From: a virus | Reading direction: 5' to 3' (one strand) | DNA: 64,000 nt | IMG/VR virus record: IMGVR_UViG_3300042502_001732 | Location: 79,933-143,932 of that record | Shown: positions 1 through 64,000 of the stretch, one piece after another | Position numbering within the stretch: position 1 is the first letter of the stretch | How the letters are laid out: each line of letters opens with the position of its first letter | Position numbers and translations under genes: made by a program | Notes under the pieces: generated by a model | Databases searched by the model: none | The model's input: the letters and a program-made list of their open reading frames with translations, nothing else | What the model was told of the DNA's origin: nothing

Positions 1-1
1 T

Positions 2-307
2 CATGAATTAACTCATGAAATTTTACACCCCGCTGATAAAAGAAAAGAATTATCAAGTGAAATAAAAGAATTACAAGCGGAAGGTGTAACATATCTAGTA
101 TTGAAACATTATGGTCTTCCTACATCACACGCTGAAATATATCTAGCTCTTTGGGAAAAAGATCCAGAAAATGTAAAACAAAATGAAGAAATAATAAGAG
201 ACACTGCTAAAATGTTTATTGAATATATTGACAATGCTACTATGAATTCTTCAGAAGAATCTCCCGTTCAGGAATCTTATATAAACAGCTTGAAAGCAAT
301 GTGGTAA
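2..307 (+). CDS. Zinc metalloprotease-like protein, C-terminal part (5' end outside window)
   Basis: The open frame runs in from the left edge and ends at the stop at 305-307. Its first visible residues read HELTHE, an HExxH zinc-binding motif, so the visible part is probably the active-site helix and C-terminal tail of a small metallopeptidase. The remaining 95 residues are charged and helical with no further clear motif. A TTG at 101 could start a shorter protein, but the HExxH upstream in the same frame argues that the gene starts before the window. It lies 1 base before the lysozyme-like gene, so the two probably share a transcript. The family is not identified beyond the motif. Confidence 0.6.
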   Translation, partial: HELTHEILHPADKRKELSSEIKELQAEGVTYLVLKHYGLPTSHAEIYLALWEKDPENVKQNEEIIRDTAKMFIEYIDNATMNSSEESPVQESYINSLKAMW

Positions 308-308
308 T

Positions 309-1145
309 ATGAAAAGCTTTGAAAATTTTTACGAAAACTATACAAACGAGTCCGAATTAAATGAAGGATTCAAAGAGAATTTAATAAATTCATTACTGGC
401 ATTGTTTAGTATGGGAGCCGCTGTTTATGAAGGAAATTATGTTCTTAATTTCTTAAACAATCAACCAGCCCCAATGGAACAAAAAATCGATGCTTTAAAT
501 CAAGTAAAAGACCAAACAGACAATATAAAGATTAAAAAAGCCGTTGATGATGCCATTCAAAAAATAAATCAACCAGCTCAAAAAGTAAAAGAAAACATCA
601 CTGGGGAAAAATCTAAAATATTAGATCTCGCTGTAAAACTTACATTGCCAAGTGAAATATTAGGAACCAATATATATGATAAAGTGAACGATAGTTTTAT
701 GAGACCATATCTTGATGACAAAGGATATTGGACGATTGGGGTTGGTCATTTATTAGGTAGCGAAGCTAAGAAAAATTTTTGGATACAAAATAGAGCAAAG
801 CAAGGAAAATCAGCCACTTTATCAAGACCAGAGGCGCTGGCTCAATTTAAACAAGATCTTGAAAAACATCATAATCTAGCACAAAAGAAATTCCAAAAGG
901 AATGGCATAAATTTCCAAATGAACTCAAAGCGGTGTTAGTAGACATATCATTCAGAGGAGATCTTGAGAAAAAAGGATTAGGTGATTTCGCATTCGTTGA
1001 ACTTTTAAAACAAGGAAAATATAAACAAGCAGCGAAAGAATATTTGGATCACACTGAATATAAATCAAGAATGAAAAAGGATAAACCAGACGGTGTTGTG
1101 AAAAGAATGAACAGAAACGCTGCTATTATATCAAAAACGACATAA
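309..1145 (+). CDS. T4-lysozyme-like (GH24) muramidase with N-terminal extension
   Basis: A 278-residue protein. The C-terminal 175 residues resemble T4 lysozyme: PYLDDKGYWTIGVGHLL matches the T4 segment holding Asp20 and Thr26. The residue aligned to the catalytic Glu11 of T4 appears to be Asn with Asp beside it, so activity is uncertain. The first 100 residues are an extension: MKSFENFYENYTNESELNEG contains an L-N-E site like those cut by T4 prohead protease, followed by a hydrophobic stretch (about residues 27-50) and a helical linker. This suggests a virion-associated wall hydrolase rather than the lysis endolysin, which is the amidase at 31.4-32.2 kb. Confidence 0.8.
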   Translation: MKSFENFYENYTNESELNEGFKENLINSLLALFSMGAAVYEGNYVLNFLNNQPAPMEQKIDALNQVKDQTDNIKIKKAVDDAIQKINQPAQKVKENITGEKSKILDLAVKLTLPSEILGTNIYDKVNDSFMRPYLDDKGYWTIGVGHLLGSEAKKNFWIQNRAKQGKSATLSRPEALAQFKQDLEKHHNLAQKKFQKEWHKFPNELKAVLVDISFRGDLEKKGLGDFAFVELLKQGKYKQAAKEYLDHTEYKSRMKKDKPDGVVKRMNRNAAIISKTT

Positions 1146-1156
1146 CATTAATTCTA

Positions 1157-1188
1157 TTGACAATGTATTTTCATGTGGTAAGTATTAT
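1157..1188 (+). promoter_or_regulatory. Possible sigma70-type promoter before the outer-membrane protein gene
   Basis: TTGACA at 1157-1162 and TATTAT at 1183-1188 are separated by 20 bases, longer than ideal. The TATTATACAT-ATG arrangement resembles the uvsE promoter (TATAATACATC-ATG). Confidence 0.4.
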
Positions 1189-1192
1189 ACAT

Positions 1193-1930
1193 ATGAAAAC
1201 AAAAAACATATTGTTGGCAGTCGCAGCATTTGCTGCATTCACAAGCGTACAAGCTGGTACAGTTGAACCTGTAACTGTTACAGCTGAAGAGTCCTCGACA
1301 CCATCCATTGTTGTTGAAACTGGATATTCTTCTGAAAGCGTGTGGCGCGGTGCTGACCTTGGCAGAGACGAAGCAAGTGCTGTTGTAACTACAACCACAG
1401 AATTACCAATTGGTGTTGGTCTTGATCTGGTCGCTGGTTATAGCAACGCTGACACTGAAGTAAAAGACGAAGAAACCGATCTTTCTGCAGTTTTCTCAAA
1501 AGAGATTGCTGATTATCTTGTTTCTTTGAGTTATACTTGGTATTCGCAAGACTTTGCCAAAGATGGTAGTGGACAAGCGCAAGAAGCTGGTCTTTCGGTT
1601 TCGCGTGAAGTTGGACCTGTTGATGTTACATTCACTCAATACCTTGCGATCAAGGGTGATAATAACTCATACAGCGAACTAGCAGCAACATACAGTGACG
1701 ATTTCGGTCTTCCTGTTGTGTTGGATTTCCGTTCTGAACTCGGCTATCTTGCTCAAGAAGGAAAATGCACTCATTTTGAAACTAGAATTTCAACCGATAT
1801 TCCAGTTTTGCAAGAAGTAACAGCAGTTCCGTTTGTTGCATATTCTCTTGGTCTTGATGACTCTGTAGGTGCGCATTCAGACATGCATAATGTTTTCTTC
1901 GGTGGGATCGAGTTTAAGCGCTCGTTCTGA
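1193..1930 (+). CDS. Outer-membrane beta-barrel-like protein (Gcw_chp/TIGR02001 type), copy 1
   Basis: 245 residues from the ATG at 1193; the longer frame from 1157 would bury the signal peptide. Residues 1-21 form a Sec signal peptide ending VQA. The mature part has alternating amphipathic strands, the ETGYSSESVWRGADLG motif typical of the Gcw_chp family, and a terminal aromatic residue (RSF), as in outer-membrane barrels. A close paralogue lies at 49113-49841. Host-derived barrels on a phage could change the host surface, for example by blocking entry of other phages; that role is inference. It stands alone, with a possible promoter upstream and a hairpin terminator downstream. Confidence 0.75.
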   Translation: MKTKNILLAVAAFAAFTSVQAGTVEPVTVTAEESSTPSIVVETGYSSESVWRGADLGRDEASAVVTTTTELPIGVGLDLVAGYSNADTEVKDEETDLSAVFSKEIADYLVSLSYTWYSQDFAKDGSGQAQEAGLSVSREVGPVDVTFTQYLAIKGDNNSYSELAATYSDDFGLPVVLDFRSELGYLAQEGKCTHFETRISTDIPVLQEVTAVPFVAYSLGLDDSVGAHSDMHNVFFGGIEFKRSF

Positions 1931-1964
1931 TTTAGATATTCAAAAACCAAAATAAAAACCAATA

Positions 1965-1996
1965 CCGTCTTGTGAGAAATCGCAAGGCGGTTTTTT
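1965..1996 (+). terminator. Rho-independent terminator after outer-membrane protein gene
   Basis: Stem CCGTCTTG / CAAGGCGG with a 10-base loop followed by TTTTTT. Confidence 0.85.
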
Positions 1997-2031
1997 AATG
2001 TAAAAATTTTATTATATATTAAATATTAAAT

Positions 2032-4095
2032 ATGCGCAAAGATTTTTCAGAATTGTCATTTTTATATGAAAATGTTCTTATAAATGAAATATCTCAAAAA
2101 TATGTGGATGTTATAAAAAAAGCTGCCAATGACCATGTGTTACCATTTGAAAATGTTTTTAACAATAAGTTGAGGATTATACTTCCCATCAAGGGAACTG
2201 AAACATACAATGCTATTTTAAATGATATTTCAAAAATAAAAGATTTTGATCGTTTCGATCCAGAAAAAAAAGAGGTCGTTAGAAAAATAAAACTCGATCC
2301 AAAATATGGCGGGGGAGAGAAAGAACAAAAAATAAACTTGGGAAGAGCGATCAATTCTTTAAAAATTGATCCAGAAACAAAAAAGAAATATTTAAATTGG
2401 TTTGCCAATTACGAATCCAACATACCAGAAATGAATGATCTTAAAAGATTTTCTGTGGTTGTTTCAAGAAGTCCAATTGATGTGTTGAGAATGTCTGATA
2501 TCAGCGATATAGAATCATGTCATAGTCAAGGCGGTGCGTATTTTCAATGTGCGATTCAAGAAGCTATAACAGGCGGGGCTGTGGCTTATGTTGTACACAC
2601 CAGAGATCTTAAAAAATTATCAGACGATGAGTTTCAAAATGAAGAAATATTCGAAGACAAAGAAAGAAACGTCAAAGGAATCGGCGTATGGTCTAGATTA
2701 AGAATAAGAAGATACGAAATAGAAGAAAACAACAATGATATCGGGATTCCAGAAGTCAGAATCTATGGTCGAAAAATACCAGGATTTTATGACACTGTGA
2801 AAAACTTTTTAACAAAATCTCAACAATACAGCGTTGATAATCTTTATAAATTATATAAAAATAAACAACTTAAAAAAACTGGTGGCTCTTATTCAGATTC
2901 CAGCGATAGTCAATTATTCAATAGAATGTACGACACTGATGTTTTTTATGGAAGCATTCGTCACGAAGACAATGATGAAAATGCGGGTAGAGAAGCGCAA
3001 TTCGAAGAAGAATTAGCAGGATTTCAAAACCGTTTCGAGTTTGAACATTGTAATGCGGGTTATAGTATTGATGGAGATGATGATTATGTTTATTATACAG
3101 CGTGGGGAGCAATCAATATAGATCTTGGAGAATATCAAGTGATTGATGATTTTGTAGAATTTGACAGCGAGTATGAGATAAGCCAATTAAAAAAATACAA
3201 CAAAGATTCTCAACACCAATGGGAAAGATCACTGCCATATAATTTTAAAAACAGAAACCAAGAATCCTCAATAAACACTTATAAAAATTTCCTAACAGAT
3301 TTTGAACAATACGATAGCACATCTTTCGTAGAAGACTCGTTGGCTTCGATAAGCATAAAAAGAAATTACAATGAAAAAACGGGAAATTGGGAAAAAAATC
3401 ATTCATCAATGTCGCTGGGAATATTATTCAACAACGAAGAAAGCACAGACGACACTGACGAGTATCTCTCTTTCTTGAGAGAGGTTGACAACATAGATGG
3501 AAACTACGAATCAATCAAAAAAGCATTATTAAAAGCTTTATTGAAAAACGGTTTGATAAAATCAGGACCAGATATGGAAAAATATACCACCATATCAAAA
3601 GAAAAAGAATTTGTAGAAGATATAAAGAACTTTGAATTTGATACGTCAGAAGACGCATTAACAACTGATATATTTTTGGGAAGATACACAGAGCTATCAA
3701 AAGATGTTGCTTACGCAAACATCAGCATGATATTTGGAGAAGCACTTGAAAAATATCTAGACACGTATTACAAATCACCGCAAATCAATACACAGCAAAC
3801 CACATTTGATAAGTTTTTTGAAAACCACTACAACGAAACGCTTGTTAATAAGTATGGAATAGAAAATATCAAATGCAGATACACCACCCAAGCATTCAAC
3901 ACCGAATTATACAACATGAGTTTGGAAATAAAATTCGAAGCATTGAACAGCAAAACCGCGCCAATTATCAAATTCCTAAATGATCACTATGATGATATAA
4001 CCAACATAGCCAAAATGTTTTTCTTAAAACTCGCCAAAATAGAAAACCAGGACACCAAAAGATTACAACAGGTGTATGGTAAGTTATTACAATAA
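2032..4095 (+). CDS. Unknown 687-residue phage protein
   Basis: Not recognised. The N-terminus (RKDFSELSFLYENVLINE) matches the pattern of several other proteins in this window: an acidic residue, spaced leucines, then LY and an L-x-N-E or L-x-E site about 15-20 residues in. It may be a virion-packaging signal. Around residues 145-190 there is a conserved-looking block with SRSPIDVLRMSD, SCHSQGG and YFQCAIQEA, rich in Cys, His and Gly and so a possible active site. The rest is acidic and mixed alpha/beta. A TATAAATA-like AT-rich stretch (ATTAAATA) lies just before the ATG. No signal peptide or membrane segment. Confidence 0.7.
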   Translation: MRKDFSELSFLYENVLINEISQKYVDVIKKAANDHVLPFENVFNNKLRIILPIKGTETYNAILNDISKIKDFDRFDPEKKEVVRKIKLDPKYGGGEKEQKINLGRAINSLKIDPETKKKYLNWFANYESNIPEMNDLKRFSVVVSRSPIDVLRMSDISDIESCHSQGGAYFQCAIQEAITGGAVAYVVHTRDLKKLSDDEFQNEEIFEDKERNVKGIGVWSRLRIRRYEIEENNNDIGIPEVRIYGRKIPGFYDTVKNFLTKSQQYSVDNLYKLYKNKQLKKTGGSYSDSSDSQLFNRMYDTDVFYGSIRHEDNDENAGREAQFEEELAGFQNRFEFEHCNAGYSIDGDDDYVYYTAWGAINIDLGEYQVIDDFVEFDSEYEISQLKKYNKDSQHQWERSLPYNFKNRNQESSINTYKNFLTDFEQYDSTSFVEDSLASISIKRNYNEKTGNWEKNHSSMSLGILFNNEESTDDTDEYLSFLREVDNIDGNYESIKKALLKALLKNGLIKSGPDMEKYTTISKEKEFVEDIKNFEFDTSEDALTTDIFLGRYTELSKDVAYANISMIFGEALEKYLDTYYKSPQINTQQTTFDKFFENHYNETLVNKYGIENIKCRYTTQAFNTELYNMSLEIKFEALNSKTAPIIKFLNDHYDDITNIAKMFFLKLAKIENQDTKRLQQVYGKLLQ

Positions 4096-4506
4096 TCAAC
4101 CTTCCATAACTTCATCTAAATCATAAAAGCTATTTATAAAATTGATATTGGCTTTTTGGATTGGTGTGAATCTGTGTGTAACTTCTTTTTCGTAAAATGT
4201 TTTGTTCTGCGAAAAAACAATTCGAACCCATCCCAAAGAAAAAAGAGTATCGTATACTCCTTTTTTGGAAGAAGTCCCAATACTATCTAAAATTTGTTTT
4301 CCAACGATTTCATGTTGTCCAACACCACCACGCACCACTGCAAAATTACCATGGCGATCCATCCAAAACCCATAAGGTTTGTTCATAGGCAAACGAACAA
4401 TGCTGTTGTGTATTTTCAAGGTGTCTTGATCATCAAAAGCTTTTGTTTTACTTGCTTCTTCAATCATTTCAAGATAAATACTGTTTATATCTAAACGATA
4501 ATTCAT
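4096..4506 (-). CDS. Unknown 136-residue protein
   Basis: Convergent with the 687-residue gene, the stops abutting. The N-terminus MNYRLDINSIYLEMIEEA resembles the leucine/LY-type leader seen in neighbouring genes. The middle (GFWMDRHGNFAVVRGGVGQHE) looks like beta-hairpins. No known motif. Confidence 0.65.
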   Translation of the reverse strand: MNYRLDINSIYLEMIEEASKTKAFDDQDTLKIHNSIVRLPMNKPYGFWMDRHGNFAVVRGGVGQHEIVGKQILDSIGTSSKKGVYDTLFSLGWVRIVFSQNKTFYEKEVTHRFTPIQKANINFINSFYDLDEVMEG

Positions 4507-4514
4507 AATTTTAT

Positions 4515-4988
4515 TTAATATAATTCGTTTTGTATAGAAGATAAGTATTCTCCATCCAGAGTTTGGATTATTTTGGATTGCACAACAACACCAGGATTGA
4601 TGATAATCACCGAAAGGTTTTCGTTTCTAATGTCTCCTTCGCCTGTGTTCTTGTAAAACGCTACATCATAATCACCCAAACCTTCAACATAATCATAACC
4701 GTGATCAGAGCCATCGTCTGGCAACAACTTTGGATACACATCACCCGTTCTAATAATTAGCTCATAAAGATAATATGTGTCATACTTTCCTTCGTCATTG
4801 ATCATATAATCAGCGCGAATCAACGCTTGTTGACGAGTACCACAATGAGATCCCGAAACGTAATCTCGCTTATCACCACGAGCAGAACTACGAAAAACTT
4901 TTAAATATTCCACACCTTCAACGTCTTTAAACTTTGTATTTGCCGTTAATTCTTGAGTGTTATAGAAAGATTCCAAAAAGCTTTTCAT
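4515..4988 (-). CDS. Unknown 157-residue protein
   Basis: The start at 4988 (MKSFLESFYNTQEL) was chosen because the 25 residues upstream in frame are hydrophobic filler overlapping the divergent gene, and an AT-rich late-promoter-like TTAAATAA precedes it. The leader resembles the T4 capsid-targeting type (MKxxxxF). The body contains a GSHCGTRQQALIRADYM segment and an acidic tail; function unknown. Confidence 0.6.
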   Translation of the reverse strand: MKSFLESFYNTQELTANTKFKDVEGVEYLKVFRSSARGDKRDYVSGSHCGTRQQALIRADYMINDEGKYDTYYLYELIIRTGDVYPKLLPDDGSDHGYDYVEGLGDYDVAFYKNTGEGDIRNENLSVIIINPGVVVQSKIIQTLDGEYLSSIQNELY

Positions 4989-5020
4989 AGGATTATTTAA
5001 TTGACTAAATATTTTAGATA

Positions 5021-5416
5021 ATGAAAAACAGAGATCAACTATTATTGACAAATATATATACAAGTTCTGTTTTGTCAGAAAGTATAACAGCAGCTGTTAA
5101 AAAAATTTCAATTGAAAACCTTTTACCAGATAAAGATAACATGGAAGTGGCTGTTGATTCTCTAAGAAAAGGCATGCGCAGTTCTGATAATAATCCTATA
5201 TCGGTTTATAAAAATAAAAATAAATATATAGTAGCAGACGGACATCATCGCTTGTTGCAATCCATAATCAACGGCGATGAATCCATCAACGCAAAAATCC
5301 TTCACTCAGACACACCAGTATCCACAACAGGAACAATCAAATTAGACTTATTCGACGGCGATTACTATGGACTGGATTCATCTCTAGAAAACGGATGGTT
5401 AATAAAAAGACTATGA
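5021..5416 (+). CDS. ParB/sulfiredoxin-like domain protein
   Basis: 131 residues. IVADGHHRLLQSIINGD (about residues 69-85) is the DGHHR motif of the ParB N-terminal/sulfiredoxin-like fold, which binds nucleotides or acts as a nuclease in phage proteins. The N-terminus (NRDQLLLTNIYTSSVLSES) carries the shared leucine/IY leader with an L-S-E site. It overlaps the next gene by ATGA, so the two are translationally linked. Confidence 0.65.
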   Translation: MKNRDQLLLTNIYTSSVLSESITAAVKKISIENLLPDKDNMEVAVDSLRKGMRSSDNNPISVYKNKNKYIVADGHHRLLQSIINGDESINAKILHSDTPVSTTGTIKLDLFDGDYYGLDSSLENGWLIKRL

Positions 5417-6267
5417 AAAACGAAGACAGATATTTTTTAGAAGAACTCTATACAGAAATGGCATTGTCCAATCTACAAACGATTGGCAAATGGCAAGACG
5501 ATAAAAATAGACACGGATATGACAAAGCATCAGTAGGAATACTATCATCTCCCGCAGGATTAAAAAAATTAGAAGACACATTCAACAAAATAGGAGGATG
5601 GGACTTTAATCTATATTTCGTAAAATTACCAAACGCATGGAAACAAAGCGAAATGGGACTGGTTGATATCAACAACCTACCACAATTAATCAAAGTCGAA
5701 GCGGGAAAAGATTTCCCCATGCCAACAGACAGCGAAATAACAATCATATTCACAAACAACGCAGCGGCAGAAAAAGTACCATTAACACCATGGACAATAG
5801 CACACAGAATAGGACATTCTTTCGCAGCAACATTCAGAAGAGGAAACGATAAATCTATACAACACTATGATAACGAAATATCAAATATATTAAAAAAATT
5901 ATTAATGTGTTATAATATAAAACCAGAAGGAAATCTGTTATACTCCCAAGCTTATTATATAAGAGATCTATTTCAAAAAATAGGAAAGTTCCGTAGTGCT
6001 AGAATGGGTAAATTAAATCGCCCAGCAGAATTCTATCACGAAGCGTTCTCGTATTGGTTATTACACGATGGAGAACTAAACTTCAATGATCCCCCACAAT
6101 CACTGATAGACAGCAACAAACAAGCATGGGGAACACCAGTGGGTATGAATTATAGATTACAAGATGCAGAAACAGCAGAAGACTTATTATATCAATTAAA
6201 ATATGAATTAGAAGAGAAATTCAATTATATGATAGGAAGACACATCGGCACAACGTCGATTATGTGA
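5413..6267 (+). CDS. Unknown protein with degenerate HxxxH metallopeptidase-like motif
   Basis: The start at 5413 gives an ATGA overlap with the ParB-like gene. 284 residues. The leader NEDRYFLEELYTEMALSN fits the shared N-terminal pattern. WTIAHRIGHSFAATF resembles the HExxH helix of a zinc peptidase with Glu replaced by Arg; a later EFYHEAFSYWLLHDGE could supply another metal ligand. It may be an inactive or altered metallopeptidase; this is tentative. Confidence 0.55.
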   Translation: MKNEDRYFLEELYTEMALSNLQTIGKWQDDKNRHGYDKASVGILSSPAGLKKLEDTFNKIGGWDFNLYFVKLPNAWKQSEMGLVDINNLPQLIKVEAGKDFPMPTDSEITIIFTNNAAAEKVPLTPWTIAHRIGHSFAATFRRGNDKSIQHYDNEISNILKKLLMCYNIKPEGNLLYSQAYYIRDLFQKIGKFRSARMGKLNRPAEFYHEAFSYWLLHDGELNFNDPPQSLIDSNKQAWGTPVGMNYRLQDAETAEDLLYQLKYELEEKFNYMIGRHIGTTSIM

Positions 6268-6271
6268 TCGG

Positions 6272-6475
6272 GCCTTATACAAAAAACCTATAAAAATATA
6301 AAAAAAAATATTTTAATAAAAATTGGCCTTATATAAAAACCTACAAAAAATACAAAAAATATTTTATATAGTAAAAAAGCCTTATAGTAAAACTTACAAA
6401 AAATACAAAAAATATTTTAATAGTAAAAAAGCCTTATATAAAAAACTTACAAAAAATACAAAAAATATTTTTCCA
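6272..6475. repeat. Four tandem copies of a 52-54 base AT-rich repeat
   Basis: Units begin GCCTTATA at 6272, 6326, 6379 and 6431 and share CTTACAAAAAATACAAAAAA plus TATTTTAATAGTAAAAAA. They lie between the rightward block and the leftward block. No gene is credible here. Confidence 0.85.
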
Positions 6476-6497
6476 TGGCCCCCCCTTTCAAAAAAAA

Positions 6498-6537
6498 CCT
6501 ACCAGCGTGTAGAAGCAAATTCTAACACGCTGGTAGG
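6498..6537 (-). terminator. Strong terminator at the end of the leftward small-gene block
   Basis: 13-bp stem CCTACCAGCGTGT with its complement; on the minus strand it is followed by a run of eight T. Confidence 0.9.
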
Positions 6538-6569
6538 TATGGTTGTATGTTATTCTAGTTTCTTACTAC

Positions 6570-6797
6570 TCAGTAGTCAGCTAACTCACCGAATTCCTCT
6601 TCGACGAACTCTCGTGCGAACTCTCTGGCAGCGTCAGTGACTTCAGCAGCTAGGTCATAGCCGTTGTCGATCATCTCTTCGATCTCGTCGATGTAGTCGC
6701 AAAGTGATGCCGTGTCTGGCAGGTCTGATAGACTCATCATGGTGATGGCTTCGACTTCACGATTGATAATGTTGATTGCTTTTTGTCTGTTTGTCAT
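6570..6797 (-). CDS. Small acidic protein, 75 aa
   Basis: Not recognised. Helical, strongly acidic C-terminal half (EFVEEEFGELADY). Last gene of the leftward block; a class 3 AT-rich element overlaps its 3' side and another lies upstream of its ATG. Confidence 0.6.
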   Translation of the reverse strand: MTNRQKAINIINREVEAITMMSLSDLPDTASLCDYIDEIEEMIDNGYDLAAEVTDAAREFAREFVEEEFGELADY

Positions 6798-6880
6798 GGC
6801 AAGGTTATGATAATCTAGTTTTTAACTGGTGATTGGCAAGCAGGAGACGATCAATCTCCCACTTGCCTTTACCATGCTAC

Positions 6881-6958
6881 CTATTGAAACATTTGAATGA
6901 CTACAACCATCCAGATGGCAAGGTTGAGTCCAATGACGATACCGAGTAATTCTTTCAT
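6881..6958 (-). CDS. 25-residue membrane micropeptide
   Basis: ATG AAA GAA ... ends IQMFQ-TAG. The sequence is one hydrophobic helix (LLGIVIGLNLAIWMVVVI). It is clearly related to the 28-residue peptide at 60520-60606 (shared pattern MKExLGIxIGxNxAxW), which supports both being real genes. Confidence 0.6.
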   Translation of the reverse strand: MKELLGIVIGLNLAIWMVVVIQMFQ

Positions 6959-7065
6959 GATGTTAAGATATGTTGTCGCCCCCTCAACTTTCTACTGCGT
7001 TGCTACGGGATCTTGTGAGTAGGGGAAACCACCCCAGGGCGACAAAAGGATTATGTTCTAGTTTT

Positions 7066-7266
7066 TTACTGGTGGCCAGAGTAGTTTACTGGTTCGTCAG
7101 AGTCAACCTTGACGCACCAGCACTTCTTGGCTGTTTTCTTCTGGTAGTCAGTCCATGGCTTTGGGCCAAAGGCAGCTTCCCAAGCTGCCTTTTCTGTTGG
7201 GCCATCGCCCAGATTGCAATGTCGAAGGCAATTGATGCCCGATTGTCCTTTGATGATGTATTTCAT
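7066..7266 (-). CDS. Small Cys-containing protein, 66 aa
   Basis: Not recognised. Four cysteines in two pairs (NCLRHC and KCWC) could bind a metal. Flanked on both sides by the class 3 element; the upstream copy is just before the ATG. Confidence 0.5.
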   Translation of the reverse strand: MKYIIKGQSGINCLRHCNLGDGPTEKAAWEAAFGPKPWTDYQKKTAKKCWCVKVDSDEPVNYSGHQ

Positions 7267-7291
7267 GGCGAAACTATTATGATCTAGTTTT

Positions 7292-7513
7292 TTACTGGTT
7301 GACTTTAGCTTCCCAGTTGAAAATGTCGGCTTGACTGATCTTGATGCCGTGCTTGTAAAACAAGTGGGACAACGCGAGTCGGCTCATGCCTTTCTTGCGG
7401 CACACTCTGATTGCCTTTCGATAAGGCTCACAGCGCTTCACAAAGGGAGCGGTGCGGCGTGGCATCGGAGTGTTGATGATTTGATTTGAGATGTGTGCGG
7501 ATGATAGTTTCAT
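7292..7513 (-). CDS. Small basic helix-turn-helix-like protein, 73 aa
   Basis: Basic, with a C-terminal SRLALSHLFYKHGIKISQADIFNWE segment whose spacing suits a helix-turn-helix. A DNA-binding role is inference. The start is the ATG at 7511-7513 preceded by the intergenic leader. Confidence 0.5.
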   Translation of the reverse strand: MKLSSAHISNQIINTPMPRRTAPFVKRCEPYRKAIRVCRKKGMSRLALSHLFYKHGIKISQADIFNWEAKVNQ

Positions 7514-7552
7514 AGTAGTGGTGTGGTATTGGAATGATATTCTAGTTTTTTA

Positions 7553-7762
7553 TTAGTTAAATCGGCAAACCTCTTCAAAAATTCCTTCGTTGTTTTGGAC
7601 ATAAAAGGAACAATCGAGCATTTCCATTTCGTCGTCCACTTCGTCTTCCATTGGAGGGCCAAACTCAATCACATCGCAAATTGGAGTGAAGTGAAGCTCC
7701 TTGTGCTTGTCGATGTAGCAAAGGAACAAATTGTCTACTGTGTAATCTTCTAGTGTATTCAT
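7553..7762 (-). CDS. Small acidic protein, 69 aa
   Basis: The start at 7762 (MNTLEDYTVDNL) lies just after a class 3 element; the longer frame from 7981 is an overprint of the upstream gene. Acidic, with a C-terminal NNEGIFEEVCRFN. Function unknown. Confidence 0.55.
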   Translation of the reverse strand: MNTLEDYTVDNLFLCYIDKHKELHFTPICDVIEFGPPMEDEVDDEMEMLDCSFYVQNNEGIFEEVCRFN

Positions 7763-7787
7763 GGTATTGGAATGATATTCTAGTTTT

Positions 7788-7991
7788 TTAATACTCCCAT
7801 TCTGGCTCGTATCCATCAGCGAAACGATCTTCGTATGCCGCATCGAGCCATGCGTCTTCGTTGCCCTCGTTGGTGAGGTCATAGGGAAGCAGGTCGTCTT
7901 GCAGATTGTAATGGGGATCATACAATGCTTCATCGCCGTATTCTTCAACAAAGACATTGTATGGGATGGTATCGGGTTCAATAGTATTCAT
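7788..7991 (-). CDS. Very acidic small protein, 67 aa
   Basis: Not recognised. Rich in Asp, Glu and Tyr with hardly any Lys. Its TAA stop is part of the class 3 element that precedes the next gene, showing how tightly element and genes are packed. Acidic tyrosine-rich small proteins may mimic DNA, which is inference. Confidence 0.55.
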   Translation of the reverse strand: MNTIEPDTIPYNVFVEEYGDEALYDPHYNLQDDLLPYDLTNEGNEDAWLDAAYEDRFADGYEPEWEY

Positions 7992-8190
7992 GGTAGTGTT
8001 AGGATAATTTAGTTTCTTACTGGTGATCCTTTAGGCGGATCAATCCATCGCTTTTCTGGCAAGCCGATTGCCACGCACCGCCACGCTCTCCGTTGCGGCT
8101 TTTCTCTTGTGCCTATTTGATCGGTCGGCTTCCGTGTTCCTACTATGCGGGAACCTAACGCAAATTCATCATAACCTAGTTTTTAACTGG

Positions 8191-8310
8191 TCAGATTTCG
8201 ATGATGTCATCGTCATCGGCATAGGGATAAATCCCAGTATCGGGATCGTAAAGATCACCGAAAACGATTTGCAATTCCAAGGTATCAAGTAGGGCGAGTA
8301 GGTCAATCAT
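8191..8310 (-). CDS. 39-residue acidic protein
   Basis: ATG at 8308-8310 to TGA at 8191-8193; begins MIDLLALLDTLELQIVFGDL and ends ADDDDIIEI. Both ends are bordered by class 3 elements, as for larger neighbours. Product unknown. Confidence 0.5.
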   Translation of the reverse strand: MIDLLALLDTLELQIVFGDLYDPDTGIYPYADDDDIIEI

Positions 8311-8354
8311 GGCAGGGTCATCATAACCTAGTTTTTAACTAGTGGATTTGAGAT

Positions 8355-8389
8355 AAAAAAAGGGGAGAGTGAAAAATCACTCTCCCCTT
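8355..8389 (-). terminator. Rho-independent terminator
   Basis: Stem AAGGGGAGAGTG / CACTCTCCCCTT with a 5-base loop and seven T on the minus strand, directly after the gene that ends at 8398. Confidence 0.9.
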
Positions 8390-8397
8390 GTGGATTG

Positions 8398-8673
8398 TTA
8401 TGCGTTGGCTTTTGCCGCTTCCATTTCCGCGATCATCGCCTTGAGGCGTTCGATCTTGGCCGCAGTTTTGGTTTCAGCGCGTCCGTTGTGGATTGCCTTG
8501 GACTCGACCTCAAAAAGGTCAACGCCATCGGGAGTGAAGCGGTGGGACATTGCCACTTCGACAATGACGCGCAATGCTTCGCCGTCATTCTTCAACTCAA
8601 ATTCCTCTTTCAAGGATTGGATGAAGTCTTTGTCGCGGAGGGTGGGAACGATAGGATGCTGTTTATTTTTCAT
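8398..8673 (-). CDS. Unknown 91-residue protein
   Basis: N-terminal basic/mixed region (RDKDFIQSLKEEFEL) and a C-terminal coiled coil rich in Ala, Lys and Glu (AKIERLKAMIAEMEAAKANA). Own terminator downstream. Not recognised. Confidence 0.65.
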   Translation of the reverse strand: MKNKQHPIVPTLRDKDFIQSLKEEFELKNDGEALRVIVEVAMSHRFTPDGVDLFEVESKAIHNGRAETKTAAKIERLKAMIAEMEAAKANA

Positions 8674-8790
8674 AGCAAGGTCAGTGTATTCTAGTTTCTA
8701 ACTGGTCTCAACCTTTCAGGCAGGTATCATTCCATCAATCTTCTTGGCGATTGATTGCCGTTTGGTGCTGGCATCATCATAACCTAGTTT

Positions 8791-8868
8791 CTAATTAGTC
8801 ATTGCAAATTCATCAATGAATGTTTCGAGAATGTCACTAGGTGCTTCAATGCTTATTGCGATAATCAT
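8791..8868 (-). CDS. 25-residue peptide
   Basis: MIIAISIEAPSDILETFIDE... ending TN-TAG; the TAG falls inside the next class 3 element. Supported only by position and element, so tentative. Confidence 0.35.
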   Translation of the reverse strand: MIIAISIEAPSDILETFIDEFAMTN

Positions 8869-8968
8869 GCGGTTAAATTTTATTTTAGTTTTTTATTAGT
8901 CTGGTGTATTTTTTAACTTATTATGAATAGATTGTTATGGTTAAGATTCCAGATTGGAATAAAAAGAT

Positions 8969-9011
8969 TCCGCTGGAGGATAATAATAACACAAAATTAT
9001 CCTCCAGCGGA
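8969..9011. terminator. Perfect inverted repeat, likely bidirectional terminator
   Basis: 15-16 bp arms CCGCTGGAGGATAAT / ATTATCCTCCAGCGG with an 11-base loop and T-rich flanks on both strands; sits downstream of the gene ending at 9060. Confidence 0.75.
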
Positions 9012-9059
9012 TTTTACCACGATACTACACCTATAAAAAATTATATGATTTTAGGGAAA

Positions 9060-9284
9060 TTAGTCACAAAACAATCCCTTGCGTATCTTTCTTTTGCGAT
9101 TCTTTGAAGGGGTATTTGCACAAGGCTTGAGCAAGCGCATAGGATTTTTGGATTTGACTGCTGTTAAAATCCCGTGGATGAAGTATCCAAGGATTAGAAT
9201 TGTTGTGAATCCAATTGAAAACCACACATAAAATGTGATGAATGTTTCGATTGTGAAGAATGATGTTGTTAGATATTCAATCAT
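9060..9284 (-). CDS. Small membrane protein, 74 aa
   Basis: Two hydrophobic stretches (about residues 5-20 and 22-42) followed by a basic Lys/Arg tail, which would lie in the cytoplasm. Function unknown. Confidence 0.6.
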   Translation of the reverse strand: MIEYLTTSFFTIETFITFYVWFSIGFTTILILGYFIHGILTAVKSKNPMRLLKPCANTPSKNRKRKIRKGLFCD

Positions 9285-9521
9285 AATTTGATTATATAAT
9301 AAAGTTATTGATTGTCAAGAGAGTTGCATTGGTAGCCAAGGAATTAGTTATATGAAACGAACGCAAGAGATTTTCCTTGGCTACCTTTGCAAAATTATCG
9401 TATACCAGCAAGCGCATCAGCCACTATGCGTTTTATCAGACTTAATAATGTATGTAGAACTCACAAAGTTGTGATGACAAACTGATTATATTATCATCGC
9501 AACTTTATAAACATCATTTTA
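9285..9521. other. Non-coding stretch with a long inverted repeat
   Basis: No credible gene. Arms GGTAGCCAAGGAA / TTCCTTGGCTACC at 9331-9385 enclose about 30 bases. Further right, AGCCACTATGCGTTTTATCA and ACAAAGTTGTGAT recur in nearly the same order at about 16427-16480, in another non-coding stretch. Confidence 0.6.
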
Positions 9522-9686
9522 TCATTTACCAGATGAGATTACTTCGTGTGTTTTGGGATTGATCATTCTCACCAGATAGTCAATGATGAATTGAGTTGAG
9601 TCTTCTCCTATTGGATGGCTACCTAGTTGGTTGCCCATGCGATAAGTTAGATAGTTTTCGTGGATGGTAAAGACTAGATGGTTCAT
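9522..9686 (-). CDS. 54-residue protein
   Basis: MNHLVFTIHENYLTYRMGNQ ... SSGK-TGA. ATGA overlap with the upstream 101-residue gene supports translation. Not recognised. Confidence 0.55.
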   Translation of the reverse strand: MNHLVFTIHENYLTYRMGNQLGSHPIGEDSTQFIIDYLVRMINPKTHEVISSGK

Positions 9687-9988
9687 TGTTTGGAATGTTT
9701 GATGTGAAAAGCCACAAAGTCTTCTGCGAGATTATCAATTAGTTCTTCAACAAAAGCACTGGCATCATCCATTGGGTGAAGTTCAAACTTTGAAACCGCA
9801 TCCCAAACTTCGATTTGCTTTTGATCTTCCTGCTGTTCTGATGTGCTGTATTCATCAGCGAGCAAAGCGAGAGAGAGTCTTTCAGCACTCCAATCTTTGG
9901 GCCATTTGGAAAGGAAATGACCTGCGGCGATTAGGTATGCTTCGGCGTGGAGGGGATTGTTAGTGTCGAGGAGGATGTAGTCTTGCAT
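9683..9988 (-). CDS. Acidic helical protein, 101 aa
   Basis: Starts MQDYILLDTNNPLHAEAYLI; acidic, mostly helical. Linked by ATGA overlap to the next gene. Function unknown. Confidence 0.6.
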   Translation of the reverse strand: MQDYILLDTNNPLHAEAYLIAAGHFLSKWPKDWSAERLSLALLADEYSTSEQQEDQKQIEVWDAVSKFELHPMDDASAFVEELIDNLAEDFVAFHIKHSKQ

Positions 9989-9997
9989 GGCGTGAGG

Positions 9998-10216
9998 TTA
10001 GTTGTTTTGGGATTGCTTGTCAACAAGTTCTTTCGCGATTTCTTCTTTGAGGTCTTCCAGTAGATCAATGAAGTCAGAGAGTTCATCGTCCATAAGAAAC
10101 ATAGGAAGAATGCGGTCAATGATTGGTTCAGCAGGAAGCTCCCTTGTCAATTCGTAGTAACGCTTGAGTTTACAAGTATCGTGTGCGAACTCACCGATTT
10201 GTTTGATTGGTTGCAT
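9998..10216 (-). CDS. Unknown 72-residue protein
   Basis: MQPIKQIGEFAHDTCKLKRY start, acidic helical C-terminal half (DELSDFIDLLEDLKEEIAKE). It shares the opening MQPI with the next gene upstream, which suggests related leaders. Confidence 0.55.
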   Translation of the reverse strand: MQPIKQIGEFAHDTCKLKRYYELTRELPAEPIIDRILPMFLMDDELSDFIDLLEDLKEEIAKELVDKQSQNN

Positions 10217-10218
10217 GG

Positions 10219-10380
10219 TTATTGTTCGATGAGGTTATTTTGTTTACAAAACTCGGCAATTACACCATTCATCTCCGTAAGAAAGTCGGAGATCATGAGT
10301 TCCTTGTCGAATGAGACTTCGTTGCCTTCGATGCAATATAAAAGGTCAACTTGGATTGTGGGTGGATTGATTGGTTGCAT
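10219..10380 (-). CDS. Unknown 53-residue protein
   Basis: MQPINPPTIQVDLLYCIEGN ... LIEQ-TAA. Two bases from the neighbouring gene, in the same run. Not recognised. Confidence 0.55.
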   Translation of the reverse strand: MQPINPPTIQVDLLYCIEGNEVSFDKELMISDFLTEMNGVIAEFCKQNNLIEQ

Positions 10381-10385
10381 GGTGA

Positions 10386-10550
10386 TTAGTCGTCAGCGTG
10401 GTGAGTTTCCATTAGTTCAGCAAGATAGCCGCGAATTTCATCAGCGGTTTCGCTTTCTCCTCCAGAGTATTCGTTAACAAGATCGAGAGCTTGATTGGCG
10501 ATTTCCTCAAGGGCTTCAATTGTGTTTAGTAGTTTTTCGATTGTGGTCAT
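10386..10550 (-). CDS. Acidic helical protein, 54 aa
   Basis: MTTIEKLLNTIEALEEIANQ ... HHADD-TAA; predicted helical hairpin. Preceded by an ATTGAC-ATG leader and a class 3 element at 10553-10580. Unknown function. Confidence 0.55.
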   Translation of the reverse strand: MTTIEKLLNTIEALEEIANQALDLVNEYSGGESETADEIRGYLAELMETHHADD

Positions 10551-10587
10551 GTCAATAGTATAGTTTAGTTTCTTATTAGTGAAAGTG

Positions 10588-10686
10588 TGCTCCCCGCTAG
10601 GAGTCGAACCTAGGCTTCCAAGCTATCAGCAAAGCTATCCATGGTTTGCTTTGCTTTAGTGTTTGGTGTGCCAGCGCATCGGGGAG
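10588..10686 (-). tRNA. tRNA-like element, identity unresolved
   Basis: Acceptor-like stem CTCCCCG / CGGGGAG (7 bp), a good T-arm CCTAG-TTCGACT-type and a 7-bp internal hairpin GCAAAGC / GCTTTGC. The internal loop is too long for a normal anticodon arm and no CCA is encoded. A related T-arm occurs at 60243. It may be a decayed or divergent tRNA. Confidence 0.35.
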
Positions 10687-10713
10687 GTGAGCTTATTGTA
10701 AGTTAGTTTTTTA

Positions 10714-11196
10714 TTAGACGCTGGCAGGAATTTCTTCGTCCTCGTCGTATTCGACAAAGTTAAAGTTTTCTTTTGCAAACTCCGTGACATCAGCATCATC
10801 GACTTGGTTGTCGTCAATTTGACCTTCGGAGATGATAGCAGTCCCAGCAAACCAGCAACCGCTCTCAAAGTAGTCCAGCGTGAATTGATCGTTTGGAAAC
10901 ATTTCAGACAAAGCGGCAATGGCTTGAAGTGGTGGACTCCAAGCAGTCATAAAGGTTGCTTGAAAGTCTGCGATCTCGGAGATGAGTTGGTCAGCAACTT
11001 CACGCTGCTCTTCTTCGCTCAAGTCCCATTTGGTTCCCCAGTTTTCAAGTCTCCAATCATACCATCCATTGCCCTCAAGCAATTCGGGTGGCGTGGGTTT
11101 GATCTTCTCAAAAGAAAGACCATTTTCTTTTAGATAGCTTTCCAATTCTGGACTGCAATCCATGATCGACAATTTGTTTTCGCACCAGTTAGGCAT
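10714..11196 (-). CDS. Api92-like / YubB ferredoxin-like domain protein
   Basis: 160 residues. The opening MPNWCENKLSI and the later NWGTKWD and TAWSPP motifs are typical of the Api92/YubB (DUF1281) family found on phages and plasmids. Function not established. It precedes a run of small genes with class 3 elements on both sides. Confidence 0.75.
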   Translation of the reverse strand: MPNWCENKLSIMDCSPELESYLKENGLSFEKIKPTPPELLEGNGWYDWRLENWGTKWDLSEEEQREVADQLISEIADFQATFMTAWSPPLQAIAALSEMFPNDQFTLDYFESGCWFAGTAIISEGQIDDNQVDDADVTEFAKENFNFVEYDEDEEIPASV

Positions 11197-11221
11197 AGTA
11201 GTAGTATAGTTTAGTTTCTTA

Positions 11222-11470
11222 TTAGTTGATCTTCATCAAAGAAAGAAGTTTCAATGTGATTGGCTTTTCAGCAACATGGAAGAAGAAACCATATTCCAAA
11301 ACCTCAATGTCGCCATCGACTTCGGCAAGAGAAATATAGTCATCGCCGTGATTATCAGCAACGAATGGGCCTTCGTCATCATAGCCGATAAAGTAAAGCG
11401 TATCGTTTAGATCGACAGCATAAGCGTCACCAAGTTCTTCGTGTAGTTGTTCAAGTGTGGTTGTTTGCAT
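11222..11470 (-). CDS. Unknown 82-residue protein
   Basis: Acidic beta-rich protein with repeated YDDEGPF / GDDYISLAE turns. Not recognised. A class 3 element of the TATAGTTTAGTTTCTTATTA form lies on each side. Confidence 0.6.
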   Translation of the reverse strand: MQTTTLEQLHEELGDAYAVDLNDTLYFIGYDDEGPFVADNHGDDYISLAEVDGDIEVLEYGFFFHVAEKPITLKLLSLMKIN

Positions 11471-11487
11471 GTTGTTAGTAGTATAGT

Positions 11488-11583
11488 TTAGTTTCTTATT
11501 AGTGTATGGGAGTATCTCAAGTCTTCTTCGCTGTTGAAGGTGATGAAGTATTCAATTTCGGTCATATTAGGGTAGTTTGACAT
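11488..11583 (-). pseudogene. Truncated copy of the 66-residue gene at 17509
   Basis: From MSNYPNMTEIEYFITFNSEE the frame matches MTEMEYFITFNSEED of the protein at 17509-17709 and then stops after about ten unrelated residues. The rest of the domain is missing, so this is a truncated paralogue and perhaps not functional. Confidence 0.5.
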
Positions 11584-11605
11584 GGTATTAGTGGTGGTAT
11601 TTGTA

Positions 11606-11785
11606 TTAGAGGAGATTGTGATCAATGTAGTCTTGAATGGATGGAATGCTTTCCATGTATTGCTGCAGATCAGCAATAATATCATCTAGATTCTCGCGGT
11701 TGTGAGTGTGGGGGCAACCAAGGTTGTTGTTGACAAGCTTGAGGATTTGCTCTGCGATTTCTTCGTGGGTTGGGTAGTGTTTCAT
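11606..11785 (-). CDS. Unknown 59-residue protein
   Basis: MKHYPTHEEIAEQILKLVNN ... IDHNLL-TAA, helical. Its start is preceded by CCATATAAGCAACAAT, the same leader as the early promoter module, but without a clear TATAAT. Confidence 0.55.
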   Translation of the reverse strand: MKHYPTHEEIAEQILKLVNNNLGCPHTHNRENLDDIIADLQQYMESIPSIQDYIDHNLL

Positions 11786-11830
11786 ATTGTTGCTTATATG
11801 GCTTTAGTGTAGGTTAGGAGTTGGGGTTAG

Positions 11831-12019
11831 TCAAATTTTTTCTGCATCCAAGTCGATGCCGTCATAGTCAACCCAGAAAGATCCTTCGATGTAGGAGCTT
11901 TCTTTGGGCAAAGGTCTTTCATCTTGTTCCGCGAGTTCAATCGCATCTTGCAATGATTCAGCTTCAATTTCCATGTATCCGTAAGATTCCCAGACACAGG
12001 GGATTTTGTATGTTTTCAT
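11831..12019 (-). CDS. Small acidic protein, 62 aa
   Basis: Contains IEAESLQDAIELAEQDE, a pattern common in small phage proteins with a beta-beta-alpha fold. Function unknown. Confidence 0.6.
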   Translation of the reverse strand: MKTYKIPCVWESYGYMEIEAESLQDAIELAEQDERPLPKESSYIEGSFWVDYDGIDLDAEKI

Positions 12020-12047
12020 GTTGTTAGTAGTATAGTTTAGTTTCTTA

Positions 12048-12188
12048 TTAGTCTACGAGAAACCTGCGCTTCCATTGTGATTCTTGCACTTGTTTATCAA
12101 GCCAAGATTGTTGTTGAAAGATGCGGATTCCATACACAGGTTTTTGTTTTGTAAAAAACAATGATATGATTTGGTCGAGTAGCTTCAT
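12048..12188 (-). CDS. 46-residue basic protein
   Basis: MKLLDQIISLFFTKQKPVYG ... RRFLVD-TAA. Its TAA lies in the class 3 element for the next gene. Not recognised. Confidence 0.5.
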   Translation of the reverse strand: MKLLDQIISLFFTKQKPVYGIRIFQQQSWLDKQVQESQWKRRFLVD

Positions 12189-12216
12189 GTTGTTATGATA
12201 GTTTAGTTTTTTATTA

Positions 12217-12567
12217 TTACCTTGCATTTAGAGCATACACAAGTCGGTTGTTAATAATGACACCATCGGCTTTGTCAATATACTTTGTTCCATCAAAGAA
12301 TCTTTCTTTTAGATATGGATTGTATCCTACGATTTGGTATTGATGTTGAGTGGGATCAAGTTCATTGGTAGGTTCTCCAATAATAAATGCGTGGACATTT
12401 TTCCTCTTTTGTTGCAACACTCTTTGTCTTCCTGCTTCACTCACCTTGAATGAAACATTCTTGAGATGTATTGCATCAACATGACGCATGACTTTCCACA
12501 CGCCATTGACTTTCTCTTGAACACTCAAGCGTTTTTTATGTAGATTGTAGTAGACGCGAACATTCAT
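12217..12567 (-). CDS. Unknown 116-residue phage protein
   Basis: Basic, opens MNVRVYYNLHKKRLSVQEKV, with a C-terminal KYIDKADGVIINNRLVYAL. Proteins like this occur in T4-like phages but the role is unknown. The next gene upstream lies 4 bases away. Confidence 0.65.
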   Translation of the reverse strand: MNVRVYYNLHKKRLSVQEKVNGVWKVMRHVDAIHLKNVSFKVSEAGRQRVLQQKRKNVHAFIIGEPTNELDPTQHQYQIVGYNPYLKERFFDGTKYIDKADGVIINNRLVYALNAR

Positions 12568-12571
12568 AAGT

Positions 12572-12754
12572 TTATTGAGCTAGTTTTTGAAGGGCTTCAA
12601 GACAATCAAGGCGGGTCTTTTTTCCCGTGATTGCTTTGGCAGTTTTGAATACGAGATTGCGACTATGCCGCATTCCCATGATTTCAAGTTTCAATCCGCT
12701 GATAAGGACACGCAAGCGGTATCCATCAATTTGTTCTTTAGTAGTTAGTATCAT
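12572..12754 (-). CDS. Small basic protein, 60 aa
   Basis: Helical and basic, with RHSRNLVFKTAKAITGKKTR. Preceded by GAGGTCGCT-ATG, one of the few plausible Shine-Dalgarno sites here, and by a class 3 element. Confidence 0.55.
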   Translation of the reverse strand: MILTTKEQIDGYRLRVLISGLKLEIMGMRHSRNLVFKTAKAITGKKTRLDCLEALQKLAQ

Positions 12755-12834
12755 AGCGACCTCAGTATATTCTAGTTTTTTATTATTAAAATAAGGGCAG
12801 TTTTATGTCATACCCAGGACATTGCTACTACTAC

Positions 12835-13338
12835 TTATGAAAGTTCCTCATAATCCTCTGTGCCAAGGATATTGTTAGATTTTACGGTGAAACATTCGGG
12901 GCGATTTTCTTCTGGATTCAGTAGCTTTTTGCGCTCGCTTTCAGTAAGAAACTCAGCGAATGTTCCTTTATCGACCACTTGCCCATCGACATAATAAGTC
13001 GAAGATGGAAAGTGATTGTTGCCAGTTGAAGGATAAAGCCTGATATATTCAGCATCTTTATGCTCAATAACATAGGGAAATTGTTTCCAATTACCCCATG
13101 GCAGACTTTGCACTTCCCCACGCTCGCCATTTTCAATGGCATCTTTGACGCTGGAAAGGTTAGCAAAGTTCACGCCAGCACGAACAACAGCACTTGTCAC
13201 TTTTTCAAGAATGACATTCTTATGAGCGGCGGCGGGTTTGGGATTGCTTTTCCAATAGGCTTTTACAAAAGAACCTTTCGTGTTGAGGATCTTATTGATA
13301 ACTTCAGTTGCGGTTAGTGATGCAGTATGTGTATTCAT
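12835..13338 (-). CDS. Unknown 167-residue protein
   Basis: N-terminal helical part and C-terminal mixed part ending GTEDYEELS; no recognised motif. Start preceded by AAGGTCGCT-ATG and a class 3 element ending TAGATTATATT. Confidence 0.65.
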   Translation of the reverse strand: MNTHTASLTATEVINKILNTKGSFVKAYWKSNPKPAAAHKNVILEKVTSAVVRAGVNFANLSSVKDAIENGERGEVQSLPWGNWKQFPYVIEHKDAEYIRLYPSTGNNHFPSSTYYVDGQVVDKGTFAEFLTESERKKLLNPEENRPECFTVKSNNILGTEDYEELS

Positions 13339-13443
13339 AGCGACCTTAATATAATCTAGTTTCTTATTAGTGACAGTGTATTGGGGTTTGGTAACGAAAC
13401 AGATTTCATTACCAAAACCAATATATTCTAGTTTTTTATTAGT

Positions 13444-14961
13444 TTATTCAGCTTCTTTATTGCCACGAGTCGGGCAATCGGTGATATGAACAAGTTTGTT
13501 CTTTGCTCGCGTGATGGCAACATATGAGAGATTCTTTTCTTGTTCTTTCATCCAATCCAAAACCGCATACTTACTTGGTTGAAATTGACTCATACCAAGG
13601 ATATAACAGTTGTCAAATTCCAATCCTTTTGACTTGTGAATGCTTGACAGTGTGACTACATTCGGCTTTTTATAGTCGTCATTATCACTGAACATATCAC
13701 TGATAAGTTTTTGAAGAGATGCAACATCATGCTTGCCGAGGGTTTGGCATCGCTCAATGAGAATCATCATTGTATCAAATTTGTCTTCAAGCAGTGCAAG
13801 TTTTGCTTTACTAGCCTTTTCGCTTTCACGATCAAAATGCTTTTGAAGTCGAAGTGTAAACGTTGCCAAGTCTTTTACTTTCCACTTGCGAGTGAGTGTA
13901 ATAAGGTTTTGACCAATGTCTTTTCCTTCGATTCTACAACCAATGCCTTCACGAATAAGCGCAAACGCAAGAGCAACAAGCGGGGAATTATTGCGACATA
14001 TGATACCATCATTTTTATTAAGGTTTAATGACGGTGTAGATTTTACAAATTCATCATACTTAATTGAAGATATTTCCCCGTCGTTGTTATTTTCAAATGC
14101 TTCAATGTCTGCTACATATTCTTTAGCAGCGGTGATAATATTCTTTCCGCAGCGATAGCAAACACTCAGCGGAAGTTCAACAGCGTCAAACATAGTTTTG
14201 ATGAGTTCCATGCTATTGTTTTCAGCACCAGTAAACCCATAGATAGCTTGATTTGGATCACCAATAGCAATCAATCTACCACCTGGCTTAAGCATTTTCT
14301 TGAGCAAAAGCTTTCTACAAACATTGGTATCTTGTGCTTCATCAACAATAATCCAATCATATTGTATCATATCAACATCAAAAAGCAATGGGAAATAAAG
14401 CATATCACTGAAATCAATGCTTTTGACATCACGGTTATTAAGATCCAGTACCTTTTGGCATACATCAATAATCGTTTCCAAGCTCACATCAGCATCAATA
14501 TCAATATCATTATGCTGAATAATATTGACCCAAGCATTGATATCATCAACAGTGTTGCAACCAGAAACACCAAAACCGTATTCTTTTGCAAAGCGAACCA
14601 TATCCATGATTGCTTTACGACACTTCATAAGTTCCCCTTCTTGAGTGAAATACTCAACAAAGTTATAAACCTTGGAGTTATTAACACTCATTTTGCCTTT
14701 TGCTTTGGCAAGACTTTTCAATGATTCACTATGAAAAGTAGCAGCACTTGCATTGGGATAACCCATAGTAACAAGACGATTTTGCAATTCAGTTGCAATT
14801 TTCTTGTTGAAAGCAAGCATCAAAACATCACCGCTCATACGATCAACAGCATTGATAGCAGTAGTAGTTTTACCACTTCCCGCTTTAGCATTGACAATCG
14901 CATTGCCAGTTCCTTCAGATACCCATTTATATATATTTTCTTGATAAGTAGATGCAAACAT
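13444..14961 (-). CDS. UvrD/Rep-type superfamily 1 DNA helicase
   Basis: 505 residues with the ordered SF1A motifs: Walker A KAGSGKTT (about residue 27), DWIIVDEAQD (motif II), GDPNQAIYGFTGA (motif III), YRCGKNI (motif IV), TLSSIHKSKGLEF (motif V) and YVAITRAKNKLV (motif VI). It is shorter than cellular UvrD (about 720), as is common for phage helicases. It should unwind DNA 3' to 5' in replication, recombination or repair. Two class 3 elements in tandem lie directly upstream. Confidence 0.92.
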   Translation of the reverse strand: MFASTYQENIYKWVSEGTGNAIVNAKAGSGKTTTAINAVDRMSGDVLMLAFNKKIATELQNRLVTMGYPNASAATFHSESLKSLAKAKGKMSVNNSKVYNFVEYFTQEGELMKCRKAIMDMVRFAKEYGFGVSGCNTVDDINAWVNIIQHNDIDIDADVSLETIIDVCQKVLDLNNRDVKSIDFSDMLYFPLLFDVDMIQYDWIIVDEAQDTNVCRKLLLKKMLKPGGRLIAIGDPNQAIYGFTGAENNSMELIKTMFDAVELPLSVCYRCGKNIITAAKEYVADIEAFENNNDGEISSIKYDEFVKSTPSLNLNKNDGIICRNNSPLVALAFALIREGIGCRIEGKDIGQNLITLTRKWKVKDLATFTLRLQKHFDRESEKASKAKLALLEDKFDTMMILIERCQTLGKHDVASLQKLISDMFSDNDDYKKPNVVTLSSIHKSKGLEFDNCYILGMSQFQPSKYAVLDWMKEQEKNLSYVAITRAKNKLVHITDCPTRGNKEAE

Positions 14962-14969
14962 GTGACAGC

Positions 14970-15020
14970 AGTATATTCTAGTTTTTTAGTAGTCTTTTTT
15001 CTACAATTCTAGTTTTTTAG
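14970..15020 (-). promoter_or_regulatory. Tandem pair of class 3 AT-rich elements
   Basis: Two copies of ACTACTAAAAAACTAGAAT-type sequence, 33 bases apart, between the GP88-like gene and the helicase gene. The element normally precedes a start codon by about 10-25 bases on the minus strand. A tandem pair before the largest gene of the block fits a promoter or other dosage signal. Confidence 0.5.
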
Positions 15021-15029
15021 TAGTGGATA

Positions 15030-15728
15030 TTACTCTGGATTCACAACAAATCCCGTATCATCTTTCTTGGCTTTGCCTTTATCAACAAGACCAACAACAC
15101 AATTACTAGGATCAAGAAAGCGAAGATCATTGGTATCACCATCAACAACAACCTTATTCTTGTAAGTAGCAGGAAGTTTTTTGCGAAAAACAACAGCAAC
15201 ATTGCCACCCATACTCATAATAAGATCAGTATGAGATTCATTGCTTTCACTACGAGAGAAAGTAAGATGATAATTCTTTGGAAAATTACCATTAACAAAC
15301 TCAATCATACGCTTTACATTCTTGGTATAATCATAAAATACAACATCGGGAAAGTGTTGCATCATATTCTTGCCTTGAAACAAGACATTTTCCCAAGGAA
15401 TATCACTTGTAAGATTGAATCTAAAGCAAGGAATCATATCATTCTTCTTTGCTTTTTTAACAGCACTTTGAATTTCTTTATACAATTTAAGCAAGAAATC
15501 TTGTTTATCATTAAAGAAATACTTGGTTTTATTGATACGAGATTGTTGAACATTTGAATAAACACCCATGCCAGCGGTATTAAGACAAGCAGCCGCACAA
15601 CCTATTGATGCAAATTGACAAGTGTTATAACCAGACAATTTAGCAGGAGCTAAATGAATACCATTTGAATAATAACCAAATGATTCACCTTTTTTGATTT
15701 TTGTATTTGCAGTAGTGAGTAGTTTCAT
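15030..15728 (-). CDS. GP88-like phage protein
   Basis: 232 residues; the opening (TTANTKIKKGESFGYYSNGI HLAPAK, then FASIGCAAACLNTAGMG) and FNLTSDIPWE match the gene product 88 family found in mycobacteriophages and many other phages. The four Cys near residues 38-50 may hold a cofactor. The role is unknown. A class 3 element with GTCGCT-ATG precedes it. Confidence 0.75.
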   Translation of the reverse strand: MKLLTTANTKIKKGESFGYYSNGIHLAPAKLSGYNTCQFASIGCAAACLNTAGMGVYSNVQQSRINKTKYFFNDKQDFLLKLYKEIQSAVKKAKKNDMIPCFRFNLTSDIPWENVLFQGKNMMQHFPDVVFYDYTKNVKRMIEFVNGNFPKNYHLTFSRSESNESHTDLIMSMGGNVAVVFRKKLPATYKNKVVVDGDTNDLRFLDPSNCVVGLVDKGKAKKDDTGFVVNPE

Positions 15729-15767
15729 AGCGACAACAATATAATCTAGTTTTTTATTAGTTTCGAT

Positions 15768-15830
15768 TCAATCGTGATGATGAATATCAATAAAACAATA
15801 TGATGATTTATTGATATTGATTTCAATCAT
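15768..15830 (-). CDS. Possible 20-residue peptide between class 3 elements
   Basis: MIEININKSSYCFIDIHHHD-TGA, placed after an element at 15845 and before the one at 15743. Only the position supports it. Confidence 0.25.
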   Translation of the reverse strand: MIEININKSSYCFIDIHHHD

Positions 15831-15842
15831 GCGAAATCATTA

Positions 15843-15935
15843 TGATCTAGTTTCTTATTAGTTTTTATATCTTTTTCTATATTGATATATAAACTTATAT
15901 CTTCAACTATGATAATCTAGTTTTTTATTAGTCTT
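15843..15935 (-). promoter_or_regulatory. Two further class 3 elements, the outer one without a gene
   Basis: Copies at about 15843-15865 and 15908-15932. No ATG-started frame follows the outer one, so the element can exist without an adjacent gene; this argues against it being only a ribosome-binding leader. Confidence 0.45.
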
Positions 15936-16523
15936 TTTATCCTTTCTACTATCTGTTTATCTTTGTTTTATTTTTTTAATTATTATTGTCTTTATCATTG
16001 ATAAAATTTGCTATATCATTATTAGTTACGCTACGCGACATGTTTTATTCCGTAACTCATTGATAATCAATGATTTTGTTTTTTTGGATACAGATCGTTG
16101 GATATATATTATATTGTGTTTATCTGGCGTATTTTGTTGATATATATCGTGTGTGTATCTGTGTGTGCTTGTGTGTATCTATGTGTATTTTGATACATTT
16201 TATGCGTATTTTGATATTGTTTTAGTATATTTTGGTGTATTTATACGCTATTTTTGTTTGTTTTTGATCCTCATTTCCTTTATGAGTTGATCGTATTCCC
16301 CGCTTCTGTATTGTTTTAAGATGATATCCACTGCAATGCAACAGGCTTTAAAATTATTTTTTTGGGTATTGTTTGATTGTTTCATGTGTGTGTTGTTGTT
16401 ATTGTGTGTATGCTTATTCACTAGCCATTATGCGTTTTATCAAATTTACATGTTTATATCAGATAAACAAAGTTGTGATATTTACAAAGTTATAATGGTG
16501 ACATTATTGTATTGATACCAATG
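15936..16523. other. Non-coding, strongly T/G-rich region, candidate origin or regulatory region
   Basis: No credible gene on either strand. The plus strand is very poor in C and carries imperfect repeats such as GTGTGTATCTGTGTGTGC, GTGTATCTATGTGTATTTTG and TGCGTATTTTGATA. The right end holds AGCCATTATGCGTTTTATCA and ACAAAGTTGTGAT, also found at about 9417-9475. The skew and repeats fit a replication origin, but that is inference. Confidence 0.5.
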
Positions 16524-16709
16524 TCAATGAACTGATATGTTATTGTCTATTTTTATTTTAGAATTTGGAAAAGTCCAACACTCTTTTGTATCGTTTATAA
16601 AACAAACCCAGTGTAAGTCATGTTCTTGGGAATAATCAATTACCAGATGTGCATATCCTTTTCCTTTGGGTGTTGTTACTGGTATTGTTGGGTTTAATTG
16701 TAATATCAT
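16524..16709 (-). CDS. Unknown 61-residue protein
   Basis: MILQLNPTIPVTTPKGKGYA ... KIDNNISVH. Mixed beta-rich composition; not recognised. Confidence 0.45.
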   Translation of the reverse strand: MILQLNPTIPVTTPKGKGYAHLVIDYSQEHDLHWVCFINDTKECWTFPNSKIKIDNNISVH

Positions 16710-16724
16710 AAGTTACATTTGTTT

Positions 16725-16988
16725 TTATAATTTATATTTGAATGTCTTACCATCTATGATATTGTCTTGTACCAATATATCAAGTGCCAAGGATTTATCT
16801 AGGATTTCGTAGGGATTATCTTTTGATTCCAACAACATATTGTTTCCTATCTTGTCGTTGATTACAGGATGGATTGTTATGTTTTGTATGTTTATTGTTT
16901 TGTCTTGCAGTAATGTGAACGTTATGTGTGCTAGATGAACATCTGCGTCTTCTTCGCTGGTTATCAATGATCGATGAATGTACTGCAT
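16725..16988 (-). CDS. Unknown 87-residue protein
   Basis: Mixed alpha/beta, no motif. Part of a run of five small genes separated by short leaders containing TTGTATCA-type sequence instead of the class 3 element. Confidence 0.5.
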   Translation of the reverse strand: MQYIHRSLITSEEDADVHLAHITFTLLQDKTINIQNITIHPVINDKIGNNMLLESKDNPYEILDKSLALDILVQDNIIDGKTFKYKL

Positions 16989-17016
16989 ATTTGATGTTTT
17001 GTTGTATCAAAGTTTG

Positions 17017-17265
17017 TTACTTTTTAATCTCTAGGATTTCCACCTTCACGATCTTGCGTGAGATTTCGTTGTGGAATACATAATCAGATCCCACATAATA
17101 ATCATCTACAATCTGTTGGATTGATTTATCTACCAGCATTACTAAAAGAACATTAAAGCCAGTAGTGAAGCGATCACCGTCTTCAATTGTGATATTCAGT
17201 GTAACTGTGATATATTCGCGTCTACTACAATCTTCATAAAAAACGCTTGAGTGTTCGTTGGTCAT
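17017..17265 (-). CDS. Paralogue of the protein at 33894 (82 aa)
   Basis: From TVTLNITIEDGDRFTTGFNV to the C-terminal VKVEILEIKK it is almost identical to the 69-residue protein at 33894-34103; this copy has 14 extra residues (EHSSVFYEDCSRRE) near the N-terminus. The DNA is also highly alike, so one is a recent copy. Function unknown. Confidence 0.65.
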   Translation of the reverse strand: MTNEHSSVFYEDCSRREYITVTLNITIEDGDRFTTGFNVLLVMLVDKSIQQIVDDYYVGSDYVFHNEISRKIVKVEILEIKK

Positions 17266-17288
17266 ATTGTTATTGTATCAGAGTTTTA

Positions 17289-17486
17289 TTACCAGTGGGT
17301 GTATTCTTTGATGATACCCTCTTCATTCAGATAGCGAGCACACACATAAGTCTGAACGCAACTATCATCACATGTCTCGAAAACATGAAACTTATCTTGC
17401 AACTCATACACAGCTTCGAGATACAATCTGCATGCTTCTTTTGCAGAGTCTAAGTTAGGATGAACATCATTAGGTGGCATAGTCAT
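17289..17486 (-). CDS. Unknown 65-residue protein
   Basis: Contains CRLYLEAVYELQDKFHVFET; several Cys. Not recognised. Confidence 0.5.
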   Translation of the reverse strand: MTMPPNDVHPNLDSAKEACRLYLEAVYELQDKFHVFETCDDSCVQTYVCARYLNEEGIIKEYTHW

Positions 17487-17508
17487 ACTCTTATTGTATT
17501 AGTGTTCC

Positions 17509-17709
17509 TTAGTCCAATTCGTAGGTATCAACCTCGATGCCGATCTTACTTAGCTCGTGTACAGCGTGATTGCGATACCATTCTTGATTCCAAAGCATCT
17601 CAAGACCTCCTTTTTTGAAGTCGTCTGGAAGAAGAAGGGATGTCATCTCACTAGCTTTGATAAAGTCTTCTTCGCTGTTGAAGGTGATGAAGTATTCCAT
17701 TTCGGTCAT
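17509..17709 (-). CDS. Unknown 66-residue protein
   Basis: MTEMEYFITFNSEEDFIKAS followed by an acidic tail; likely a ferredoxin-like alpha/beta domain. A truncated copy lies at 11488. Preceded by a TACAATAATAAT-ATG leader. Confidence 0.6.
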   Translation of the reverse strand: MTEMEYFITFNSEEDFIKASEMTSLLLPDDFKKGGLEMLWNQEWYRNHAVHELSKIGIEVDTYELD

Positions 17710-17721
17710 ATTATTATTGTA

Positions 17722-17856
17722 TCAGTGTTCCTTGTTTATTTCCTTCTTACCATCCTTACGCACACGCTTATTCTGTATGCGTTTATAGTATTTGCGTAGA
17801 TGCTTCCACCATTGAACGGTCTTGACACCGCCTTTACTCTTTGATGAACTACTCAT
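17722..17856 (-). CDS. 44-residue Ser/Lys-rich basic protein, copy A
   Basis: MSSSSKSKGGVKTVQWWKHL then a strongly basic tail. Close copies occur at 34115-34249 and, with a premature stop, at 35401-35529. The basic tail suggests nucleic-acid binding (inference). Confidence 0.65.
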   Translation of the reverse strand: MSSSSKSKGGVKTVQWWKHLRKYYKRIQNKRVRKDGKKEINKEH

Positions 17857-17872
17857 TTGTTTATTGATAAAA

Positions 17873-18481
17873 TTAACTGACGGTTTGTTGTTCTAGTTGT
17901 TTGAGTTTGTTTTTCAAGCTGTTTAATTTGTTTTCAATCGAGCTGTTTTTATTTTCAACGAGTCGTATCATTGATCTACAGCATTTACAAAACTGATAGT
18001 ATGATGGTTTTGGATTGTTGCCTTGATATTTCAAGGAGTTTTGAATACGATTATGACTGGTGGTTTTGACGCGAATAATCCTTGAACAATCGCATGTGTA
18101 TTCGTATGTGTTTTGTCGTTTGGTTTTGGTAACACTGGTGTCATAGCTGTGGCAACGAATCGGTTCAGCATTGAAAACCTTTATCATAACATATTTCCAT
18201 TCTTTGCCATGACTCTTTACAAAACTACCAAACACCATTCTCTGAATATAATGAGCCATTTCATGAACAACAATCTCATGAAAGGTTTGTTTGTTATGCT
18301 CTGCCAAGTCAAGTTGGAACATCAATTCTCTGATTGATTGATTAAAAGACACAAGACAAGTTCCTGCTGTTGTGCCGTTTCTTTTAAAGATGATGTTGGT
18401 GGGTCTTGGAAAAACCCTGTTAAAGAATTTTTCAGCAATGAGGAAACATTCTTCAACCTTTTGTAGTATGGTGTCTTGCAT
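17873..18481 (-). CDS. SprT-like zinc metalloprotease
   Basis: 202 residues. VVHEMAHYIQRMVFGSFVKSHG (about residues 70-91) contains the HExxH active site and the downstream H typical of SprT/Spartan domains. A Cys pair pattern (YTCDCSR ... YQFCKCCRSM) follows, probably a zinc ribbon, then a coiled-coil tail. SprT-type proteases cut proteins bound or crosslinked to DNA. First gene of its run; a class 3 element lies 10 bases before the ATG with no gene upstream on this strand. Confidence 0.85.
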   Translation of the reverse strand: MQDTILQKVEECFLIAEKFFNRVFPRPTNIIFKRNGTTAGTCLVSFNQSIRELMFQLDLAEHNKQTFHEIVVHEMAHYIQRMVFGSFVKSHGKEWKYVMIKVFNAEPIRCHSYDTSVTKTKRQNTYEYTCDCSRIIRVKTTSHNRIQNSLKYQGNNPKPSYYQFCKCCRSMIRLVENKNSSIENKLNSLKNKLKQLEQQTVS

Positions 18482-18483
18482 GA

Positions 18484-18516
18484 CAACAGTATATTTTAGT
18501 TTTTTATTAGTTTCTT
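18484..18516 (-). promoter_or_regulatory. Class 3 element at the head of a leftward run
   Basis: ACTAATAAAAAACTAAAATATACTG located just before the SprT-like gene and facing away from a rightward gene. Since no leftward gene precedes it, the element is not simply a stop-codon context and is a reasonable promoter candidate. Confidence 0.5.
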
Positions 18517-18585
18517 GAAATCCATCAAACGATGAAATGAATCTACAATCCTTTTATAAAAAAAACAATTTGACTAAATAATACT

Positions 18586-18891
18586 ATGACTACAAAAGAT
18601 CAATATAATTTAGCTAACTTGTATAAGGAATCATACGAAAATGATGACATTTCATTTGATGCTGATTTATCCGATGTTAATTTAACTTACAATGATGAAG
18701 AATCTGCACTTATTGAAAAATATGGCAAATTGGGAGAAAAGCTTGTAAATTACTTTCATGCACTTGAAAATGCACTTAAAAATCCCATGACTAATTTTGC
18801 AACTATTCAACACTTAACGGATAAAATCAATTCCATGCAACATGGTATGCGTATGGTAGATAGTAGAAACAAAGTTGATAGACATTCATAA
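18586..18891 (+). CDS. Unknown 101-residue protein with shared N-terminal leader
   Basis: Isolated rightward gene among leftward ones. The leader TTKDQYNLANLYKESYEND fits the D-x-x-x-L-x-x-LY pattern of the proteins at 2032, 5021 and 5413. The body is helical. TGACTAAATAATACT-ATG upstream resembles the divergent late-promoter form seen before 5021. It may be a virion-packaged or late protein. Confidence 0.6.
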   Translation: MTTKDQYNLANLYKESYENDDISFDADLSDVNLTYNDEESALIEKYGKLGEKLVNYFHALENALKNPMTNFATIQHLTDKINSMQHGMRMVDSRNKVDRHS

Positions 18892-18901
18892 ATTTTTAAA
18901 G

Positions 18902-19117
18902 TTATCCAATTAAGATTGCTTTACAATCGCTTTCTTCCTCCTCTTCAACAATCTCATGGTTGCCATAATACCATTCACTATTTACTCCTAGCTTTATAGA
19001 CTCTTCTCTACATACAGAACACGCATTTACTCCTCCTTCATATCCATTAACAACAACCATTGTTTCTGGATCGTATTCTTGAAGTTTTTCAATTAATTGT
19101 TTGACTTTCATCTTCAA
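18902..19117 (-). CDS. Conserved small phage protein, 71 aa
   Basis: KVKQLIEKLQEYDPETMVVV followed by GYEGG is a pattern widespread in small phage proteins of unknown role. The start could also be the second Met at 19111. Contains a CSVC pair and an acidic EEEEES stretch. Confidence 0.7.
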   Translation of the reverse strand: MKMKVKQLIEKLQEYDPETMVVVNGYEGGVNACSVCREESIKLGVNSEWYYGNHEIVEEEEESDCKAILIG

Positions 19118-19320
19118 TTAAAAAAGAAAGGAAACGATTGTTTGACTAGGGAAAGAGTCAATTCTTCACAGATCAACCATTTGATAAGAACGATTGGGTA
19201 AAAGATGGCATCAATGATTCCCCAGAATAGACTATTGTTGTTTAGGTTATATCCCAGTACACCAACGATGTAAGCCAAGACATAACTATAATTAGAACGG
19301 TAATGATAAGTTTTGTTCAT
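19114..19320 (-). CDS. Small membrane protein, 68 aa
   Basis: Hydrophobic stretches at about residues 12-28 and 30-52; 4-base overlap with the next gene. Unknown function. Confidence 0.55.
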   Translation of the reverse strand: MNKTYHYRSNYSYVLAYIVGVLGYNLNNNSLFWGIIDAIFYPIVLIKWLICEELTLSLVKQSFPFFFN

Positions 19321-19321
19321 A

Positions 19322-19432
19322 TTAAAAAAGATTAATAATTGCTTTAATGATGGTTACGAAAACCATTGTTAAGCACACTCCCATAAAGAGTGTGCAAAGA
19401 ATTAGGATTGGTGTTGAATCAAAGTTTTTCAT
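19322..19432 (-). CDS. 36-residue membrane peptide
   Basis: MKNFDSTPILILCTLFMGVC followed by more hydrophobic residues and INLF-TAA: a single transmembrane helix. Its ATG overlaps the end of the upstream gene. Confidence 0.5.
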   Translation of the reverse strand: MKNFDSTPILILCTLFMGVCLTMVFVTIIKAIINLF

Positions 19433-19682
19433 TTAAAAATGTTTCTATTTCTTCGAAAAATTCACCATCCCATTCACGATTTTTATTGATGGTTTCAAAT
19501 TCATCTGTTAAGTCTTCAGCAAGTTCATAAAGACCACCGTGTCCTTTTTCTTTAATAGTCTTTTCCAACAATTCACTGTGGTCTATTTCATGCGTATGCA
19601 TCGCATGTGCAACAGTGATTGCCGCAACTACTTCATAATGAGTCTCTTGCCAAGATGCAAATCCGTTTGGGAAATTTTTCAT
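19419..19682 (-). CDS. Unknown 87-residue protein
   Basis: Acidic; His-rich middle (AHAMHTHEIDHSE) could bind a metal. Class 3 element upstream (about 19700-19725). Not recognised. Confidence 0.55.
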   Translation of the reverse strand: MKNFPNGFASWQETHYEVVAAITVAHAMHTHEIDHSELLEKTIKEKGHGGLYELAEDLTDEFETINKNREWDGEFFEEIETFLNEKL

Positions 19683-19778
19683 AAATGTAATTTAGATGAG
19701 ATGATTGTATTTTAGTTTTTTATTAGAATTTTTTTATAAAAGATTATGAATCTATTCATAATATGGATAAATAATAAT

Positions 19779-20138
19779 ATGAAATGTTTAATTTGTGAGA
19801 AATCATTAGAGGGAAGACAGAAAAAATTTTGTAGTAGTAAATGTAAAAGTATGTTAGCTAATAATAAATTGCAAAATTATCAAGCACAGCAAACAAGGGG
19901 CAAGATAAGAAAAAAAAAGTTAATCGAAATGAAAGGAGGCTGTTGTGAAAAATGCGGTTATAATAAAAGTTTAGCAGCATTGTCTTTTCATCATTTGAAT
20001 CCAAATCTTAAAAAATTTCATTTAGATATTAGAAATCTTTCCAATAGGAAGTGGGAAATGATTATTGAAGAATTTAATGAATGTGAATTGTTGTGTTTTA
20101 ATTGTCATATGGAATTACATCATGGTTGCGAATGGTAG
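19779..20138 (+). CDS. HNH endonuclease beside an intron-containing tRNA
   Basis: 119 residues from the ATG at 19779 (MKCLICEK); the frame extends upstream but that part looks like leader. Two zinc pairs (CLIC ... CSSKC, and CEKCGY ... CFNCH) frame an HNH core LSFHHLNP ... ELLCFNCHMELHH. It runs toward the 3' end of the intron-bearing tRNA and its stop overlaps the tRNA CCA end. It may act as a homing endonuclease for that locus, although it is not inside the intron. Confidence 0.8.
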   Translation: MKCLICEKSLEGRQKKFCSSKCKSMLANNKLQNYQAQQTRGKIRKKKLIEMKGGCCEKCGYNKSLAALSFHHLNPNLKKFHLDIRNLSNRKWEMIIEEFNECELLCFNCHMELHHGCEW

Positions 20139-20415
20139 GGGTGGAGGGATTCGAACCCCCACTCAATCGATTATGCTTACCACTATAGTTTTCACTACCC
20201 TTTCGGTTTGTGGTCTGGACTATCCCTTAATCTTCAGCATTACCTGTTAAGACTGAACTATTATAGTCTCTGCACGTCTCTCTTTCGAGATTTCGCTCAA
20301 GATTGGCATCAGCATTACCTGTTAAGCGTTCCTTGAATTTAAGTTCTGCTAACTTATTATTTCTAACAAGAAGACCCGTTAAAGTCGACTGCTTTGACCA
20401 TTAAGCTACACCCCT
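20133..20415 (-). tRNA. tRNA(CAT), Met or Ile2, interrupted by a group I intron
   Basis: Exon 1 is 20383-20415 (acceptor AGGGGTG, D-arm, anticodon stem GTCGA and loop CT); exon 2 is 20133-20175 (CATAATCGAT, T-arm, CACCCCT, ACCA). Joined, the loop is CTCATAA, giving anticodon CAT and a perfect 7-bp acceptor stem with encoded CCA. Whether it is elongator Met or lysidine-modified Ile cannot be decided here. Confidence 0.85.
20176..20382 (-). ncRNA. Small (207-base) group I intron in the tRNA anticodon loop
   Basis: Inserted between U33 and C34. The 5' exon GACU pairs with an internal GGGUC (P1, with U-G at the splice site), and the intron ends in G. Core elements resemble group I Q (AATCTTGAGC), R (GTGCAGAGACTA) and S (AAGGGATAGTCC). 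The size is close to the Azoarcus tRNA-Ile(CAT) intron. No ORF inside. A 16-base direct repeat TTAACAGGTAATGCTG occurs twice. Confidence 0.85.
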
Positions 20416-20468
20416 TTATATAAAATTGAACAGCCTTTTATTGACTTGCTTAGGTCAGATTGCCGATA

Positions 20469-20642
20469 TTATCGGAGTCTGTATTGATTTGTTTCGATGT
20501 TGACATCGACAAGATTGCGCTTTTCAAGAGCAAGAATAATGCGCTTGGCGTTCTTATCAAAAGAATGCCATCCATCAATCTTACTGATGAATGCAAACGC
20601 TTCTCTTTGATGTTTGCCCATCTTTTTAATGTTTGTTTCCAT
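20469..20642 (-). CDS. Unknown 57-residue protein
   Basis: METNIKKMGKHQREAFAFIS ... NQYRLR-TAA; looks like a small winged-helix-type domain (KIDGWHSFDKNAKRIILALE). A class 3 element lies about 100 bases upstream, next to a possible 15-residue reading frame. Confidence 0.5.
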   Translation of the reverse strand: METNIKKMGKHQREAFAFISKIDGWHSFDKNAKRIILALEKRNLVDVNIETNQYRLR

Positions 20643-20759
20643 ATTATTGCGTTTTTTGCTGTTATCGGTGAATCATCATCACCGCCGACTAATTTAAGAT
20701 ACCAACAATTTTCACTTTGTCAACATCTTGTCCCATAAGATAATCTAGTTTTTTATTAA

Positions 20760-20948
20760 TTATTCTGAAAACATGCTGTTGTCGTTTTCGTATTCATCGG
20801 AAGAAAAAGTCTTTCTTAAAACTATTTCTGTAATATATTTGTCACACAGATGATTGATATAATCATCAAATTCTTTATCATTCAGAAAACCAACAGCCAC
20901 ATGCCCATTGGCAAGCATAACTTTTTCTATTGGTTTTTTATTATACAT
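20760..20948 (-). CDS. Unknown 62-residue protein
   Basis: MYNKKPIEKVMLANGHVAVG start, acidic end. Stop adjoins a class 3 element at 20738-20760. Not recognised. Confidence 0.5.
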   Translation of the reverse strand: MYNKKPIEKVMLANGHVAVGFLNDKEFDDYINHLCDKYITEIVLRKTFSSDEYENDNSMFSE

Positions 20949-20963
20949 TATATAAACTTTTTA

Positions 20964-21191
20964 TCAAGCGAATTCTACTTCGATTTCGTGTCCTGTTTCT
21001 GATTTGGTTTGTCCATCTAGAACAAGATAGATTGCGGCGTGGTATTTATCTTCATCAATATCATAGAAAAAGTTTAAATCAACAAATTCATTTATTACAT
21101 GCCACTCATCTTCTTCATGAGCGCGTTTAATTGTATACTGACCTTCTTGTGTGTCAAGAATAAGTTCTTGTTCTTTGACAATAAGTTTCAT
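20964..21191 (-). CDS. Unknown 75-residue protein
   Basis: MKLIVKEQELILDTQEGQYT; beta-rich, acidic. Not recognised. Confidence 0.55.
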   Translation of the reverse strand: MKLIVKEQELILDTQEGQYTIKRAHEEDEWHVINEFVDLNFFYDIDEDKYHAAIYLVLDGQTKSETGHEIEVEFA

Positions 21192-21212
21192 TTGTTTCTT
21201 TATTAGATGTGT

Positions 21213-21413
21213 TTAAGAACTTTTCCTACCATTCGAATAGCAACGATGAATTTTACCATCATCACCCGTTTTAAATAAAATCCATTCTCCTTTATTATGT
21301 TTTTGTTTAAGATAGTCTTTAACCCATTTAGGAAAATCTGTAAAACTATCAGCAGTCTTTATTTTATGTTCAAATGGAGTAGCGATAATACAAACATACC
21401 TAGCGGGTTTCAT
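21213..21413 (-). CDS. Unknown 66-residue basic protein
   Basis: MKPARYVCIIATPFEHKIKT and a C-terminal CYSNGRKSS. 4-base overlap with the upstream gene. Confidence 0.5.
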   Translation of the reverse strand: MKPARYVCIIATPFEHKIKTADSFTDFPKWVKDYLKQKHNKGEWILFKTGDDGKIHRCYSNGRKSS

Positions 21414-21673
21414 TTGTTTCTGTATTTACGGAGAAGTTGCTCGTCTGTCATGCGGGTAGTCAAGAATGTCTGGTGGAAAGTGACAGGGATGTTGCCATAC
21501 TCACCATCATCATGGATAAGAGTGTCGCCATTGTAGATATCAAAATCTGCACCCCAATAACTTTCATTAATAACTACTGGTGGGAATCTCTCACCATCAA
21601 TATTTGAGGTGATATTATGCTCAATGACTACTCGTCTTTTAGGATTAAAAAGATTAAAAATATTAAAAAACAT
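21410..21673 (-). CDS. Unknown 87-residue protein
   Basis: The start at 21673 (MFFNIFNLFNPKRR) is chosen because the longer frame from 21748 overlaps the next gene upstream. Contains NESYWGADFDIYNGDTLIHD. Not recognised. Confidence 0.5.
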   Translation of the reverse strand: MFFNIFNLFNPKRRVVIEHNITSNIDGERFPPVVINESYWGADFDIYNGDTLIHDDGEYGNIPVTFHQTFLTTRMTDEQLLRKYRNK

Positions 21674-21677
21674 ATTA

Positions 21678-21854
21678 TTAGTATTGGTTGTTGTGTTTAT
21701 CCATGATAGCGTTGAACCTCTCTTGAAATATATTTGAGGAATCATCAAATAGACTAATATCGGGTTTGAGTGAATTGATTGTTACTTGAGTGAGTTCTGA
21801 AAGATCCCGAATAGTTGCGAGCAATTGCTCAATTGTTTGTTCCACAGTATCCAT
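21678..21854 (-). CDS. Unknown 58-residue helical protein
   Basis: MDTVEQTIEQLLATIRDLSE ... HNNQY-TAA; predicted all helix, coiled-coil-like. Short gap to its neighbour supports it. Confidence 0.5.
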   Translation of the reverse strand: MDTVEQTIEQLLATIRDLSELTQVTINSLKPDISLFDDSSNIFQERFNAIMDKHNNQY

Positions 21855-21871
21855 ATTATTTATTATTAGAT

Positions 21872-21946
21872 TGGTAGGCCGTGATGGAATCGAACCATCG
21901 ACTAAAAATTAGAAATTTCTTGTTATATCCCCTTAACTAACGGCCC
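21872..21946 (-). tRNA. tRNA-Arg(TCT), copy outside the main cluster
   Basis: Acceptor GGGCCGT / ACGGCCT, D-stem GTTA / TAAC, anticodon loop TTTCTAA, T-arm GATGG-TTCGATT-CCATC, encoded ACCA. Confidence 0.88.
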
Positions 21947-21953
21947 AAAATTA

Positions 21954-22172
21954 TTAGAAGTTTTTAAAGTCGTGATCTGGGAAAATCTCTTTGATTTGTT
22001 CATGAAGGAGGCGTTGAAACTGTAGGAACTTATCTGTCAACTCCCAAAGATTATCCTTGCCAAGTTTTTCATAAGCAATATTAACTTCATTGATTAGTTC
22101 ATGACCACAGGAATCAAGAACAGATTCCATGTCTTCAAAGTTTGGTGCAAGTATTTTCATATATTCTTTCAC
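21954..22172 (-). CDS. Unknown 72-residue helical protein
   Basis: MKEYMKILAPNFEDMESVLD; acidic helices, ends FPDHDFKNF. Class 3 element upstream. Confidence 0.55.
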   Translation of the reverse strand: MKEYMKILAPNFEDMESVLDSCGHELINEVNIAYEKLGKDNLWELTDKFLQFQRLLHEQIKEIFPDHDFKNF

Positions 22173-22202
22173 TTGTGTTAGTTTATTTTAGTTTCTTATT
22201 AA

Positions 22203-22682
22203 TCACCAAGATGAAGTATAAAACAATCGTTCTTTATCCCAGTTGGTGTTGTCAATAAGATTAGAAATTTCATCAATTGCTTTTTCAATACGTTCCCAAT
22301 AGTATTCATCAACATCAGTTGATCCAAAAAAGAAACCAGAAACTGGCATCATTTCAGAAGGATCATTTTCTGATTTTGTATTCAGTAATGTTTCCAGCAA
22401 ATCAATTAAAACATCTTTGTCTAGTTCATAATGTGCGCAGTTGTCGATTCCTACTTGAACATGTGTGACAAACCAATTATGAAGCGCATTAAATTTGCGC
22501 CAATAGGCCACCTGATGAAAGATAGTATAATAGTCTTTAAAAGTATCTGGATATGGTTGATCTAATGGCAAAAACTCTACGATTTTTGGATCGTTTGGAT
22601 TGGGTTCCCTGTCGAGTTCGTGCAATTCGTCGATGGTGTGTTTGGTCTTTTTGACCTTAAAGATATACATGTCTAGTCCCAT
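22203..22682 (-). CDS. Conserved phage protein, MGLDMY type, 159 aa
   Basis: Starts MGLDMYIFKVKK and contains YWRKFNALHNWFVTHVQVG and a Cys/His/Tyr segment (DNCAHYEL). This arrangement is widespread in phage proteins of unknown function. Last strong user of the class 3 element on the left side of the genome block. Confidence 0.7.
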   Translation of the reverse strand: MGLDMYIFKVKKTKHTIDELHELDREPNPNDPKIVEFLPLDQPYPDTFKDYYTIFHQVAYWRKFNALHNWFVTHVQVGIDNCAHYELDKDVLIDLLETLLNTKSENDPSEMMPVSGFFFGSTDVDEYYWERIEKAIDEISNLIDNTNWDKERLFYTSSW

Positions 22683-22707
22683 GGCTTTATTCTATTTTAG
22701 TTTTTTA

Positions 22708-22902
22708 TTAGTATCGAAATTCAGTTTCATCAACTGCATCTTTCATTAGTTGTCGAAACAACACACGCCAAGACCTTTCGTTTAGAATTTCCATTCTTTG
22801 TTTATTGATTATTACTTTGCTTTCTTCAAGTTGATCTTTATAAGAAGCTACTTTCTTTTCGAGATATTTGATTCTGTTTTCAGTTTTTTTAGTATCACTC
22901 AT
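22708..22902 (-). CDS. Coiled-coil protein, paralogue of 23287 (64 aa)
   Basis: MSDTKKTENRIKYLEKKVAS and a C-terminal WRVLFRQLMKDAV; the neighbour at 23287 has the same layout (KIKRLQKKI ... WRRNFQKLMKDVV). Class 3 element at 22680-22710 on its 5' side of the next gene. Confidence 0.6.
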   Translation of the reverse strand: MSDTKKTENRIKYLEKKVASYKDQLEESKVIINKQRMEILNERSWRVLFRQLMKDAVDETEFRY

Positions 22903-23095
22903 AAGAAAATGTTTTTACTACTCTGTTTGGATTTTTCATAAGTTTCATAACCATATCTTCTGCGGCTTCCGCTGTCGCCCAAATTCCATAATCAAAATCT
23001 GTAATCCAAAAACAAAGAAACTTAAATTGAATTGCATAGTATATTCTAGCAGTTCGATTGTCTATGCGTTCTACAATTCTATATTGTTCACTCAT
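22895..23095 (-). CDS. YRIVER-family small protein, copy 1
   Basis: 66 residues: YRIVERIDNRTARIYYAIQ then WFTD/WITD and GIWATAEAAEDMV. Four related genes occur at 23609, 36643, 24361 and 35130, the first almost identical. The fold looks like a small beta-sheet plus helix; function unknown. Overlaps its neighbour by 8 bases. Confidence 0.7.
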   Translation of the reverse strand: MSEQYRIVERIDNRTARIYYAIQFKFLCFWITDFDYGIWATAEAAEDMVMKLMKNPNRVVKTFSYE

Positions 23096-23111
23096 TGTTT
23101 TCTAGAGTTCC

Positions 23112-23312
23112 TTACTTCAGCTGTATTGTACTTTCCACAAGTTCTGTCACATACAGAGATGGATTCTTGCCTGTTTCTAGTTTCGTTTCATACCAATCTT
23201 CAGCAACTTCTCGATCATCAAATTCTTGTTCTTTTCGCTCTGAATCAAAAGTCCAAGTGAGAATATACTTTACAACTCTATTGTTTTTAACTTTCGTCAT
23301 AATTTGCTTCAA
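23112..23312 (-). CDS. Unknown 66-residue protein
   Basis: Begins KVKNNRVVKYILTWTFDSER; the fourth/fifth codon Met may be the true start. Similar in layout to the protein at 36453 in the second copy of this gene group. Confidence 0.55.
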   Translation of the reverse strand: MKQIMTKVKNNRVVKYILTWTFDSERKEQEFDDREVAEDWYETKLETGKNPSLYVTELVESTIQLK

Positions 23313-23496
23313 GAGTATCAGTATGAACTACATCCTTCATTAGTTTTTGAAAGTTTCTTCGCCATTCTTGTTCATAATACAGAATGCGTTTTTGCTTATG
23401 TATTTCAGCATTAGCAACCAGTAAATCATCTTTCAAATCGTCTATCTTTTTTTGAAGACGTTTAATTTTTGCTTCGTATTTTTTATCGTCGTTCAT
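23287..23496 (-). CDS. Coiled-coil protein, paralogue of 22708 (69 aa)
   Basis: Long heptad helix followed by WRRNFQKLMKDVV. Overlaps the next gene by about 25 bases. Role unknown. Confidence 0.6.
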   Translation of the reverse strand: MNDDKKYEAKIKRLQKKIDDLKDDLLVANAEIHKQKRILYYEQEWRRNFQKLMKDVVHTDTLEANYDES

Positions 23497-23517
23497 ACCT
23501 AATTATATCAGTGTTCC

Positions 23518-23616
23518 TTAATACCAAAAGTCTTCATCACTAGCCTTATAAATGATGTAGCATACTGCAAACATTGCGAGTGAGCCTAAAATTATTGCTA
23601 TCCACATATCACTCAT
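23518..23616 (-). CDS. 32-residue membrane peptide, copy 1
   Basis: MSDMWIAIILGSLAMFAVCY then IIYKASDEDFWY-TAA: one transmembrane helix and an acidic tail. Paralogue at 24241-24348, which supports both. Confidence 0.6.
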   Translation of the reverse strand: MSDMWIAIILGSLAMFAVCYIIYKASDEDFWY

Positions 23617-23809
23617 AAGAAAATGTTTTTACTACTCTGTTTGGATTTTTCATCAGTTTTATAACCATATCTTCTGCAGCTTCCGCTGTCGCCCAAATTC
23701 CATAATGATACTCTGTAAACCAAAAACAAAAAAACTTAAATTGAATTGCATAGTATATTCTAGCAGTTCGATTGTCTATGCGTTCTACAATTCTATATTG
23801 TTTACTCAT
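23609..23809 (-). CDS. YRIVER-family small protein, copy 2
   Basis: 66 residues, nearly identical to the protein at 22895, and the DNA is also nearly identical, so the duplication is recent. Confidence 0.7.
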   Translation of the reverse strand: MSKQYRIVERIDNRTARIYYAIQFKFFCFWFTEYHYGIWATAEAAEDMVIKLMKNPNRVVKTFSYE

Positions 23810-24212
23810 TATTTTCTCCTTCCACGGCGGCGAGAGCGTCGCAGGCTAATAAGTCAGCTTCAGTACTCACACGACCATCTAGCCTGTAATCTGCCATTAC
23901 AATCCGTAAAGCCTCCGCCAGCCTGTCGCGTTGCTCTGTCACGGCTTCGTGCTTGAGCGCCCACCCTTGAGCGGATGCGGTTGTTGTGCCGTGAGTGCAT
24001 ACGGAGGATGTCCGAGCTTCGTTGCGCTCTTCCAATAGCAACTTCATATTTGGGTGGGACAGATCGAGCATGGACTGCTTCAAGGCATCAAGCTCCTCTG
24101 CCAGCCTGTCGCGCTCCCTTTCGAGTTGGCGGGCAAATTCAAGTGGAATATTGTCGTGCATATCCCACGGATGGTTTTTGTATGCATAGTCTGTCTCTGG
24201 TGTATCACTCAT
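23802..24212 (-). CDS. Ea22/ead-like coiled-coil protein, 136 aa
   Basis: MSDTPETDYAYKNHPWDMHD followed by LERERDRLAEELDALKQSML and LSHPNMKLLLEERNEA. Such MSDTPETD coiled-coil proteins are common phage accessory genes of unknown role. GC content is visibly higher than that of the flanking genes, so it may have been acquired separately. Relatives at 35608 and 35957. Confidence 0.7.
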   Translation of the reverse strand: MSDTPETDYAYKNHPWDMHDNIPLEFARQLERERDRLAEELDALKQSMLDLSHPNMKLLLEERNEARTSSVCTHGTTTASAQGWALKHEAVTEQRDRLAEALRIVMADYRLDGRVSTEADLLACDALAAVEGENNE

Positions 24213-24240
24213 ATTATTATTCTATTATTATTCCTTAATA

Positions 24241-24348
24241 CTAAAGATCGTCATCACTAGCTTTATAGATGATATAGCATACTGCAAATGTTGCCAGAGA
24301 TGCTAAAACTATTATTGCTATCCACATAATGATTATAGCCATACTCAT
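24241..24348 (-). CDS. 35-residue membrane peptide, copy 2
   Basis: MSMAIIIMWIAIIVLASLAT then YIIYKASDDDL-TAG; paralogue of the peptide at 23518. Confidence 0.6.
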   Translation of the reverse strand: MSMAIIIMWIAIIVLASLATFAVCYIIYKASDDDL

Positions 24349-24360
24349 AATTTTAGTTTA

Positions 24361-24621
24361 TTAAATTTCTATATGAGGAGGTTGTTCATTTGTCCACACT
24401 ACTTCATCTCTCATTTGCTTAGGCTGTAGCAATTTATCAACGACTGCCATAGCTTCTTCTTTAGAGCTAAACCAGCTCTTATAATTAGCAACACCATCGA
24501 CGCCTAAAATAAAGGAGTTGTTAAGTATGTCAAGCCAGAAGCATAAAACCTTTCGCTCTACATGATAGGTCTCTTTGCTATCAAATCTTAATCTTCTTTT
24601 AATAATTCGATATGTTGCCAT
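24361..24621 (-). CDS. YRIVER-related protein, 86 aa
   Basis: MATYRIIKRRLRFDSKETYH with VERKVLCFWLD; a longer, diverged member of the family at 22895. Confidence 0.6.
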   Translation of the reverse strand: MATYRIIKRRLRFDSKETYHVERKVLCFWLDILNNSFILGVDGVANYKSWFSSKEEAMAVVDKLLQPKQMRDEVVWTNEQPPHIEI

Positions 24622-24625
24622 AATT

Positions 24626-25015
24626 TTAGTCTTCGTCGCTATAAGCCTCAGCTAGTTTCTTAGCCGCAATTTCATATACCTCAAAGAAAGTATCGCGATC
24701 TTCTTTGGAGAGATCAAGCAAACGCTCACCAATAGTTGAAAGCTCAGTACAATCCTCTTTAGGATTCCACTCTATTTGAGCAATTGAATTGCATACTTCT
24801 TCAATAGTAAAACAAGATTTGCCTATAGTACAGTTATCCTTTCTTATAACACCGTTACCACAATCTTCCCAGCCATCATTAAGATACTCTTCTAGCTTAC
24901 CATAATACCTACACGGATAGTATTGCACTATATCGAGTATATGATGCGCATTAGCAGGAGGCTTACCAATATAAGCAGGGCTCTTTGCTCCAAAGTTGTT
25001 AATTCTAATCTTCAT
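24626..25015 (-). CDS. Unknown 129-residue protein
   Basis: Start at 25015 (MKIRINNFGAK); upstream codons overlap the previous gene. Contains several Cys (YYPCRYYG, EDCGNG, DNCTIGKSCF). Acidic C-terminus. Confidence 0.55.
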   Translation of the reverse strand: MKIRINNFGAKSPAYIGKPPANAHHILDIVQYYPCRYYGKLEEYLNDGWEDCGNGVIRKDNCTIGKSCFTIEEVCNSIAQIEWNPKEDCTELSTIGERLLDLSKEDRDTFFEVYEIAAKKLAEAYSDED

Positions 25016-25325
25016 AGTTTTGTTCAGGTATGTTATTGTTGAAGAGTTCACGCCAACGATTCACCGCAGCCTTTTCAGCAGTAAACAAATAATCGCGATC
25101 ATTCATATAATCAAAGTTATCCGTAAAATAGCCAAGTGCGTGATAGAGCGCATGTCCAGCATCAGTTAACTTTTGATTGAGTTCTCCTACAGGCTCGCAT
25201 GCATAACACGCTCCTTGAAAGCCATTGCGAAGTTTATAATTTTCTTCCTTGAGAGAATCAATCTCTTGTTGTAATTCAGCAAATCTGCAGTCAAGCACTT
25301 CACGCAATGAGTCTAGTCTATTCAT
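25005..25325 (-). CDS. Coiled-coil protein, 106 aa
   Basis: Start at 25325 (MNRLDSLREVLDCRF). Heptad region then YKLRNGFQGACYACEP and a helical region. Overlaps the next gene by 11 bases. Confidence 0.55.
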   Translation of the reverse strand: MNRLDSLREVLDCRFAELQQEIDSLKEENYKLRNGFQGACYACEPVGELNQKLTDAGHALYHALGYFTDNFDYMNDRDYLFTAEKAAVNRWRELFNNNIPEQNYED

Positions 25326-25326
25326 G

Positions 25327-25494
25327 TTATGCTCCTGGTTTTGATCCAACTGCGATCTGAGATTTGAAAGATTCTCCACAAAATTCGAAACTCATCACAT
25401 CTCCGAATGGTCCTTCTTCGATGCCAGAAAATTTCACCTCGTCGGTTGAAATCCAACCCCATTGCCCAGCGCAAACCCAAGTTTTTTGTTTCAT
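25327..25494 (-). CDS. Unknown 55-residue protein
   Basis: MKQKTWVCAGQWGWISTDEV ... SKPGA-TAA; small beta-rich domain. Tightly packed between neighbours. Confidence 0.5.
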   Translation of the reverse strand: MKQKTWVCAGQWGWISTDEVKFSGIEEGPFGDVMSFEFCGESFKSQIAVGSKPGA

Positions 25495-25500
25495 ATTCAT

Positions 25501-25830
25501 TTATTCGATGACATCATTTACAGTTTCAACCTTTTCCCATCCAACCATCTTGCATTTATAGAGGGTGTCATTGATGCCAACTACGTCTCCGCGAGAGAGC
25601 GCATACAGTTTTGCATCAGCAAATGTCTGACGCACAAACATCTGCTCAGCGTCAAGAAAACTTTCTGGAGCATTGGTCGCTTCGAACAGCCATTCCAGCA
25701 TGTCATCGGCTCGCATGCAGCGAAATGTGATGTGTCGTTGGCGATCGTCAGCGTCATCGACAAATCGGTTATTGAGGCTACGATAGAGTGAAACTGTGGC
25801 TACGGCAGAGGTAATATCAGTGGTGGTCAT
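25501..25830 (-). CDS. Unknown 109-residue protein
   Basis: The start at 25830 (MTTTDITSAVATVSLYRSLN) lies at the end of the early leader; the longer frame reads through the promoter. Contains RQRHITFRCMRADDMLEWLFE. Not recognised. First gene of an early transcription unit. Confidence 0.6.
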   Translation of the reverse strand: MTTTDITSAVATVSLYRSLNNRFVDDADDRQRHITFRCMRADDMLEWLFEATNAPESFLDAEQMFVRQTFADAKLYALSRGDVVGINDTLYKCKMVGWEKVETVNDVIE

Positions 25831-25833
25831 ATT

Positions 25834-25877
25834 GTTGCTTACAGGATTATTATACACTAAAACCCGCAAAAAGTACA
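25834..25877 (-). promoter_or_regulatory. Early promoter module 1
   Basis: -35 TGTACT (25872-25877), 17 bases, -10 TATAAT (25849-25854), then the leader GTAAGCAACAAT before the ATG. Upstream sits the shared A/T-rich block with AAAAAAGTTGTGTAC. Confidence 0.8.
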
Positions 25878-25934
25878 CAACTTTTTTCAAAAAAGTGAAA
25901 AAACTTCACTTTTTTCGACCTCCAGGGTCACATT

Positions 25935-27047
25935 TTAGTCAATTCCGGGTCCAGGTCTCAATCTGGTGACGTATGGAAAGCGTGGGATGCCATCTGGAGT
26001 CAGGTTGAAATAGGTGCATGTAGCATAGGTTCCACGAAGAGACTCAGCATCCTTTAAGAGCTCTTTCAAAAATGAGTGTGTACCTTTGATGTTGCTTCGG
26101 AATGTTTTGCCGTCTGGTCTTTGCAAGACCGCATAACCAGCCATGCCGCTTTTGTTACCGTTGCCTTCGCAAATTTCAACAATAAGATACTCACCATCCT
26201 GAAACTCTTTGCGCTTGAGCAGCGAGTCACTACGCTTACACTCGTATGGCGCGTCAACTCGTACCATCTGACCTTCATAGCCATCTTGCAAATAGTTTTC
26301 ATATGTCGCATCAAGTGAAATCTCGTCACACACCATAGTGGTAGGTACATTCACAATAATGTTTGGATTTAACTTGAATGCGTTTGCATAGTAAGCAGCC
26401 TGAGAAGAACGTGTCGAAAACTTTTTACTTGGGTCAACCGTATCATACCACCAAAATTGGATCTTATTGGCACACTCCTGTAGGTCTGCAGCGGATGGTT
26501 TGGTTTTTTTCACAAGACTACAAATACTATTAAAGTCATCCTTATATTTGTGAGTATAAAGCTCGCCATCAAGCACAAGATCTGGATGTGCCTTAAAAAG
26601 AGGAGCCAACTCCTGCAAGATATGCGGAATTGTGACCCAGGCCTTGCCATTTCGCGTAGTTGCCCTCTTTGCTGTGATGACTGCTCGTAAACCATCAAGC
26701 TTTGGTTGACTATAGACTGGATAGACGACACGACTTTTGCGATCTTCCCATTTTTTAGCAAGCATTGGCTCAATATAGAGACTGCGATCAATGTCAGCAA
26801 TTGACTCAAAACAACCACTTTCCTTTTTCTTTTTCCAGAGTGCTTGTGCCTCGAAAAGTGCTTGAGCTGAAATGTCGCGCTCATTTGCTCGGCCGACATT
26901 GGTGGCTTCACATGTGGTCCACAACGTGGTCACAATCTTGCCTCCGACCTTGCCATGATGGGTACGACACCGTCCATCTTCGATTTCAATCGTCCATTCT
27001 TGAATGCTCCCAGTCGATGTACGACTGTATAGTGTAGGTAATTTCAT
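25935..27047 (-). CDS. ATP-dependent DNA ligase with N-terminal WGR-like domain
   Basis: 370 residues. Residues about 8-72 (WTIEIEDGRCRTHHGKVGGK) resemble a WGR domain, which binds DNA in PARPs and some ligases. The adenylation domain follows: motif I SQPKLDGLRA with nucleophile Lys116, motif III LVLDGELY, motif IV DGYEGQMVR and motif V LLKRKEF; an OB-fold lies at the C-terminus. It should seal nicks using ATP. Upstream of it is the intact early module at 27.8 kb. Confidence 0.92.
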   Translation of the reverse strand: MKLPTLYSRTSTGSIQEWTIEIEDGRCRTHHGKVGGKIVTTLWTTCEATNVGRANERDISAQALFEAQALWKKKKESGCFESIADIDRSLYIEPMLAKKWEDRKSRVVYPVYSQPKLDGLRAVITAKRATTRNGKAWVTIPHILQELAPLFKAHPDLVLDGELYTHKYKDDFNSICSLVKKTKPSAADLQECANKIQFWWYDTVDPSKKFSTRSSQAAYYANAFKLNPNIIVNVPTTMVCDEISLDATYENYLQDGYEGQMVRVDAPYECKRSDSLLKRKEFQDGEYLIVEICEGNGNKSGMAGYAVLQRPDGKTFRSNIKGTHSFLKELLKDAESLRGTYATCTYFNLTPDGIPRFPYVTRLRPGPGID

Positions 27048-27065
27048 ACGATATAAAGTTGAAGT

Positions 27066-27302
27066 TTAGCGCATGCCACGAACATAGTCCTTTTCACGAA
27101 GTTTGTGATAGGTGCGTTCAAGAGTCTTCATTCCAGTATGGGTGCATACAATCCAACCGTCTGGTTGACGAGTAAACGTCCATGCTGCTCCAATGCCAAA
27201 TCGTCCTCGTTTTGTATAGATACCAAGGGCTTCGGCTGGGGTGCGAGCAAGTATTGTTGCTTCTCCACCAGTTTTCGTCTTTACAATGTATTCTTTGTCC
27301 AT
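27066..27302 (-). CDS. Unknown 78-residue protein
   Basis: The start at 27302 (MDKEYIVKTKTGGEATILAR) avoids overlap with its upstream neighbour. Contains ARTPAEALGIYTKRGRFGIG. Could be a small regulator of the ligase unit; no evidence beyond position. Confidence 0.55.
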   Translation of the reverse strand: MDKEYIVKTKTGGEATILARTPAEALGIYTKRGRFGIGAAWTFTRQPDGWIVCTHTGMKTLERTYHKLREKDYVRGMR

Positions 27303-27321
27303 ATTTTTGTGTGTTGAGAGA

Positions 27322-27813
27322 TTAGAGAGCATAGACTCGGCTGTGTTTGCTCTTGCAGATGACCTCGCCTGTAAATTGACCTTCTAGATAACGGGCTCGT
27401 AGTGTGCCAGCAGCGGTGTCTTGGACTCGCTGCATAAGTAGAGCGCCTTCATAGTTAGAACTTTTGAATAGTCCACCAACTGGAATCGCGCTCAAAAACC
27501 AACGTAACTTTCGTGGTGTCGCCTTGGTTGGTTTGAAGAGGTGATGAAAGCGAACCGAAGTGGGGGACCAGCCAGAATGTTTGAGAACTTCAAGCACAAT
27601 GAGTGGTTCGTACCATTGCTCTTGAATTATGTCAGTGACACGATAGAGTGTGATGTCATCTGCAACGTTGCTGTCTTTGATGATGTCTCCAATGCGAACG
27701 TCTTGCTCAGAGATATGAGCTTCATAATCAGCGAGGGCAAGTTCTGCAGCCTCTGCTAATGTGGCGGAGTATTCTTCGGGACTGACTTCTGAGGCGTAGT
27801 AGGTGGTGGTCAT
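27322..27813 (-). CDS. Unknown 163-residue protein
   Basis: The start at 27813 (MTTTYYASEVSPEEYSATLA) lies directly after the early leader. The opening is similar to the 25501 gene (MTTTD). Not recognised. Confidence 0.6.
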   Translation of the reverse strand: MTTTYYASEVSPEEYSATLAEAAELALADYEAHISEQDVRIGDIIKDSNVADDITLYRVTDIIQEQWYEPLIVLEVLKHSGWSPTSVRFHHLFKPTKATPRKLRWFLSAIPVGGLFKSSNYEGALLMQRVQDTAAGTLRARYLEGQFTGEVICKSKHSRVYAL

Positions 27814-27815
27814 AT

Positions 27816-27860
27816 TGTTGCTTACATGGTTATTATAGCATAAACCACGACAAAAGTACA
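27816..27860 (-). promoter_or_regulatory. Early promoter module 2
   Basis: -35 TGTACT at 27855-27860, 17-base spacer, TATAAT at 27832-27837, leader AACCATGTAAGCAACA. Drives the ligase unit. Shares about 100 bases with the modules at 35.0, 39.8, 53.3 and 60.6 kb. Confidence 0.85.
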
Positions 27861-27942
27861 CAACTTTTTTCAAAAAAGTGAAAAAAGGTCCCGGGCAGTG
27901 TCCCCGTATAGAGAAAATGACCTCCTGGAGGCCTAAAAAAGC

Positions 27943-28545
27943 TCACAATTGAGGGATATCTGTACGGAGATATCGAAAAAGCTCTAGGGTTTGACGAATA
28001 TCATAGGCAGCATCATGCGCGGCAGACTCATCCCATCCTAATTCAGCACATTGACACAGGGTTCCAAGTTTGAAATTTGGGAGAGCGCCTCGTACCCTCA
28101 TTGTCATCCATGCGGCGGCTTGCATCACACAGATTGGTGGGTTCCAAAACCAACTGCCAAAAAACTGATCTCCATTTTTCTCAAAAAACCTACGAATAAA
28201 ATCAATATCAAAAGCAGCGTTATATGCAACAAAGTGAAGCTTGTCCTTTTTATCAAACTTATCACAATGACGTCCTAACATTTCAACTAGTTGCGAATAT
28301 GCCTCTCGAGCAGAAAGAGGCAAATCACTTAAACTTTGGAGAGTCATTCCTGTTTTTGTGAGTGCTTCGTCCTGAACGCATTCTAGAGACAGTGGACGAA
28401 ATCTCAAATCGCATTCTTCAAGAACGTTAAGATTTGTGTCAGTGATTATTCCACTAATTTGAAATATTTCATTCCGGTCACGATCAAGACCAGTTGTCTC
28501 TACGTCAAGAAAAAAATGTTTGTATCCTGTGTATTGTGTGCTCAT
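27943..28545 (-). CDS. DnaQ-like 3'-5' exonuclease (DEDDh)
   Basis: 200 residues with all exonuclease motifs: FFLDVETTGLD (Exo I), HFVAYNAAFDIDFIRRFF (Exo II) and HDAAYDIRQTLELF (Exo III, DEDDh type). Similar to RNase T or the proofreading subunit of bacterial polymerase III. Likely degrades DNA or RNA ends during takeover. Overlaps the next gene by ATGA. Confidence 0.88.
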   Translation of the reverse strand: MSTQYTGYKHFFLDVETTGLDRDRNEIFQISGIITDTNLNVLEECDLRFRPLSLECVQDEALTKTGMTLQSLSDLPLSAREAYSQLVEMLGRHCDKFDKKDKLHFVAYNAAFDIDFIRRFFEKNGDQFFGSWFWNPPICVMQAAAWMTMRVRGALPNFKLGTLCQCAELGWDESAAHDAAYDIRQTLELFRYLRTDIPQL

Positions 28546-29075
28546 GATTGTTTATAATGATATAGTTTATGAGAAAGTTGAATGTTTGATAGTAAGAGGT
28601 GAGCCTCTGGAGTTGCTGGCCGGCCTATATGAGTTGAAAATATATTATGCACCACATTTGCGACAGAGATGTCGTCATCTGTATCTAAAGAAGACGCATG
28701 TGTTTCAAACTGGAAAGCCGATCGATATCCAGTTTCTGTTTTAGGATTTTGCGCGGCATACATCCAAGTTTGAGACTCTGGGTCCGAACAAACATATTCC
28801 CATAATTTTCCATAGTTGCACCATATTGCACTGATAATATATTCACGCACATTTATAGCGGTGTTGTTATAGTTTTTATACAGCGAGCACAACAATATTC
28901 CAGAACTTATAATCTCGTGAGTGTGGTTACATAGACCTCCAACATATGAGTATGGAGAGTCTGGTTCCAGACTCAAAGGACATGTCAAAAAGGTTGGTGA
29001 GTCAAGTACCGGGAGACAATAATCCACAGTATTTGAGTCCTCACACAGCTTTTTAAGTTCATCTAGTGTTAACAT
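28542..29075 (-). CDS. Possible HD-domain-like protein
   Basis: 177 residues. GGLCNHTHEIISSG followed 30-40 residues later by AIWCNYGKLWEY recalls the GGLxxHT ... ALLHDIGK pattern of HD phosphohydrolases, but the HD pair is replaced (CN). Whether it is active is doubtful. Translationally coupled to the exonuclease. Confidence 0.45.
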   Translation of the reverse strand: MLTLDELKKLCEDSNTVDYCLPVLDSPTFLTCPLSLEPDSPYSYVGGLCNHTHEIISSGILLCSLYKNYNNTAINVREYIISAIWCNYGKLWEYVCSDPESQTWMYAAQNPKTETGYRSAFQFETHASSLDTDDDISVANVVHNIFSTHIGRPATPEAHLLLSNIQLSHKLYHYKQS

Positions 29076-29081
29076 ATTTTT

Positions 29082-29345
29082 TTAAAATTCAGCCGCATAT
29101 GGCATGCCATCACCACCTCTAAACACATAACCATTTACATATTGAGGATCAGGATCAAACCCATGTGCAACCGGAGTAATTGTTGGCCGGCGATATGAGC
29201 GATAACAATTGTATGGTCGGTACGTAGATAATGAGTGTGAACCAGAATATCTATAGTAACCAACCGATGAATAGCCGGTTGGAGTATATTCGACAACACA
29301 ACTCGTTAAACAAATTGATAGCAGTGCAACTATTAAACGTTTCAT
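29082..29345 (-). CDS. Lipoprotein, 87 aa
   Basis: The start at 29345 (MKRLIVALLSICLTSCVVEY) gives a signal peptide with lipobox LTSC (Cys16). The mature part is rich in Tyr, Ser and Arg. Probably anchored in a cell membrane; role unknown. Confidence 0.7.
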   Translation of the reverse strand: MKRLIVALLSICLTSCVVEYTPTGYSSVGYYRYSGSHSLSTYRPYNCYRSYRRPTITPVAHGFDPDPQYVNGYVFRGGDGMPYAAEF

Positions 29346-29346
29346 A

Positions 29347-29508
29347 TTAAAGGCTTTCATCAACATTTACAAACCCTTCATCAATCAAGTAAGAAACTAT
29401 AGTTTGTAGTGTCACCAAATCTGGAAGTGGATCCAATGTAAAACAGCCATTGACATAATAGACATCATGACCGCGAAGGTGAGCAATAAAATTTGATTTG
29501 TCATTCAT
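29347..29508 (-). CDS. Unknown 53-residue protein
   Basis: MNDKSNFIAHLRGHDVYYVN ... ESL-TAA; ATGA overlap with the membrane protein upstream. Confidence 0.55.
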   Translation of the reverse strand: MNDKSNFIAHLRGHDVYYVNGCFTLDPLPDLVTLQTIVSYLIDEGFVNVDESL

Positions 29509-29753
29509 GCAGTCAAAAAGATATACAGTGTCATAAGAATCAAAATGATCATAGTAATGCCCTGTAAAGCTTTAGGCGACAACATTTCGACTATGCATAA
29601 TGCTGCAAAAATTTTTAGATTATGAAAATCTTTATTAAAAATTTTAGTAATTGCCCAATCCGTCCACAGCACTTGTAGATATATTCCAAATGCTACAATT
29701 GCAAAAAAAGCAACTATGAATGCAAACGCCAGCGGCTTAGATATAACTTTCAT
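29505..29753 (-). CDS. Small membrane protein, 82 aa
   Basis: Two hydrophobic segments (about residues 8-27 and 58-80). Unknown role. Confidence 0.6.
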   Translation of the reverse strand: MKVISKPLAFAFIVAFFAIVAFGIYLQVLWTDWAITKIFNKDFHNLKIFAALCIVEMLSPKALQGITMIILILMTLYIFLTA

Positions 29754-29758
29754 ATGAC

Positions 29759-29953
29759 TTAAGACTGAGCACTAGCCAATTCCTTCAACTCATTTTCTAA
29801 AACATCAACTACTCTCTCGAGCGTGAGGTTTTCAGTTTGAAGGTCAAGTGCTTCGGCATAGCGGCCATCGGGCAAAATCTCAGCAATATCCTGTAGATTA
29901 GAGGCAATATCAGCATTAAACTGAGCGATTAGTTTCTGTAGTGTATTTTTCAT
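29759..29953 (-). CDS. Unknown 64-residue helical protein
   Basis: Acidic helical hairpin with heptads (LTLERVVDVLENELKELA). Tight spacing to both neighbours. Confidence 0.55.
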   Translation of the reverse strand: MKNTLQKLIAQFNADIASNLQDIAEILPDGRYAEALDLQTENLTLERVVDVLENELKELASAQS

Positions 29954-29956
29954 AGA

Positions 29957-30103
29957 TTAGTCTTCAAGTGTAAATGCAACCAAGCACAGCATTGCGGCAA
30001 AAATAGGGGAGCCCCCAATGAGTGCAAATAATGCACCAATATAGAGCAATTTACGATGATTGCTGTTTGACATATTTTCTATACGTTCTAGTAGTGTTTT
30101 CAT
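29957..30103 (-). CDS. 48-residue membrane peptide
   Basis: MKTLLERIENMSNSNHRKLL then a hydrophobic helix and ED-TAA; one transmembrane segment. ATGA overlap with the gene upstream. Confidence 0.55.
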   Translation of the reverse strand: MKTLLERIENMSNSNHRKLLYIGALFALIGGSPIFAAMLCLVAFTLED

Positions 30104-30309
30104 GCAGGTGTTTTCTTATTACGTTTTTTAGCCTCAATGCTGGCAATCTCTTCCTCCAAGGACCGTATGATGCCGTCATAGCTATGAATAACGGCACCGA
30201 CATTATAACCGGCTCGTTTAATAAAAAACCCGCCAGAACCGTCTACCAGGGCTTCACGACTTTTGAGGTGAAGCTCAAGGTCAGTCTTTAGTGTTTCGAG
30301 GTGTGTCAT
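30100..30309 (-). CDS. Unknown 69-residue protein
   Basis: The start at 30309 (MTHLETLKTDLELHL) follows the early leader. Helical ends with a glycine-rich middle (DGSGGFFIKRAGYN). Heads the unit going to the left. Confidence 0.55.
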   Translation of the reverse strand: MTHLETLKTDLELHLKSREALVDGSGGFFIKRAGYNVGAVIHSYDGIIRSLEEEIASIEAKKRNKKTPA

Positions 30310-30356
30310 ATTGTTGCTTACATGACTATTATACCACAAAACTCACGATTTGTACA
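30310..30356 (-). promoter_or_regulatory. Early promoter module 3
   Basis: TGTACA at 30351-30356, 17 bases, TATAAT at 30328-30333, then CATGTAAGCAACAAT-ATG. Confidence 0.8.
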
Positions 30357-30374
30357 CAACCTTTTTCACAAAAG

Positions 30375-30574
30375 TGCATAAAATTCTCGACAAAATAAGA
30401 AAAATGTCTAATCTGGCATTAACTCAACACTATTTATCCGTTCCGGAACCTTCGGGCATAGTTTGGATAGGTCCTTATTTATGCTTGTCTTTTTTGGGGT
30501 TTTCTATGTACCATAGATTTATCTATATAGAAAACCATAGAAAACCCCCAAAAAAGTGAAAAAAGTTTATTTTT
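30375..30574. other. Non-coding spacer with a large inverted repeat
   Basis: No gene seen. At about 30488-30556 the arms TTTTTTGGGGTTTTCTATG and CATAGAAAACCCCCAAAAAA form a long stem around 25 bases. It lies just downstream of phoH and may protect or end its transcript, although there is no ordinary U-run. Confidence 0.5.
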
Positions 30575-31336
30575 TTATGCTTCAAGCACCTGTACAATAT
30601 AGCGTAATATCTTGCTGCGTACAATTTCACTATCTCCAAACTTAAAGGTGTGTATGTTATTTTCTACAGCAGATGTATTGTTAAATCGAGAATAAACATC
30701 TGGATAGCCTGAAAGTTTACCAATATCTGACTGCTTAAGATCTCCGCAGATTACATATTTTGTATTTTTACCAAAACGGGTAAGTATCGTTACAAGCTCT
30801 GAACGTGTTAGGTTTTGTGCCTCGTCGACAATCACAACACTATCATTGAATGTAAGGCCGCGTACAAAATTTACTGGAGTGGCACTCACAACATTTGCAT
30901 TGCGAAGTTGCAGACAAGTACTCTCGTCTGTAATCTCGCGTATTTTTTCTAGACATGGCATTGCATATGGTAAAAACTTATCGTCAACCTCACCAGGCAA
31001 TGCACCAATGCTACGAGACGCGCTTTCAATTACGCTGCGTATATAGTTTATATGCTTAATCTTTTTGTCCTTAAAGAGTTCCAAGGCGGCAAGTACAGCA
31101 ATATAACTTTTAGCGCTTCCTGCAGGACCGTCAACAAATGCCATATTTGTATCGTCTGCCTTTATACAGTCATAAAATGCCTTGTGCGCCTCATTAAAGT
31201 GAAACGGCTTTTTGACTTTAAAATTAAAGCAGAAATTTAAAGCAATCGAGGACTCAATGTTAGTTGAGTCCTCGGCGAAAAGATCAGGTTTTGAAGCAGT
31301 AGCTTTTTTCTTTTTTTCTCGTTTGGCAGTGGCCAT
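30575..31336 (-). CDS. phoH: PhoH-like ATPase
   Basis: 253 residues. Walker A DGPAGSAKS (about residues 68-76) and Walker B VVIVDEAQN with RFGKNTKYVICGDLKQSD match the PhoH family, often carried by large marine and T4-like phages. The Lys/Ala-rich first 20 residues are a flexible extension. It is a P-loop ATPase possibly acting on RNA or in phosphate stress; the role in phage infection is unproven. Confidence 0.9.
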   Translation of the reverse strand: MATAKREKKKKATASKPDLFAEDSTNIESSIALNFCFNFKVKKPFHFNEAHKAFYDCIKADDTNMAFVDGPAGSAKSYIAVLAALELFKDKKIKHINYIRSVIESASRSIGALPGEVDDKFLPYAMPCLEKIREITDESTCLQLRNANVVSATPVNFVRGLTFNDSVVIVDEAQNLTRSELVTILTRFGKNTKYVICGDLKQSDIGKLSGYPDVYSRFNNTSAVENNIHTFKFGDSEIVRSKILRYIVQVLEA

Positions 31337-31398
31337 AATTTTATTTGTGTGTTGTTATTGTTGGTGTTACCATGGTATAATACATCACTCCATTAAAA

Positions 31399-32163
31399 TT
31401 AAGATTTTTTAGGTACGTCTGTGTCTAATTCGCTGCTGAGTGCAAGTGTGGTTGCGCGTTGTGAGTCATAACGTGCGCTTTCGATCCATGTTCCATTAAA
31501 GGTTGTCATTCCATTTTTAACCTTTAATAACTTTGTTGCTGTTTTAGCATCATAGCCTTTGTGCTGCACCACATAGTCAATGAGTGGTACTTCTGTTCCA
31601 GCTATAGCAAATATTGGAGCAGGAGTAACTGTTTTAACTTCACTACCTTGTACAAGTGAGATGAACCAATCCTTTTTAACCTTTTTGCCAGGACAGGTTT
31701 TACTTGTCTTTGGGTCATCGCGATGAAACTTTAATGTGTTTTCATTAACTGGCATGTCTAGCCAATTGAAGAGCGCCTTTGTAATTGCAGCTGTATTTTT
31801 TATGCATGCTAATCCACGACCAGTTAGTGGATCTTCACTGTCATAGTCTCCAAGTATTTCGATGCCTATAGAGTTACGATTAAATGAAACTGCATGTATG
31901 CCAGGAACATTCAGTGGGGTCATGCCAAAGATTTGATCCTCGTCAACAAAAAGATGCGGTCCACGATTCCAACCGAGTGATTGGTAATATGCCTTTATGT
32001 TTAAGATATGTTGAGCGAGCAGACCACTCTTGCGCTGCGCCAATGAAGGTGCACCTGTGTGGTGTATAGTAACGCTCTTTACATATGCAGGCTTTTTAAG
32101 CGTGCTTAGATATTCTTTAAATGACTCTACTGTCCAAACTTTACCAACGTTTGCGTATGACAT
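31399..32163 (-). CDS. Endolysin: N-acetylmuramoyl-L-alanine amidase (amidase_2)
   Basis: 254 residues. The amidase_2 core runs from about residue 28 to 175: VTIHHTGAPS (first zinc His), the NRGPHLFVDEDQI block, GIEILGDYD, and FHRDDPKTSKTCPG (later His and Cys ligands). A C-terminal part (about 190-254, with VDYVVQHKGYDAKTATKLL) may bind the cell wall. Cuts the amide bond between muramic acid and peptide. It ends the lysis cassette; AATAAATAA upstream resembles a late promoter. Confidence 0.9.
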   Translation of the reverse strand: MSYANVGKVWTVESFKEYLSTLKKPAYVKSVTIHHTGAPSLAQRKSGLLAQHILNIKAYYQSLGWNRGPHLFVDEDQIFGMTPLNVPGIHAVSFNRNSIGIEILGDYDSEDPLTGRGLACIKNTAAITKALFNWLDMPVNENTLKFHRDDPKTSKTCPGKKVKKDWFISLVQGSEVKTVTPAPIFAIAGTEVPLIDYVVQHKGYDAKTATKLLKVKNGMTTFNGTWIESARYDSQRATTLALSSELDTDVPKKS

Positions 32164-32168
32164 AACTT

Positions 32169-32408
32169 TTATTTATTAGAATTTCCTATAATTATTGCTC
32201 TGCGATAGCTATAGTCGCTATGAAATTTTTGACCACGCCCAATGAGTGTTCCTTCAGCAAAGGTGTATTGTTTTCCTTCAATGAGGGTAACTGTCACCGG
32301 ATCATAGAGCGCCGAGGCGTTCAAGCTTTCGTTTTTTTCTCGTTGCGAGTCGTTCAATCCGCAACTTTGCAGCAGGATCACCAGTGGCAGCAAGCTTATC
32401 AATTTCAT
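32169..32408 (-). CDS. Outer-membrane spanin-like lipoprotein (o-spanin)
   Basis: 79 residues. LLPLVILLQSC provides a lipoprotein signal with Cys16. Its start lies inside the upstream i-spanin-like gene in another frame (overlap about 107 bases), the classic nested Rz/Rz1 arrangement. It would sit in the outer membrane and pair with the i-spanin to fuse the membranes at lysis. Confidence 0.7.
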   Translation of the reverse strand: MKLISLLPLVILLQSCGLNDSQREKNESLNASALYDPVTVTLIEGKQYTFAEGTLIGRGQKFHSDYSYRRAIIIGNSNK

Positions 32409-32502
32409 CTTCGATTCGATCTATTTCAGACTCTCGTTGCCATGCCACCCATGATGCATAGGCATTGCATGCAGCGGCAATGGCAATGAGCAGTGTGTTC
32501 AT
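32302..32502 (-). CDS. Inner-membrane spanin-like protein (i-spanin)
   Basis: 66 residues: N-terminal hydrophobic helix (LLIAIAAACNAYASWVAW) then a charged coiled coil (ESEIDRIEDEIDKLA ... ATRKKRKLERL). This is the Rz layout. It begins directly after the holin-like gene with no gap. Confidence 0.65.
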   Translation of the reverse strand: MNTLLIAIAAACNAYASWVAWQRESEIDRIEDEIDKLAATGDPAAKLRIERLATRKKRKLERLGAL

Positions 32503-32691
32503 TTATTCACCTTTATCTTTAGCCTTGCCAAAGTTTAATGCAAGAAAGTCAATGACTGCATAGAGCTTTGCAATGGCTGTTCCAGGAGCAGGCGTGGGAG
32601 TTGCTGCAGCGATTGCACTAGCAAGAGCAATAACAGCGGTTGCGATTCCAAACCAGCTTTGTGTCTGTACGAAGTTTATGAGTAGTTCCAT
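32503..32691 (-). CDS. Holin-like small membrane protein
   Basis: 62 residues with one clear membrane helix (WFGIATAVIALASAIAAAT) and a C-terminal YAVIDFLALNFGKAK seen in many phage lysis cassettes. First gene after the late promoter at 32741. Confidence 0.6.
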   Translation of the reverse strand: MELLINFVQTQSWFGIATAVIALASAIAAATPTPAPGTAIAKLYAVIDFLALNFGKAKDKGE

Positions 32692-32740
32692 ATGCTTTAG
32701 TATTTGTTATTAGGCATAATATAGAGTCATTCACTAGTTG

Positions 32741-32748
32741 TATTTATA
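32741..32748 (-). promoter_or_regulatory. Late promoter of the lysis cassette
   Basis: TATAAATA on the minus strand about 50 bases before the holin-like ATG, right after a terminator, so lysis genes would be switched on late as in T4. Confidence 0.7.
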
Positions 32749-32778
32749 CAAAAAGGCATATCAAAAAATGATATGCCT
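32749..32778 (-). terminator. Terminator between the upstream unit and the lysis cassette
   Basis: AGGCATATCA / TGATATGCCT stem with a short loop and TTTTTG on the minus strand. Confidence 0.85.
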
Positions 32779-32808
32779 CTCTGATTTTATGTATGCTTAA
32801 ACAGGTGT

Positions 32809-33009
32809 TTAAAACCCGTTTAGTTTATCATATTCGCTTTTTAGATATTTTTTTACTGTATATTTTAGATGCAACCCTGAATTTTTCAGAGTCTTTTGTT
32901 TTATATATTCTTTTATTGCCGCGTTGTCACTTTGAAAAAAGCATGCGCTTGACCCATCAGACCACTTCATAATTATTACGATAGTGTCTTCTCGAGTCCC
33001 CTCTTTCAT
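32809..33009 (-). CDS. Unknown 66-residue protein
   Basis: MKEGTREDTIVIIMKWSDGS; basic tail. 4-base overlap with the next gene upstream. Confidence 0.55.
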   Translation of the reverse strand: MKEGTREDTIVIIMKWSDGSSACFFQSDNAAIKEYIKQKTLKNSGLHLKYTVKKYLKSEYDKLNGF

Positions 33010-33260
33010 GCCCCATTGTATATTTTAGAGATGATGCCCTCAAAAGCTTTTACCTTGTCTAGCCGATTTGGCCAGTAAATATAATCCTTTTCTGGGTTTT
33101 TCTTTAGATTTGAGACAAGAGGCAAGATAGATTTATAGAGTGAATCAAGACGAGTCTGAAGTTCAATCACTTCATCTTCCTTTGCATTTGCTGCACGAAC
33201 TACCTCTAGTTCATCTTCTGCAACAGCAGTAAACCCAAAATCAAATACTTCGTCTGACAT
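33006..33260 (-). CDS. Unknown 84-residue T4-like phage protein
   Basis: The start at 33260 (MSDEVFDFGFTAVAEDELEV) follows the upstream stop by one base. LDSLYKSILPLVSNLKKNPE followed by YIYWPNR recalls small proteins of T4-like phages of unknown role; it may be a structural or assembly factor. Confidence 0.6.
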   Translation of the reverse strand: MSDEVFDFGFTAVAEDELEVVRAANAKEDEVIELQTRLDSLYKSILPLVSNLKKNPEKDYIYWPNRLDKVKAFEGIISKIYNGA

Positions 33261-33261
33261 A

Positions 33262-33591
33262 TCAAACCTTGGTTTGCGGTTTCTTACGAATTGCTGTCTT
33301 TTTATTTGCTCCCTTGACTGGTTGCTTTTTTGTCGCTGCTTTTTTAGCAGCATCTGCAGCAGCTTGCTTTATAGTTGGCTGTTTTTTTGCAGGATTTTTA
33401 TATACCGCTTTCTTTTTTGGTGCAGTTTGGTTTTTTACAACGGGCACTTCTACTGGTGTTGGCATTTTAAGCGGCTTCAGTTTACGCATCGCAATATACT
33501 CAGAGAAGAGTCGGCATGCAACGTAAAACAGGCTGCAAATCGCGCCAAGACTAAGGGTATATGCTAATATTGTAGTTATTGTTGTCATCAT
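33262..33591 (-). CDS. Membrane protein with histone H1-like Lys/Ala-rich tail
   Basis: 109 residues: N-terminal transmembrane helix (about 8-28), then a basic tail with AKK/KPA repeats (AAADAAKKAATKKQPVKGA). The tail resembles H1-like DNA-binding tails; a membrane-anchored DNA binder is possible. GATAAATA upstream resembles a late promoter. Confidence 0.65.
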   Translation of the reverse strand: MMTTITTILAYTLSLGAICSLFYVACRLFSEYIAMRKLKPLKMPTPVEVPVVKNQTAPKKKAVYKNPAKKQPTIKQAAADAAKKAATKKQPVKGANKKTAIRKKPQTKV

Positions 33592-33645
33592 ATATTTTGT
33601 ATTTATCGTGGTTCTATAGTCATTTATAGATTTTTTATAGTAATT

Positions 33646-33882
33646 TTACGTTAGTTGTCCTCCAACCCATTCTTTGCTCCATACTGATATAGAGTCGGGT
33701 GTATAACAACCTTCTGGGATTGATGATGCCGCTTTGTTGTATTTTCCTGCTAACACATCACACAGGTGATTCCATTCTTCTGCATCAAAAACCATCTCTT
33801 TGCCTTCTTTATAGATACAAATTTTTTCTGGCTTATAAGAGCCGTCCCATTCTCTTAAAAGATTTGCTAGTACACTAATCAT
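33646..33882 (-). CDS. Unknown 78-residue protein
   Basis: MISVLANLLREWDGSYKPEK; mixed. Start of a group repeated from 16.5-17.9 kb. Not recognised. Confidence 0.5.
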   Translation of the reverse strand: MISVLANLLREWDGSYKPEKICIYKEGKEMVFDAEEWNHLCDVLAGKYNKAASSIPEGCYTPDSISVWSKEWVGGQLT

Positions 33883-33893
33883 ATTTGAGTTTC

Positions 33894-34103
33894 TTATTTC
33901 TTAATCTCTAGGATTTCCACCTTCACAATCTTTCGTGAAATCTCATTATGGAACGTATAGTCAGATCCAACATAGTAATCATCTACAATCTCTTGGATTG
34001 ATCTATCTATCAGCATTACTAAAAGAACATTAAAGCCAGTAGTGAAGCGGTCGCCGCCTTCAATTGTGATATTCAGTGTAGCTGTGATGTATTCGTTGGT
34101 CAT
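33894..34103 (-). CDS. Paralogue of the protein at 17017 (69 aa)
   Basis: MTNEYITATLNITIEGGDRF ... ILEIKK; near-identical to the 17017 protein minus its N-terminal insertion. The following small basic gene is also duplicated, so a two-gene segment was copied. Confidence 0.65.
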   Translation of the reverse strand: MTNEYITATLNITIEGGDRFTTGFNVLLVMLIDRSIQEIVDDYYVGSDYTFHNEISRKIVKVEILEIKK

Positions 34104-34114
34104 ACCTTATTGTA

Positions 34115-34249
34115 TCAGAGTTCCTTCCGTATTTCCTTCTTACCATCCTTACGTACACGCTTATTTTGCACACGGCTCCAGTACTTGCGTAGATGCTTCC
34201 ACCATTGAACGGTCTTGACACCGCCTTTACTCTTTGCTGAACTGCTCAT
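34115..34249 (-). CDS. 44-residue Ser/Lys-rich basic protein, copy B
   Basis: MSSSAKSKGGVKTVQWWKHL then a basic tail ending RKEL-TGA; paralogue of 17722. Confidence 0.65.
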   Translation of the reverse strand: MSSSAKSKGGVKTVQWWKHLRKYWSRVQNKRVRKDGKKEIRKEL

Positions 34250-34250
34250 A

Positions 34251-34394
34251 CTATCGGAGTTCCTTACGAACTATTTTCATTTGCTCATCATAAGCACCTG
34301 CGCGTCTCTCTTCCAGGACCTTATCAACAATATCACAACATTTTTCGAAGAGCTTGAAGCTCTCTTCAAACAGCTTTTGTTTGTCTTCTTTCAT
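34251..34394 (-). CDS. Unknown 47-residue helical protein
   Basis: MKEDKQKLFEESFKLFEKCC ... VRKELR-TAG. Ends in the same KEL(x) pattern as the adjacent gene; short spacing supports it. Confidence 0.5.
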   Translation of the reverse strand: MKEDKQKLFEESFKLFEKCCDIVDKVLEERRAGAYDEQMKIVRKELR

Positions 34395-34420
34395 AGATTT
34401 ATCGAGTGTAATGGTTAGAT

Positions 34421-34723
34421 TTATTTAAGAACTGCATCGATTTTAGACAACATGCTCGCCGGAACTTTCCATCGACCGCCACTAGTTTGAACCGTGACAA
34501 ACTTAACGGCAATCTTGACAACATGTCCAGTGGTCGCACCTCCACTTCGTGGGTTTGTAAATTGAACATTGTCGCCGATATGAAGAGAAGCTTTGGTCTT
34601 TTGAGCAAGGCGAGTGCGGGCAAAGGTGATGGCTTGGATTATGCTATTGAGATCATCATTTGCAAAGCCTCCAGAGATGATGGCTGTATTGATGTCTTGT
34701 ACGCTGAGCGATGCTGTTTTCAT
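34421..34723 (-). CDS. Unknown 100-residue protein, SH3/KOW-like C-terminal half
   Basis: Helical start (VQDINTAIISGGF ... IIQAITFARTRLAQ), then HIGDNVQFTNPRSGGATTGH and VKIAVKFVTVQTSGGRWKVP, which read as a small SH3-like barrel. The upstream leader GTAAGCAACAAAC resembles the early leader, but TATAAT is replaced by a class 3-like AGAAACTA. Confidence 0.6.
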   Translation of the reverse strand: MKTASLSVQDINTAIISGGFANDDLNSIIQAITFARTRLAQKTKASLHIGDNVQFTNPRSGGATTGHVVKIAVKFVTVQTSGGRWKVPASMLSKIDAVLK

Positions 34724-34758
34724 AGGTGGTGTGGTTTGTTGCTTACGTGGTTAGTTTC

Positions 34759-35010
34759 TTAGTCGATCGAGTCGTTCAACTCTTTGATGAGTTGAGCACG
34801 AGTGGTGATTTCGTCTTCGCGAGGGTCAAGTCTGAGCCAGTTGCCAAATTTGTCTTCAGCGATGAGGGTGATTTTGTTGACTTTGGTGACTGTCATGGAT
34901 TTGCGCTTGCATTCAGAGGTACGACCGTCGAACATCGAATATTGGAGGACGATTTCGTCTCCTACCTTGTAGGTTGCTTCTTGTTGCGGTGCTGTTTTAA
35001 TCAGTTTCAT
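34759..35010 (-). CDS. Unknown 83-residue beta-rich protein
   Basis: YKVGDEIVLQYSMFDGRTSE and LIAEDKFGNWLRLDP suggest a small beta-barrel, similar in outline to the neighbour at 34421. First gene after early module 4. Confidence 0.55.
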   Translation of the reverse strand: MKLIKTAPQQEATYKVGDEIVLQYSMFDGRTSECKRKSMTVTKVNKITLIAEDKFGNWLRLDPREDEITTRAQLIKELNDSID

Positions 35011-35011
35011 T

Positions 35012-35067
35012 TGGTATCGAATTGTTGCTTACATGGTTATTATAGCATAAACCGCGACAAAAGTACA
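35012..35067 (-). promoter_or_regulatory. Early promoter module 4
   Basis: TGTACT at 35062-35067, 17 bases, TATAAT at 35039-35044, leader AACCATGTAAGCAACAAT. The upstream 60 bases (to about 35125) match modules 2, 5, 6 and 7, including CTCTATACGGGG. Confidence 0.85.
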
Positions 35068-35129
35068 CAACTTTTTTCATAAAAGTGAAAAAAGGTCCCG
35101 GACGGTGTCCCCGTATAGAGAAAATGACC

Positions 35130-35396
35130 TCAGCAAGGCCATTCTGGGCGTGGTTTTGGCCACACAACCTCTAATCCGCGACACTTGAGAGCCTCAATCT
35201 CTTCGATCTTCGTGTATACCTCGAGTGCCTCTTCAAACGTGTCCCATCTTTTACCGCTTCTGTAAAAACTCGAGTCGACGTCAAATGGGTCAATGTCATT
35301 CCACATCCATAACGACTTGCGTTGAATATAGTATTTTTCATGTGACAGTTTTGTGTTTCTGTCGCGATAGTCTCTTACGATTCTGTATTTTGGCAT
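35130..35396 (-). CDS. YRIVER-related protein, 88 aa
   Basis: The start at 35396 (MPKYRIVRDYRDRNTKLSHE), preferred over 35438 because it matches the paralogues. YYIQRKSLWMWND aligns with YYAIQEKFLWFW of the 66-residue forms. Confidence 0.6.
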   Translation of the reverse strand: MPKYRIVRDYRDRNTKLSHEKYYIQRKSLWMWNDIDPFDVDSSFYRSGKRWDTFEEALEVYTKIEEIEALKCRGLEVVWPKPRPEWPC

Positions 35397-35400
35397 AAGT

Positions 35401-35529
35401 TTATTCTTGTGTTTGTTTTTTCCCATCAGCGCGTACACGCTTGTTTTAAACGCGCTTCCAATATTTTCGAAGATGTTTCCACCATTGAACGGTTGGCACG
35501 CTACCTTTACTTTTTGCTGAGCTGCTCAT
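35401..35529 (-). pseudogene. Third copy of the 44-residue basic protein, with an internal stop
   Basis: MSSSAKSKGSVPTVQWWKHL then RKYWKRV followed by TAA at 35446-35448 where the paralogues read Gln. The frame continues after the stop (NKRVRADGKK) to a second TAA at 35401-35403, so a single substitution broke it. Confidence 0.65.
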
Positions 35530-35607
35530 GATTTTTACTAGGGTTGATCGTTTTTACTGTGCAGTGAAAGTTTGTTATGCAGTAAACAGTTAAGGTCACT
35601 GCTTAGC

Positions 35608-35964
35608 TCATTGATAGGGCGGCAGTTCCCACTTTTGCGGCACAAATGTCTTGCATGAAAAGTTATCGGTGCAAACGGTTAATGTATCATCATACTCTTT
35701 GAGTTTTTCCTTTAGTATCATAACCTCTGCTTCAAGACGATTAGCATCAAGTCGATAGCGCTCAGTAGTTTCTTTTGCTTGCTTTAGTTTCCATCGCACA
35801 CTGATAATATCATTGACTGCATTGGTCGCTTCTGCGATTGCATTGTCGCGCTCGCGTTCTAGTTTGCATGCATGTTCTGACATCTCTTCCCATGCTTCAT
35901 GATATGGGGTGTCTGACATAATTTGCGCATCCCATAGGGCGTCTGTTTCTAGTGTTTCACTCAT
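35608..35964 (-). CDS. Coiled-coil protein, MSETLETD type, 118 aa
   Basis: The start at 35964 overlaps the upstream gene's end. LERERDNAIAEATNAVNDII and a second heptad region. Relative of the proteins at 23802 and 35957. Confidence 0.6.
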   Translation of the reverse strand: MSETLETDALWDAQIMSDTPYHEAWEEMSEHACKLERERDNAIAEATNAVNDIISVRWKLKQAKETTERYRLDANRLEAEVMILKEKLKEYDDTLTVCTDNFSCKTFVPQKWELPPYQ

Positions 35965-36460
35965 GATCGCCTCCTTTTGTATCGGCAGTTTGCCTTTTCT
36001 GATAGCGATTAAAGAACGGTTTGAAACTGTTTGCATAATTGATAAGGTCTTTCAAACCCTTCGCCAGCTTATCACGTTCACTCTCTGCTTTCTTTAGATC
36101 TTTCTTTGCTTTCTTTAGATCCTTATCAATCAACTTCGCGCCAATTACTGCGGCATTGTAAAGTTTAACTGCTTCATTATAACGTTCAAATGCTGCATCC
36201 CGTTGATTGCATACCTCATTGCGTTCTTCTAACAGCAATTGCATATTGGGATGAGACAAATCCAGAATTGATTCTTTAAGCGTATCAAGTTGCTCCTGCA
36301 TACGATGCTCTCGTAGCACAGCAGTTTCATAGTTGTTGACTGCTTCATCGCGTTGCTGTTCTAGCTTACGAGCAACTGTTGCTGGCACAAAATAGTCACC
36401 TTCATCTGGATTGAATCCTAGAAAGATTTGATTTGCATCTGTGTCCGGTGTATTACTCAT
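35957..36460 (-). CDS. Ea22/ead-like coiled-coil protein, 167 aa
   Basis: MSNTPDTDANQIFLGF then LEQQRDEAVNNYETAVL, LSHPNMQLLLEERNEVC and Lys-rich heptads. Shares LSHPNMxLLLEERNE with the 23802 protein, so both derive from one ancestor. Confidence 0.7.
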   Translation of the reverse strand: MSNTPDTDANQIFLGFNPDEGDYFVPATVARKLEQQRDEAVNNYETAVLREHRMQEQLDTLKESILDLSHPNMQLLLEERNEVCNQRDAAFERYNEAVKLYNAAVIGAKLIDKDLKKAKKDLKKAESERDKLAKGLKDLINYANSFKPFFNRYQKRQTADTKGGDHE

Positions 36461-36650
36461 GATCTATTTTATTGACTGCGCATTGTAGTATCGTTGTAAC
36501 GGTTACATGCTGTTTAATCTGTGGTTTTGTTCCCATTTTTAGTTTCTCAACGTAAAAATCTAAAGCAATGTCCTGATCAAAAAAGATTGCATTTTTAAAC
36601 ACTTTATTTTTGTTTAGCCAAAGCACTTCGTATTTTATATCTTCACTCAT
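36453..36650 (-). CDS. Unknown 65-residue protein
   Basis: MSEDIKYEVLWLNKNKVFKN; corresponds in position and outline to the gene at 23112. Overlaps both neighbours by 8 bases. Confidence 0.55.
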   Translation of the reverse strand: MSEDIKYEVLWLNKNKVFKNAIFFDQDIALDFYVEKLKMGTKPQIKQHVTVTTILQCAVNKIDHE

Positions 36651-36843
36651 AAGAAAATGTTTTTACTATTCTGTTTGGGTTTTTCATCAGTTTTATAACC
36701 ATATCTTCTGCGGCTTCTGCTGTTGCCCAAATTCCATAACTAAAATCTGTGATCCAAAACCAAAGAAACTTCTCTTGAATTGCATAGTATGTTCTAGCAG
36801 TTGGAACGTCTATACGTTCTACTATTCTATATAGTTCTTTCAT
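36643..36843 (-). CDS. YRIVER-family small protein, copy 3
   Basis: 66 residues, very close to copies 1 and 2 (YRIVERIDVPTARTYYAIQE). Confirms that the 22.7-24.2 kb and 35.6-36.8 kb groups are related duplications. Confidence 0.7.
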   Translation of the reverse strand: MKELYRIVERIDVPTARTYYAIQEKFLWFWITDFSYGIWATAEAAEDMVIKLMKNPNRIVKTFSYE

Positions 36844-36847
36844 AAGT

Positions 36848-37096
36848 TTATTCTACTACAGTTTCGGTCCACGTTCTGTATTGACGTTGCAGTCCTCGCT
36901 TCTTGTATTCTCTTTCGATGGTGTCATCGATATACGCGCTGCCATCTGCACCGATTACTTCGGCACCGCATGAACAGCAACGAAGAATAGGAATGTCTTT
37001 AATGGTAATGCTACCAAGAACATGTTCATCATAAGTTTCGGTGACGAACACCCGCTGCAGTGTGCCATTGCATTCCCAACATTTTTCATTTTTCAT
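36848..37096 (-). CDS. YgiT/MqsA-type zinc-finger protein
   Basis: 82 residues. CWECNGTL at the start and CCSCGAEVIG after about 30 residues form the YgiT-type CxxC ... CxxC ribbon, as in the N-terminal half of MqsA antitoxins. No HTH half and no toxin gene beside it, so an antitoxin role is not supported. Confidence 0.7.
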   Translation of the reverse strand: MKNEKCWECNGTLQRVFVTETYDEHVLGSITIKDIPILRCCSCGAEVIGADGSAYIDDTIEREYKKRGLQRQYRTWTETVVE

Positions 37097-37118
37097 CTAA
37101 TAAAGGTCTCCTTCAAAT

Positions 37119-38072
37119 TTATGCCTCCCAACTTGTAACGAGCATTGATTCTACGCTCGGGATATCAAGTAAGTTTCTTCCACCGGAGTAAGAAACCGCA
37201 CTTTGAAGGTCCTGTTCTATCTCGAGCAATTTTTCTGCATAGGTCATTGTGTCAAGATCTAGTGCACGCTTAACTCCTTCAACGTTTCGATATTCACCCT
37301 TGTTGTATTGAGAAGCACTTCCAAAATAAACTTTTTGACCGTCAATCATTTCAGCCGGTGAATCAATACATCGACTAAATAGACCACCAACCATAACCAT
37401 CTCTGCTCCGGCGTGAATTGATTTTACAATGTCGGCATGCTCACGAACTCCGCCATCTGCAATTATTGGTGGATCATCGAGTTCTCGCACACGATCAATG
37501 AGTGTGATACAACTATACATTGGAAAAGTAAAGCCAGTTTTGTTTTTTGTGCTGCACACACCTCCACCGCCAATACCAACTTTTACAGCATCTGCCCCCC
37601 ATTCAACAAGCCTGCGATAGCCTTCGGGAGTGCAGACATTGCCGGCAATAATTTTTGTATCAAGAGACAGCGAAGAAATATGACTCAACATCTCTTTCAT
37701 AAGAATGCTATCACCATGAGCAATGTCGATTGTGACATAGTCTAACTTTAAATCTTCTGCTGCGATCTGCTCAAGTAGATATTTGTCAACTTCTTGCACA
37801 CCTACGCTGATGCTGACTGTTTTCCAACCTTGGGCAGCGCGAACAAATTCAAGGTTATCGACACCGAAACGATGCATGACATAGAAATAGCCATGCTCAC
37901 TCAGCCATTTTGCATGTGATTCGTTTATGACACATACCATATTCGAAGGCACAACTGGCAATTTAAATTGTGATCCTAAAAATACTGTAGAAACTTCAGC
38001 TCTTTGACGAGTCTTTAGGCTACTATAGCGAGGCAGCAAACATATGTCTTTATATTGATATGCAGTTTTCAT
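37119..38072 (-). CDS. guaC: GMP reductase (IMPDH/GMPR family)
   Basis: 317 residues, a complete (beta/alpha)8 barrel. KDICLLPRYSSL at the N-terminus, DIAHGDS, IAGNVCTPEG, VGIGGGGVCSTKNKTGF with the catalytic Cys, ADGGVREHADI and MVGGLFSRCIDSP are family motifs. Lacks the CBS domains of IMP dehydrogenase. Converts GMP to IMP with NADPH, shifting purine pools during infection. ATGA overlap with a micropeptide gene upstream. Confidence 0.9.
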   Translation of the reverse strand: MKTAYQYKDICLLPRYSSLKTRQRAEVSTVFLGSQFKLPVVPSNMVCVINESHAKWLSEHGYFYVMHRFGVDNLEFVRAAQGWKTVSISVGVQEVDKYLLEQIAAEDLKLDYVTIDIAHGDSILMKEMLSHISSLSLDTKIIAGNVCTPEGYRRLVEWGADAVKVGIGGGGVCSTKNKTGFTFPMYSCITLIDRVRELDDPPIIADGGVREHADIVKSIHAGAEMVMVGGLFSRCIDSPAEMIDGQKVYFGSASQYNKGEYRNVEGVKRALDLDTMTYAEKLLEIEQDLQSAVSYSGGRNLLDIPSVESMLVTSWEA

Positions 38073-38158
38073 TTGTCGTATTTTTCAAAAATTATAAGTG
38101 TGCCAATTGCAAGTGAAGTCATGAGAATACAATAGAGTACTATGGTTAAATCATTCAT
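38069..38158 (-). CDS. 29-residue membrane peptide
   Basis: MNDLTIVLYCILMTSLAIGT then LIIFEKYDK-TGA, one membrane helix; overlaps both the next gene (ATGA) and the previous one. Confidence 0.55.
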   Translation of the reverse strand: MNDLTIVLYCILMTSLAIGTLIIFEKYDK

Positions 38159-38339
38159 AGTCATATCCTATTTTATGAGTCTCGATCCAGCGATAATTTC
38201 TTTTATCACCTACACGCTCAATAGTCATATGACCATTTTCATATGCTTCACGATGTGTTTCATTAACACCCATCCAAAAACCAGCAATCATACACAAAGC
38301 AGTATGAATGACCAATAAAATTACAATAACAATATTCAT
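38151..38339 (-). CDS. Small membrane-anchored protein, 62 aa
   Basis: N-terminal membrane helix (IVIVILLVIHTALCMIAGFW) and a polar tail. Unknown. Confidence 0.55.
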   Translation of the reverse strand: MNIVIVILLVIHTALCMIAGFWMGVNETHREAYENGHMTIERVGDKRNYRWIETHKIGYDYE

Positions 38340-38342
38340 AAT

Positions 38343-38636
38343 TTAAGAATTCATCACCTTCAATAAATCTCTTCTATTTTCAATATAAAATTGTTCATCG
38401 GCAATTTTTACTAGCATACCTTTTTCTCCCATATCATTGTCATAGATGTACCACATAATCCAACTATATGGATCAATAATATCTACTGTATCTTCAAATG
38501 CTTTCCAAACTGTATTGTAGATTGGACCATCTGGGTCTAAACACCCGACTTCGACTGCAGAGTCGATCACGCGCTTCAATGCAATATATGAATCTAAAAT
38601 TTTATTTAGTTCTTCAATAGTCAGTTGTTTATTCAT
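38343..38636 (-). CDS. Unknown 97-residue protein
   Basis: The start at 38636 overlaps the phosphoesterase stop (ATGA). Helical first half; DPYSWIMWYIYDNDMGEKG in the middle. Not recognised. Confidence 0.6.
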   Translation of the reverse strand: MNKQLTIEELNKILDSYIALKRVIDSAVEVGCLDPDGPIYNTVWKAFEDTVDIIDPYSWIMWYIYDNDMGEKGMLVKIADEQFYIENRRDLLKVMNS

Positions 38637-39304
38637 CTTATTTCTCCGATTTCTAGTTCGTCTAATATTGTACTCACACATCCATCAAAGTCAACTGAAG
38701 AAGAGGTATGAAAATGACCAGCGTAATGGCGACTCGCACCACAAAGTTTTAAAAGTATATCATGATCTTTGCGTTCTTGTACACACTCATCCCAAAGAGT
38801 AGAGTCACGATCACACCAACCTGAGATTCCAGACTTATCACACGGTCCATTCCATGTTGGAGCACTGTGCGTAATGAGTACATCACATCGCTTTATCTTA
38901 GAAACATCCAAGACAAACTTTTCATCTGCCCAGTATGAAATGCCCTGTGCTCTCATACGTCGATCGACACTGACAGCGCCACCAACAAACAAAAATTCTT
39001 TATCATCTAGAGTCATTGATGTATAATCTGGAAGCAACTTGAAATTACTCATGCTTATCTTTCCATCAAAATATGCTGGGTCATCATGATTGCCGCGAAT
39101 GCCTAAAAAATCGATGTTTCGACTTTTGAAAAAGGTGTTGATATATTCAAACTGACGATCCTGTTGCTTCTCGAGTTTAAAACCGACTCCAAGGTCACCA
39201 ACACCGATCAAGACAAAATCACGAATATCGCCAGCTTTTATCTTAAGAAAAAGCGCATCCCACTTGCCATGAATGTCTCCTACTACAAAGATTGGCTTGT
39301 TCAT
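38633..39304 (-). CDS. Calcineurin-like metallophosphoesterase
   Basis: 223 residues with the metal-binding motifs GDIHGKW (residues 8-14), GVGDLGVGF, GIRGNHDDP, ITHSAPTW and GHFHTSS in order. Family members remove phosphate from proteins or nucleotides. Substrate unknown. Confidence 0.88.
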   Translation of the reverse strand: MNKPIFVVGDIHGKWDALFLKIKAGDIRDFVLIGVGDLGVGFKLEKQQDRQFEYINTFFKSRNIDFLGIRGNHDDPAYFDGKISMSNFKLLPDYTSMTLDDKEFLFVGGAVSVDRRMRAQGISYWADEKFVLDVSKIKRCDVLITHSAPTWNGPCDKSGISGWCDRDSTLWDECVQERKDHDILLKLCGASRHYAGHFHTSSSVDFDGCVSTILDELEIGEIR

Positions 39305-39313
39305 AATTATTAT

Positions 39314-39463
39314 TTACTCTACTCTATTAGCTATTGACGCACTCCAATCCAAAATGAACTGAGCATCTTCTTCACTCAATACCACCTCTCTGCCATCCGT
39401 GAGATTAGCAATTGGAGTATTGCCATCATACCAAAATCCTTGTACTGTATTAATATCAATCAT
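39314..39463 (-). CDS. Unknown 49-residue protein
   Basis: The start at 39463 follows the leader AACCACGTAAGCAACAAT. MIDINTVQGFWYDGNTPIAN ... NRVE. No TATAAT directly upstream, so it is probably read with the next gene. Confidence 0.5.
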   Translation of the reverse strand: MIDINTVQGFWYDGNTPIANLTDGREVVLSEEDAQFILDWSASIANRVE

Positions 39464-39485
39464 ATTGTTGCTTACGTGGTTATTA

Positions 39486-39734
39486 TTAGGCATATTGAAG
39501 CAGCGCTTCTGGCGAGTTTGCATACTCTTCAAGAATTTCATAAAGTTCCTGTAGAGCTTCTTGATGAGAGTAGTATTCCTCAATGCTTATTTCCCATTTG
39601 TCGCGAAGAAGTCTAGTATTGGTAAACGTTCCAGTGATAAACTTATCTCCTTCTTTTACTACTTCGGTGGTGAAATACTCACCATTTGACATCTTGATCT
39701 CTACTGTTCCGTAATGTTTGTCGTCGTTGGTCAT
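39486..39734 (-). CDS. Unknown 82-residue protein
   Basis: MTNDDKHYGTVEIKMSNGEY; N-terminal beta part, C-terminal acidic helices. First gene after early module 5. Confidence 0.55.
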   Translation of the reverse strand: MTNDDKHYGTVEIKMSNGEYFTTEVVKEGDKFITGTFTNTRLLRDKWEISIEEYYSHQEALQELYEILEEYANSPEALLQYA

Positions 39735-39735
39735 T

Positions 39736-39792
39736 CTGGTATCGAATTGTTGCTTACATGGTTATTATAGCATAAACCGCGGCAAAAGTACA
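39736..39792 (-). promoter_or_regulatory. Early promoter module 5
   Basis: TGTACT at 39787-39792, 17 bases, TATAAT at 39764-39769, leader AACCATGTAAGCAACAAT; upstream block to about 39850. Confidence 0.85.
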
Positions 39793-39855
39793 CAACTTTT
39801 TTCATAAAAGTGAAAAAAGTCCCCAAAGTTAAGCCCCGTATAGAGAAACAGACCT

Positions 39856-40773
39856 TTAGGAGGCAAAAAAGGTGCTCAGAATATGAGCAATTGCATTGTC
39901 TTTTGCCTTGAGTTCGACTTCCCAGGTGACGTCACGATTTGCAGAGACTACATGTGGGAGATGGGTTGCATAGTCAGTATGACTACGAGTGCTGCCAATA
40001 CCTTCGCTCCAATGAAACACAGGAGTATATTTTCCCCAACTTTGGCGAAATCGAGAGATGCTTTGAGACGAGTCGCATGACGGGTTGCACGTGTCATGAA
40101 GATTGTCATAGACGAGTGGAAGATGCCCTGCAAAATGTGTGTAGAGATTCTCGCAATTCCAGTATGCCTTGTCTTCGTTTTCTAACACAAGTCGATGACG
40201 AACGCCACGACTACAACGGGCGAGATTTGCACAAAAGCGAGACACATACTCGCCAATAGTTTCACGCTTAAAGTCAGGGCTCTTGTTGAGATGCAGACAC
40301 ATTGGAGAACTATAGTTTGCTTTACATCCCATCATATCAAGCACATATGACTGATGGTCAAGTTCGCGAATAGTCTTGTCTACAACATCAGGGTTATAAC
40401 TTGATAGGACATTAAACTGATCGGGATGTGAGCTGCATGTGATGTCATGCTGCCGAGCAAATTCACCAGCCTTCGCAAGGTTGCTTGCGATATCATCAAA
40501 CCCATGCAGGTCGTCGTAGCGCAACTCGAGCGTATGATCAGTAAGCAACGGGAAAATTGAACTCGACACACGATAGTGACGAGCACCTGAGTCGATGCAT
40601 GCCTGGAGTGTACGCAAGATGTGCTGCGAATTATGAAGTATACGCTCGGATAGTACTTGCAACCCACGCTCACGACCAAGAGTTACAAACTGCTTGCGAG
40701 TCATCGTCTTTGCTGAGATCTTTTGGTATGTCAGTCTTTCACTTATGCAAACTAGTCCCAGTCGTGGTGTCAT
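39856..40773 (-). CDS. uvsE: UV damage endonuclease UvsE/UvdE
   Basis: 305 residues with the UvsE TIM-barrel motifs: RLGLVCISE at the N-terminus, HYRVSSSIFPLLTD, SSHPDQFNVLSS, VLENEDKAYW and PLVYDNLHDTCNPS, whose His, Asp and Glu residues bind the metals. Nicks DNA 5' of UV photoproducts and some base lesions. Own sigma70-like promoter upstream. Confidence 0.92.
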   Translation of the reverse strand: MTPRLGLVCISERLTYQKISAKTMTRKQFVTLGRERGLQVLSERILHNSQHILRTLQACIDSGARHYRVSSSIFPLLTDHTLELRYDDLHGFDDIASNLAKAGEFARQHDITCSSHPDQFNVLSSYNPDVVDKTIRELDHQSYVLDMMGCKANYSSPMCLHLNKSPDFKRETIGEYVSRFCANLARCSRGVRHRLVLENEDKAYWNCENLYTHFAGHLPLVYDNLHDTCNPSCDSSQSISRFRQSWGKYTPVFHWSEGIGSTRSHTDYATHLPHVVSANRDVTWEVELKAKDNAIAHILSTFFAS

Positions 40774-40807
40774 GATGTATTATACCCTAAAAGCGTCAAT
40801 TTGTAAA
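40774..40807 (-). promoter_or_regulatory. Promoter of uvsE
   Basis: TTTACA at 40802-40807, 17 bases, TATAAT at 40779-40784, only 5 bases before ATG. Transcripts would be leaderless or nearly so. Confidence 0.75.
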
Positions 40808-40815
40808 CAAAAAAA

Positions 40816-41142
40816 TGGTGGATGTGTGGAGGATCGAACTCCAGTCCATGACTTCTCGGCAATATACTTCTACAATTTATTGATTGATGTTAGGACAATC
40901 ACAACCTAGATTGTTGTCGAGCAATCCCGCATCAATATTCGAATCGATGAGTCTATTATATTTTCGATATACAACTATCCGACCCTACTCTGTACCAACG
41001 CATGTTATCGGAGTTGATGCGTTGGTGCGGTTATGCCGCGAGAGCTAGTGTATCTTTTTCGTTTTTCTCTTGCACTTAGAGTCGTGCAGACTGTGCATTG
41101 CATATATTGCTTCAAATGTCATGTCGAAACCATGTCACACCC
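40816..41142 (-). ncRNA. ssrA: tmRNA (ssrA) encoded by the phage
   Basis: 327 bases. Acceptor GGGTGTG / CACATCC with encoded CCA, T-arm TGGAG-TTCGATC-CTCCA, and the 5' segment GTTTCGACATG typical of tmRNA. A reading frame at 41031-41075 encodes VQEKNEKDTLALAA-TAA; the ending ALAA is the degradation tag recognised by ClpXP. In the GCA frame usually used as resume codon the tag would be longer and lack ALAA. It would rescue stalled ribosomes and tag products. Confidence 0.9.
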
Positions 41143-41190
41143 GTTTAAGTTATTATTTTATTTATCTCATTATGTATATTATCATCTAGA

Positions 41191-41334
41191 CCTCCCCATG
41201 ACCAATATTGTTTACAAACAGTTGGTACATCACTAGGATACATCCAAGTAAACGCATCTTGCATGAAATTTACGTGCCAATTGACCAAGTGTATTAAATT
41301 CACTAATACGAACAAGTCTCAATCTTGGCATCAT
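41191..41334 (-). pseudogene. Chimeric gene remnant: uvsE start joined to glycosyltransferase end
   Basis: ATG ATG CCA AGA ... (MMPRLRLVR) matches the uvsE start, including its promoter, and then switches to EFNTLGQLARKFH, like EFNTLGQWAHKVY of the glycosyltransferase at 42022. After a frameshift the match continues (AFTWMYPSDVPTVCKQYWSW) for about 60 bases. A product of recombination, now broken. Confidence 0.75.
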
Positions 41335-41337
41335 GAT

Positions 41338-41368
41338 GTATTATACACCAAATCTACTTATTTGTACA
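41338..41368 (-). promoter_or_regulatory. Duplicated uvsE-type promoter before the remnant
   Basis: TGTACA at 41363-41368, 17 bases, TATAAT at 41340-41345. Could now serve the tmRNA, which starts about 200 bases downstream. Confidence 0.65.
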
Positions 41369-41371
41369 CAA

Positions 41372-42025
41372 CTATTGTGATCGTACTAAATTCAACAATT
41401 GTGTTTTATTATGCAACCCTACTGTAAAATTTGCATGAAATGCTAAGGCATCACTATCTAAAACAAAATGCGGAGAATCTGGACTCCAAAGGCCGAGTTC
41501 TAGATTGCCATATGTCGTAAATTTGAGACTAAGTGGAATATATTTTAAACCTGAATGCGGTAACATCTCATTTATTACAGTTTGGTCACATTCCTTTGCT
41601 GCATAATATTCTTTATTACAAATGAGAGCTTCTTTTACATTATTAAAAAAGTTAATAGTTTCAGGACATACCCGACATACAAAAAGTCCGGCACATAATG
41701 CGTTTTTGCTATCTTGTTGAAATGCAATATGAGAGTCTCCAAGTTCTTCTAACATTGTAGTTACTATGTTGCCTCTTACGCATATATCACTATCTAGATA
41801 TATGAGTGCATCACCATATTGCAAAGCCTCAAGTTCAGTGATAATATGGTGTGTTTTATTATAACATGCATTAAAAAATGCCTCACTTTGAAAGTCTCCT
41901 TCGCAACTATTATCAAGATATGCAATCTTACATTCATGTTTGCAATGTAACAAAATTTCATTATAAAGCTTTTCAGTAAAGTTTTGATGACGAGCCGAAC
42001 AAACTGTTAAAAGCAAAACTTTCAT
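41372..42025 (-). CDS. Glycosyltransferase (nucleotide-diphospho-sugar type)
   Basis: 217 residues. ALIYLDSDICVRGN carries a DxD metal-binding motif after a Rossmann-like N-terminus (MKVLLLTVCSARHQNF), and the end has DALAFHANFTVGLHNK, typical of GT-A enzymes that transfer hexoses. ATGA overlap with the upstream glycosyltransferase. Confidence 0.78.
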   Translation of the reverse strand: MKVLLLTVCSARHQNFTEKLYNEILLHCKHECKIAYLDNSCEGDFQSEAFFNACYNKTHHIITELEALQYGDALIYLDSDICVRGNIVTTMLEELGDSHIAFQQDSKNALCAGLFVCRVCPETINFFNNVKEALICNKEYYAAKECDQTVINEMLPHSGLKYIPLSLKFTTYGNLELGLWSPDSPHFVLDSDALAFHANFTVGLHNKTQLLNLVRSQ

Positions 42026-42705
42026 GCCAGTAATGTTTCAATGTCTTTGATTATATCATCTTGCAATCCTCCCCATGACCAATATTGCTTACAATATTCT
42101 GGAACTTCGCTTGGGTGACACCATGAAAATGCTTCAGGATAAACTTTATGCGCCCATTGACCAAGAGTATTAAACTCACTAAATTCATTACGCTGTTGTT
42201 GGCATATCCATTGTTCAAGGCTGCAACTATGTTTTTTCATTATCCATGCTCTAAACTCGTTATATATCCATCGTGGATATATAATTGGATGTCTTCTCAT
42301 ATATTCATAACTATCATACCAACCAAGAGTCTTTTCAGAGATCGCATTCCATGGACTATTAGAACATTCTTCGCGAAGCATAATAGGTTTGTTATCTTTA
42401 AAAAAACAAGTTGGTGAAAAATCTTTATAAAAAATACAGTCACTATCAACATGAAGAATATAGTCAGATAAACACCACGTGTCTGCATGTAATTTAGTAA
42501 TCTGTTGCGCAAGATAGCCATCACATTGATCAACTGTGCCATGTACATTCTCTGCTGTAAGGTGAGCGAGCAGTTGAACATCAGATTCTGGGACTACAAG
42601 ATGAAGAGTTTCAAACTCTTTACCATATTTATGTATACTTTTTAAAGAATGCCACAACCATTTAAAGTCATTGCGATACGAACGTATGAGTATATCAGTT
42701 TTCAT
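42022..42705 (-). CDS. Glycosyltransferase, GT-A type with DxD
   Basis: 227 residues; the start at 42705 (MKTDILIRSYRNDFKW) overlaps the FkbM stop. YILHVDSDCIFYKDFSPTCF holds the DSD motif; the C-terminus (EFNTLGQWAHKVYPEAFSW) was the source of the remnant at 41191. Sugar and target unknown. Confidence 0.8.
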   Translation of the reverse strand: MKTDILIRSYRNDFKWLWHSLKSIHKYGKEFETLHLVVPESDVQLLAHLTAENVHGTVDQCDGYLAQQITKLHADTWCLSDYILHVDSDCIFYKDFSPTCFFKDNKPIMLREECSNSPWNAISEKTLGWYDSYEYMRRHPIIYPRWIYNEFRAWIMKKHSCSLEQWICQQQRNEFSEFNTLGQWAHKVYPEAFSWCHPSEVPEYCKQYWSWGGLQDDIIKDIETLLA

Positions 42706-43358
42706 TGCGGTATGCAAAGTATGTCATATTGTTCACCAACTTCAGGGAATGGTATTATGTCATAACCAAATTGAGACAGAAAGTTTTCAATATCATGCGC
42801 AGTTTTGCCATTTTGCGCAAGGGCACCGACATTAATTTCAATCCAAAAAACTGGACGATATTTTGAAATTGTTTCTTTTGCTCCTTCTAAAGCATTGAGT
42901 TCATAACCCTCAATATCAAGCTTAAAAAAATCAAGAGCAGACAGGTTTAGTGAGTCTAGTGTTATAGTTTTTATGCAAAATGAACCATCACCAGACTGTT
43001 GTGATATTCGGCCAGCTCCAGCATTATTATCTACTGAATAGTTTACTTCTTCGTCACAGTTTGATAGTCCACAATTAAATAAATTTGCTGAACCGCAATT
43101 ATATTGTAAACATTCAAAGGCTGCAGGATTTGGTTCAAATGCATAAACGTCTCCATTTTTACCAACTGCATCACAATATGCAAGTGTGTGGTCGCCTATA
43201 AATGCACCAGCATCAACAACTGTATAACCAGGTTGTATATATTCTAAAATGATTGGCAACGCGTAGCGATCATGATCGAGGCGGCCACTTTCTTCAACCC
43301 AACGTGATATATGAGTATCATTCTCTAAAATCGCAATGTTTTCACGCGTTATTTTCAT
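42702..43358 (-). CDS. FkbM-family SAM-dependent methyltransferase
   Basis: 218 residues. YTVVDAGAFIGDHTLAYCDA is the SAM-binding glycine-rich motif, VYAFEPNPAAFECLQYN the acidic loop, and FFKLDIEGYELNALEGA the FkbM signature. Probably methylates a sugar hydroxyl made by the adjoining glycosyltransferases. A TATAAATA late promoter precedes it. Confidence 0.88.
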   Translation of the reverse strand: MKITRENIAILENDTHISRWVEESGRLDHDRYALPIILEYIQPGYTVVDAGAFIGDHTLAYCDAVGKNGDVYAFEPNPAAFECLQYNCGSANLFNCGLSNCDEEVNYSVDNNAGAGRISQQSGDGSFCIKTITLDSLNLSALDFFKLDIEGYELNALEGAKETISKYRPVFWIEINVGALAQNGKTAHDIENFLSQFGYDIIPFPEVGEQYDILCIPQ

Positions 43359-43364
43359 ATATTT

Positions 43365-43372
43365 TATTTATA
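43365..43372 (-). promoter_or_regulatory. Late promoter of the glycan operon
   Basis: TATAAATA on the minus strand, 6 bases before the FkbM start codon; the plus strand of the same stretch carries an AATAAATA for the divergent gene. Confidence 0.65.
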
Positions 43373-43384
43373 ATAAATAATAAC

Positions 43385-44197
43385 ATGCTCATACACACAT
43401 ACTTTGCAAAAGAAAGGGGGATGGGATTGGGTGATTTTATACGAGGGTCAATCGCGGCAAATCAACTATGCGTGGAATATAGTATACCATTTGAAATTGA
43501 TTTTAGGCAGCACCCAATTGGTCAATATTTACAAAATCAATGTTCGGTTACACCTCCAAATACAAATAAAATTTTAGATTTACAAGACATTCAAAATGCC
43601 ACTCTACGGGCACTACAAACCAATCTTAAAAATCAAATAAATCTAAAAAATTTACGGCGGGATAATTTACATATTTACACAAATGTATGGCCAGTATTTA
43701 AACTACCAAGGCGAATAGTAGAGTCTGTTAGAAAATATTTGCAACCAACTGAAGAGTGTGAACGCGCAATAGTTGCTGCATTAGATTCGTTGACAGATTA
43801 TGAAGTTATTCATGTTCGCGTCGGTGACATACTTTCATTTGGCACTCAAATAGGAGACACTGTTGACTATACAATGGAACAACTTATTGATAGGTTATCT
43901 GTTGTAAAAACTATACAAGATTCTACTACACGTCCATGCATAATAATGTCAGACTCGGCTGAATGTAAGCGCATCTTAGCAGAAAAATATGGTTTGAGAT
44001 GCACTTCTACGGTTCCAAGTCATATGGCACTTGAAAATGATTCTGCGCTTGACACACTAGTAGATTTTTTTATCCTATCACGAGCACGACATATACATCA
44101 GTTTAGTGTGCATCATTGGGGCTCAGGATTTAGTGACTCAGTACACTGGCTCTATCGAGTGCCAATTACAAAACATAAGCTATCTCCCACAAACTAA
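43385..44197 (+). CDS. Fucosyltransferase-like glycosyltransferase (GT11/GT23 style)
   Basis: 270 residues from the ATG at 43385 (MLIHTYFAKERGMGLGDFIR). The frame from 43253 overlaps the divergent FkbM gene. YEVIHVRVGDILSF resembles the HxRxGD motif that binds GDP-fucose, and FFILSRARHIHQFSVHHWGS the second conserved region. Faces the glycan operon with a shared control region. Its 3' end overlaps the gene at 44180 by 18 bases. Confidence 0.65.
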   Translation: MLIHTYFAKERGMGLGDFIRGSIAANQLCVEYSIPFEIDFRQHPIGQYLQNQCSVTPPNTNKILDLQDIQNATLRALQTNLKNQINLKNLRRDNLHIYTNVWPVFKLPRRIVESVRKYLQPTEECERAIVAALDSLTDYEVIHVRVGDILSFGTQIGDTVDYTMEQLIDRLSVVKTIQDSTTRPCIIMSDSAECKRILAEKYGLRCTSTVPSHMALENDSALDTLVDFFILSRARHIHQFSVHHWGSGFSDSVHWLYRVPITKHKLSPTN

Positions 44198-44434
44198 TTT
44201 AGCAAGCACTGCAGAAAAGCGATAATCATCAACTGTCGCATCACGCACTTCACTCGTAGTGTCCCAACTATGAGTTGTGTGGTATGTTTCTGTCTTTAAT
44301 ACTTTATTGTTTGCAGTGTCAATATAGTAGTTTGATTGCCAGTCATATACTTCTCGCAGTTTATTAAGAGTAATTTGAAGAATTGTGCAATCATCGAGTT
44401 CAAACTGAGCACCATTTTTATCCTTGATTTTCAT
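44180..44434 (-). CDS. Unknown 84-residue protein
   Basis: The start at 44434 (MKIKDKNGAQFELDDCTILQ) sits right after a strong -10. Beta-rich N-terminus; NNKVLKTETYHTTHSWDTTS in the middle. Not recognised. Confidence 0.6.
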   Translation of the reverse strand: MKIKDKNGAQFELDDCTILQITLNKLREVYDWQSNYYIDTANNKVLKTETYHTTHSWDTTSEVRDATVDDYRFSAVLAKLVCGR

Positions 44435-44468
44435 GTTGTTATTATAACAATCTTTTTTAATTTGTAAA
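44435..44468 (-). promoter_or_regulatory. Sigma70-like promoter before the 44180 gene
   Basis: TTTACA at 44463-44468, 16 bases, TATAAT at 44441-44446. Confidence 0.7.
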
Positions 44469-44516
44469 TATAAAAGTAGCCAGCGCAATACAACACTGGC
44501 TACTCGCTATTAACCT

Positions 44517-44735
44517 TTATGCTCCGTGCACAAATGCATAGAGTTCTTCTGCTCTTTCGATAACCTTAGATACAGCTGGTAGTGTGACATCTACAGTAGA
44601 CAAGTCTGATGTTTCCTGTCCGTCCTGATAAATCGTCTCTTTTTGACAATTTAATGCCTCATGATATTGCGTCATAATATCGCCATGAGCGAGTTGCAAT
44701 ACCTCTAGTCGTATTTCGTATGCGTTTTTATTCAT
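44517..44735 (-). CDS. Unknown 72-residue protein
   Basis: MNKNAYEIRLEVLQLAHGDI and a helical C-terminus (VSKVIERAEELYAFVHG). Resembles small T4-like phage proteins of unknown role. Confidence 0.6.
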   Translation of the reverse strand: MNKNAYEIRLEVLQLAHGDIMTQYHEALNCQKETIYQDGQETSDLSTVDVTLPAVSKVIERAEELYAFVHGA

Positions 44736-44803
44736 TTTATTGTGTGTGTTTGTGTGTGTTAAGTATAGAAGACAACCGCGTCCTCTATAGAGTTATATAT
44801 ACG

Positions 44804-44839
44804 AGAAAAGCCACTCAGAGTGACCCGAGTGGCTTTTCT
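44804..44839. terminator. Terminator, probably bidirectional
   Basis: AGAAAAGCCACTC / GAGTGGCTTTTCT stem with a 10-base loop, just after the 687-residue head-protein gene. Confidence 0.85.
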
Positions 44840-44859
44840 ATATTATTTTTTAATTAGTA

Positions 44860-46923
44860 TTAGTGTATCAATGCAAGATGTGTGACTTTGTCGTATAGAT
44901 GGGGCACAACATACCATTGCTCTGCATCAGATATATCTTTTGGAGATTCGAGTGCACCAATCTCAAGAAGATCTGTTCCCCATGCAACTGATACTGCTTT
45001 CCACTCGCTGCCTAATTTCATGTGTGACATAAGTTTGCTGCTAGAGATTCGATCAAAATCAGTCTTTGCAAGCAGTTTATATGGGTCGAGTTGATAGAGT
45101 TCGCGGTCTTGAATAAAGAAGATATATTTTCCTTTTACTGGAGTAATTTTAGCGGCTTCTTCGAGAGACTCGCCTTCTACTTCTATGTTTTCCAGGCGAA
45201 CTGGACGCTTTGCATAGGCATCAGCTGCTGTAGAAATATGATCTGCTACAGTTTTCCATGCATTTGCATTTGACTTTCCATCTTTTCCTGCTTGTGACAT
45301 ATTAGCGATGCCTTGCGCGTTGTCTGCGAGTGCCTGTAAGAAAACTAGATAGTCTTTAGGGCTTAGCATATCAATTGATGTTATAAGCTTTTGTACAGCT
45401 GGTGTTGGAACAGCTTCTTCGAGTGTCTCTTCCTCCTTAACAAGATTTTTATAGACTCCACCTGGACCAGACAATTTGCTGCCGGCTGGACGATATTTAC
45501 CAAGTTTATACTTTTTATTATAGTCATCGCGACTCATAGTTCCAGCATTTACTCGGGCCATGTCAACTTGCTTGCGGCGCTTGAGTGCCGCATCTGCTGC
45601 TTCATCCATCTTTTCATCGGGGCAATCAGACTCTTCTTTGTATGTGCCGACATGAGGAAGTTTTGGCTCTTTGATGCCCTTTGACTTTTGCTTGAGATAT
45701 TCTTCAGCGTGATCCTTTGCCTCTTGAGGTGCATTGTATCTAACCGCACTTTGGTATATAACTCTTTTAGTTTTCTTATCAATAATTGTCGGACGATATC
45801 CGCCAAACTGACTCTTTTCTGAAGTTGGGAGATAGTCACCAAGCCAGTTGATTGCTTCATCAATTGTTTTTTCTTCAATGCTCTCTTCTTCTTTATAGAC
45901 TGGATTGCTTTTCTGAGATTTGTTGAGGTCTGGATAATACTTGCGCACTGCTTCAATTGCTTTTTTAGCAATTTCTTTTGTCTTTTTAGCACCATTTGGT
46001 TGCATAATTTCAAACCACATATCTTCAACATAGTCATAAATCTTTGGAAAACGATCAAAGATGTCTTCATGACTTAAACGAATAGACACACTTGTGACGT
46101 CCCAAAGTTTTGAATCTGGGGCGTCGACTATGCTTTGTAATTCGTCGATGAGGTCGGCTGGCTTGCGTAATGGCTTGTATGCTTCAGCAACGTCCTTTTC
46201 TTCAAGTTCAGTCTCTTCCTTTAGTTTGATTGTTTTAAGAAGTAAAAATTCTGAGCTGCCCATCTTGCGTTGATTAAACGCAATTGTTGTCTTTGGAAGA
46301 TCTTTTGCCTTGAATGTAATGCTGTTAGTCCCAATTTCTAACACCTTGCCAAAGTTTGTAGTGTCGCCAACCTTTAGGGTGTCGACGATTGACTTGACGT
46401 CTTCGACTCCTTCTTCAAGAGTATCAGCGCTTTCACGAATGGTATTGTTATAGATGTCATTTATCAATGCATACTCATCATCGCTTAATAATGTTTTGAG
46501 ACGTGCACTATAAGCTCTAACTAGCTTTTTACGCTCTTCGTTATTCTTTTTAGCTTCTTCTGTAGATTTTGATGAATAAGGAAAAGATTTAATTTGTGAA
46601 ATAAGCTCTTTTGATTTGCTGTCCTTTAAGATTTTATCAAGTGTGCTCTTTAAGAATTGTGCAGACTCCTTTGCGTCTCTTTCGTCTGCTTTATCTGAAA
46701 GATATCTTTTTATTGCGCCACCAAATATAGCAGCTACACCAATTCCTCCTCCAATTACTAATGCTGCTACAATATCAATAATGTCTTTTACATACATTGA
46801 TTGGATAAGGTTCCAATCAATTGCTTCGTCAAGAGTATCAGACTCTTGCAGTTGAGTTTTGCCAGTTAGAATTGCTGTAGCTGCAGCATACATCGGGTCT
46901 TGGTGATAGTGGAAGTTATTCAT
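44860..46923 (-). CDS. Large protein with capsid-targeting-like leader and many L-x-E sites (687 aa)
   Basis: The leader NNFHYHQDPMYAAATAILTG ends in LQE-S, like the T4 prohead-protease site. A membrane-like helix follows (about 38-60: IVAALVIGGGIGVAAIFGGA). Further LxE or IxE sites (LDE-A, LEE-G, LEE-K, IEE-K, LEE-A twice) separate blocks, so the protein may be cut into several pieces during head maturation. Blocks such as VDTLKVGDTTNFGKVLEIGT look like separate small domains. Likely an internal head or core protein. A late promoter lies 10 bases upstream of the ATG. Confidence 0.7.
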   Translation of the reverse strand: MNNFHYHQDPMYAAATAILTGKTQLQESDTLDEAIDWNLIQSMYVKDIIDIVAALVIGGGIGVAAIFGGAIKRYLSDKADERDAKESAQFLKSTLDKILKDSKSKELISQIKSFPYSSKSTEEAKKNNEERKKLVRAYSARLKTLLSDDEYALINDIYNNTIRESADTLEEGVEDVKSIVDTLKVGDTTNFGKVLEIGTNSITFKAKDLPKTTIAFNQRKMGSSEFLLLKTIKLKEETELEEKDVAEAYKPLRKPADLIDELQSIVDAPDSKLWDVTSVSIRLSHEDIFDRFPKIYDYVEDMWFEIMQPNGAKKTKEIAKKAIEAVRKYYPDLNKSQKSNPVYKEEESIEEKTIDEAINWLGDYLPTSEKSQFGGYRPTIIDKKTKRVIYQSAVRYNAPQEAKDHAEEYLKQKSKGIKEPKLPHVGTYKEESDCPDEKMDEAADAALKRRKQVDMARVNAGTMSRDDYNKKYKLGKYRPAGSKLSGPGGVYKNLVKEEETLEEAVPTPAVQKLITSIDMLSPKDYLVFLQALADNAQGIANMSQAGKDGKSNANAWKTVADHISTAADAYAKRPVRLENIEVEGESLEEAAKITPVKGKYIFFIQDRELYQLDPYKLLAKTDFDRISSSKLMSHMKLGSEWKAVSVAWGTDLLEIGALESPKDISDAEQWYVVPHLYDKVTHLALIH

Positions 46924-46932
46924 GTGTTAATT

Positions 46933-46940
46933 TATTTATA
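46933..46940 (-). promoter_or_regulatory. Late promoter
   Basis: TATAAATA, 10 bases before the 687-residue gene. Confidence 0.7.
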
Positions 46941-46941
46941 T

Positions 46942-47385
46942 TTAGTTTAGTTCGTTAATTTCTAATTTTTGATCGAAGGTTTTGAAATAGTATTTGCTGT
47001 CGCTGTGTTGCTTTGCAATCTCATAGACCTTTTCAGCAGACGTCTTTGGATTTGCGATGTGTGTTACGTCTTGACTATAGACATTAAAATAACTTTCGCC
47101 ATCTTCTTTTTCGATTGTATAGAATGTGGTCTTGGTAATCCACCCTTTGTTCGACTGCTTGAAAATCATAATAGCAATTGTGTCAGCGTCTTCTTGAGCT
47201 GCAGAAAATCCACCATTTTTACCAAATACATGATTGTTTTTTGACTTTATCATTGCAGCACCCTTAGAAGCTTTAAGTTCTTTAAGGGCAGACGCATGCG
47301 ATGCATCTTCTGTTAATGATTCTCTGCCGAGTATCTTTGCTGCAGCGGCATACAACGGGTCTTGGTTGTAATGAAAATTATTCAT
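46942..47385 (-). CDS. Internal head protein candidate, 147 aa
   Basis: NNFHYNQDPLYAAAAKILGR then SLTE-D: nearly the same leader as the 44860 protein. The body (KELKASKGAAMIKSKNNHVF ... FNVYSQDVTH) is beta-rich and basic. Late-type ATAAATAA upstream (47391). Confidence 0.7.
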   Translation of the reverse strand: MNNFHYNQDPLYAAAAKILGRESLTEDASHASALKELKASKGAAMIKSKNNHVFGKNGGFSAAQEDADTIAIMIFKQSNKGWITKTTFYTIEKEDGESYFNVYSQDVTHIANPKTSAEKVYEIAKQHSDSKYYFKTFDQKLEINELN

Positions 47386-47390
47386 ATGTC

Positions 47391-47398
47391 TTATTTAT
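47391..47398 (-). promoter_or_regulatory. Late promoter variant
   Basis: ATAAATAA on the minus strand, overlapping the stop of the next gene upstream. Confidence 0.55.
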
Positions 47399-47892
47399 TC
47401 TGCTTCCTTTGTGCTCTCAATATAGTCACGAGCACTGACAACATATTCTTCTGCCTTTACAAGATTTGCTTGAACGTGCTCTGGTAAATTTTCGTCGTCG
47501 CTTAGCATGTCATGCAATCCTTTTGCGTTGCGAATGATTGTGCGAAGTGCGGTCTTTGCCATGCTGCCTTCAGCGTCATACTCGCCTGCGTCTTGTTCGG
47601 CAGCTTCCTTTACGTTTCCATACTGATATGAAACAGGAACACTTTCTCCATCTTTAAAAGTTTTTGCAGAAGACTTTATGGAATTTAATGCAGTTATAAG
47701 TGAGTTGATCTTCTTTGGATCAAAGTCATCGCCACGTTTTATTGAATCAACAAATTGTTGAAATGATTTGCCTAGCGTGTATAATTCATTGTTGATGACA
47801 TGTCCAGGCAAACGCATAAAAGACTCTTGTAAGTCTTCGGGCTTGCCTTGAAGGATTCTTGTTGCTGCTTCTATAAGCGGGTTTTTATGCAT
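47395..47892 (-). CDS. Internal head protein candidate, 165 aa
   Basis: Shorter leader MHKNPLIEAATRILQGKPED with LQE-S. The C-terminus NLPEHVQANLVKAEEYVVSA recalls a helical domain found in many T4-like phage head-associated proteins. Overlaps its upstream neighbour by 8 bases. Confidence 0.7.
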   Translation of the reverse strand: MHKNPLIEAATRILQGKPEDLQESFMRLPGHVINNELYTLGKSFQQFVDSIKRGDDFDPKKINSLITALNSIKSSAKTFKDGESVPVSYQYGNVKEAAEQDAGEYDAEGSMAKTALRTIIRNAKGLHDMLSDDENLPEHVQANLVKAEEYVVSARDYIESTKEAE

Positions 47893-48454
47893 ATCTTTCG
47901 TTTCTATTTTTCCAAATTTGTGCTGCCTTGTAGATTAATGCAGAGATGTTGCTTGATTCTTTATAACCAGAACTTTCTCCTCCGTCAAAATATCCATCAA
48001 GCGCAAATAAGAAATCTTCCATTTCATCTTCATCCAGATTGCGCACTGCTCCCATTGCCTTTTTAGCAAGTGGAAATTTAGCGGTGTAATATTCCTGTAG
48101 TGTCTCACCTTTATCTTCAACACCTTCATTATAACCATACTTTTCACCGGTCTTTAATCCGCTTGCTGCTCTTGCTGCGTCATAGAGGTGATCACTTATT
48201 TTTTTAATGACGCCTCTTGGATTGCCTTTGTGATCACGTGATGATGCATATTTTGTCATCTCGTCCATATGATCTGCAAATGCAAGTAAAAATTCTTGCA
48301 TTTGACTTCTATTTAAATTGTCAATTTCTGCTAATAGGCGTTTTATAATTGCGCTCTGTGCTTCTTGAAGACACCCGTCTGAGGTCTTGCCCTCCAGAAT
48401 CGTTGCTGCAGCACTCACAAGAGAGTCATTTTTATAGTTGTCAAAGGGTTGCAT
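47885..48454 (-). CDS. Internal head protein candidate, 189 aa
   Basis: QPFDNYKNDSLVSAAATILE then GCLQE-A. Two similar helical blocks (MQEFLLAFADHMDEMTKYAS and MEDFLFALDGYFDGGESSGY) suggest an internal duplication. Late promoter at 48462. Confidence 0.7.
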   Translation of the reverse strand: MQPFDNYKNDSLVSAAATILEGKTSDGCLQEAQSAIIKRLLAEIDNLNRSQMQEFLLAFADHMDEMTKYASSRDHKGNPRGVIKKISDHLYDAARAASGLKTGEKYGYNEGVEDKGETLQEYYTAKFPLAKKAMGAVRNLDEDEMEDFLFALDGYFDGGESSGYKESSNISALIYKAAQIWKNRNERYA

Positions 48455-48461
48455 ATAAGAC

Positions 48462-48469
48462 TATTTATA
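48462..48469 (-). promoter_or_regulatory. Late promoter
   Basis: TATAAATA with TATAAATAGTC context, 8 bases before the 47885 gene start. Confidence 0.7.
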
Positions 48470-48491
48470 CAATTTCATAATTCGAAAAATG

Positions 48492-48499
48492 TATAAATA
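48492..48499 (+). promoter_or_regulatory. Late promoter, rightward
   Basis: TATAAATAAG, 9 bases before the ATG at 48509; forms a divergent pair with the leftward late promoter at 48462. Confidence 0.7.
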
Positions 48500-48508
48500 A
48501 GATAGATT

Positions 48509-48967
48509 ATGAATAATTTCACATCATACAAAGAAGACCCATTGGTTTCTGCCGCTGCACATGTGTTGTCTCAAGAACAATTAAGCGAAGGCATTGTAAC
48601 CTTTCCGAGCTATCGTGCCAAAGGCAAAGGCATCTACATTGGAAAAGATCTCATAAGCAAAGACGATTTTGGTTCATTTGTCGATACTGTAAACAGACAA
48701 GTAGACAAGTTTCCACTCTTTGGAAAATATCTTGAAGTTCACTCTGGCTCTGACAGCATTCGCGGAGAGTGTGTTGGCTATGCTCATATTCATGGCGCGC
48801 CAATGCTGCTCATTCGCGACAGCAACTATAAAGAAGTATGGATTGATGCAGATCGTGCTCAACGTGAGATTTATGCATTTACTCCAGCTAAAAAGGATGT
48901 CACTACAACCGGCACCGGATCAAGTGATAATCCAATGCTTTACAGCTTTGGCAAGACTAACTATTAA
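48509..48967 (+). CDS. Internal head protein candidate, 152 aa (rightward)
   Basis: NNFTSYKEDPLVSAAAHVLS with QLSE-G: same leader family on the opposite strand. The body ECVGYAHIHGAPMLLIRDSN and VWIDADRAQREIYAF is mixed alpha/beta. That the leader is kept after inversion supports a functional signal. Confidence 0.7.
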   Translation: MNNFTSYKEDPLVSAAAHVLSQEQLSEGIVTFPSYRAKGKGIYIGKDLISKDDFGSFVDTVNRQVDKFPLFGKYLEVHSGSDSIRGECVGYAHIHGAPMLLIRDSNYKEVWIDADRAQREIYAFTPAKKDVTTTGTGSSDNPMLYSFGKTNY

Positions 48968-48969
48968 GT

Positions 48970-49053
48970 TGGTGGGCAAGGAGGGACTTGAACCCTCACG
49001 CATCACTGCACGGGCTTCTAAAACCCGCGTGGCTACCATTACACCACTTGCCC
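48970..49053 (-). tRNA. tRNA-Leu(TAG)
   Basis: Acceptor GGGCAAG / CTTGCCC, anticodon loop TTTAGAA, long variable arm, T-arm GAGGG-TTCAAGT-CCCTC, encoded ACCA. Confidence 0.92.
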
Positions 49054-49060
49054 AAATAAA

Positions 49061-49094
49061 AAACGGAGCCAACATAGAGAAGGCTCCGTTTTTG
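49061..49094. terminator. Terminator after outer-membrane protein copy 2
   Basis: AAACGGAGCC / GGCTCCGTTT stem with T-runs on both strands. Confidence 0.88.
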
Positions 49095-49112
49095 TTTTAT
49101 ATTCTTATAATA

Positions 49113-49841
49113 TTAGAATGTCTTCTTAAACTCAATTCCACCGAAGAAAAGATTCTTCATGTCTGAATGCACACCAACCGAGTCATCAAGACCAAGTGAG
49201 TATGAGACAAACGGAACAGCGGTCACGCCTTGCACAACTGGAATGTCAGTCGACACAGTGGTCTCAAAGTGAGTACACTGTCCTTCTTGAGCGAGATAGC
49301 CAAGCTCAGCGCGAAAGTCAAGCATCAATGAAGATCCAAAATCATCACTGTATGTTGCAGCAAGTTCGCTATAGCTGTTATTGTCACCAACAAGTCCGAC
49401 ATACTGAGTAAGCGAAAGATCGATTGGACCAACTGCACGTGATACAGTCAAGCCAGCTTCTTGCGATTGTCCTTCCTGTCCTGCATAGTCTTGCGAATAC
49501 CAGGTATAGCTCAAAGATACGAGATAGTCAGCAACACTCTTAGAAAAGATTGCAGAGAGCTCAGTAGCTTCGTCCTTCCCAGTTGTTTCAGCGTTTGCAT
49601 AGTCAGCGCTAAGTGCCAACGAAACGTCCGCAGGAAGTTCAGTTGTCGTTTTGACGATTGCATTTGCTTCATTTGCACCTAGATCAGCACCACGCCAAAC
49701 CTTATCAGAAGAGTAGCCAGTTTCAAGCGTCACCGGCGTGAATGCTGAAGGAGCGTCTTCGATTGGGCCTGCATAGGCATAGTTAAGAGCAGCAAGTGCT
49801 GCAATAAGTCCGACTTTAACGATTTGTGTTTGTTTTTTCAT
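49113..49841 (-). CDS. Outer-membrane beta-barrel-like protein (Gcw_chp type), copy 2
   Basis: The start at 49841 (MKKQTQIVKVGLIAALAALN) gives a signal peptide ending YAYA. ETGYSSDKVWRGADLG, VADYLVSLSYTWYSQDYAG and the final KKTF match copy 1 at 1193 over the whole length. Placed between tRNA genes with its own terminator. Function as for copy 1; the two differ mostly in loop regions. Confidence 0.75.
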   Translation of the reverse strand: MKKQTQIVKVGLIAALAALNYAYAGPIEDAPSAFTPVTLETGYSSDKVWRGADLGANEANAIVKTTTELPADVSLALSADYANAETTGKDEATELSAIFSKSVADYLVSLSYTWYSQDYAGQEGQSQEAGLTVSRAVGPIDLSLTQYVGLVGDNNSYSELAATYSDDFGSSLMLDFRAELGYLAQEGQCTHFETTVSTDIPVVQGVTAVPFVSYSLGLDDSVGVHSDMKNLFFGGIEFKKTF

Positions 49842-49874
49842 ATTATAGTTCATTTTGTTTTTCAGGGGGAGAAG

Positions 49875-49949
49875 TGGTGGGGAGTGAGGGATTCAAACCC
49901 CCGGCCGACTCGGTGTAAACGAGATGCTCTATCGCTGAGCTAACTCCCC
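49875..49949 (-). tRNA. tRNA-Val(TAC)
   Basis: GGGGAGT / ACTCCCC, D-arm GCTC ... GAGC, loop TTTACAC, encoded ACCA. Confidence 0.92.
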
Positions 49950-49969
49950 ATAAAAGTATCTATATGTGT

Positions 49970-50059
49970 TGGCGGAACGTGTAGGATTTGAACCTACGGT
50001 AGAGTTGCCCCTACATTTCCTTAGCAGGGAAACACTTTCGACCACTCAGTCAACGTTCC
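49970..50059 (-). tRNA. tRNA-Ser(GCT)
   Basis: GGAACGT / ACGTTCC, anticodon loop CTGCTAA, long variable arm, discriminator G, CCA. Confidence 0.92.
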
Positions 50060-50063
50060 AAAA

Positions 50064-50154
50064 TGGCGGGTAGAGTAGGATTCGAACCCACGGAGGCGAT
50101 TAAACCTCTCTCGATTTCAAGTCGAGCGCCTTAGACCAACTCAGCCATCTACCC
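50064..50154 (-). tRNA. tRNA-Ser(TGA)
   Basis: GGGTAGA / TCTACCC, loop CTTGAAA, long variable arm, discriminator G, CCA. Confidence 0.92.
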
Positions 50155-50160
50155 TAAAAT

Positions 50161-50958
50161 TTATAAGCCGTCAGACAGGTCATAGATGCGATTTGAAACA
50201 TCAACTGACTTGTCTTTCATGAGTGTTTTGGAAAGTGTGCTGTTGTATGACAGCAGCAGTGCAATTGCAAGTGGATCAAACACAGCAATGATTATGCATA
50301 TAAAGGCCATTACGATTGTATCGAGCGGCAGATTAAACTGATCGGCAATAAACTTAAACGTTCCAATGTCTTTTGATGCCGACATCTTGAGTTTTAGCTC
50401 TTGTATTTGTGTGTCAAGCTCTCTCTTGCTGTCTTGCAGTTGAACTATTCTCTCGCGCTGTGCTTGCATTTCAGCCGCTGTTCTTTCAATATCGGCATAG
50501 ATTGGTCGTGCATTTGCCGCAGACATCTTTGGCAAGCGTTCTTCTTGTGACCGCCGCGCAGCGTTTAGTGTCTCTATTCGTGAGTTGATTTGTGAGACTT
50601 CAGAGTCGATGCCGCTCTTACGTTCTTGAAGAGACCCAACCTGGGAGTCGATGTTAGAAAATTGTATTGAGTTTACAGCATAGGCAGACGATAGATAACC
50701 AAAAATACCGAGTGAAGTTATACACATGAGTACGAGTGTCGCAGTGACGAGATAGCCCTTTAAGAGCGCTGATGTGTATGCCCAATAGTGATGCAAATAG
50801 GTCGTCGCTACAAGTTTGCCAATCTCTAGTGCACTTGCCATGATGAGCACTGAAACATAGCTACCACTAAAGAGTGTAGCAATGCCAAGTACTGAAAACC
50901 ATGCGGCACATCCAGCCACAAGTAGACTAGTAATGAATAGCAGTGCACGTAAAACCAT
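50161..50958 (-). CDS. Membrane protein with central coiled coil, 265 aa
   Basis: Three N-terminal membrane helices (about 5-25, 30-50, 68-95), a long coiled coil (about 105-195) and a C-terminal membrane segment (about 213-240). This 3+1 layout with MVLRALLFITSLLVAG occurs in T4-like phages of aquatic bacteria; function unknown. TATAAATA late promoter 7 bases upstream. Confidence 0.7.
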   Translation of the reverse strand: MVLRALLFITSLLVAGCAAWFSVLGIATLFSGSYVSVLIMASALEIGKLVATTYLHHYWAYTSALLKGYLVTATLVLMCITSLGIFGYLSSAYAVNSIQFSNIDSQVGSLQERKSGIDSEVSQINSRIETLNAARRSQEERLPKMSAANARPIYADIERTAAEMQAQRERIVQLQDSKRELDTQIQELKLKMSASKDIGTFKFIADQFNLPLDTIVMAFICIIIAVFDPLAIALLLSYNSTLSKTLMKDKSVDVSNRIYDLSDGL

Positions 50959-50965
50959 GTCATGA

Positions 50966-50973
50966 TATTTATA
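50966..50973 (-). promoter_or_regulatory. Late promoter
   Basis: TATAAATA before the 265-residue membrane protein. Confidence 0.7.
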
Positions 50974-51004
50974 ATGGTGGGCCCGGTTGGGTTCTTATTA
51001 AAAA

Positions 51005-51080
51005 TGGTAGGCCCGCTCGGATTCGAACCGAGGGTCACCCGATTATGAGTCGGACGCTTTCACCGCTAAGCTACGAGCCT
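51005..51080 (-). tRNA. tRNA-Met(CAT), elongator-like
   Basis: AGGCTCG / CGGGCCT with a T-G pair, anticodon loop CTCATAA, T-arm CTCGG-TTCGAAT-CCGAG, ACCA. The same anticodon loop as the intron-bearing tRNA. Confidence 0.9.
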
Positions 51081-51090
51081 TTATAGAAAT

Positions 51091-51615
51091 TTAGTTCTTA
51101 GAAATATTTCGATTTTTTAAAGAATTTGAAATTTTTTGTTTTGTTTCTTCGCTCATCGGCTTTCTTAATTTTGCTGCTTTCGAAATATTTTGCTTTGCAG
51201 TTTCACTAAGTTTTCTACCTTTTGATGAAGAACCACCACGTTTTCCAGCATCAATAAATTTTTGTTTATTATCACTGGAATTTAAAGTTTTTTTAATTTG
51301 TGAAATAGTTTCATTTGAATGAGATTTGCCTTTAAAATGTGATCCACCTTCACCGCCGACTCCCATGTTATAAGTGTCCTTGCAATTTACAAATTCTTCA
51401 GTAATCAATTCTCTTTCTTTTGCATTCATCTCCTCTTCTGTTTGGAAAATAAACAATATTTCTTTTTGAAAATTTTCCTTACCATATTTTAATATAGCTT
51501 CCTTGATTGCCTTTCCGGAACCATAATACGAATCATTTGGATTAGCAGTTTGATGTTTACCTATATAAAATTTATTATTGATTAGATTTGTAGTTTTATA
51601 GATTGTATAGAACAT
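51091..51615 (-). CDS. GIY-YIG homing endonuclease (Seg/I-TevI type)
   Basis: 174 residues; the start at 51615 was chosen because the longer frame crosses a tRNA fragment and the late promoter. FYTIYKTTNLINNKFYIGKH is the GIY-YIG core; NUMOD-like repeats (SETAKQNISKAAKLRKP, SEETKQKISNSLKNR) bind DNA at the C-terminus. It follows directly after a truncated tRNA and ends 10 bases before tRNA-Met. Confidence 0.88.
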   Translation of the reverse strand: MFYTIYKTTNLINNKFYIGKHQTANPNDSYYGSGKAIKEAILKYGKENFQKEILFIFQTEEEMNAKERELITEEFVNCKDTYNMGVGGEGGSHFKGKSHSNETISQIKKTLNSSDNKQKFIDAGKRGGSSSKGRKLSETAKQNISKAAKLRKPMSEETKQKISNSLKNRNISKN

Positions 51616-51620
51616 AATTC

Positions 51621-51628
51621 TATTTATA
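51621..51628 (-). promoter_or_regulatory. Late promoter of the GIY-YIG gene
   Basis: TATAAATA, 5 bases before the ATG and 2 bases after the end of the truncated tRNA. Confidence 0.7.
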
Positions 51629-51630
51629 CA

Positions 51631-51668
51631 ATCATAGACCCCTGCTCTTACCGCTGAGCTACAAGCCC
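51631..51668 (-). pseudogene. 5' half of a tRNA, cut off in the anticodon loop
   Basis: GGGCTTG, TA, D-arm GCTC ... GAGC, anticodon stem GGGGT and start of loop (CTATG), then directly the late promoter of the endonuclease gene. No 3' half downstream. Confidence 0.75.
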
Positions 51669-51674
51669 CTTTCA

Positions 51675-51860
51675 TTATAAAACTGGTCCGTTTTCTTTTT
51701 GTTCGTGATCTATGTATTGCCCAATATGTTGATGAACATTCAGCGATCGACGAAATGATTCATGCTCAAGTTTGGCTATTCGCTCTCTAAGTTCATTCAT
51801 CTCAGAGAGTAGCGCTTCTACTTCGGCGTCAATCAAACTTTTAATATGTTCTGTATTCAT
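51675..51860 (-). CDS. Coiled-coil protein, 61 aa
   Basis: MNTEHIKSLIDAEVEALLSE then heptads and a C-terminal HIGQYIDHEQKENGPVL. Between tRNA genes. Confidence 0.55.
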   Translation of the reverse strand: MNTEHIKSLIDAEVEALLSEMNELRERIAKLEHESFRRSLNVHQHIGQYIDHEQKENGPVL

Positions 51861-51873
51861 AATCTTTTAAAGA

Positions 51874-51964
51874 TGGTAGCTATGGTCGGACTCGAACCGA
51901 CAAGCCATAAGGCAACGAATTTTAAGTTCGCAATGTTTACCAATTTCATCACACAGCCATAGAA
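51874..51964 (-). tRNA. tRNA-Leu(TAA)
   Basis: Anticodon loop CTTAAAA, long variable arm, T-arm GTCGG-TTCGAGT-CCGAC, ACCA. The first two acceptor pairs are mismatched, so it may be weakened. Confidence 0.8.
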
Positions 51965-52047
51965 AATTTAGAGGTTGTCGACGAGATAATTGTTCGACTT
52001 TAGGGACCTCATGCTCCTGTAAGCGATACCACCACAGTACCGAAATT

Positions 52048-52680
52048 TTATTTATTAGAGATATTATAATTCTTACATGATTCTAAAGAATTTAGAATAA
52101 CAATATTGTCATATTGATTTAACAAACATTTTAATTTTTCATTTTGAACTTTAATTGCTTGGGGATTTTTTGGATCTAGATATAGATTATATTCTGGAAG
52201 ATAAAAATCTGGAAAATAATTATGTGTTATACCATCTTTATCAATCCATGGCAATGGACTTGGTCTAAGCCAAGTAATATTACATTCATCTAAACGTTTA
52301 GCGAGTTCTAATTCCCATGAAGAATCTAACATTATTCCATTATATTCAATAATTCCTCTTCTTAATCTTCTATGAGGTGAAGAAAGCGCCTTTTCTTTCA
52401 TCAATTGTTTAGATTTTTCAGTATGTTTTCTTCCTTTCCAATAGTTATTATTAATTAACGGCGAAACTATTTGCTTTCCCTCAGATTTTGCTTTATCATA
52501 TTGATTAGTAATTCCAGATTCTTTTTTCGCTAAATTCATAGCAGCAACAGCCTTTAATGAACCATTTTTATATTCAGTTCTTTTTGGGTTTTCTTTACAC
52601 CATCTACTATGGTTTGCCATCCATCCACTTGGTTTATCGCACAAATCAAATTCTTCTTTACAGTGTTTACATTTATTCAT
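52048..52680 (-). CDS. PD-(D/E)XK/Vsr-like homing endonuclease, copy 1
   Basis: 210 residues. N-terminal zinc finger (CKHCKEEF ... HSRWC), NUMOD-like linker, then LDSSWELELAKRLDE and YFPDFYLPEYNLYLDPKN, a nuclease core like Vsr-type phage homing enzymes. Same layout as the protein at 57631. Sits between tRNA genes. Confidence 0.75.
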   Translation of the reverse strand: MNKCKHCKEEFDLCDKPSGWMANHSRWCKENPKRTEYKNGSLKAVAAMNLAKKESGITNQYDKAKSEGKQIVSPLINNNYWKGRKHTEKSKQLMKEKALSSPHRRLRRGIIEYNGIMLDSSWELELAKRLDECNITWLRPSPLPWIDKDGITHNYFPDFYLPEYNLYLDPKNPQAIKVQNEKLKCLLNQYDNIVILNSLESCKNYNISNK

Positions 52681-52696
52681 AATAGTGTTTTTAAAT

Positions 52697-52771
52697 TGGT
52701 GGGTATACTAGGATTCGAACCTAGGCGAAGGATTTAGAAGACCCTGATGCTATCCATTACATTATATACCC
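52697..52771 (-). tRNA. tRNA-Arg(TCT), cluster copy
   Basis: GGGTATA / TATACCC, loop CTTCTAA, T-arm CCTAG-TTCGAAT-type, ACCA. A second tRNA-Arg(TCT) lies at 21872. Confidence 0.9.
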
Positions 52772-52780
52772 ATACACTAT

Positions 52781-52788
52781 TATTTATA
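52781..52788 (-). promoter_or_regulatory. Late promoter after a truncated tRNA
   Basis: TATAAATA between the tRNA fragment at 52790 and the intact tRNA-Arg; would drive that tRNA and the endonuclease gene. Confidence 0.65.
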
Positions 52789-52789
52789 A

Positions 52790-52827
52790 ATTAAATCCCT
52801 TGCTCTAATCCACTGAGCTACGTTCCC
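52790..52827 (-). pseudogene. 5' half of a tRNA, cut off in the anticodon loop
   Basis: GGGAACG, TA, GCTC ... GAGC, anticodon stem AGGGA and loop TTTAA, then the late promoter. Confidence 0.75.
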
Positions 52828-52838
52828 GTTTTTCATAT

Positions 52839-53039
52839 TTAATTAAAGTCAAAGGTGTCTACTGTAATGTCATGTTGCTTAAGAAGACGAACCGCGTTGT
52901 CACGTTTACGTTTGCTGTTCCAGAAAAGCTCAATCTCTGCAGCATCGGCATCGTTATAGGTGTGAATGTCGCTTAACGCCATTGCTTCCATATAGCATTC
53001 ATCATTGTGAAATACAATCGAATATTGTTTTGTTTTCAT
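52839..53039 (-). CDS. Unknown 66-residue protein
   Basis: MKTKQYSIVFHNDECYMEAM and RDNAVRLLKQHDITVDTFDF: small alpha/beta domain, not recognised. Confidence 0.6.
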   Translation of the reverse strand: MKTKQYSIVFHNDECYMEAMALSDIHTYNDADAAEIELFWNSKRKRDNAVRLLKQHDITVDTFDFN

Positions 53040-53090
53040 GCGGTCTTAGTCGATGTCCTGTTTCATATTGTATTGGAGTTTCTCAAAAGA

Positions 53091-53303
53091 TCAGACTTCA
53101 GCATTGACCTCACATTCATTTATAACATAATCATCATACGCAGTATTTTCATAACGATTGTTGACACGATCAGCATCAACCTTAGCCTTATAGGCATCTA
53201 GTGCGCAATTTGCTTTTTTAAGTGAGCTATAAGCTCCTAATACGACGTCGCCTTCATAGTCTACGCGTCCTAATAAGAGAAATATTGAAGATTTGTTTTT
53301 CAT
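53091..53303 (-). CDS. Unknown 70-residue protein
   Basis: The start at 53303 (MKNKSSIFLLLGRVDYEGDV) follows the early leader. Helical C-terminus. Driven by early module 6. Confidence 0.6.
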   Translation of the reverse strand: MKNKSSIFLLLGRVDYEGDVVLGAYSSLKKANCALDAYKAKVDADRVNNRYENTAYDDYVINECEVNAEV

Positions 53304-53305
53304 AT

Positions 53306-53360
53306 TGTGGTTGGTGTTGCTTACATGGTTATTATAGCATAAAACGCACAGAAAGTACAC
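53306..53360 (-). promoter_or_regulatory. Early promoter module 6
   Basis: TGTACT at 53355-53360, 17 bases, TATAAT at 53332-53337, leader AACCATGTAAGCAACACC; shared block to about 53415. Confidence 0.85.
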
Positions 53361-53514
53361 AACTTTTTTCATAAAAGTGAAAAAAGATCCCGAAGTTAAG
53401 CCTGGTATAGAGAAAATTTGCCCATGACAGATTGCTGCTACACTCACCCAGGGCTGGGGCTATCTAGAAACCACATCTAGCTGCGTCATACTTTATCGCG
53501 TATGAATACGAATT

Positions 53515-53582
53515 ACGAGGGGGAGGAATTTAACCTCCACTCTAGACTATGGGCCTAGCGATCTCCGTATGATCCCTCTCGC
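53515..53582 (-). tRNA. Degenerate tRNA-like sequence
   Basis: GCGAGAG / CCCTCGT acceptor with one mismatch, stem CTAGG / TCTAG with loop CCCATAG (C instead of U33), T-arm GGAGG-TTAAATT-CCTCC, no CCA. Probably a decayed tRNA. Confidence 0.4.
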
Positions 53583-53589
53583 AAAGTGT

Positions 53590-53773
53590 TTTCCCCACTA
53601 CCGAATAATTGACCAGAGTCAACTTGAAGAAACGCAGTGACTATTTCATCTTGGTGGCTAATTCCAAGACTAGTTTAATGTGCGTCGGATTACATTCGGC
53701 GTCACCGGGTTGCCATCCCGTTCTTAGCCTCAATGCTCATTGTAGGATCAATGCCTACAATGGCAGGGAAAAA
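53590..53773. other. Non-coding stretch in the tRNA cluster
   Basis: No credible gene. Contains short inverted repeats such as CATTGTAGG ... CCTACAATG, so it may be transcribed as structured RNA. Confidence 0.4.
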
Positions 53774-53879
53774 TGGTGGGGTATTCTCGTATCATGTTTA
53801 AACCATGCGCTGTCTAGTGTGCACCCATCAAGCGTAGAGGGCATGAGGAGAATAAAGCCGCTAAGCTCTGCCCCATTGA
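53774..53879 (-). ncRNA. tRNA-like structured RNA ending in ACCA
   Basis: GGGG then, after 16 bases, TATTCTC pairs with GAGAATA-CCCC; a T-arm-like CATG-GTTTAAA-CATG sits before the 3' strand and the element ends ACCA. It is not a normal tRNA; could be a decayed tRNA with an insertion. Confidence 0.35.
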
Positions 53880-53882
53880 AAT

Positions 53883-53956
53883 TGGTGCGTCATGTGAGGG
53901 TCGAACTCACGCCTTCAGAGTGGAAGTCTAATGTGCTGCCGTAACACTTATGACGC
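53883..53956 (-). tRNA. tRNA-Gly(TCC)
   Basis: GCGTCAT / ATGACGC, loop CTTCCAC, T-arm GTGAG-TTCGACC-CTCAC, ACCA. Confidence 0.92.
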
Positions 53957-53965
53957 AAAAAATAG

Positions 53966-54065
53966 ACAATGTAGATGGAATCGAACCATCGCCTCGGCGT
54001 TGTCGCCTATCCTATCGGACAAGAAACCCTTTGCTTGGGGCGTGCTACCACTACACTATACATTG
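53966..54065 (-). tRNA. tRNA-Cys(GCA)-like, atypical
   Basis: CAATGTA / TACATTG acceptor, loop AAGCAAA (anticodon GCA but A at position 33), about 30 extra bases in the variable region, good T-arm GATGG-TTCGATT-CCATC, no encoded CCA. May be non-functional. Confidence 0.5.
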
Positions 54066-54071
54066 AAAGAC

Positions 54072-54497
54072 TTAACGTTTGATCAGGTCAGACACAGCAC
54101 GTGTCATTTTACCAATGTCAGCCATTGTTGGAAAGACACTGTTCGGGCTGTCGCCACCTCTAATTGAGAGGATTGGCTTGTGTGTGCCGGTTTTGGCGAG
54201 TGCCATATTGCCGCGAATATAGTCATCAGCACCCATCTTGCCCATGCTCATAGTGAGCGTATACTCTTGTCCACCAATCTCAAACGAGACACCAGTATAG
54301 CCAGAGTCGAAAAATTTGGCGTGTGTGATTGACCCACGGGGCGTGTCGGCAGAATTTAAAATTGTTTGCAGATAATCTTGAACGCTTTCTGGAACAGACC
54401 GTCCAAAGCCAGTGACTGGTGCAATAGCGACCTTTTCGAGAATTTGCTTTGCAGCTTCAACTAGACTGTCTGGTTGTGTAGAATTAAATGCGTTCAT
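54072..54497 (-). CDS. Internal head protein candidate, 141 aa
   Basis: Leader NAFNSTQPDSLVEAAKQILE is of the same family as those at 44.9-48.5 kb, though a clear L-x-E site is missing. The body has VSFEIGGQEYTLTMSMGKMG. Late promoter TATAAATA at 54503. Confidence 0.6.
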   Translation of the reverse strand: MNAFNSTQPDSLVEAAKQILEKVAIAPVTGFGRSVPESVQDYLQTILNSADTPRGSITHAKFFDSGYTGVSFEIGGQEYTLTMSMGKMGADDYIRGNMALAKTGTHKPILSIRGGDSPNSVFPTMADIGKMTRAVSDLIKR

Positions 54498-54502
54498 ACT
54501 AC

Positions 54503-54510
54503 TATTTATA
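54503..54510 (-). promoter_or_regulatory. Late promoter
   Basis: TATAAATA, 5 bases before the 54072 gene start and 5 bases after a tRNA-Tyr 3' end. Confidence 0.7.
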
Positions 54511-54514
54511 AAAA

Positions 54515-54600
54515 TGGTGGGCAGAGCTGGATTCGAACCAGCGTAGGCGTTAGCCAGCAGATTTACAGTCTGCCCCCTTTAGCCACTCGGGCATCTACCC
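54515..54600 (-). tRNA. tRNA-Tyr(GTA)
   Basis: GGGTAGA / TCTGCCC, loop CTGTAAA, long variable arm, T-arm GCTGG-TTCGAAT-CCAGC, ACCA. Confidence 0.92.
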
Positions 54601-54708
54601 ATTTAGCAATGTATGGTTATTGACCCACACGGAATCTAGTATTTTATATACTAAGTTAAAACTGTTTTTGTATCTCTATTCTTTACCCCTTAAAAGGCAA
54701 AAATATAT

Positions 54709-55077
54709 CTACCAAATAGAACCAGGTTTAGAGTTGGGTCTATTTTTATCCCAAAAATGCTTACCAGCAGCAGTTTGATCTGAGCTACGATATATTTTAT
54801 AACCACGTTTCGATAAAATATCATAAACCATTTTTGCTAGTCCCTTACCTCTGTGCTCTTTAGATACCCAAATATCTATAGCTTTTAAATTTTTATTATC
54901 GTGTTTAAATGTAAATGTACCGATTTTTATTCTATCATCAATAAGATATACATATATCTCATCCAAGTAACTATCGATATCTATTTTAATATCATGGGTT
55001 ATTTTTTTACTAAAAATTGATTTGAGTTTATCAATAAAACTTTCTCGTATAAAATACTGTTTAAATGATATAATCAT
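54709..55077 (-). CDS. GNAT-family acetyltransferase with T4-type capsid-targeting leader
   Basis: 122 residues. IDIWVSKEHRGKGLAKMVYD is GNAT motif A (acetyl-CoA binding). The N-terminus MIISFKQYFIRESFIDKL closely resembles the T4 internal-protein leader (MKTYQEFIAE) with a cut after IRE. It may be packed in the head and injected to modify host proteins; this is inference. CATAAATA late-type promoter upstream. Confidence 0.75.
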   Translation of the reverse strand: MIISFKQYFIRESFIDKLKSIFSKKITHDIKIDIDSYLDEIYVYLIDDRIKIGTFTFKHDNKNLKAIDIWVSKEHRGKGLAKMVYDILSKRGYKIYRSSDQTAAGKHFWDKNRPNSKPGSIW

Positions 55078-55082
55078 AATAC

Positions 55083-55090
55083 TATTTATG
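55083..55090 (-). promoter_or_regulatory. Late promoter variant
   Basis: CATAAATA, 5 bases before the acetyltransferase start. Confidence 0.55.
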
Positions 55091-55236
55091 CGAAAGTGAT
55101 GAGCTTTTATTCTTGTGCCATGCTCAGGGCTTAACAGGTGTTGTTGCTACATCAAAGGAGTTATGCTTGTTTAGCGTTCTAAAGTCACATCCTATGAAAC
55201 GCAATTGCCGCTATGCGAACCGCCCATTAAAAAAAT
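55091..55236. other. Non-coding spacer in the tRNA cluster
   Basis: No gene seen; contains GCGGTTCGCATAGCGGC, a possible short hairpin. Confidence 0.4.
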
Positions 55237-55316
55237 TGGTTGCGGGGGTGGGAGTCGAACCCACACCGAAGCCTAGCTTATGAGACTAGTTCAGCACCAC
55301 TACTGACTGCCCCGCG
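55237..55316 (-). tRNA. tRNA-Met(CAT), initiator-like
   Basis: Loop CTCATAA. The acceptor is CGCGGGG / CCCCGCA, leaving a C1-A72 mismatch, the hallmark of initiator tRNA. The three G-C pairs expected in the anticodon stem are absent, so initiator identity is only probable. Confidence 0.8.
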
Positions 55317-55328
55317 ATTGAAAATTGA

Positions 55329-55439
55329 GCCGTCTAGAGAGGCGACATAGACACATTCCCGTACGCACCCGCATATGCAGTCCTGCACGTCATTTGTGTC
55401 TATGTACCGGGCATGGAGCCCGTGCACCTCTCTAGCGGC
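55329..55439 (-). ncRNA. Unassigned highly structured RNA between tRNAs
   Basis: About 111 bases. GCCG-TAGAGAGG pairs with CCTCTCTA-CGGC at the ends, ACATAGACACA with TGTGTCTATGT inside, and CACGGGC-TCCAT-GCCCG forms a side hairpin. The pairing is far too extensive for chance. It has no tRNA features. Function unknown. Confidence 0.65.
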
Positions 55440-55445
55440 AAAGTT

Positions 55446-55519
55446 GGTAGAGGTACAAGGATTCGAACCTCGACAAACAGAATCAAAATCTGTGGTGCTA
55501 ACCGTTACACTATACCTCT
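55446..55519 (-). tRNA. tRNA-Gln(TTG)
   Basis: AGAGGTA / TACCTCT, loop TTTTGAT, ACCA. Confidence 0.92.
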
Positions 55520-55520
55520 A

Positions 55521-55594
55521 TGGCACGTCACCACAGATTCGAACTGTGACAAAAGGTTTTGGAGACCTTTGTGCTACCGTTACACCAATGACGT
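55521..55594 (-). tRNA. tRNA-Trp(CCA)
   Basis: ACGTCAT / GTGACGT, loop CTCCAAA, discriminator G, CCA. Confidence 0.92.
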
Positions 55595-55598
55595 ATAA

Positions 55599-55674
<76 letters not shown>

Positions 55675-55684
55675 TAATAAAAAA

Positions 55685-55759
55685 TGGTCGGGTAATTGAG
55701 AATCGAACTCAACTAAACTTGCTCCCAAAGCAAGCGCCTCGCCAGTCGGCCTTTACCCG
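55685..55759 (-). tRNA. tRNA-Pro(TGG)
   Basis: CGGGTAA / TTACCCG (C1-G72 typical of Pro), loop TTTGGGA, ACCA. Confidence 0.92.
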
Positions 55760-55767
55760 TAAAAATA

Positions 55768-55845
55768 TGGTACACCCAGTTAGACTCGAACTAACGACCC
55801 CACAATTATCAATCGTGTGCTCTAACCAAACTGAGCTATGGATGC
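55768..55845 (-). tRNA. tRNA-Ile(GAT)
   Basis: GCATCCA / TGGGTGT, loop TTGATAA, ACCA. Confidence 0.92.
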
Positions 55846-55853
55846 ACTTTAAA

Positions 55854-55941
55854 CTGGAGCCGAAAGTGGGATTCGAACCCACGATGATGTTTCCAAACCG
55901 GATTACAAATCCGGTGCAATCGACCACTATGCGACTTCGGC
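55854..55941 (-). tRNA. tRNA-Thr(TGT) with long variable region
   Basis: GCCGAAG / TTTCGGC, loop TTTGTAA, T-arm GTGGG-TTCGAAT-CCCAC, discriminator T, CCA. About 16 bases in the variable region is unusual for Thr. The HNH gene at 55927 ends within its first bases. Confidence 0.85.
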
Positions 55942-56631
55942 GTGATTGTATAAATCAATAAATTTTTTAAAAAGATTGCTATTGTATGCTATACCAACAG
56001 AATTAAATGCTCTACTTAAACATTTATGTTTTTCATATTCTAATTTTAGATTATCAAAGTTGTCTTTAATGATATTTGGTTTCGAATTATTCTCACATTG
56101 TTTGCAACAATATTTTTTCTTTTTCTTATTTGAAAATGTTGAATTGCAAGCTGCGCATGTAAAATGTTTTTGTTTCTTTTTTACAGTTCTTCCAAATTTC
56201 CATTCTTCGGAAACAATATAATCTTTAGAAACTTTCAAATTAACAATACCATTTGTTATCCATTTTGTATCATACTGACTATTGCATTCTCCCTTTGAAG
56301 TAATTTTAAATCGATGAGATGCATATTTAATAAATTCTTTACGTGCCCATTCATACATACGACCACTTTTAATGCATGGTCGATCACACGTTTTTGAAGA
56401 TTTCATTTGCATTGCCCAAAGAGCATATGCAGTTTGGCTGCATCGATTAAATTTTGAAAGAAGCAAATGCGCAATATAATGTTCACGACCAGATAGTGCT
56501 ACAATGTTTGATTCATCATCAGTGCCTCCCAATGATTTTGGGACTATATGATGACGTTCAATATAGCCACACGTTAAGATATTTTGACGCCTATATTCTA
56601 TTAGGCGATTATATATCTGTTTGTAATCCAT
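55927..56631 (-). CDS. HNH homing endonuclease
   Basis: 234 residues. CGYIERHHIVPKSLGGTDDE and NIVALSGREHYIAHLLL make the HNH core (about residues 21-55); a zinc ribbon (CAACNSTF ... CCKQC) and basic helices follow. Its last codons (HAEVA-stop) lie in the tRNA-Thr acceptor, so it was inserted flush against a tRNA. Late promoter at 56637. Confidence 0.88.
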   Translation of the reverse strand: MDYKQIYNRLIEYRRQNILTCGYIERHHIVPKSLGGTDDESNIVALSGREHYIAHLLLSKFNRCSQTAYALWAMQMKSSKTCDRPCIKSGRMYEWARKEFIKYASHRFKITSKGECNSQYDTKWITNGIVNLKVSKDYIVSEEWKFGRTVKKKQKHFTCAACNSTFSNKKKKKYCCKQCENNSKPNIIKDNFDNLKLEYEKHKCLSRAFNSVGIAYNSNLFKKFIDLYNHAEVA

Positions 56632-56636
56632 AAGTT

Positions 56637-56644
56637 TATTTATA
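56637..56644 (-). promoter_or_regulatory. Late promoter of the HNH gene
   Basis: TATAAATAAAC, 5 bases before the ATG. Confidence 0.7.
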
Positions 56645-56683
56645 CAAAACGAACATTTAACTTACAAATTACAATAAAAAAAT

Positions 56684-56758
56684 TGGCTCCGACTCGTGGG
56701 ATCGAACCACGGACCCGATGATTAACAGTCATCTGCTCTGCCGCTGAGCTAAGTCGGA
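56684..56758 (-). tRNA. tRNA-Asn(GTT)
   Basis: TCCGACT / AGTCGGA, loop CTGTTAA, discriminator G, CCA. Confidence 0.92.
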
Positions 56759-56766
56759 TTGTGAAA

Positions 56767-57138
56767 TTATTTATAGTGAGGAATTTTAGAGACAAACTCC
56801 TCAAAATTTTCCGTATCAATGTCTATATATTCTTCATTGAGAGTAAGACGACCCCTGTGCCAGGCATTCCATTCTAGATCTTCTTGCAGCGTCTCTGATG
56901 TATGAATCTTTACTAGACTGTTTTCTCCAGAAATGTCGCATGCAGACAAGGCGTCTTCGTACTGTTCATGCCAATCAAGACCACCGCATTCAGAATCTTC
57001 GCTCACGAGTTCAACGAGTTCTTCGTCAGAGAGACCTGCATATTCATCATAGAGTTCTCTCAACTTTTCAGTGTCAACGCTAAATAACTTTCCAGTGTGT
57101 ACAGTTTCAGTCGTCCATTTTTCGATGTATATTTTCAT
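56767..57138 (-). CDS. Unknown acidic 123-residue protein
   Basis: Start at 57138 (MKIYIEKWTTETVHTGKLFS). SDEELVELVSEDSECGGLDW and a C-terminal TENFEEFVSKIPHY. Similar small acidic proteins are found near tRNA clusters of large phages but have no known role. Confidence 0.6.
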   Translation of the reverse strand: MKIYIEKWTTETVHTGKLFSVDTEKLRELYDEYAGLSDEELVELVSEDSECGGLDWHEQYEDALSACDISGENSLVKIHTSETLQEDLEWNAWHRGRLTLNEEYIDIDTENFEEFVSKIPHYK

Positions 57139-57142
57139 AGTA

Positions 57143-57370
57143 TTATTCGTCAAGTGAATTTAACCAACGCTTCTCACGTACGCGTTGGGCATGAGTAGAC
57201 CACATGCGACCTAGCGTGAATCCTAGAGCATGCATTTCAAAATAGTTTTGAAAGCGTGAATGATCGCGAGTGACTCTAAACTTGTGTTCACCGCTCTTAA
57301 GCGGTAGTTTTACTGAAAGGTAAAATTGACCGACCTTGATGTATGTTGAGGTGCGAATGACTATTTTCAT
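57143..57370 (-). CDS. Unknown basic 75-residue protein
   Basis: MKIVIRTSTYIKVGQFYLSV; beta-rich then RVTRDHSRFQNYFEMHALG. 4 bases from the acidic neighbour, with which it might pair. Confidence 0.6.
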   Translation of the reverse strand: MKIVIRTSTYIKVGQFYLSVKLPLKSGEHKFRVTRDHSRFQNYFEMHALGFTLGRMWSTHAQRVREKRWLNSLDE

Positions 57371-57384
57371 TGTATATTATTTAT

Positions 57385-57459
57385 TGGTACTCACACGGGG
57401 AATCGAACCCCGATTGTACGGATGAAAACCGTAAGTCCTAACCGTTAGACGATATGAGC
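57385..57459 (-). tRNA. tRNA-Glu(TTC)
   Basis: GCTCATA / TGTGAGT, loop TTTTCAT, T-arm CGGGG-TTCGATT-CCCCG, ACCA. Confidence 0.92.
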
Positions 57460-57475
57460 AGGTGTTGTAGATGGA

Positions 57476-57545
57476 CGCACGTTCCAGTAACGCTCTGGAC
57501 TAGGCGGTTTTGCAGACCACTGCATAACTTCTCTGCCAACGTGCG
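57476..57545 (-). ncRNA. Small structured RNA between tRNAs
   Basis: CGCACGTT at one end pairs with AACGTGCG at the other; CCAG-AGCGTTA-CTGG makes an inner hairpin. No tRNA features. Confidence 0.5.
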
Positions 57546-57549
57546 AAAG

Positions 57550-57645
57550 TGGTACTAGAGGTGGGACTCGAACCCACATACGGCTCGATGACCGATTCTA
57601 CCCCCTTATAAAGAAGGACCTTTAACCAATTCAGGACACTCTAGC
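57550..57645 (-). tRNA. tRNA, probable Ile(TAT), with long variable arm
   Basis: GCTAGAG / CTCTAGT, T-arm GTGGG-TTCGAGT-CCCAC, ACCA. The best anticodon arm is CCTTC-TTTATAA-GGGGG, giving TAT (reads AUA). The 23-base variable region suits Leu, Ser or Tyr better, so identity is uncertain. The homing endonuclease gene at 57631 ends inside it. Confidence 0.65.
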
Positions 57646-58341
57646 ATTAAAAATTTGTTCTTGAATTTTATCCCATGTAAGCATTGTTTTATCGAGAATT
57701 AAAACTCGTATTGAATGGGTCTGTTCAACAATTTTAATTTTTTCGCAATCACTAAACCCCATAGATGGATTAATGTTATTGATAAGAAAATCATTTTTAG
57801 GATCTAGATATACATCAAAATCTGGCAGATAAAAATCTGGTGTATATTGTCTACTTTTATTGAATGGATCGATATAATCGAATTTTTTTGGCTTTATCCA
57901 TCTTATGGAATTACTATCTAAAGATTTTGCAACACATACTTCATAAGAAGAACCAAATTTATGTCCATTATATTCGCATTTAGTATTAACAAATTTACCA
58001 CCAAGACCACGACGTTTAGCATGATCTGACATATTTTTTCTTAATTCTGAAGTGCTCCTAGCTTTAGCTGATGCAGACATCTTTTGTCGCGTTTCATTAG
58101 AAACTTCCACTGCAATTGGTTTTGGCAAATTTAATTTAATTGCTTTAGTATACTGATTTGTTCCATTTCCTTTGCGGGCATTCATAGATTCCATCCAACG
58201 AATAGTTTTACCATTTGGTAGTTTTTCACTTGGAGGTAATTTATCTTTTATTTTTCCATTTTCACATGCCCTTGCATGTCTAGAATAGGCAAATTTTGAA
58301 ATTTCTCTATTACATACTGGGCACAAGGAATGGTCATTCAT
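57631..58341 (-). CDS. PD-(D/E)XK/Vsr-like homing endonuclease, copy 2
   Basis: 236 residues from the ATG at 58341 (MNDHSLCPVCNREIS), placed after a late promoter. N-terminal zinc finger (CPVC ... HARAC), NUMOD-like middle, then YNGHKFGSSYEVCVAKSLD and YTPDFYLPDFDVYLDPKN, the same core as the protein at 52048. Lies between a truncated tRNA and an intact tRNA whose start it overlaps. Confidence 0.78.
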   Translation of the reverse strand: MNDHSLCPVCNREISKFAYSRHARACENGKIKDKLPPSEKLPNGKTIRWMESMNARKGNGTNQYTKAIKLNLPKPIAVEVSNETRQKMSASAKARSTSELRKNMSDHAKRRGLGGKFVNTKCEYNGHKFGSSYEVCVAKSLDSNSIRWIKPKKFDYIDPFNKSRQYTPDFYLPDFDVYLDPKNDFLINNINPSMGFSDCEKIKIVEQTHSIRVLILDKTMLTWDKIQEQIFNARVS

Positions 58342-58346
58342 ATAGT

Positions 58347-58354
58347 TATTTATA
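58347..58354 (-). promoter_or_regulatory. Late promoter of the endonuclease gene
   Basis: TATAAATAAC, 5 bases before the ATG, directly after the truncated tRNA. Confidence 0.7.
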
Positions 58355-58359
58355 AAAAT

Positions 58360-58397
58360 GAGCAAAGAATCCGCTCTACCACTGAGCTACAGGAGGG
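58360..58397 (-). pseudogene. 5' half of a tRNA, cut off in the anticodon loop
   Basis: CCTCCTG, TA, GCTC ... GAGC, anticodon stem GATTC and loop TTTGC (possible anticodon TGC), then the late promoter. The 3' half is absent. Confidence 0.75.
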
Positions 58398-58604
58398 AAA
58401 AATTTATCGGTTAATCATATTGGCATGTCGATGAGGAGCGCAATGCGCTGCAACTACAATCGACTATGACTTTTTATAGGGACCGAAAACTCCTATATAC
58501 AAACCTTTGACATCGCATCACTGAGTGATCCAAGCCGTACAACCACGGACGTTCTCAACTTTCAGTAGCAGTTGATGTGGCATTTAGTTATGAAACTTTT
58601 GTTT
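58398..58604 (-). other. Non-coding leader of the tRNA operon
   Basis: No gene. Contains ATCACTCAGTGAT and GCAGCGCATTGCGC palindromes. Lies between the early promoter at 58623 and the first tRNA fragment, so it is probably transcribed. Confidence 0.5.
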
Positions 58605-58651
58605 CTTGTTGCTTACAGAGACATTATACACTAAACTCTCTCATATGTAAA
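58605..58651 (-). promoter_or_regulatory. Early promoter of the tRNA cluster
   Basis: TTTACA at 58646-58651, 17 bases, TATAAT at 58623-58628, leader GTAAGCAAC. Confidence 0.75.
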
Positions 58652-58674
58652 CATCTTTTTTATCTATAAGTGAT

Positions 58675-59271
58675 TTATTTATATTGTAAAAAATCCTTCC
58701 ATTCATCGCGAATCGTAACTTTTTCACTAAGCGCGCTAAACTCGATGTCTTTTAGCATCTTAGGTTTTACCTCTGAGCCATGAATGTTGAAATATGGAAA
58801 CTTGTTTGATTTTTTGGTATTGCACTTTTTGCAAGACAGAACGATATTGTCGTCGTTGTTGCCGCCTCCACGACTGCGAGGAATGAGATGATCACGAGTC
58901 GCAGAAGTGTATGGAATTTTCTTTAAGCAATATTGACATTCTCCTCCATAGATATAATACAGCTGACGAAGGTTGATTGCGCGCGGCTGCTTTTTGCCTT
59001 GCTTGTAGTGACCAAAATAGCCTGGCACCACTACAATTGTAGGAATTGCCCACAATGTGTCGACGCTTCTCAGCGCAGGATTGTTTGGACTGAGATGATC
59101 ATCGTTTGCTATCCAGCTGCTCCAGTCTCGTATGTTTCCATACTGGTCATAGGCTTTTACGCCTCCAACCATCATGTTTCGAATTGCAGACCGAGCAGAA
59201 AAAAATCCACATGGTTGAAAGCCTGCAGTCAATACGAGTGTAGTCTTATGAGAGGGAAAAACTGGAATCAT
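58675..59271 (-). CDS. HNH endonuclease (COG1403 type)
   Basis: 198 residues. TLVLTAGFQPCGFFSARSAI matches the VLNxxYxP start of the McrA-like HNH family, and CQYCLKKIPYTSATRDHLIP then RSRGGGNNDDNIVLSCKKCN is the zinc-framed HNH core. Acts on DNA; may be a free-standing homing or host-DNA nuclease. Overlaps its upstream neighbour by ATGA. Confidence 0.85.
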   Translation of the reverse strand: MIPVFPSHKTTLVLTAGFQPCGFFSARSAIRNMMVGGVKAYDQYGNIRDWSSWIANDDHLSPNNPALRSVDTLWAIPTIVVVPGYFGHYKQGKKQPRAINLRQLYYIYGGECQYCLKKIPYTSATRDHLIPRSRGGGNNDDNIVLSCKKCNTKKSNKFPYFNIHGSEVKPKMLKDIEFSALSEKVTIRDEWKDFLQYK

Positions 59272-59600
59272 GAACAGACGAGAGTATAACCACCAAACTT
59301 AGAGCGCACGACGTTGTTTACATAGACTGCAATGTGTGATGCATCTTCTAAACGAATTCTAGTGTGGCTGCGAAAGATTGAGCGACGACTAGAAATAGAA
59401 TATTTGTGACGATTTGGATTATTTTTTCCAAGGCGGCCATAGAGGTCAACTCGTTTAAATTTTCCAACATAGTCTGGAGACTCCATCTCTTTCAAACGCT
59501 CTCTCAAATTATGAGTTTTTACCTCACGCCTCAAATGAAAGATTATTGTTTTTCCAACCTCGTTATTTTCAACCTTTAGTATTGTTCGTTGTGTGTTCAT
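59268..59600 (-). CDS. Unknown 110-residue basic protein
   Basis: Start at 59600 (MNTQRTILKVENNEVGKTII). Basic with RKJ-free SSRRSIFRSHTRIRLEDASH segment; likely nucleic-acid binding. Coupled to the HNH gene. Confidence 0.6.
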   Translation of the reverse strand: MNTQRTILKVENNEVGKTIIFHLRREVKTHNLRERLKEMESPDYVGKFKRVDLYGRLGKNNPNRHKYSISSRRSIFRSHTRIRLEDASHIAVYVNNVVRSKFGGYTLVCS

Positions 59601-59601
59601 A

Positions 59602-59715
59602 TTAGTTAAAGAAAAGATAGACTGCTTTGAACAGAGCGCTGATGAATCCAATCATACAGACTCCAAAAAATAGTGATATCAAGATGGCTAGTGGATAAAA
59701 ATGCGATAGTTTCAT
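59602..59715 (-). CDS. 37-residue membrane peptide
   Basis: MKLSHFYPLAILISLFFGVC followed by hydrophobic residues and LFFN-TAA; one or two short membrane helices. One base before the next ATG. Confidence 0.5.
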   Translation of the reverse strand: MKLSHFYPLAILISLFFGVCMIGFISALFKAVYLFFN

Positions 59716-60239
59716 GGTTTGGTGTTTGTTGTTTAAAAGTATCCTCAGTGCTTTACAGCTTCAATTGGGGCTGAGGAGCCTCCCAGGTTTCTATCACCTC
59801 CGAATTGAACGGACTTTTGAATAATATTCTTATAGGCCACTACCAGGTCATGACTACTGGCTTTGCGATAGAGAAGGTTTTAAAATCTTATGTCGTTATT
59901 CTATTTGTATTTGTTGTTGTTTTTTTTGGAAATGGCACCGCAGGCTATGGAATTGCACCATGAAACTTTTTAACGCTCTCCCTGCGGACAAGAGGCTCGT
60001 TCCTTTTATCTCTGATTTCGTTTGCAACCTCCATCAGTAAATTTGTTTTTTGAAAATTTCCCGTGCCTAACTTTTGTTGCTGATGAAACACGGGCATGTT
60101 CGGTTTCCTTACTATTGCTGAGCAATCCTGGGGTCTTCCTATCATCAGAAACGGCTGTGTGAGTCCATCTGCACATTTAATTTTCTTATCTTCTCGAGCT
60201 GCAGTCTCTTACGATTGGGGCATTACCTTAAATTTGTTT
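59716..60239. other. Non-coding region with tRNA-like fragments
   Basis: No credible gene over 500 bases. Holds inverted repeats (CAATTCGGAGG region near 59770-59815; CCCGTG ... CACGGG at 60059-60095) and the mini tRNA-like element at 59933. Possibly remains of a former tRNA array. Confidence 0.5.
59933..59988 (-). ncRNA. Minimal tRNA-like element (acceptor plus T-arm)
   Basis: CCGCAG pairs with CTGCGG, a T-arm-like ATGG-TGCAATT-CCAT precedes the 3' strand, and the end reads GCCA. D- and anticodon arms are missing, so this is either a decayed tRNA or a small tRNA mimic. Confidence 0.3.
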
Positions 60240-60352
60240 TTGAAAGTGGTGTCCCCCGCGAGGAGTCGAACCTCGTCTCCCAGAGTTCATTCTAGATCAT
60301 TGACTAAGCTATTCATGTTTCGGTGGCGTTAACTCCAACCGGTCACATGCCC
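60240..60352 (-). ncRNA. tRNA-like 3' domain with good T-arm
   Basis: CGAGG-TTCGACT-CCTCG followed by CGGGGGAC-ACCA. No matching GTCCCCC 5' acceptor strand was found upstream, and the middle part has no clear anticodon arm. A related 3' end occurs at 10588. Confidence 0.35.
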
Positions 60353-60519
60353 GGGATTCACTTAGTGTTTGTTCTAGAAGATCTACTGGCGGGCCAATAC
60401 TTCAGGGGAAAATTGTTTTTTGAAAGTGGTGAGCAGTTTTAAGAGATGCTCAACTCTCTAGAGCGGTTTAACGAGTGCCCGAAGCTCAAAGCTTTTTAAA
60501 AGATGTTCAACTCTTGTGA

Positions 60520-60606
60520 TTACCAACTACCGTTCATGGTTTGGATAAAGATGACGAACCAAACTGCTGCATTGATTCCGATGAAAATTCCTAATGTTTC
60601 TTTCAT
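60520..60606 (-). CDS. 28-residue membrane micropeptide
   Basis: MKETLGIFIGINAAVWFVIF then IQTMNGSW-TAA. Paralogue of the peptide at 6881, here driven by an early promoter, which makes it one of the best-supported micropeptides in the window. Confidence 0.65.
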   Translation of the reverse strand: MKETLGIFIGINAAVWFVIFIQTMNGSW

Positions 60607-60660
60607 ATTGTGTTGTGTTGCTTACATGGTCATTATACACTAAAATGCAGAGAAAGTACA
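60607..60660 (-). promoter_or_regulatory. Early promoter module 7
   Basis: TGTACT at 60655-60660, 17 bases, TATAAT at 60632-60637, leader ACCATGTAAGCAACACAAC; shared upstream block to about 60717. Confidence 0.85.
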
Positions 60661-60850
60661 CAACTTTTTTCAAAAAAGTGAAAAAAGGCCCCGAAGTTAG
60701 GCCCCGTATAGAGAAATCTAGTGCTCCCAAGGTCTAAAAATGTCAAATTTACGACTTTTTATGCAAAAAATACCCACCAAAGTGTGCATCGTTGAGAGGC
60801 ATGGTGGGTCTGCTCGAGAGTTATATTTGACAAAAATCAAAAGAGTTTAT

Positions 60851-61096
60851 TTACTCCTTTGGTATAGCTGTTTTAATTAGTGCACGATGTTCAAGGCGAG
60901 CCTTCGTGTTATCTTTCAATGATACAATAATATCATTTTCTTCCAATATATCCAATATCGCTTGTATTGAGTCATAAAGATGACCAATATCTTCTTCACT
61001 AAATTGTGGATAATTAGATTGTCTTTTACGAAGCCAGTCGTAGTTAGATTGCTCTTCTTGTAATATATTGATTTGTTCTTGATTTTCTATGTTCAT
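60851..61096 (-). CDS. Unknown 81-residue protein
   Basis: MNIENQEQINILQEEQSNYD; helical, possibly coiled coil. AATAAATAATT upstream resembles a late promoter, and the gene follows the fibre gene, so it may be a fibre-assembly or structural factor (inference). Confidence 0.6.
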   Translation of the reverse strand: MNIENQEQINILQEEQSNYDWLRKRQSNYPQFSEEDIGHLYDSIQAILDILEENDIIVSLKDNTKARLEHRALIKTAIPKE

Positions 61097-61109
61097 GACT
61101 AATTATTTA

Positions 61110-63212
61110 TTATGATATTTGTAAACCAGCTGGTTTTACTAAAGTACTAAATGCATTATTTGGAGAAGTTAATTGACCAGTTGCTTTTATAATAAATGCT
61201 GCTGTTGTTGAGGCTGGTACACTAACACCAATTGTACCACCAAAGTTATTACCATATAAAACTATTTCAGGCCAGACAAGTAAATATCTATTGGTAGCTA
61301 CTTGTCTGCCACTAATTGAAAATTTTGGAATGGTATATGTAACTGGTCCTAATGGTAATACAGGATTTGTAATTCCGGCTGCAACTGCACTAAAAGCGAC
61401 AGGCGAATTGACGCGTGCTGTCGGCGAATCTGACCATTGCGCGTTAATGTAAATAAACAAATTAGTAGCACTGGCCAAATTTGTTACATTTGAGTAATCA
61501 TATCTAACTGATAGATTATATATGTCTACACTTGTAACATTCATAACGCTTGAAACGTTAGCCAAAGAATCCCATACAAGATGTATATTATATGGGTGCG
61601 TAAATACGCCATTTGTACGACCAATAGGATTATACGTTGTAGTATTTAATCCACCCACATAATTAATATCTTGCGTAGCAACTACAACAGAAGTTGAAGG
61701 CACCTGTTTAATTACTAAAGAACCGTTTGATATTCCTAAAGTATCATCATCTACTTTAACACCCAAATTGCCCTGTGAGTCAACTGCAAATGCACCACTA
61801 CTATTATATTTGATATAGTTACCAGCAATTATACCGTCACGTGCAACTAATTTACTAACTACAACAGTACCAGACACTGAATCTAAATAATAACCAGCTG
61901 TGCCAACGTTTATAGTACGTACTCCAGTATCTGGGTTTGTAAGTATTTGCCCATTAAAATTATCACTTTGTATATTTTTAGTCAACACAAAATCTGTTAC
62001 CAAATTGCTAGCAGCAATTATATTTGATGCTAGCATACTATTAGATGCGATAGCACCAGCAGCAATTTTACCCGCCGTAATAGCTCCAGCATCAATTGTA
62101 ACAGCAGTAATAGCATTGGCAGCAATCTTACCTGCAGTAATGGCATCAGCTGCAATAGCATTGGCAGTAATAGCATTGGCAGCAATTTTACCTGCAGTAA
62201 TGGCATCAGCTGCAATAGCATTGGCAGTAATGGCATTAGCTGCAATAGCATTGGCAGTAATGGCATTAGCTGCTATTTTATCAGCAATAATAGCATTAGC
62301 TGCAATTCTATCAGCAGTAATAGTTTCTGCGGCAATTTTATCAGCAGTAATAGTTCCAGCAGCAATCTTACCAGCAGTAATAGCTCCAGCAGCAATCTTT
62401 TCAGCAATAATAGCATTAACTGCAATCATGTCTGCAGTAATAGAACCAGCACTTATTGATATTGCTGAAAATACATCAGCTGCTATTTTATCAGCAGTAA
62501 TGGCATTGGCAGCAATAGCATTGGCAGTAATAGCTCCAGCAGCAATCTTACCAGCAGTAATAGCATTAGCTGCTATTTTATCAGCAGTAATGGCATTAGC
62601 TGCTATTTTATCAGCAGTAATGGCATTAGCTGCAATAGCATTGGCAGTAATGGCATCAGCTGCTATTTTAGCAGCAGTAATAGCTCCTGCTGCAATAGCA
62701 TTGGCAGTAATGGCATCAGCTGCTATTTTATCAGCAGTAATAGAACCAGCACTTATTGATATTGCTGAAAATACACCTGTTGCAATTTTATCAGCAGTAA
62801 TAGCTCCAGCATCAATCTTTTCAGCAGTAATAGCATTGGCAGCAATCTTTTCAGCAGTAATAGCATTGGCAGCAATCTTACCAGCAGTAATGGCATTGGC
62901 AGCAATCTTTTCAGCAATAATAGCATTAGGTGCTATTTTATCAGCAGTAATAGAACCAGCACTTATTGATATTGCTGATAATACACCTGTTGCTATTTTA
63001 TCAGCTGTAATAGCTCCTGCTGCAATTTTATCTGCAGTAATAATATTAGCAGACAATGCGTTTGTTATTGCACTATCTATAAATTGTTTGGCAGTTATTC
63101 TTTTATTTGTACCAGAATCTGACATACTCCTATCACTTGTATCTACTACTTGAATTAAGTAATTTGATGCAAGTCCGGTCAATAATGGGTCTAATTGGGA
63201 AGTCTTTGCCAT
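61110..63212 (-). CDS. Long repetitive fibre-like protein, 700 aa
   Basis: Residues about 50-405 consist of some 35 copies of a 10-residue repeat of the form AITADKIAAN, interrupted three times by GVxSAISISAGSITADKI. Such repeats form the shafts of phage tail fibres and related adhesins. The C-terminal 290 residues (from about LVTDFVLTKNIQSDNFNGQI) form a beta-rich head likely to bind the receptor. The N-terminus (KTSQLDPLLTGLASNYLIQV) may attach to the virion. Late promoter at 63219. Confidence 0.82.
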   Translation of the reverse strand: MAKTSQLDPLLTGLASNYLIQVVDTSDRSMSDSGTNKRITAKQFIDSAITNALSANIITADKIAAGAITADKIATGVLSAISISAGSITADKIAPNAIIAEKIAANAITAGKIAANAITAEKIAANAITAEKIDAGAITADKIATGVFSAISISAGSITADKIAADAITANAIAAGAITAAKIAADAITANAIAANAITADKIAANAITADKIAANAITAGKIAAGAITANAIAANAITADKIAADVFSAISISAGSITADMIAVNAIIAEKIAAGAITAGKIAAGTITADKIAAETITADRIAANAIIADKIAANAITANAIAANAITANAIAADAITAGKIAANAITANAIAADAITAGKIAANAITAVTIDAGAITAGKIAAGAIASNSMLASNIIAASNLVTDFVLTKNIQSDNFNGQILTNPDTGVRTINVGTAGYYLDSVSGTVVVSKLVARDGIIAGNYIKYNSSGAFAVDSQGNLGVKVDDDTLGISNGSLVIKQVPSTSVVVATQDINYVGGLNTTTYNPIGRTNGVFTHPYNIHLVWDSLANVSSVMNVTSVDIYNLSVRYDYSNVTNLASATNLFIYINAQWSDSPTARVNSPVAFSAVAAGITNPVLPLGPVTYTIPKFSISGRQVATNRYLLVWPEIVLYGNNFGGTIGVSVPASTTAAFIIKATGQLTSPNNAFSTLVKPAGLQIS
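62040..63055. repeat. 30-base tandem repeats within the fibre gene
   Basis: Units such as GCAGTAATAGCATTAGCTGC on the plus strand recur roughly every 30 bases, including identical longer blocks (62090-62160 against 62180-62230). Likely to change copy number by slippage or recombination. Confidence 0.85.
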
Positions 63213-63218
63213 ATAGTC

Positions 63219-63226
63219 TATTTATA
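63219..63226 (-). promoter_or_regulatory. Late promoter of the fibre gene
   Basis: TATAAATAGAC, 6 bases before the ATG. Confidence 0.75.
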
Positions 63227-63833
63227 CTTTTTTCTTCTTCTCTTCAGCGCGTATGCGACTCTGTATCTTTTTGCCGCGCTTTTCCAAACGATCAAGTACC
63301 TGATGTGCGTCCATCCAGATGTCTTTGTCTTCAAGCATCTCTTTAATCTCGCCTTCGGTAAGAAAGTCTGAATACATATCTTTGAAAAGATTTGCACTCC
63401 AGTTGCGTTCATGAACCATGCCATGATACATCTCACCGCCTTTGCCAGCAGTGCCAGCACTATAGTTATGAAATAGGAACATGCTATGATCTGTAATCAT
63501 ATACTCATCGGCCATCAAAAAGATCAGAGTTGCAGCACTCATGCATGCCCCTTCAACACTTACCATAATATGGGCTTCAGTTTCAGAGAGTGCCTGCATA
63601 AATTGAATGGTAGTAAACAGGTTACCTCCTGGGCAATTGATATGAATCTTTACTACATCGGATGGACGACTATTGCGTATATCATGAAACCATTGTATAT
63701 AGTCACTTGCATCACCAATCTCTTCAGAAAGATAATACTCTTTGACTGCACCATAGTCGCTCGTAAAGCAATCATTTGCGCCGCCTTTTAGTAGATCCAG
63801 TAAGCCCTTATTTTGTATGTTGTGTTTATGCAT
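63222..63833 (-). CDS. ClpP-like serine protease
   Basis: 203 residues from 63833; the ATG at 63863 would add ten residues but overlap the upstream gene by 38 bases. VKIHINCPGGNLFTTIQFMQ (oxyanion loop), GACMSAATLIFLMADE (catalytic Ser) and HSMFLFHNYSAGTAGKGGEM (catalytic His) match ClpP/S14 enzymes. Basic tail. It may process virion proteins during head assembly or act with host ClpX; the genome also carries a tmRNA whose tag suits ClpXP. Confidence 0.85.
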   Translation of the reverse strand: MHKHNIQNKGLLDLLKGGANDCFTSDYGAVKEYYLSEEIGDASDYIQWFHDIRNSRPSDVVKIHINCPGGNLFTTIQFMQALSETEAHIMVSVEGACMSAATLIFLMADEYMITDHSMFLFHNYSAGTAGKGGEMYHGMVHERNWSANLFKDMYSDFLTEGEIKEMLEDKDIWMDAHQVLDRLEKRGKKIQSRIRAEEKKKKV

Positions 63834-63999
63834 GTCCAAATAGTTTTTTGGTATTATATTCATTTATAGTCTTAAAAAGTTCATCCGTCCAACAATCTCG
63901 TTTTTGCACAAAAACCAGTGGTTGCGAACTGTTTTCTACAGCCATAACGATTACTCCTTGACTTACTGGTGTGCCTGTACGCTCTTCACACATAATAGC
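63826..63999 (-). CDS. Unknown protein, C-terminal part (5' end outside window)
   Basis: Open frame entering from the right edge: AIMCEERTGTPVSQGVIVMA then VENSSQPLVFVQKRDCWTDE and KKLFGHA-TAA. Not recognised. Overlaps the ClpP-like gene start by 8 bases (or 38 if the longer start is used). Confidence 0.55.
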   Translation of the reverse strand, partial: AIMCEERTGTPVSQGVIVMAVENSSQPLVFVQKRDCWTDELFKTINEYNTKKLFGHA

Positions 64000-64000
64000 A

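Follow-up and report, generated by a model that had tools for sequence, protein, structure and literature searches.

A DPLxxAA-type leader and modules shuffled at hydrophobic-x-E sites in predicted head cargo of an uncultured T4-like phage

T4 leaders are about 10 amino acids long and of the MKTYQEFIAE type. As capsid targeting sequences (CTS) of the internal proteins IPI-IPIII and of Alt, products of late genes that lie as cargo inside the head, they precede unrelated bodies, one cargo per leader, and end in an (L/I)-x-E site for the S77 protease gp21 (PMC9026906). gp21 cuts after L/I-x-E, the IPIII leader suffices for targeting, and the prohead core protein gp22, which has several such sites, is cut to pieces by gp21 (PMC9026906); the resulting gp22 pieces are discarded scaffold, most of which leaves the head. 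In virions of the cyanophage S-CREM2, mass spectrometry finds cargo proteins with T4-type leaders (MKNFSSFLTE, MKDFDSFLEE, MKDLHSFLTE, VKRFDAFLTE) as well as the modular protein gp160 (PMC10665884); P-TIM68 gp159, S-H9-1 gp147/gp148 and Flavobacterium phage immuto gp079 are, like S-CREM2 gp160, built of small domains strung together at [LIVM]xE joints. Polyvalent proteins are also multi-domain and are considered to be carried in the head and processed; embedded peptidase domains of the zincin-like or assemblin-like kind are predicted to do the processing (Iyer et al. 2017, PMC5512222). Finally, the ejection proteins of the giant phages SPN3US and phiKZ are head proteins whose N-terminal propeptides, mostly of 111-254 residues, are cut by a diverged protease behind a short motif with E as its last residue; the available part of that account reports no cassette shuffling at the sites (PMC10052503). 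The locus described here is best read as belonging to a known kind of system, and its new elements are the leader and the polyprotein layout; in a literature search, no account of such prohead-protease polyproteins came to light.

The window, a stretch of 64,000 nucleotides, lies in a 144-kb contig of an uncultured T4-like phage, one of a group of such phages that carries the leader. It encodes six ORFs with related leaders, located exactly where a previous sequence-only reading had placed them (a slash marks a predicted cut site or joint):

44860..46923, (-) strand: candidate polyprotein ORF, 687 aa, leader plus about seven modules at [LIVM]xE
46942..47385, (-) strand: single-cargo gene, 147 aa, leader MNNFHYNQDPLYAAAAKILGRESLTE followed by the predicted cut site
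47395..47892, (-) strand: gene, 165 aa, leader MHKNPLIEAATRILQGKPEDLQE followed by the predicted cut site
47885..48454, (-) strand: gene, 189 aa, leader MQPFDNYKNDSLVSAAATILEGKTSDGCLQE; two modules joined at LQE/YYTAKF
48509..48967, (+) strand: divergent gene, 152 aa, leader MNNFTSYKEDPLVSAAAHVLSQEQLSE followed by the predicted cut site
54072..54497, (-) strand: gene, 141 aa, leader MNAFNSTQPDSLVEAAKQILE/KVAIAP

Most of the leader genes form one cluster, in a variable region adjoining about 20 tRNA genes. A leave-one-out profile recovers every left-out leader among the 2237 possible starts of the contig (E values of 2.6e-13, 6.5e-16, 2.9e-4, 1.1e-12, 1.8e-10 and 1.6e-4); apart from internal restarts of these six genes, no other start falls below E 0.4, and the profile search of the whole contig that had been suggested along with the initial reading returns exactly six matches. 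The leader spans 20-34 amino acids, with the core DPLxxAAxxIL and [LI]xE at a variable distance, a motif different from that of the T4 CTS. The shared opening holds but is looser than the form N-F-x(4-6)-D-P-L... originally given: the 47395 product starts with MHKNPLIEAATRIL, without N-F, in 44860 the DPL is DPM, and in both 47885 and 54072 it is DSL. Nor is L-x-E confined to the first five genes, as had been thought: the 54072 site AAKQILE/KVAIAP aligns with AAAKILSTPLTE/KVRIAP (LTE/KVRIAP) in the ortholog L039:2617-3042. A direct leader search in cultured phages gave no match; two cyanophage leaders, NPLLDISKVYQEQVAE and MINPLNELSDIYLGQISE, look similar by eye but were rejected as DPLxxAA type, the profile failing to recognise them.

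The bodies behind these leaders had been described as unrelated, which is true of most, but residues 28-121 of the 47885 product, the first half of its body, match residues 500-589 of that of 44860 (E 8e-5), and in each of the two proteins LxE flanks the shared region on either side. The 48509 gene is indeed divergent, but all relatives in which it was located show it in this same orientation, so that, on this comparison, the inversion that had been noted is an old arrangement and not a recent event. Searches of Pfam and PHROGs with the six leader proteins gave weak matches only, all below the cut-offs and disregarded, and the AlphaFold model of the 48509 protein (pLDDT 50) has just a beta-rich core.

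The 44860 product, previously taken for one cargo, reads as a polyprotein, that is, a leader followed by a series of about seven modules with [LIVM]xE between them:

46843..46923, (-) strand: polyprotein leader, residues 1-27, MNNFHYHQDPMYAAATAILTGKTQLQE followed by the predicted cut site
46411..46824, (-) strand: module 1, residues 34-171
46216..46410, (-) strand: module 2, residues 172-236, GVEDVK...TNFGKVLE...KLKE
45856..46182, (-) strand: module 3, residues 248-356, AYKPLRKP...TIDE
45601..45855, (-) strand: module 4, residues 357-441, AINWLGDY...KMDE
45415..45600, (-) strand: module 5, residues 442-503, RRKQ...YNKKYKLGKY...LEE
45157..45414, (-) strand: module 6, residues 504-589, a homologue, from LxE to LxE, of the front half of the 47885 body
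44860..45156, (-) strand: module 7, residues 590-687, plus stop codon

The predicted cuts in the 44860 product are at residues 27, 33, 171, 242/247, 351/356, 441, 503 and 589. Some of the joints have V, M or an aromatic residue at P3 (VAE, MDE, VKE, YFE) and so fall outside the T4 L/I rule, and LxE motifs also occur within modules (VLE at 196, IDE at 261), where they would need to be buried. The number of LxE motifs shows no significant excess (z 1-2) and was dropped as evidence; only their positions are informative. The AlphaFold model of the polyprotein (pLDDT 39) was too poor for defining domain borders and was not used, and a search for the polyprotein in cultured phages gave no match. In the window-type polyproteins tested, no Pfam domain scored above the cut-off, and no embedded peptidase, ART, lysozyme or other catalytic domain was found with Pfam.

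The modular organization can be gleaned from comparison with relatives of the polyprotein, among which entire modules have been gained, lost or relocated. Module 1 is missing in L016 and L018, whose leaders run straight into module 2 (LNE/G or ILE/G); module 5 recurs in a distant phage, as part of another short protein (L021-L023); and in L011, leaders and modules, including those of 47885, are re-sorted among genes at LQE. Module 2 is found in about 10 contexts, namely behind new-type leaders (alone behind the leader in L036), within other polyproteins and inside gp22 of another T4-like phage, and is preceded by [LI]xE in each. In the gp22 fusion, the module 2 homologue is 59% identical (E 3e-17) in L064, and L063 carries the same ORF; the gp22 identity of the L064 protein is supported by T4_CASP (E 5.6e-61) and by Gp23 downstream (E 8e-135). 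The window polyprotein lacks T4_CASP and, rather than scaffold that is cut to waste, resembles a cargo chain. Across the relatives, 67 of the 125 unique homology breakpoints lie within 4 amino acids of [LIVM]xE, compared with 30.5 expected (none of the 2000 permutations gave as many as observed), although the test uses related proteins, so that the counts are not fully independent. Nearly all ends of clean large indels lie within 5 amino acids of a site, as against about 23% of positions; one clean indel end, belonging to a 29-aa extension that L013, L014 and L016 share, is off-site. The boundaries of the polyprotein modules, then, coincide with predicted prohead-protease sites.

It might be argued that, although the leader targets the prohead, the LxE joints are flexible glutamate-rich linkers within an uncut, bead-on-string internal protein: the joints are often repetitive (EETLEEA), LxE is no more frequent than expected by chance, and repeated DNA at the joints could favour recombination. 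This explanation appears improbable because the breakpoint enrichment is strong at [LIVM]xE (z 8.3) but weak at [^LIVM]xE (z 2.9), and the same test detects none at [LI]xD or [LI]xK, because the joints are otherwise diverse (LNE/G, ILE/G, LQE/Y, MNE/, ITE/V), with hydrophobic-x-E alone in common, and because a module has been spliced into gp22, the T4 member of which gp21 cuts to pieces.

A still less probable alternative is that the shared N-terminus is left over from gene duplication or is a segment binding the tail, the baseplate or a host target, with LxE incidental. The clustering of most of the genes and the closeness of four leaders to one another (MNNF...) would fit such an origin, but between the 44860 and 46942 leaders, 9 of 20 codons show synonymous and 5 non-synonymous differences, so the protein sequence of the leader has been kept, while most of the bodies are unrelated. 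Furthermore, [LI]xE is present at residues 15-35 in 19 of the 19 family leaders, compared with 24% of other ORFs, despite its shifting position (in two leaders, the first site has V at P3 and a second [LI]xE lies further on), and the same modules are found in gp22 and behind T4-type leaders. In particular, the C-terminal module of 47395 is common to cyanophages S-H9-1 and S-WAM2 (46% identity), the cyanophage copies following the T4-type leader MKTFKQLRE and LQE/ and MKE/ joints.

The contig encodes the gp21 prohead protease (L049:245-889; Pfam Peptidase_S77, PF03420, E 5.6e-30) and the major capsid protein Gp23 (E 3e-84) with an IQE/ANTG site. Boxes of the T4 late-promoter type, together with a second kind of leader, are located as follows:

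46933..46940, (-) strand: TATAAATA, box of the T4 late-promoter type, 9 nt ahead of the polyprotein ATG
48462..48469, (-) strand: TATAAATA, 7 nt ahead of the 47885 gene
48492..48499, (+) strand: TATAAATA, 9 nt ahead of the divergent 48509 gene
54503..54510, (-) strand: TATAAATA, 5 nt ahead of the 54072 gene
54709..55077, (-) strand: GNAT-like protein, T4-type leader MIISFKQYFIRE/S

The box thus precedes four of the six leader genes by 5-9 nt, and AATAAATA is found before 46942. That these genes, situated in a variable region bordering the tRNA genes, encode early or accessory cytoplasmic proteins whose leader serves expression is hardly credible given the late boxes, the conservation of the leader as protein and not as DNA, and the gp22 fusion. 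The leader of 54709 is probably a second, classical type in the same phage.

The DPLxxAAxxIL...[LI]xE leaders and their cassettes are therefore best read, with good if incomplete confidence, as prohead-targeted head cargo released by gp21 cleavage; head entry, cleavage, ejection and roles of the cargo in the host are what we infer. The proposal of a T4-like head-entry leader of new sequence ending in L-x-E is in this form supported by the S77 gp21, the late-promoter-like boxes, the moving modules and the virion mass spectrometry of cyanophages. The leader would work like a CTS while standing, with its different motif, outside the T4 CTS family, and it also heads multi-cassette chains. The modular proteins of cyanophages and immuto have two modules in common with the window family or its relatives but carry T4-type or other leaders that the DPLxxAA profile does not match. 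Unlike in polyvalent proteins, the joints of the window polyprotein fit the phage's own gp21.

In the proposed mechanism, the leader would be the prohead-core entry signal of this phage group, carrying late-made proteins into the assembling prohead, where gp21 would cut after [LI]xE. The single-cargo genes (46942, 48509 and 54072) would each deliver one body, and the multi-cargo genes (44860, 47395 and 47885) serial modules with a gp21-type site per joint, so that one targeted chain would yield several small head proteins, presumably packaged and then ejected with the DNA. Because the same three-residue site bounds every cassette, cassettes could be gained, lost or moved between genes, even into gp22, with targeting and release kept. 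With somewhat less assurance, hydrophobic-x-E can be considered the universal joint of a mobile cassette system, through which T4-like phages build, shuffle and deliver gp21-cut polyproteins using at least two interchangeable leaders (T4-type and DPLxxAA-type), with gp22 as an occasional carrier.

If this is true, any LxE-flanked domain placed behind a leader would become head cargo, and a second, independent head-entry leader would be at hand for the engineering of protein delivery. Head cargo could then be predicted by a sequence rule among the great number of uncharacterised genes in T4-like phages, cyanophages included, and a three-residue protease site would explain the large and changeable sets of injected proteins in T4-like phages.

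The shared N-terminal opening DPLxxAAxxIL...[LI]xE is present on all six proposed ORFs (44860, 46942, 47395, 47885, the inverted 48509 and 54072, named by window start). In the search of the rest of the genome and of relatives suggested by the sequence-only reading, a profile built from 14 leaders matched these six places in the contig and no more, together with new members in the distant phage contig G008 (IMGVR_UViG_3300042889_002533; best two E-values 6e-14 and 9e-7), which had been left out of profile construction. Leave-one-out profiles recovered every omitted leader (E-values 2.9e-4 to 6.5e-16 among 2237 possible starts). The 44860 and 46942 leaders are identical at 15 of 20 residues, 9 of these being encoded by different codons, so selection maintains the protein sequence. 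An [LI]xE motif lies within residues 15–35 of 19 of 19 leaders compared with 24% of other ORFs, and its spacing from the DPLxxAA core varies by about ten residues, with the site still at the border between leader and body. The sixth gene, 54072, had been thought to lack the site but has ILE/KVAIAP, opposite LTE/KVRIAP of its ortholog (slashes mark predicted gp21-type cleavage points).

Positions 79,933–143,932 of an uncultured virus contig, its right-hand end, make up the window; the contig is 143,932 bases long. The phage is T4-like because the contig encodes gp23 (Pfam Gp23, E-value 3e-84), the prohead protease gp21 (Peptidase_S77, 5.6e-30) and, immediately upstream of gp23, a gp22-like scaffold ORF assigned from where it lies and from a weak match to T4_CASP. 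Around residue 56, gp23 has the predicted site IQE/ANTG, in keeping with what gp21 processing would require. The T4 late promoter box TATAAATA lies 5–9 nt upstream of four of the six leader genes, AATAAATA precedes 46942, and 47395 is downstream of 47885 in the same direction; the six genes are probably expressed late. Across the whole contig, TATAAATA (at most one mismatch) is concentrated 5–7 nt ahead of start codons (24 of 163 ORFs; for example, window 46933, 48462, 48492, 50966, 54503, 56637 and 63219), and it is about 3 times commoner than expected in the window; boxes at this distance would give very short or leaderless late mRNAs.

Relatives of the 44860 polyprotein vary in length by whole segments (611 or more, 687, 698, 716, 818 and 953 aa). 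Among the stretches from relatives, L016 lacks the 144-residue first module, so that the leader meets the second at PLNE/GVED (TLEE/GVED in the window), and carries an extra 104-residue module, its end a copy of the joint DEKMDE; L014 has two additional modules ahead of AYKPLRKP and one ahead of AAKITP, and L018 a DUF6321-like module behind LVKE/. A set of 26 modular proteins gave 125 unique homology breakpoints; 67 of them fall within 4 residues of [LIVM]xE, compared with 30.5 expected, and 0 of 2000 random shifts reached the observed count. The counts are not fully independent, as related sequences were included. The same test gave no enrichment at [LI]xD or [LI]xK and little at [^LIVM]xE; the LxE total is not unusual, so the signal is the placement of the motifs. 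Weak points of the proposed mechanism are the V, M or aromatic residue at P3 of some joints, the LxE motifs within modules, and one indel end away from any site.

Modules also move between genes. The bodies had been described as unrelated, but that of 47885 matches polyprotein module 6, from LxE to LxE in both proteins. In L011, a 47395-type leader runs through LQE into the N-terminal half of the 47885 body and on into the C-terminal half of the 47395 body; the remaining half of the 47885 body has been relocated and now follows a leader and a module that are both new. L036 carries module 2 twice, in separate small genes: a DPLY-type leader comes before it in one, and in the other a short opening of another kind, likewise ending in LDE. 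In all of the about ten contexts of module 2, [LI]xE/ stands ahead of it, and the upstream sequences otherwise share little. In L064, between gp21 and gp23, module 2 is fused N-terminally to the T4_CASP domain of gp22, and L063, from another metagenome, has the same ORF. As T4 gp22 is the core scaffold, cut to pieces by gp21 (PMC9026906), the fusion assigns the cassette to the prohead core of at least one phage.

Other candidate leaders and paralogs
309–1145 (+): phage lysozyme domain protein (Pfam E-value 1e-7); start MKSFENFYENYTNESELNE/G, a T4-type leader, then LNE
1157–1930 (+) and 49113–49853 (-): two paralogs with signal-peptide-like starts and ETGYSS..WRGADLG
2032–4095, 4096–4506, 5021–5416, 5395–6267, 18586–18891 and contig 25485, 70511, 77948, 78687: ...L..LY.E... 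openings
54709–55077 (-): GNAT acetyltransferase-like protein; T4-type leader MIISFKQYFIRE/S, TAAATA box 6 nt ahead of start

The GNAT-like protein is probably head cargo and would give this phage a second type of leader, and the 309–1145 product is possibly a packaged lysozyme. The ...L..LY.E... opening recurs on unrelated proteins (FSELSFLYENVLINE, NRDQLLLTNIYTSSVLSE, EDRYFLEELYTE, KDQYNLANLYKE, KYIELIDSVYSSILEE) and may be a third leader family. The paralogs resemble bacterial porin-like outer membrane proteins; the relative L018:7567 has one too. In G008, a 316-aa ORF (L037:316-1266) has an N-terminal leader and a second leader-like stretch near its C-terminus, MSE/DNMNYSNIQDDPLVEIAKQF.

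Cyanophages S-H9-1 and S-WAM2 share the C-terminal module of 47395 (46% identity, E-value 7e-14), there behind MKTFKQLRE/, LQE/ and MKE/, the first of these resembling the T4 internal-protein leader, for which targeting is experimental (PMC9026906). Virion mass spectrometry of S-CREM2 found a cytidylyltransferase, a SAM hydrolase, a kinase, a Cas9-like protein, small proteins and gp160, its authors noting that some such proteins could be co-purified rather than packaged (PMC10665884). Those listed before gp160 start with T4-type leaders; gp160 is modular and shares two modules with P-TIM68 gp159, which also has the DUF6321-like module of the polyprotein relatives. The window proteins have no orthologs among these S-CREM2 proteins, and the support therefore consists of analogy and shared cassettes. 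In L058:3595-6784, a T4-type-leader cytidylyltransferase, a 658-aa modular protein and an MKSFGEYIAE/A protein adjoin, much as in cyanophages; this is a predicted conserved head-cargo locus.

Leader-directed, protease-trimmed head cargo is already known in T4, and the system here is of the same kind; the searched literature gave no description of the leader sequence or of a cassette polyprotein with gp21-type joints. Homology, the shuffling of modules and the gp22 fusion are established by the sequences, and we infer that leader-bearing proteins enter the head, are cleaved and are ejected: gp21 would separate several modules of the 44860, 47395 and 47885 products, and the freed modules would be packaged and then ejected. 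By analogy alone, with T4 Alt and IPI, these cargoes are likely to act in takeover or anti-defence.

Follow-up and report, generated by a model that had tools for sequence, protein, structure and literature searches.

What lies between two tRNA genes of a large phage, where 111 nucleotides fold into long helices and belong to no gene that is readily recognised? The locus belongs to a 64,000-nucleotide stretch of viral DNA, here called the window (positions 79933-143932 of the 143,932-bp record G000 of an uncultivated virus), in which ARAGORN places all 21 tRNAs (21/21) on the minus strand. The major capsid protein encoded by the record is of T4 type (PF07068, E 1e-85), with its nearest named relatives in cyanophages; because these are only 34% identical, we regard the phage as a deep T4-like branch.

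A structured RNA between two tRNA genes

A first-pass annotation, made from the letters alone, had proposed an unassigned, highly structured RNA at 55329-55439, without naming a strand. The helices it described are present there, and the neighbours are indeed two tRNAs, tRNA-Gln(TTG) on the 5' side and, 12 nt downstream, an initiator-type tRNA-Met(CAT), referred to below as tRNA-fMet. The element is read from 55439 to 55329, because every neighbouring tRNA is encoded on the minus strand and the fold is better there. Its minus-strand fold reaches -61.4 kcal/mol (z -7.2), and 0 of 200 dinucleotide shuffles were equally good; the plus strand is weaker (-50.7 kcal/mol, z -5.1). Ten tRNAs precede the element in the window, and the whole record holds one copy of it. 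From strand and spacing, the element is likely co-transcribed with the tRNAs, and its processing together with them, as the annotation had suggested, is plausible.

The overall shape in our model is a three-way junction with a closing helix P1, a hairpin P2 and a variable arm P3 (Table 1; element position i corresponds to window position 55440-i on the minus strand). P1 joins element positions 1-14 with 97-111 and contains one bulge, P2 joins 18-22 with 28-32 around the loop UCCAU, and P3 joins 35-45 with 85-95. At the tip of P3, P4 pairs positions 51-55 with 76-80 and P5 pairs 60-63 with 68-71. The G33-C96 pair at the junction is predicted by RNAalifold.

Table 1. The element and its neighbours in window coordinates.
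Feature	Positions	Strand	Remarks
Whole three-way-junction RNA	55329..55439	-	111 nt, 5' end at 55439; fold z -7.2; model R1 133.3 bits, E 3.9e-30; covariation
P1 5' arm GCCGCUAGAGAGGU, closing helix	55426..55439	-	double changes in 13/14 P1 pairs, 24 members
P1 3' arm GCCUCUCUAGACGGC	55329..55343	-	A at 55333 bulged
P2 hairpin CGGGC-UCCAU-GCCCG	55408..55422	-	most conserved part; presumed recognition element
Junction GU	55406..55407	-	G33 pairs with C96 (55344), U34 bulged
P3 5' arm ACAUAGACACA	55395..55405	-	sequence fully replaced in L036 and L088, pairing kept
P3 3' arm UGUGUCUAUGU	55345..55355	-	pairs with P3 5' arm
P4-P5 tip CGUGC AGGA CUGC AUAU GCGG GUGC GUACG	55360..55389	-	internal loops; double changes in P4
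Linker UCAAUUUUCAAU, element to tRNA-fMet	55317..55328	-	conserved in relatives (alignment)
tRNA-Met(CAT), ends CGCGGGG...CCCCCGCAACC	55237..55316	-	ARAGORN; probably initiator type (C1:A72), judged from its ends
tRNA-Gln(TTG), upstream neighbour	55445..55519	-	ARAGORN; not kept as neighbour in relatives

Compensatory changes support the fold

The annotation had named a covariance search in related phages as a check, with a lack of covariation as the refuting outcome; double changes were found instead. Among 8 distinct close sequences they occur in 13 of the 39 pairs, a value that 0 of 500 shuffles equalled, while slid controls on the same 8 sequences gave 0 to 3 such pairs. RNAalifold recovered the same fold unprompted. 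In an alignment of 24 members, double changes reach 31 of the 39 pairs and 95% of the cells are paired, although this alignment was fitted to the model and the 8-sequence test is the cleaner one. Compensatory base changes supporting a single fold allow the element to be classed broadly as a phage structured noncoding RNA. The retention of G-U pairs favours an RNA over a DNA cruciform. The relatives share no conserved reading frame, and the start-like signal AGGA...AUG inside P4-P5 was rejected as a coding signal on the same ground. Judged from these alignments, the element is a real phage RNA whose shape is kept in dozens of phages despite changes in most of its paired letters.

Conservation is concentrated around P2. 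The inner four P2 pairs and the loop UYCAU are invariant across the 24 aligned members, a constancy that is partly by construction in those members whose searches required the inner P2 sequence. Members found without this requirement, through a neighbouring ClpP-like protease, model R1 or the tip, nonetheless keep GGGCUYCAUGCCC, while the divergent member L191 shows that P2 can vary, with UUCA retained. A17, G33, U34 and C96 are each identical in 24/24 members, and C96 lies outside every search pattern used.

A family in unrelated phages

In total, 46 viral contigs carry the family: 27 with class I elements (the window included), 9 with class II and 10 with mini forms (L097 included). Members are about 110 nt long in the standard form and about 60-80 nt in the mini forms. 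Searching with the P1-arm pattern returned copies in other viral contigs, some identical and some diverged; the true copies were all in tRNA clusters, whereas chance matches fold otherwise, and six loci (L004, L007, L010, L014, L015, L016) were set aside as chance matches without a hit to model R1. Contigs fetched through the ClpP-like protease, with the element sequence unused, yielded more copies, one of which (L036) has a wholly different P3 that still pairs. The P4-P5 tip pattern added L087, L088, L089, L091 and L093, and the P2 pattern added L097, in which the tip is absent and P3 is a plain hairpin. Model R1 then detected class II copies in L041, L042, L043, L046 and L063 (E 4e-6 to 1e-4), in which the P1-P2 plan is unchanged and P3 has more internal loops. 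The core pattern ANGGGCTYCATGCCCNGTR gave class I elements in L121, L122, L124, L125, L139, L141, L142 and L143, a class II element in L145 and mini forms in L135, L149, L151, L152, L153 and L154. A P2-requiring search found the class II copies of L115 and L117, a P2-independent class II pattern added L191 (P2 GGGGGC-UUCA-GCUCCC), and L119, L123 and L129 are further members. Most tRNA-cluster members carry the P4-P5 tip; a similar one occurs in class II L117 and L145, and none in the mini forms.

Matches to the core pattern, both in genomes and at about 20 viral loci, were rejected as chance, with at most 25 bits with model R2 against at least 36 for members; the length of the helix flanking P2 separates the two groups less well than the covariance model. 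Across 84,980 bacterial and archaeal species genomes, the core motif gave 11 matches, about the chance expectation, none of them with the family fold and the best reaching at most 25 bits with R2. Whole-record model searches of T4, KVP40 and Pseudomonas phage Milchi found no copy, and BLAST with five different members as query returned no match covering the element in named phages. Literature occurrences of the P2 sequence were all unrelated.

Each of the 23 carrier records searched whole, including records of 138-176 kb, contains exactly one copy. Four carriers of mini forms (G031-G033, G035) lack a T4-type gp23, and the terminases of G032 and G035 share only ~25% identity with those of Bacillus, Microcystis and Clostridioides phages, which indicates that the family spans unrelated phages. 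By these sequence comparisons the element is one member of a wide family not confined to tRNA clusters, which goes beyond what the annotation, working from one stretch, could see.

Genomic position of the element

In T4-like members, the element is always within or adjoining a tRNA operon, usually just 5' of tRNA-fMet. In that place it is preceded variously by tRNA-Gln, by tRNA-Glu (L121, L122, L124, L139, L141), by an intergenic stretch or by a promoter. The 600 nt upstream of the L036 copy contain no tRNA. In L087, L088 and L143 the element comes after the operon leader, with promoter-like sequence visible in L088 and L143, and in L143 it is directly followed by tRNA-Tyr in place of tRNA-fMet. 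In L153, an L088-type promoter and leader lead directly to tRNA-fMet, leaving the usual element site cleanly empty, and a different mini copy sits behind tRNA-Gly. Among the phages that lack a T4-type gp23, L119 has the element behind a promoter, and L123 and L154 have it downstream of a stop codon and with a U-tail; in the L135 group a small HTH gene precedes it. A single copy per genome in a changing place is best explained by action in trans, although a single copy could also be compatible with a cis element or an origin.

Comparison with known RNAs

The element remained without an Rfam family: none of 4227 families matched at gathering score, matches at E<=10 were at chance level, and its relatives likewise had no family above the gathering cut-off. 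A tRNA or tRNA-like identity was rejected, as the annotation had held, since there is no cloverleaf with a T-arm, no anticodon arm and no call by ARAGORN or RF00005. Its reading that tmRNA and intron features are missing also stands: Rfam gathering cut-offs were not reached for tmRNA or group I intron, nor for GOLLD, ROOL and pRNA.

By location, the nearest precedents are T4 RNAs C and D (species 1 and 2), which are likewise small non-tRNA RNAs of a T4-like tRNA cluster. Identity with them was rejected, as models R1 and R2 have no match in T4 and the folds differ: rnaC has a T-arm and another fold, and rnaD is weakly structured. The phi29-type pRNA is a three-way junction of about 110-120 nt, present once per phage and acting in trans. 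The element resembles it in size, junction and copy number, but has no Rfam match and no visible complementary loop pair, and its carriers are T4-like or other large phages. ROOL and GOLLD, phage or prophage RNAs found by covariation near tRNA islands (PMC12286853), are alike in setting and in manner of discovery; they are far larger, cage-forming and different in sequence and fold, and prophages, too, carry them, whereas in the bacterial genome set the core motif of this family was matched no more often than chance would give. The abiF RNA (RF03085), another phage-borne small RNA and present in the same window, is a 37-nt hairpin motif that shares neither sequence nor shape with the element. 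The element thus founds a new family within phage structured noncoding RNAs, distinguished by a new shape and by unusual positional freedom.

Proposed action in trans and its alternatives

The fold is maintained by compensatory changes, and the element occurs in single copy, independently of fixed neighbours and in unrelated phages. Its transcription, processing and action in trans we infer. Our main reading, at a probability of about 0.5, is that of a phage-encoded noncoding RNA which is released from a longer transcript and acts in trans as a stable RNA. Mechanistically, the element would be transcribed within a longer transcript, here the tRNA operon, and would fold on its own into the three-way junction. 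The RNases that excise tRNAs would release it, while in some phages its own U-tail would form the end. P1 would hold the ends of the molecule together, and P3, with or without the P4-P5 tip, would serve as a scaffold of free sequence. The recognition platform would consist of the GC-rich P2, its loop UYCA(U) and the G33-C96/U34 junction. Its partner would most likely be a protein rather than an RNA target, because the kept loop of 4-5 nt is too short for specific base pairing alone. More tentatively, the family may be an undescribed class of trans-acting phage RNAs, found in unrelated large phages and not in bacterial genomes, whose P2 forms a ribonucleoprotein with a host or phage protein needed during infection.

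Processing or antitermination in cis remains the main rival, and we consider it doubtful but serious. The element would then be a leader, processing or antitermination module of the tRNA operon, shielding the transcript or guiding the cuts at tRNA-fMet, with a boxB-like P2 and boxA acting on RNA polymerase. In several phages (L143, L088, L087, L115) it is indeed the promoter-proximal RNA, and both the conserved linker to tRNA-fMet and the usual place just 5' of this tRNA in T4-like members would also be expected; L153, however, has no element before tRNA-fMet, L143 keeps the element without that tRNA, and in the window ten tRNAs lie upstream. P2 has the size of boxB (5-bp stem, 5-nt loop). In L041, L115 and L097 a boxA-like TGTTCTTTAA/TGTTCTTTGA precedes the element by 30-34 nt, and L191 and L145 have a boxA-similar CTCTTTGACA; these features recall lambda nut, HK022 put and the rrn boxA-boxB. 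None of the 13 class I loci tested, window included, has a boxA match, and unlike those systems the element is a three-way junction with a closing helix. Lambda nutR follows a small HTH gene, a position comparable to that of the element in the L135 group, but the U-tailed copies at transcript ends (L153, L123, L154) are wrongly placed for antitermination.

A decoy or antitoxin-like RNA directed against a host defence protein, mimicking a tRNA anticodon arm or the RNA of a defence system, is unlikely. P2 (GGGCUYCAUGCCC) loosely resembles the initiator tRNA anticodon arm, GGG-CUCAUAA-CCC, but a U at tRNA position 37 and a CAU out of register are at odds with such an arm, L191 has no CAU, and the mini forms are not bound to tRNA-fMet. 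A solitary abiF RNA, the kind that partners the AbiF toxin, is present in this phage without an AbiF protein, and abiF RNAs neutralise AbiF in trans (PMC12373285); mimicry would nevertheless call for a bacterial RNA to be mimicked, and the bacterial and archaeal genomes yielded only the chance matches described above. Even less probable is that the element is just a spacer, a terminator or a mobile inverted repeat and has no specific RNA function. In favour of this are the U-tails of some members (L123, L154, L153) and a P1 resembling terminal inverted repeats; against it are conservation of P2, G33-U34-C96 and A17, covariation in all helices and one copy per record. A retron-type RNA (a1/a2 repeats, msr, msd) shares the plan of long complementary ends, a short hairpin and then a long one; with no reverse transcriptase (PF00078) in record G000, where controls were positive, and no Rfam match, it is refuted for this record, unless the enzyme is encoded in the missing part or in the host.

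Action as a separate molecule, by a previously unlisted phage RNA, is the most likely reading. Few phage noncoding RNAs have been described from tRNA clusters: T4 RNAs C and D, GOLLD and ROOL. This family is a well-supported addition to them. Compared with these, it is short, offers a clear presumed recognition hairpin, is found in unrelated phages and includes minimal forms of 60-80 nt. Its partner should thus be catchable with a short bait RNA. Its natural loss and re-appearance in one tRNA operon makes cis versus trans action directly testable.

Other RNA features near the element and in the window

Five members (L041, L115, L097, L191 and L145) have a boxA-like TGTTCTTTAACA/CTCTTTGACA 30-40 nt upstream of the element, in L191 with a hairpin before it. 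The arrangement is like that of rRNA operon leaders, and Nus-type antitermination may operate in phage tRNA operons. A second conserved block, CTCAGGAACnGTAGCGATGCTCTCGG...GTTCCTGTCTTCGGACTGCCGTGGTTGTATGC, lies by tRNA-fMet (L041 14760-14990; L046 11070-11180; L191 around 690-860, minus strand; L120 1120-1220), between the element and this tRNA in L041, L046 and L191 and after it in L120; it is probably another structured RNA. In L097 (about 7215-7285) and L117, a conserved CTTCAGAnTTTCGGTGATCTGAAGTAAAAGAAAACACCG directly 5' of tRNA-fMet could form an H-type pseudoknot. Also in L097 (6410-7214), a homing-endonuclease-like ORF follows a 5' tRNA-Glu fragment and is followed by the full tRNA-Glu, a partial duplication of the target.

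Elsewhere in the window, a phage-encoded tmRNA (40816-41142, minus strand; RF00023, 84 bits) lies outside the tRNA cluster. The solitary abiF RNA (60772-60808, minus strand; RF03085, 47.1 bits, gathering 37) has a U-tail and lies between two protein genes. No Abi_2 protein was found in the whole record carrying it, and 14 further records, from relatives or from other carriers, gave no abiF RNA. It might serve the phage as a decoy or antitoxin against the AbiF of the host. The gene-poor region 59760-60525 (minus strand) contains about five units with ACTTTCAAAAAACAAATTT-type linkers, possibly a pseudo-tRNA or small-RNA array, and all but one of these fold no better than shuffled sequence. The remaining unit is an unannotated tRNA-like RNA of 162 nt (60247-60408, minus strand; fold z -2.3), with no ARAGORN or Rfam call. 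It has CCCC/GGGG acceptor-like ends, a T-arm GACGAGGTTCGACTCCTCG, a 3' ACACCA and a long non-tRNA middle, a plan that resembles T4 RNA C.
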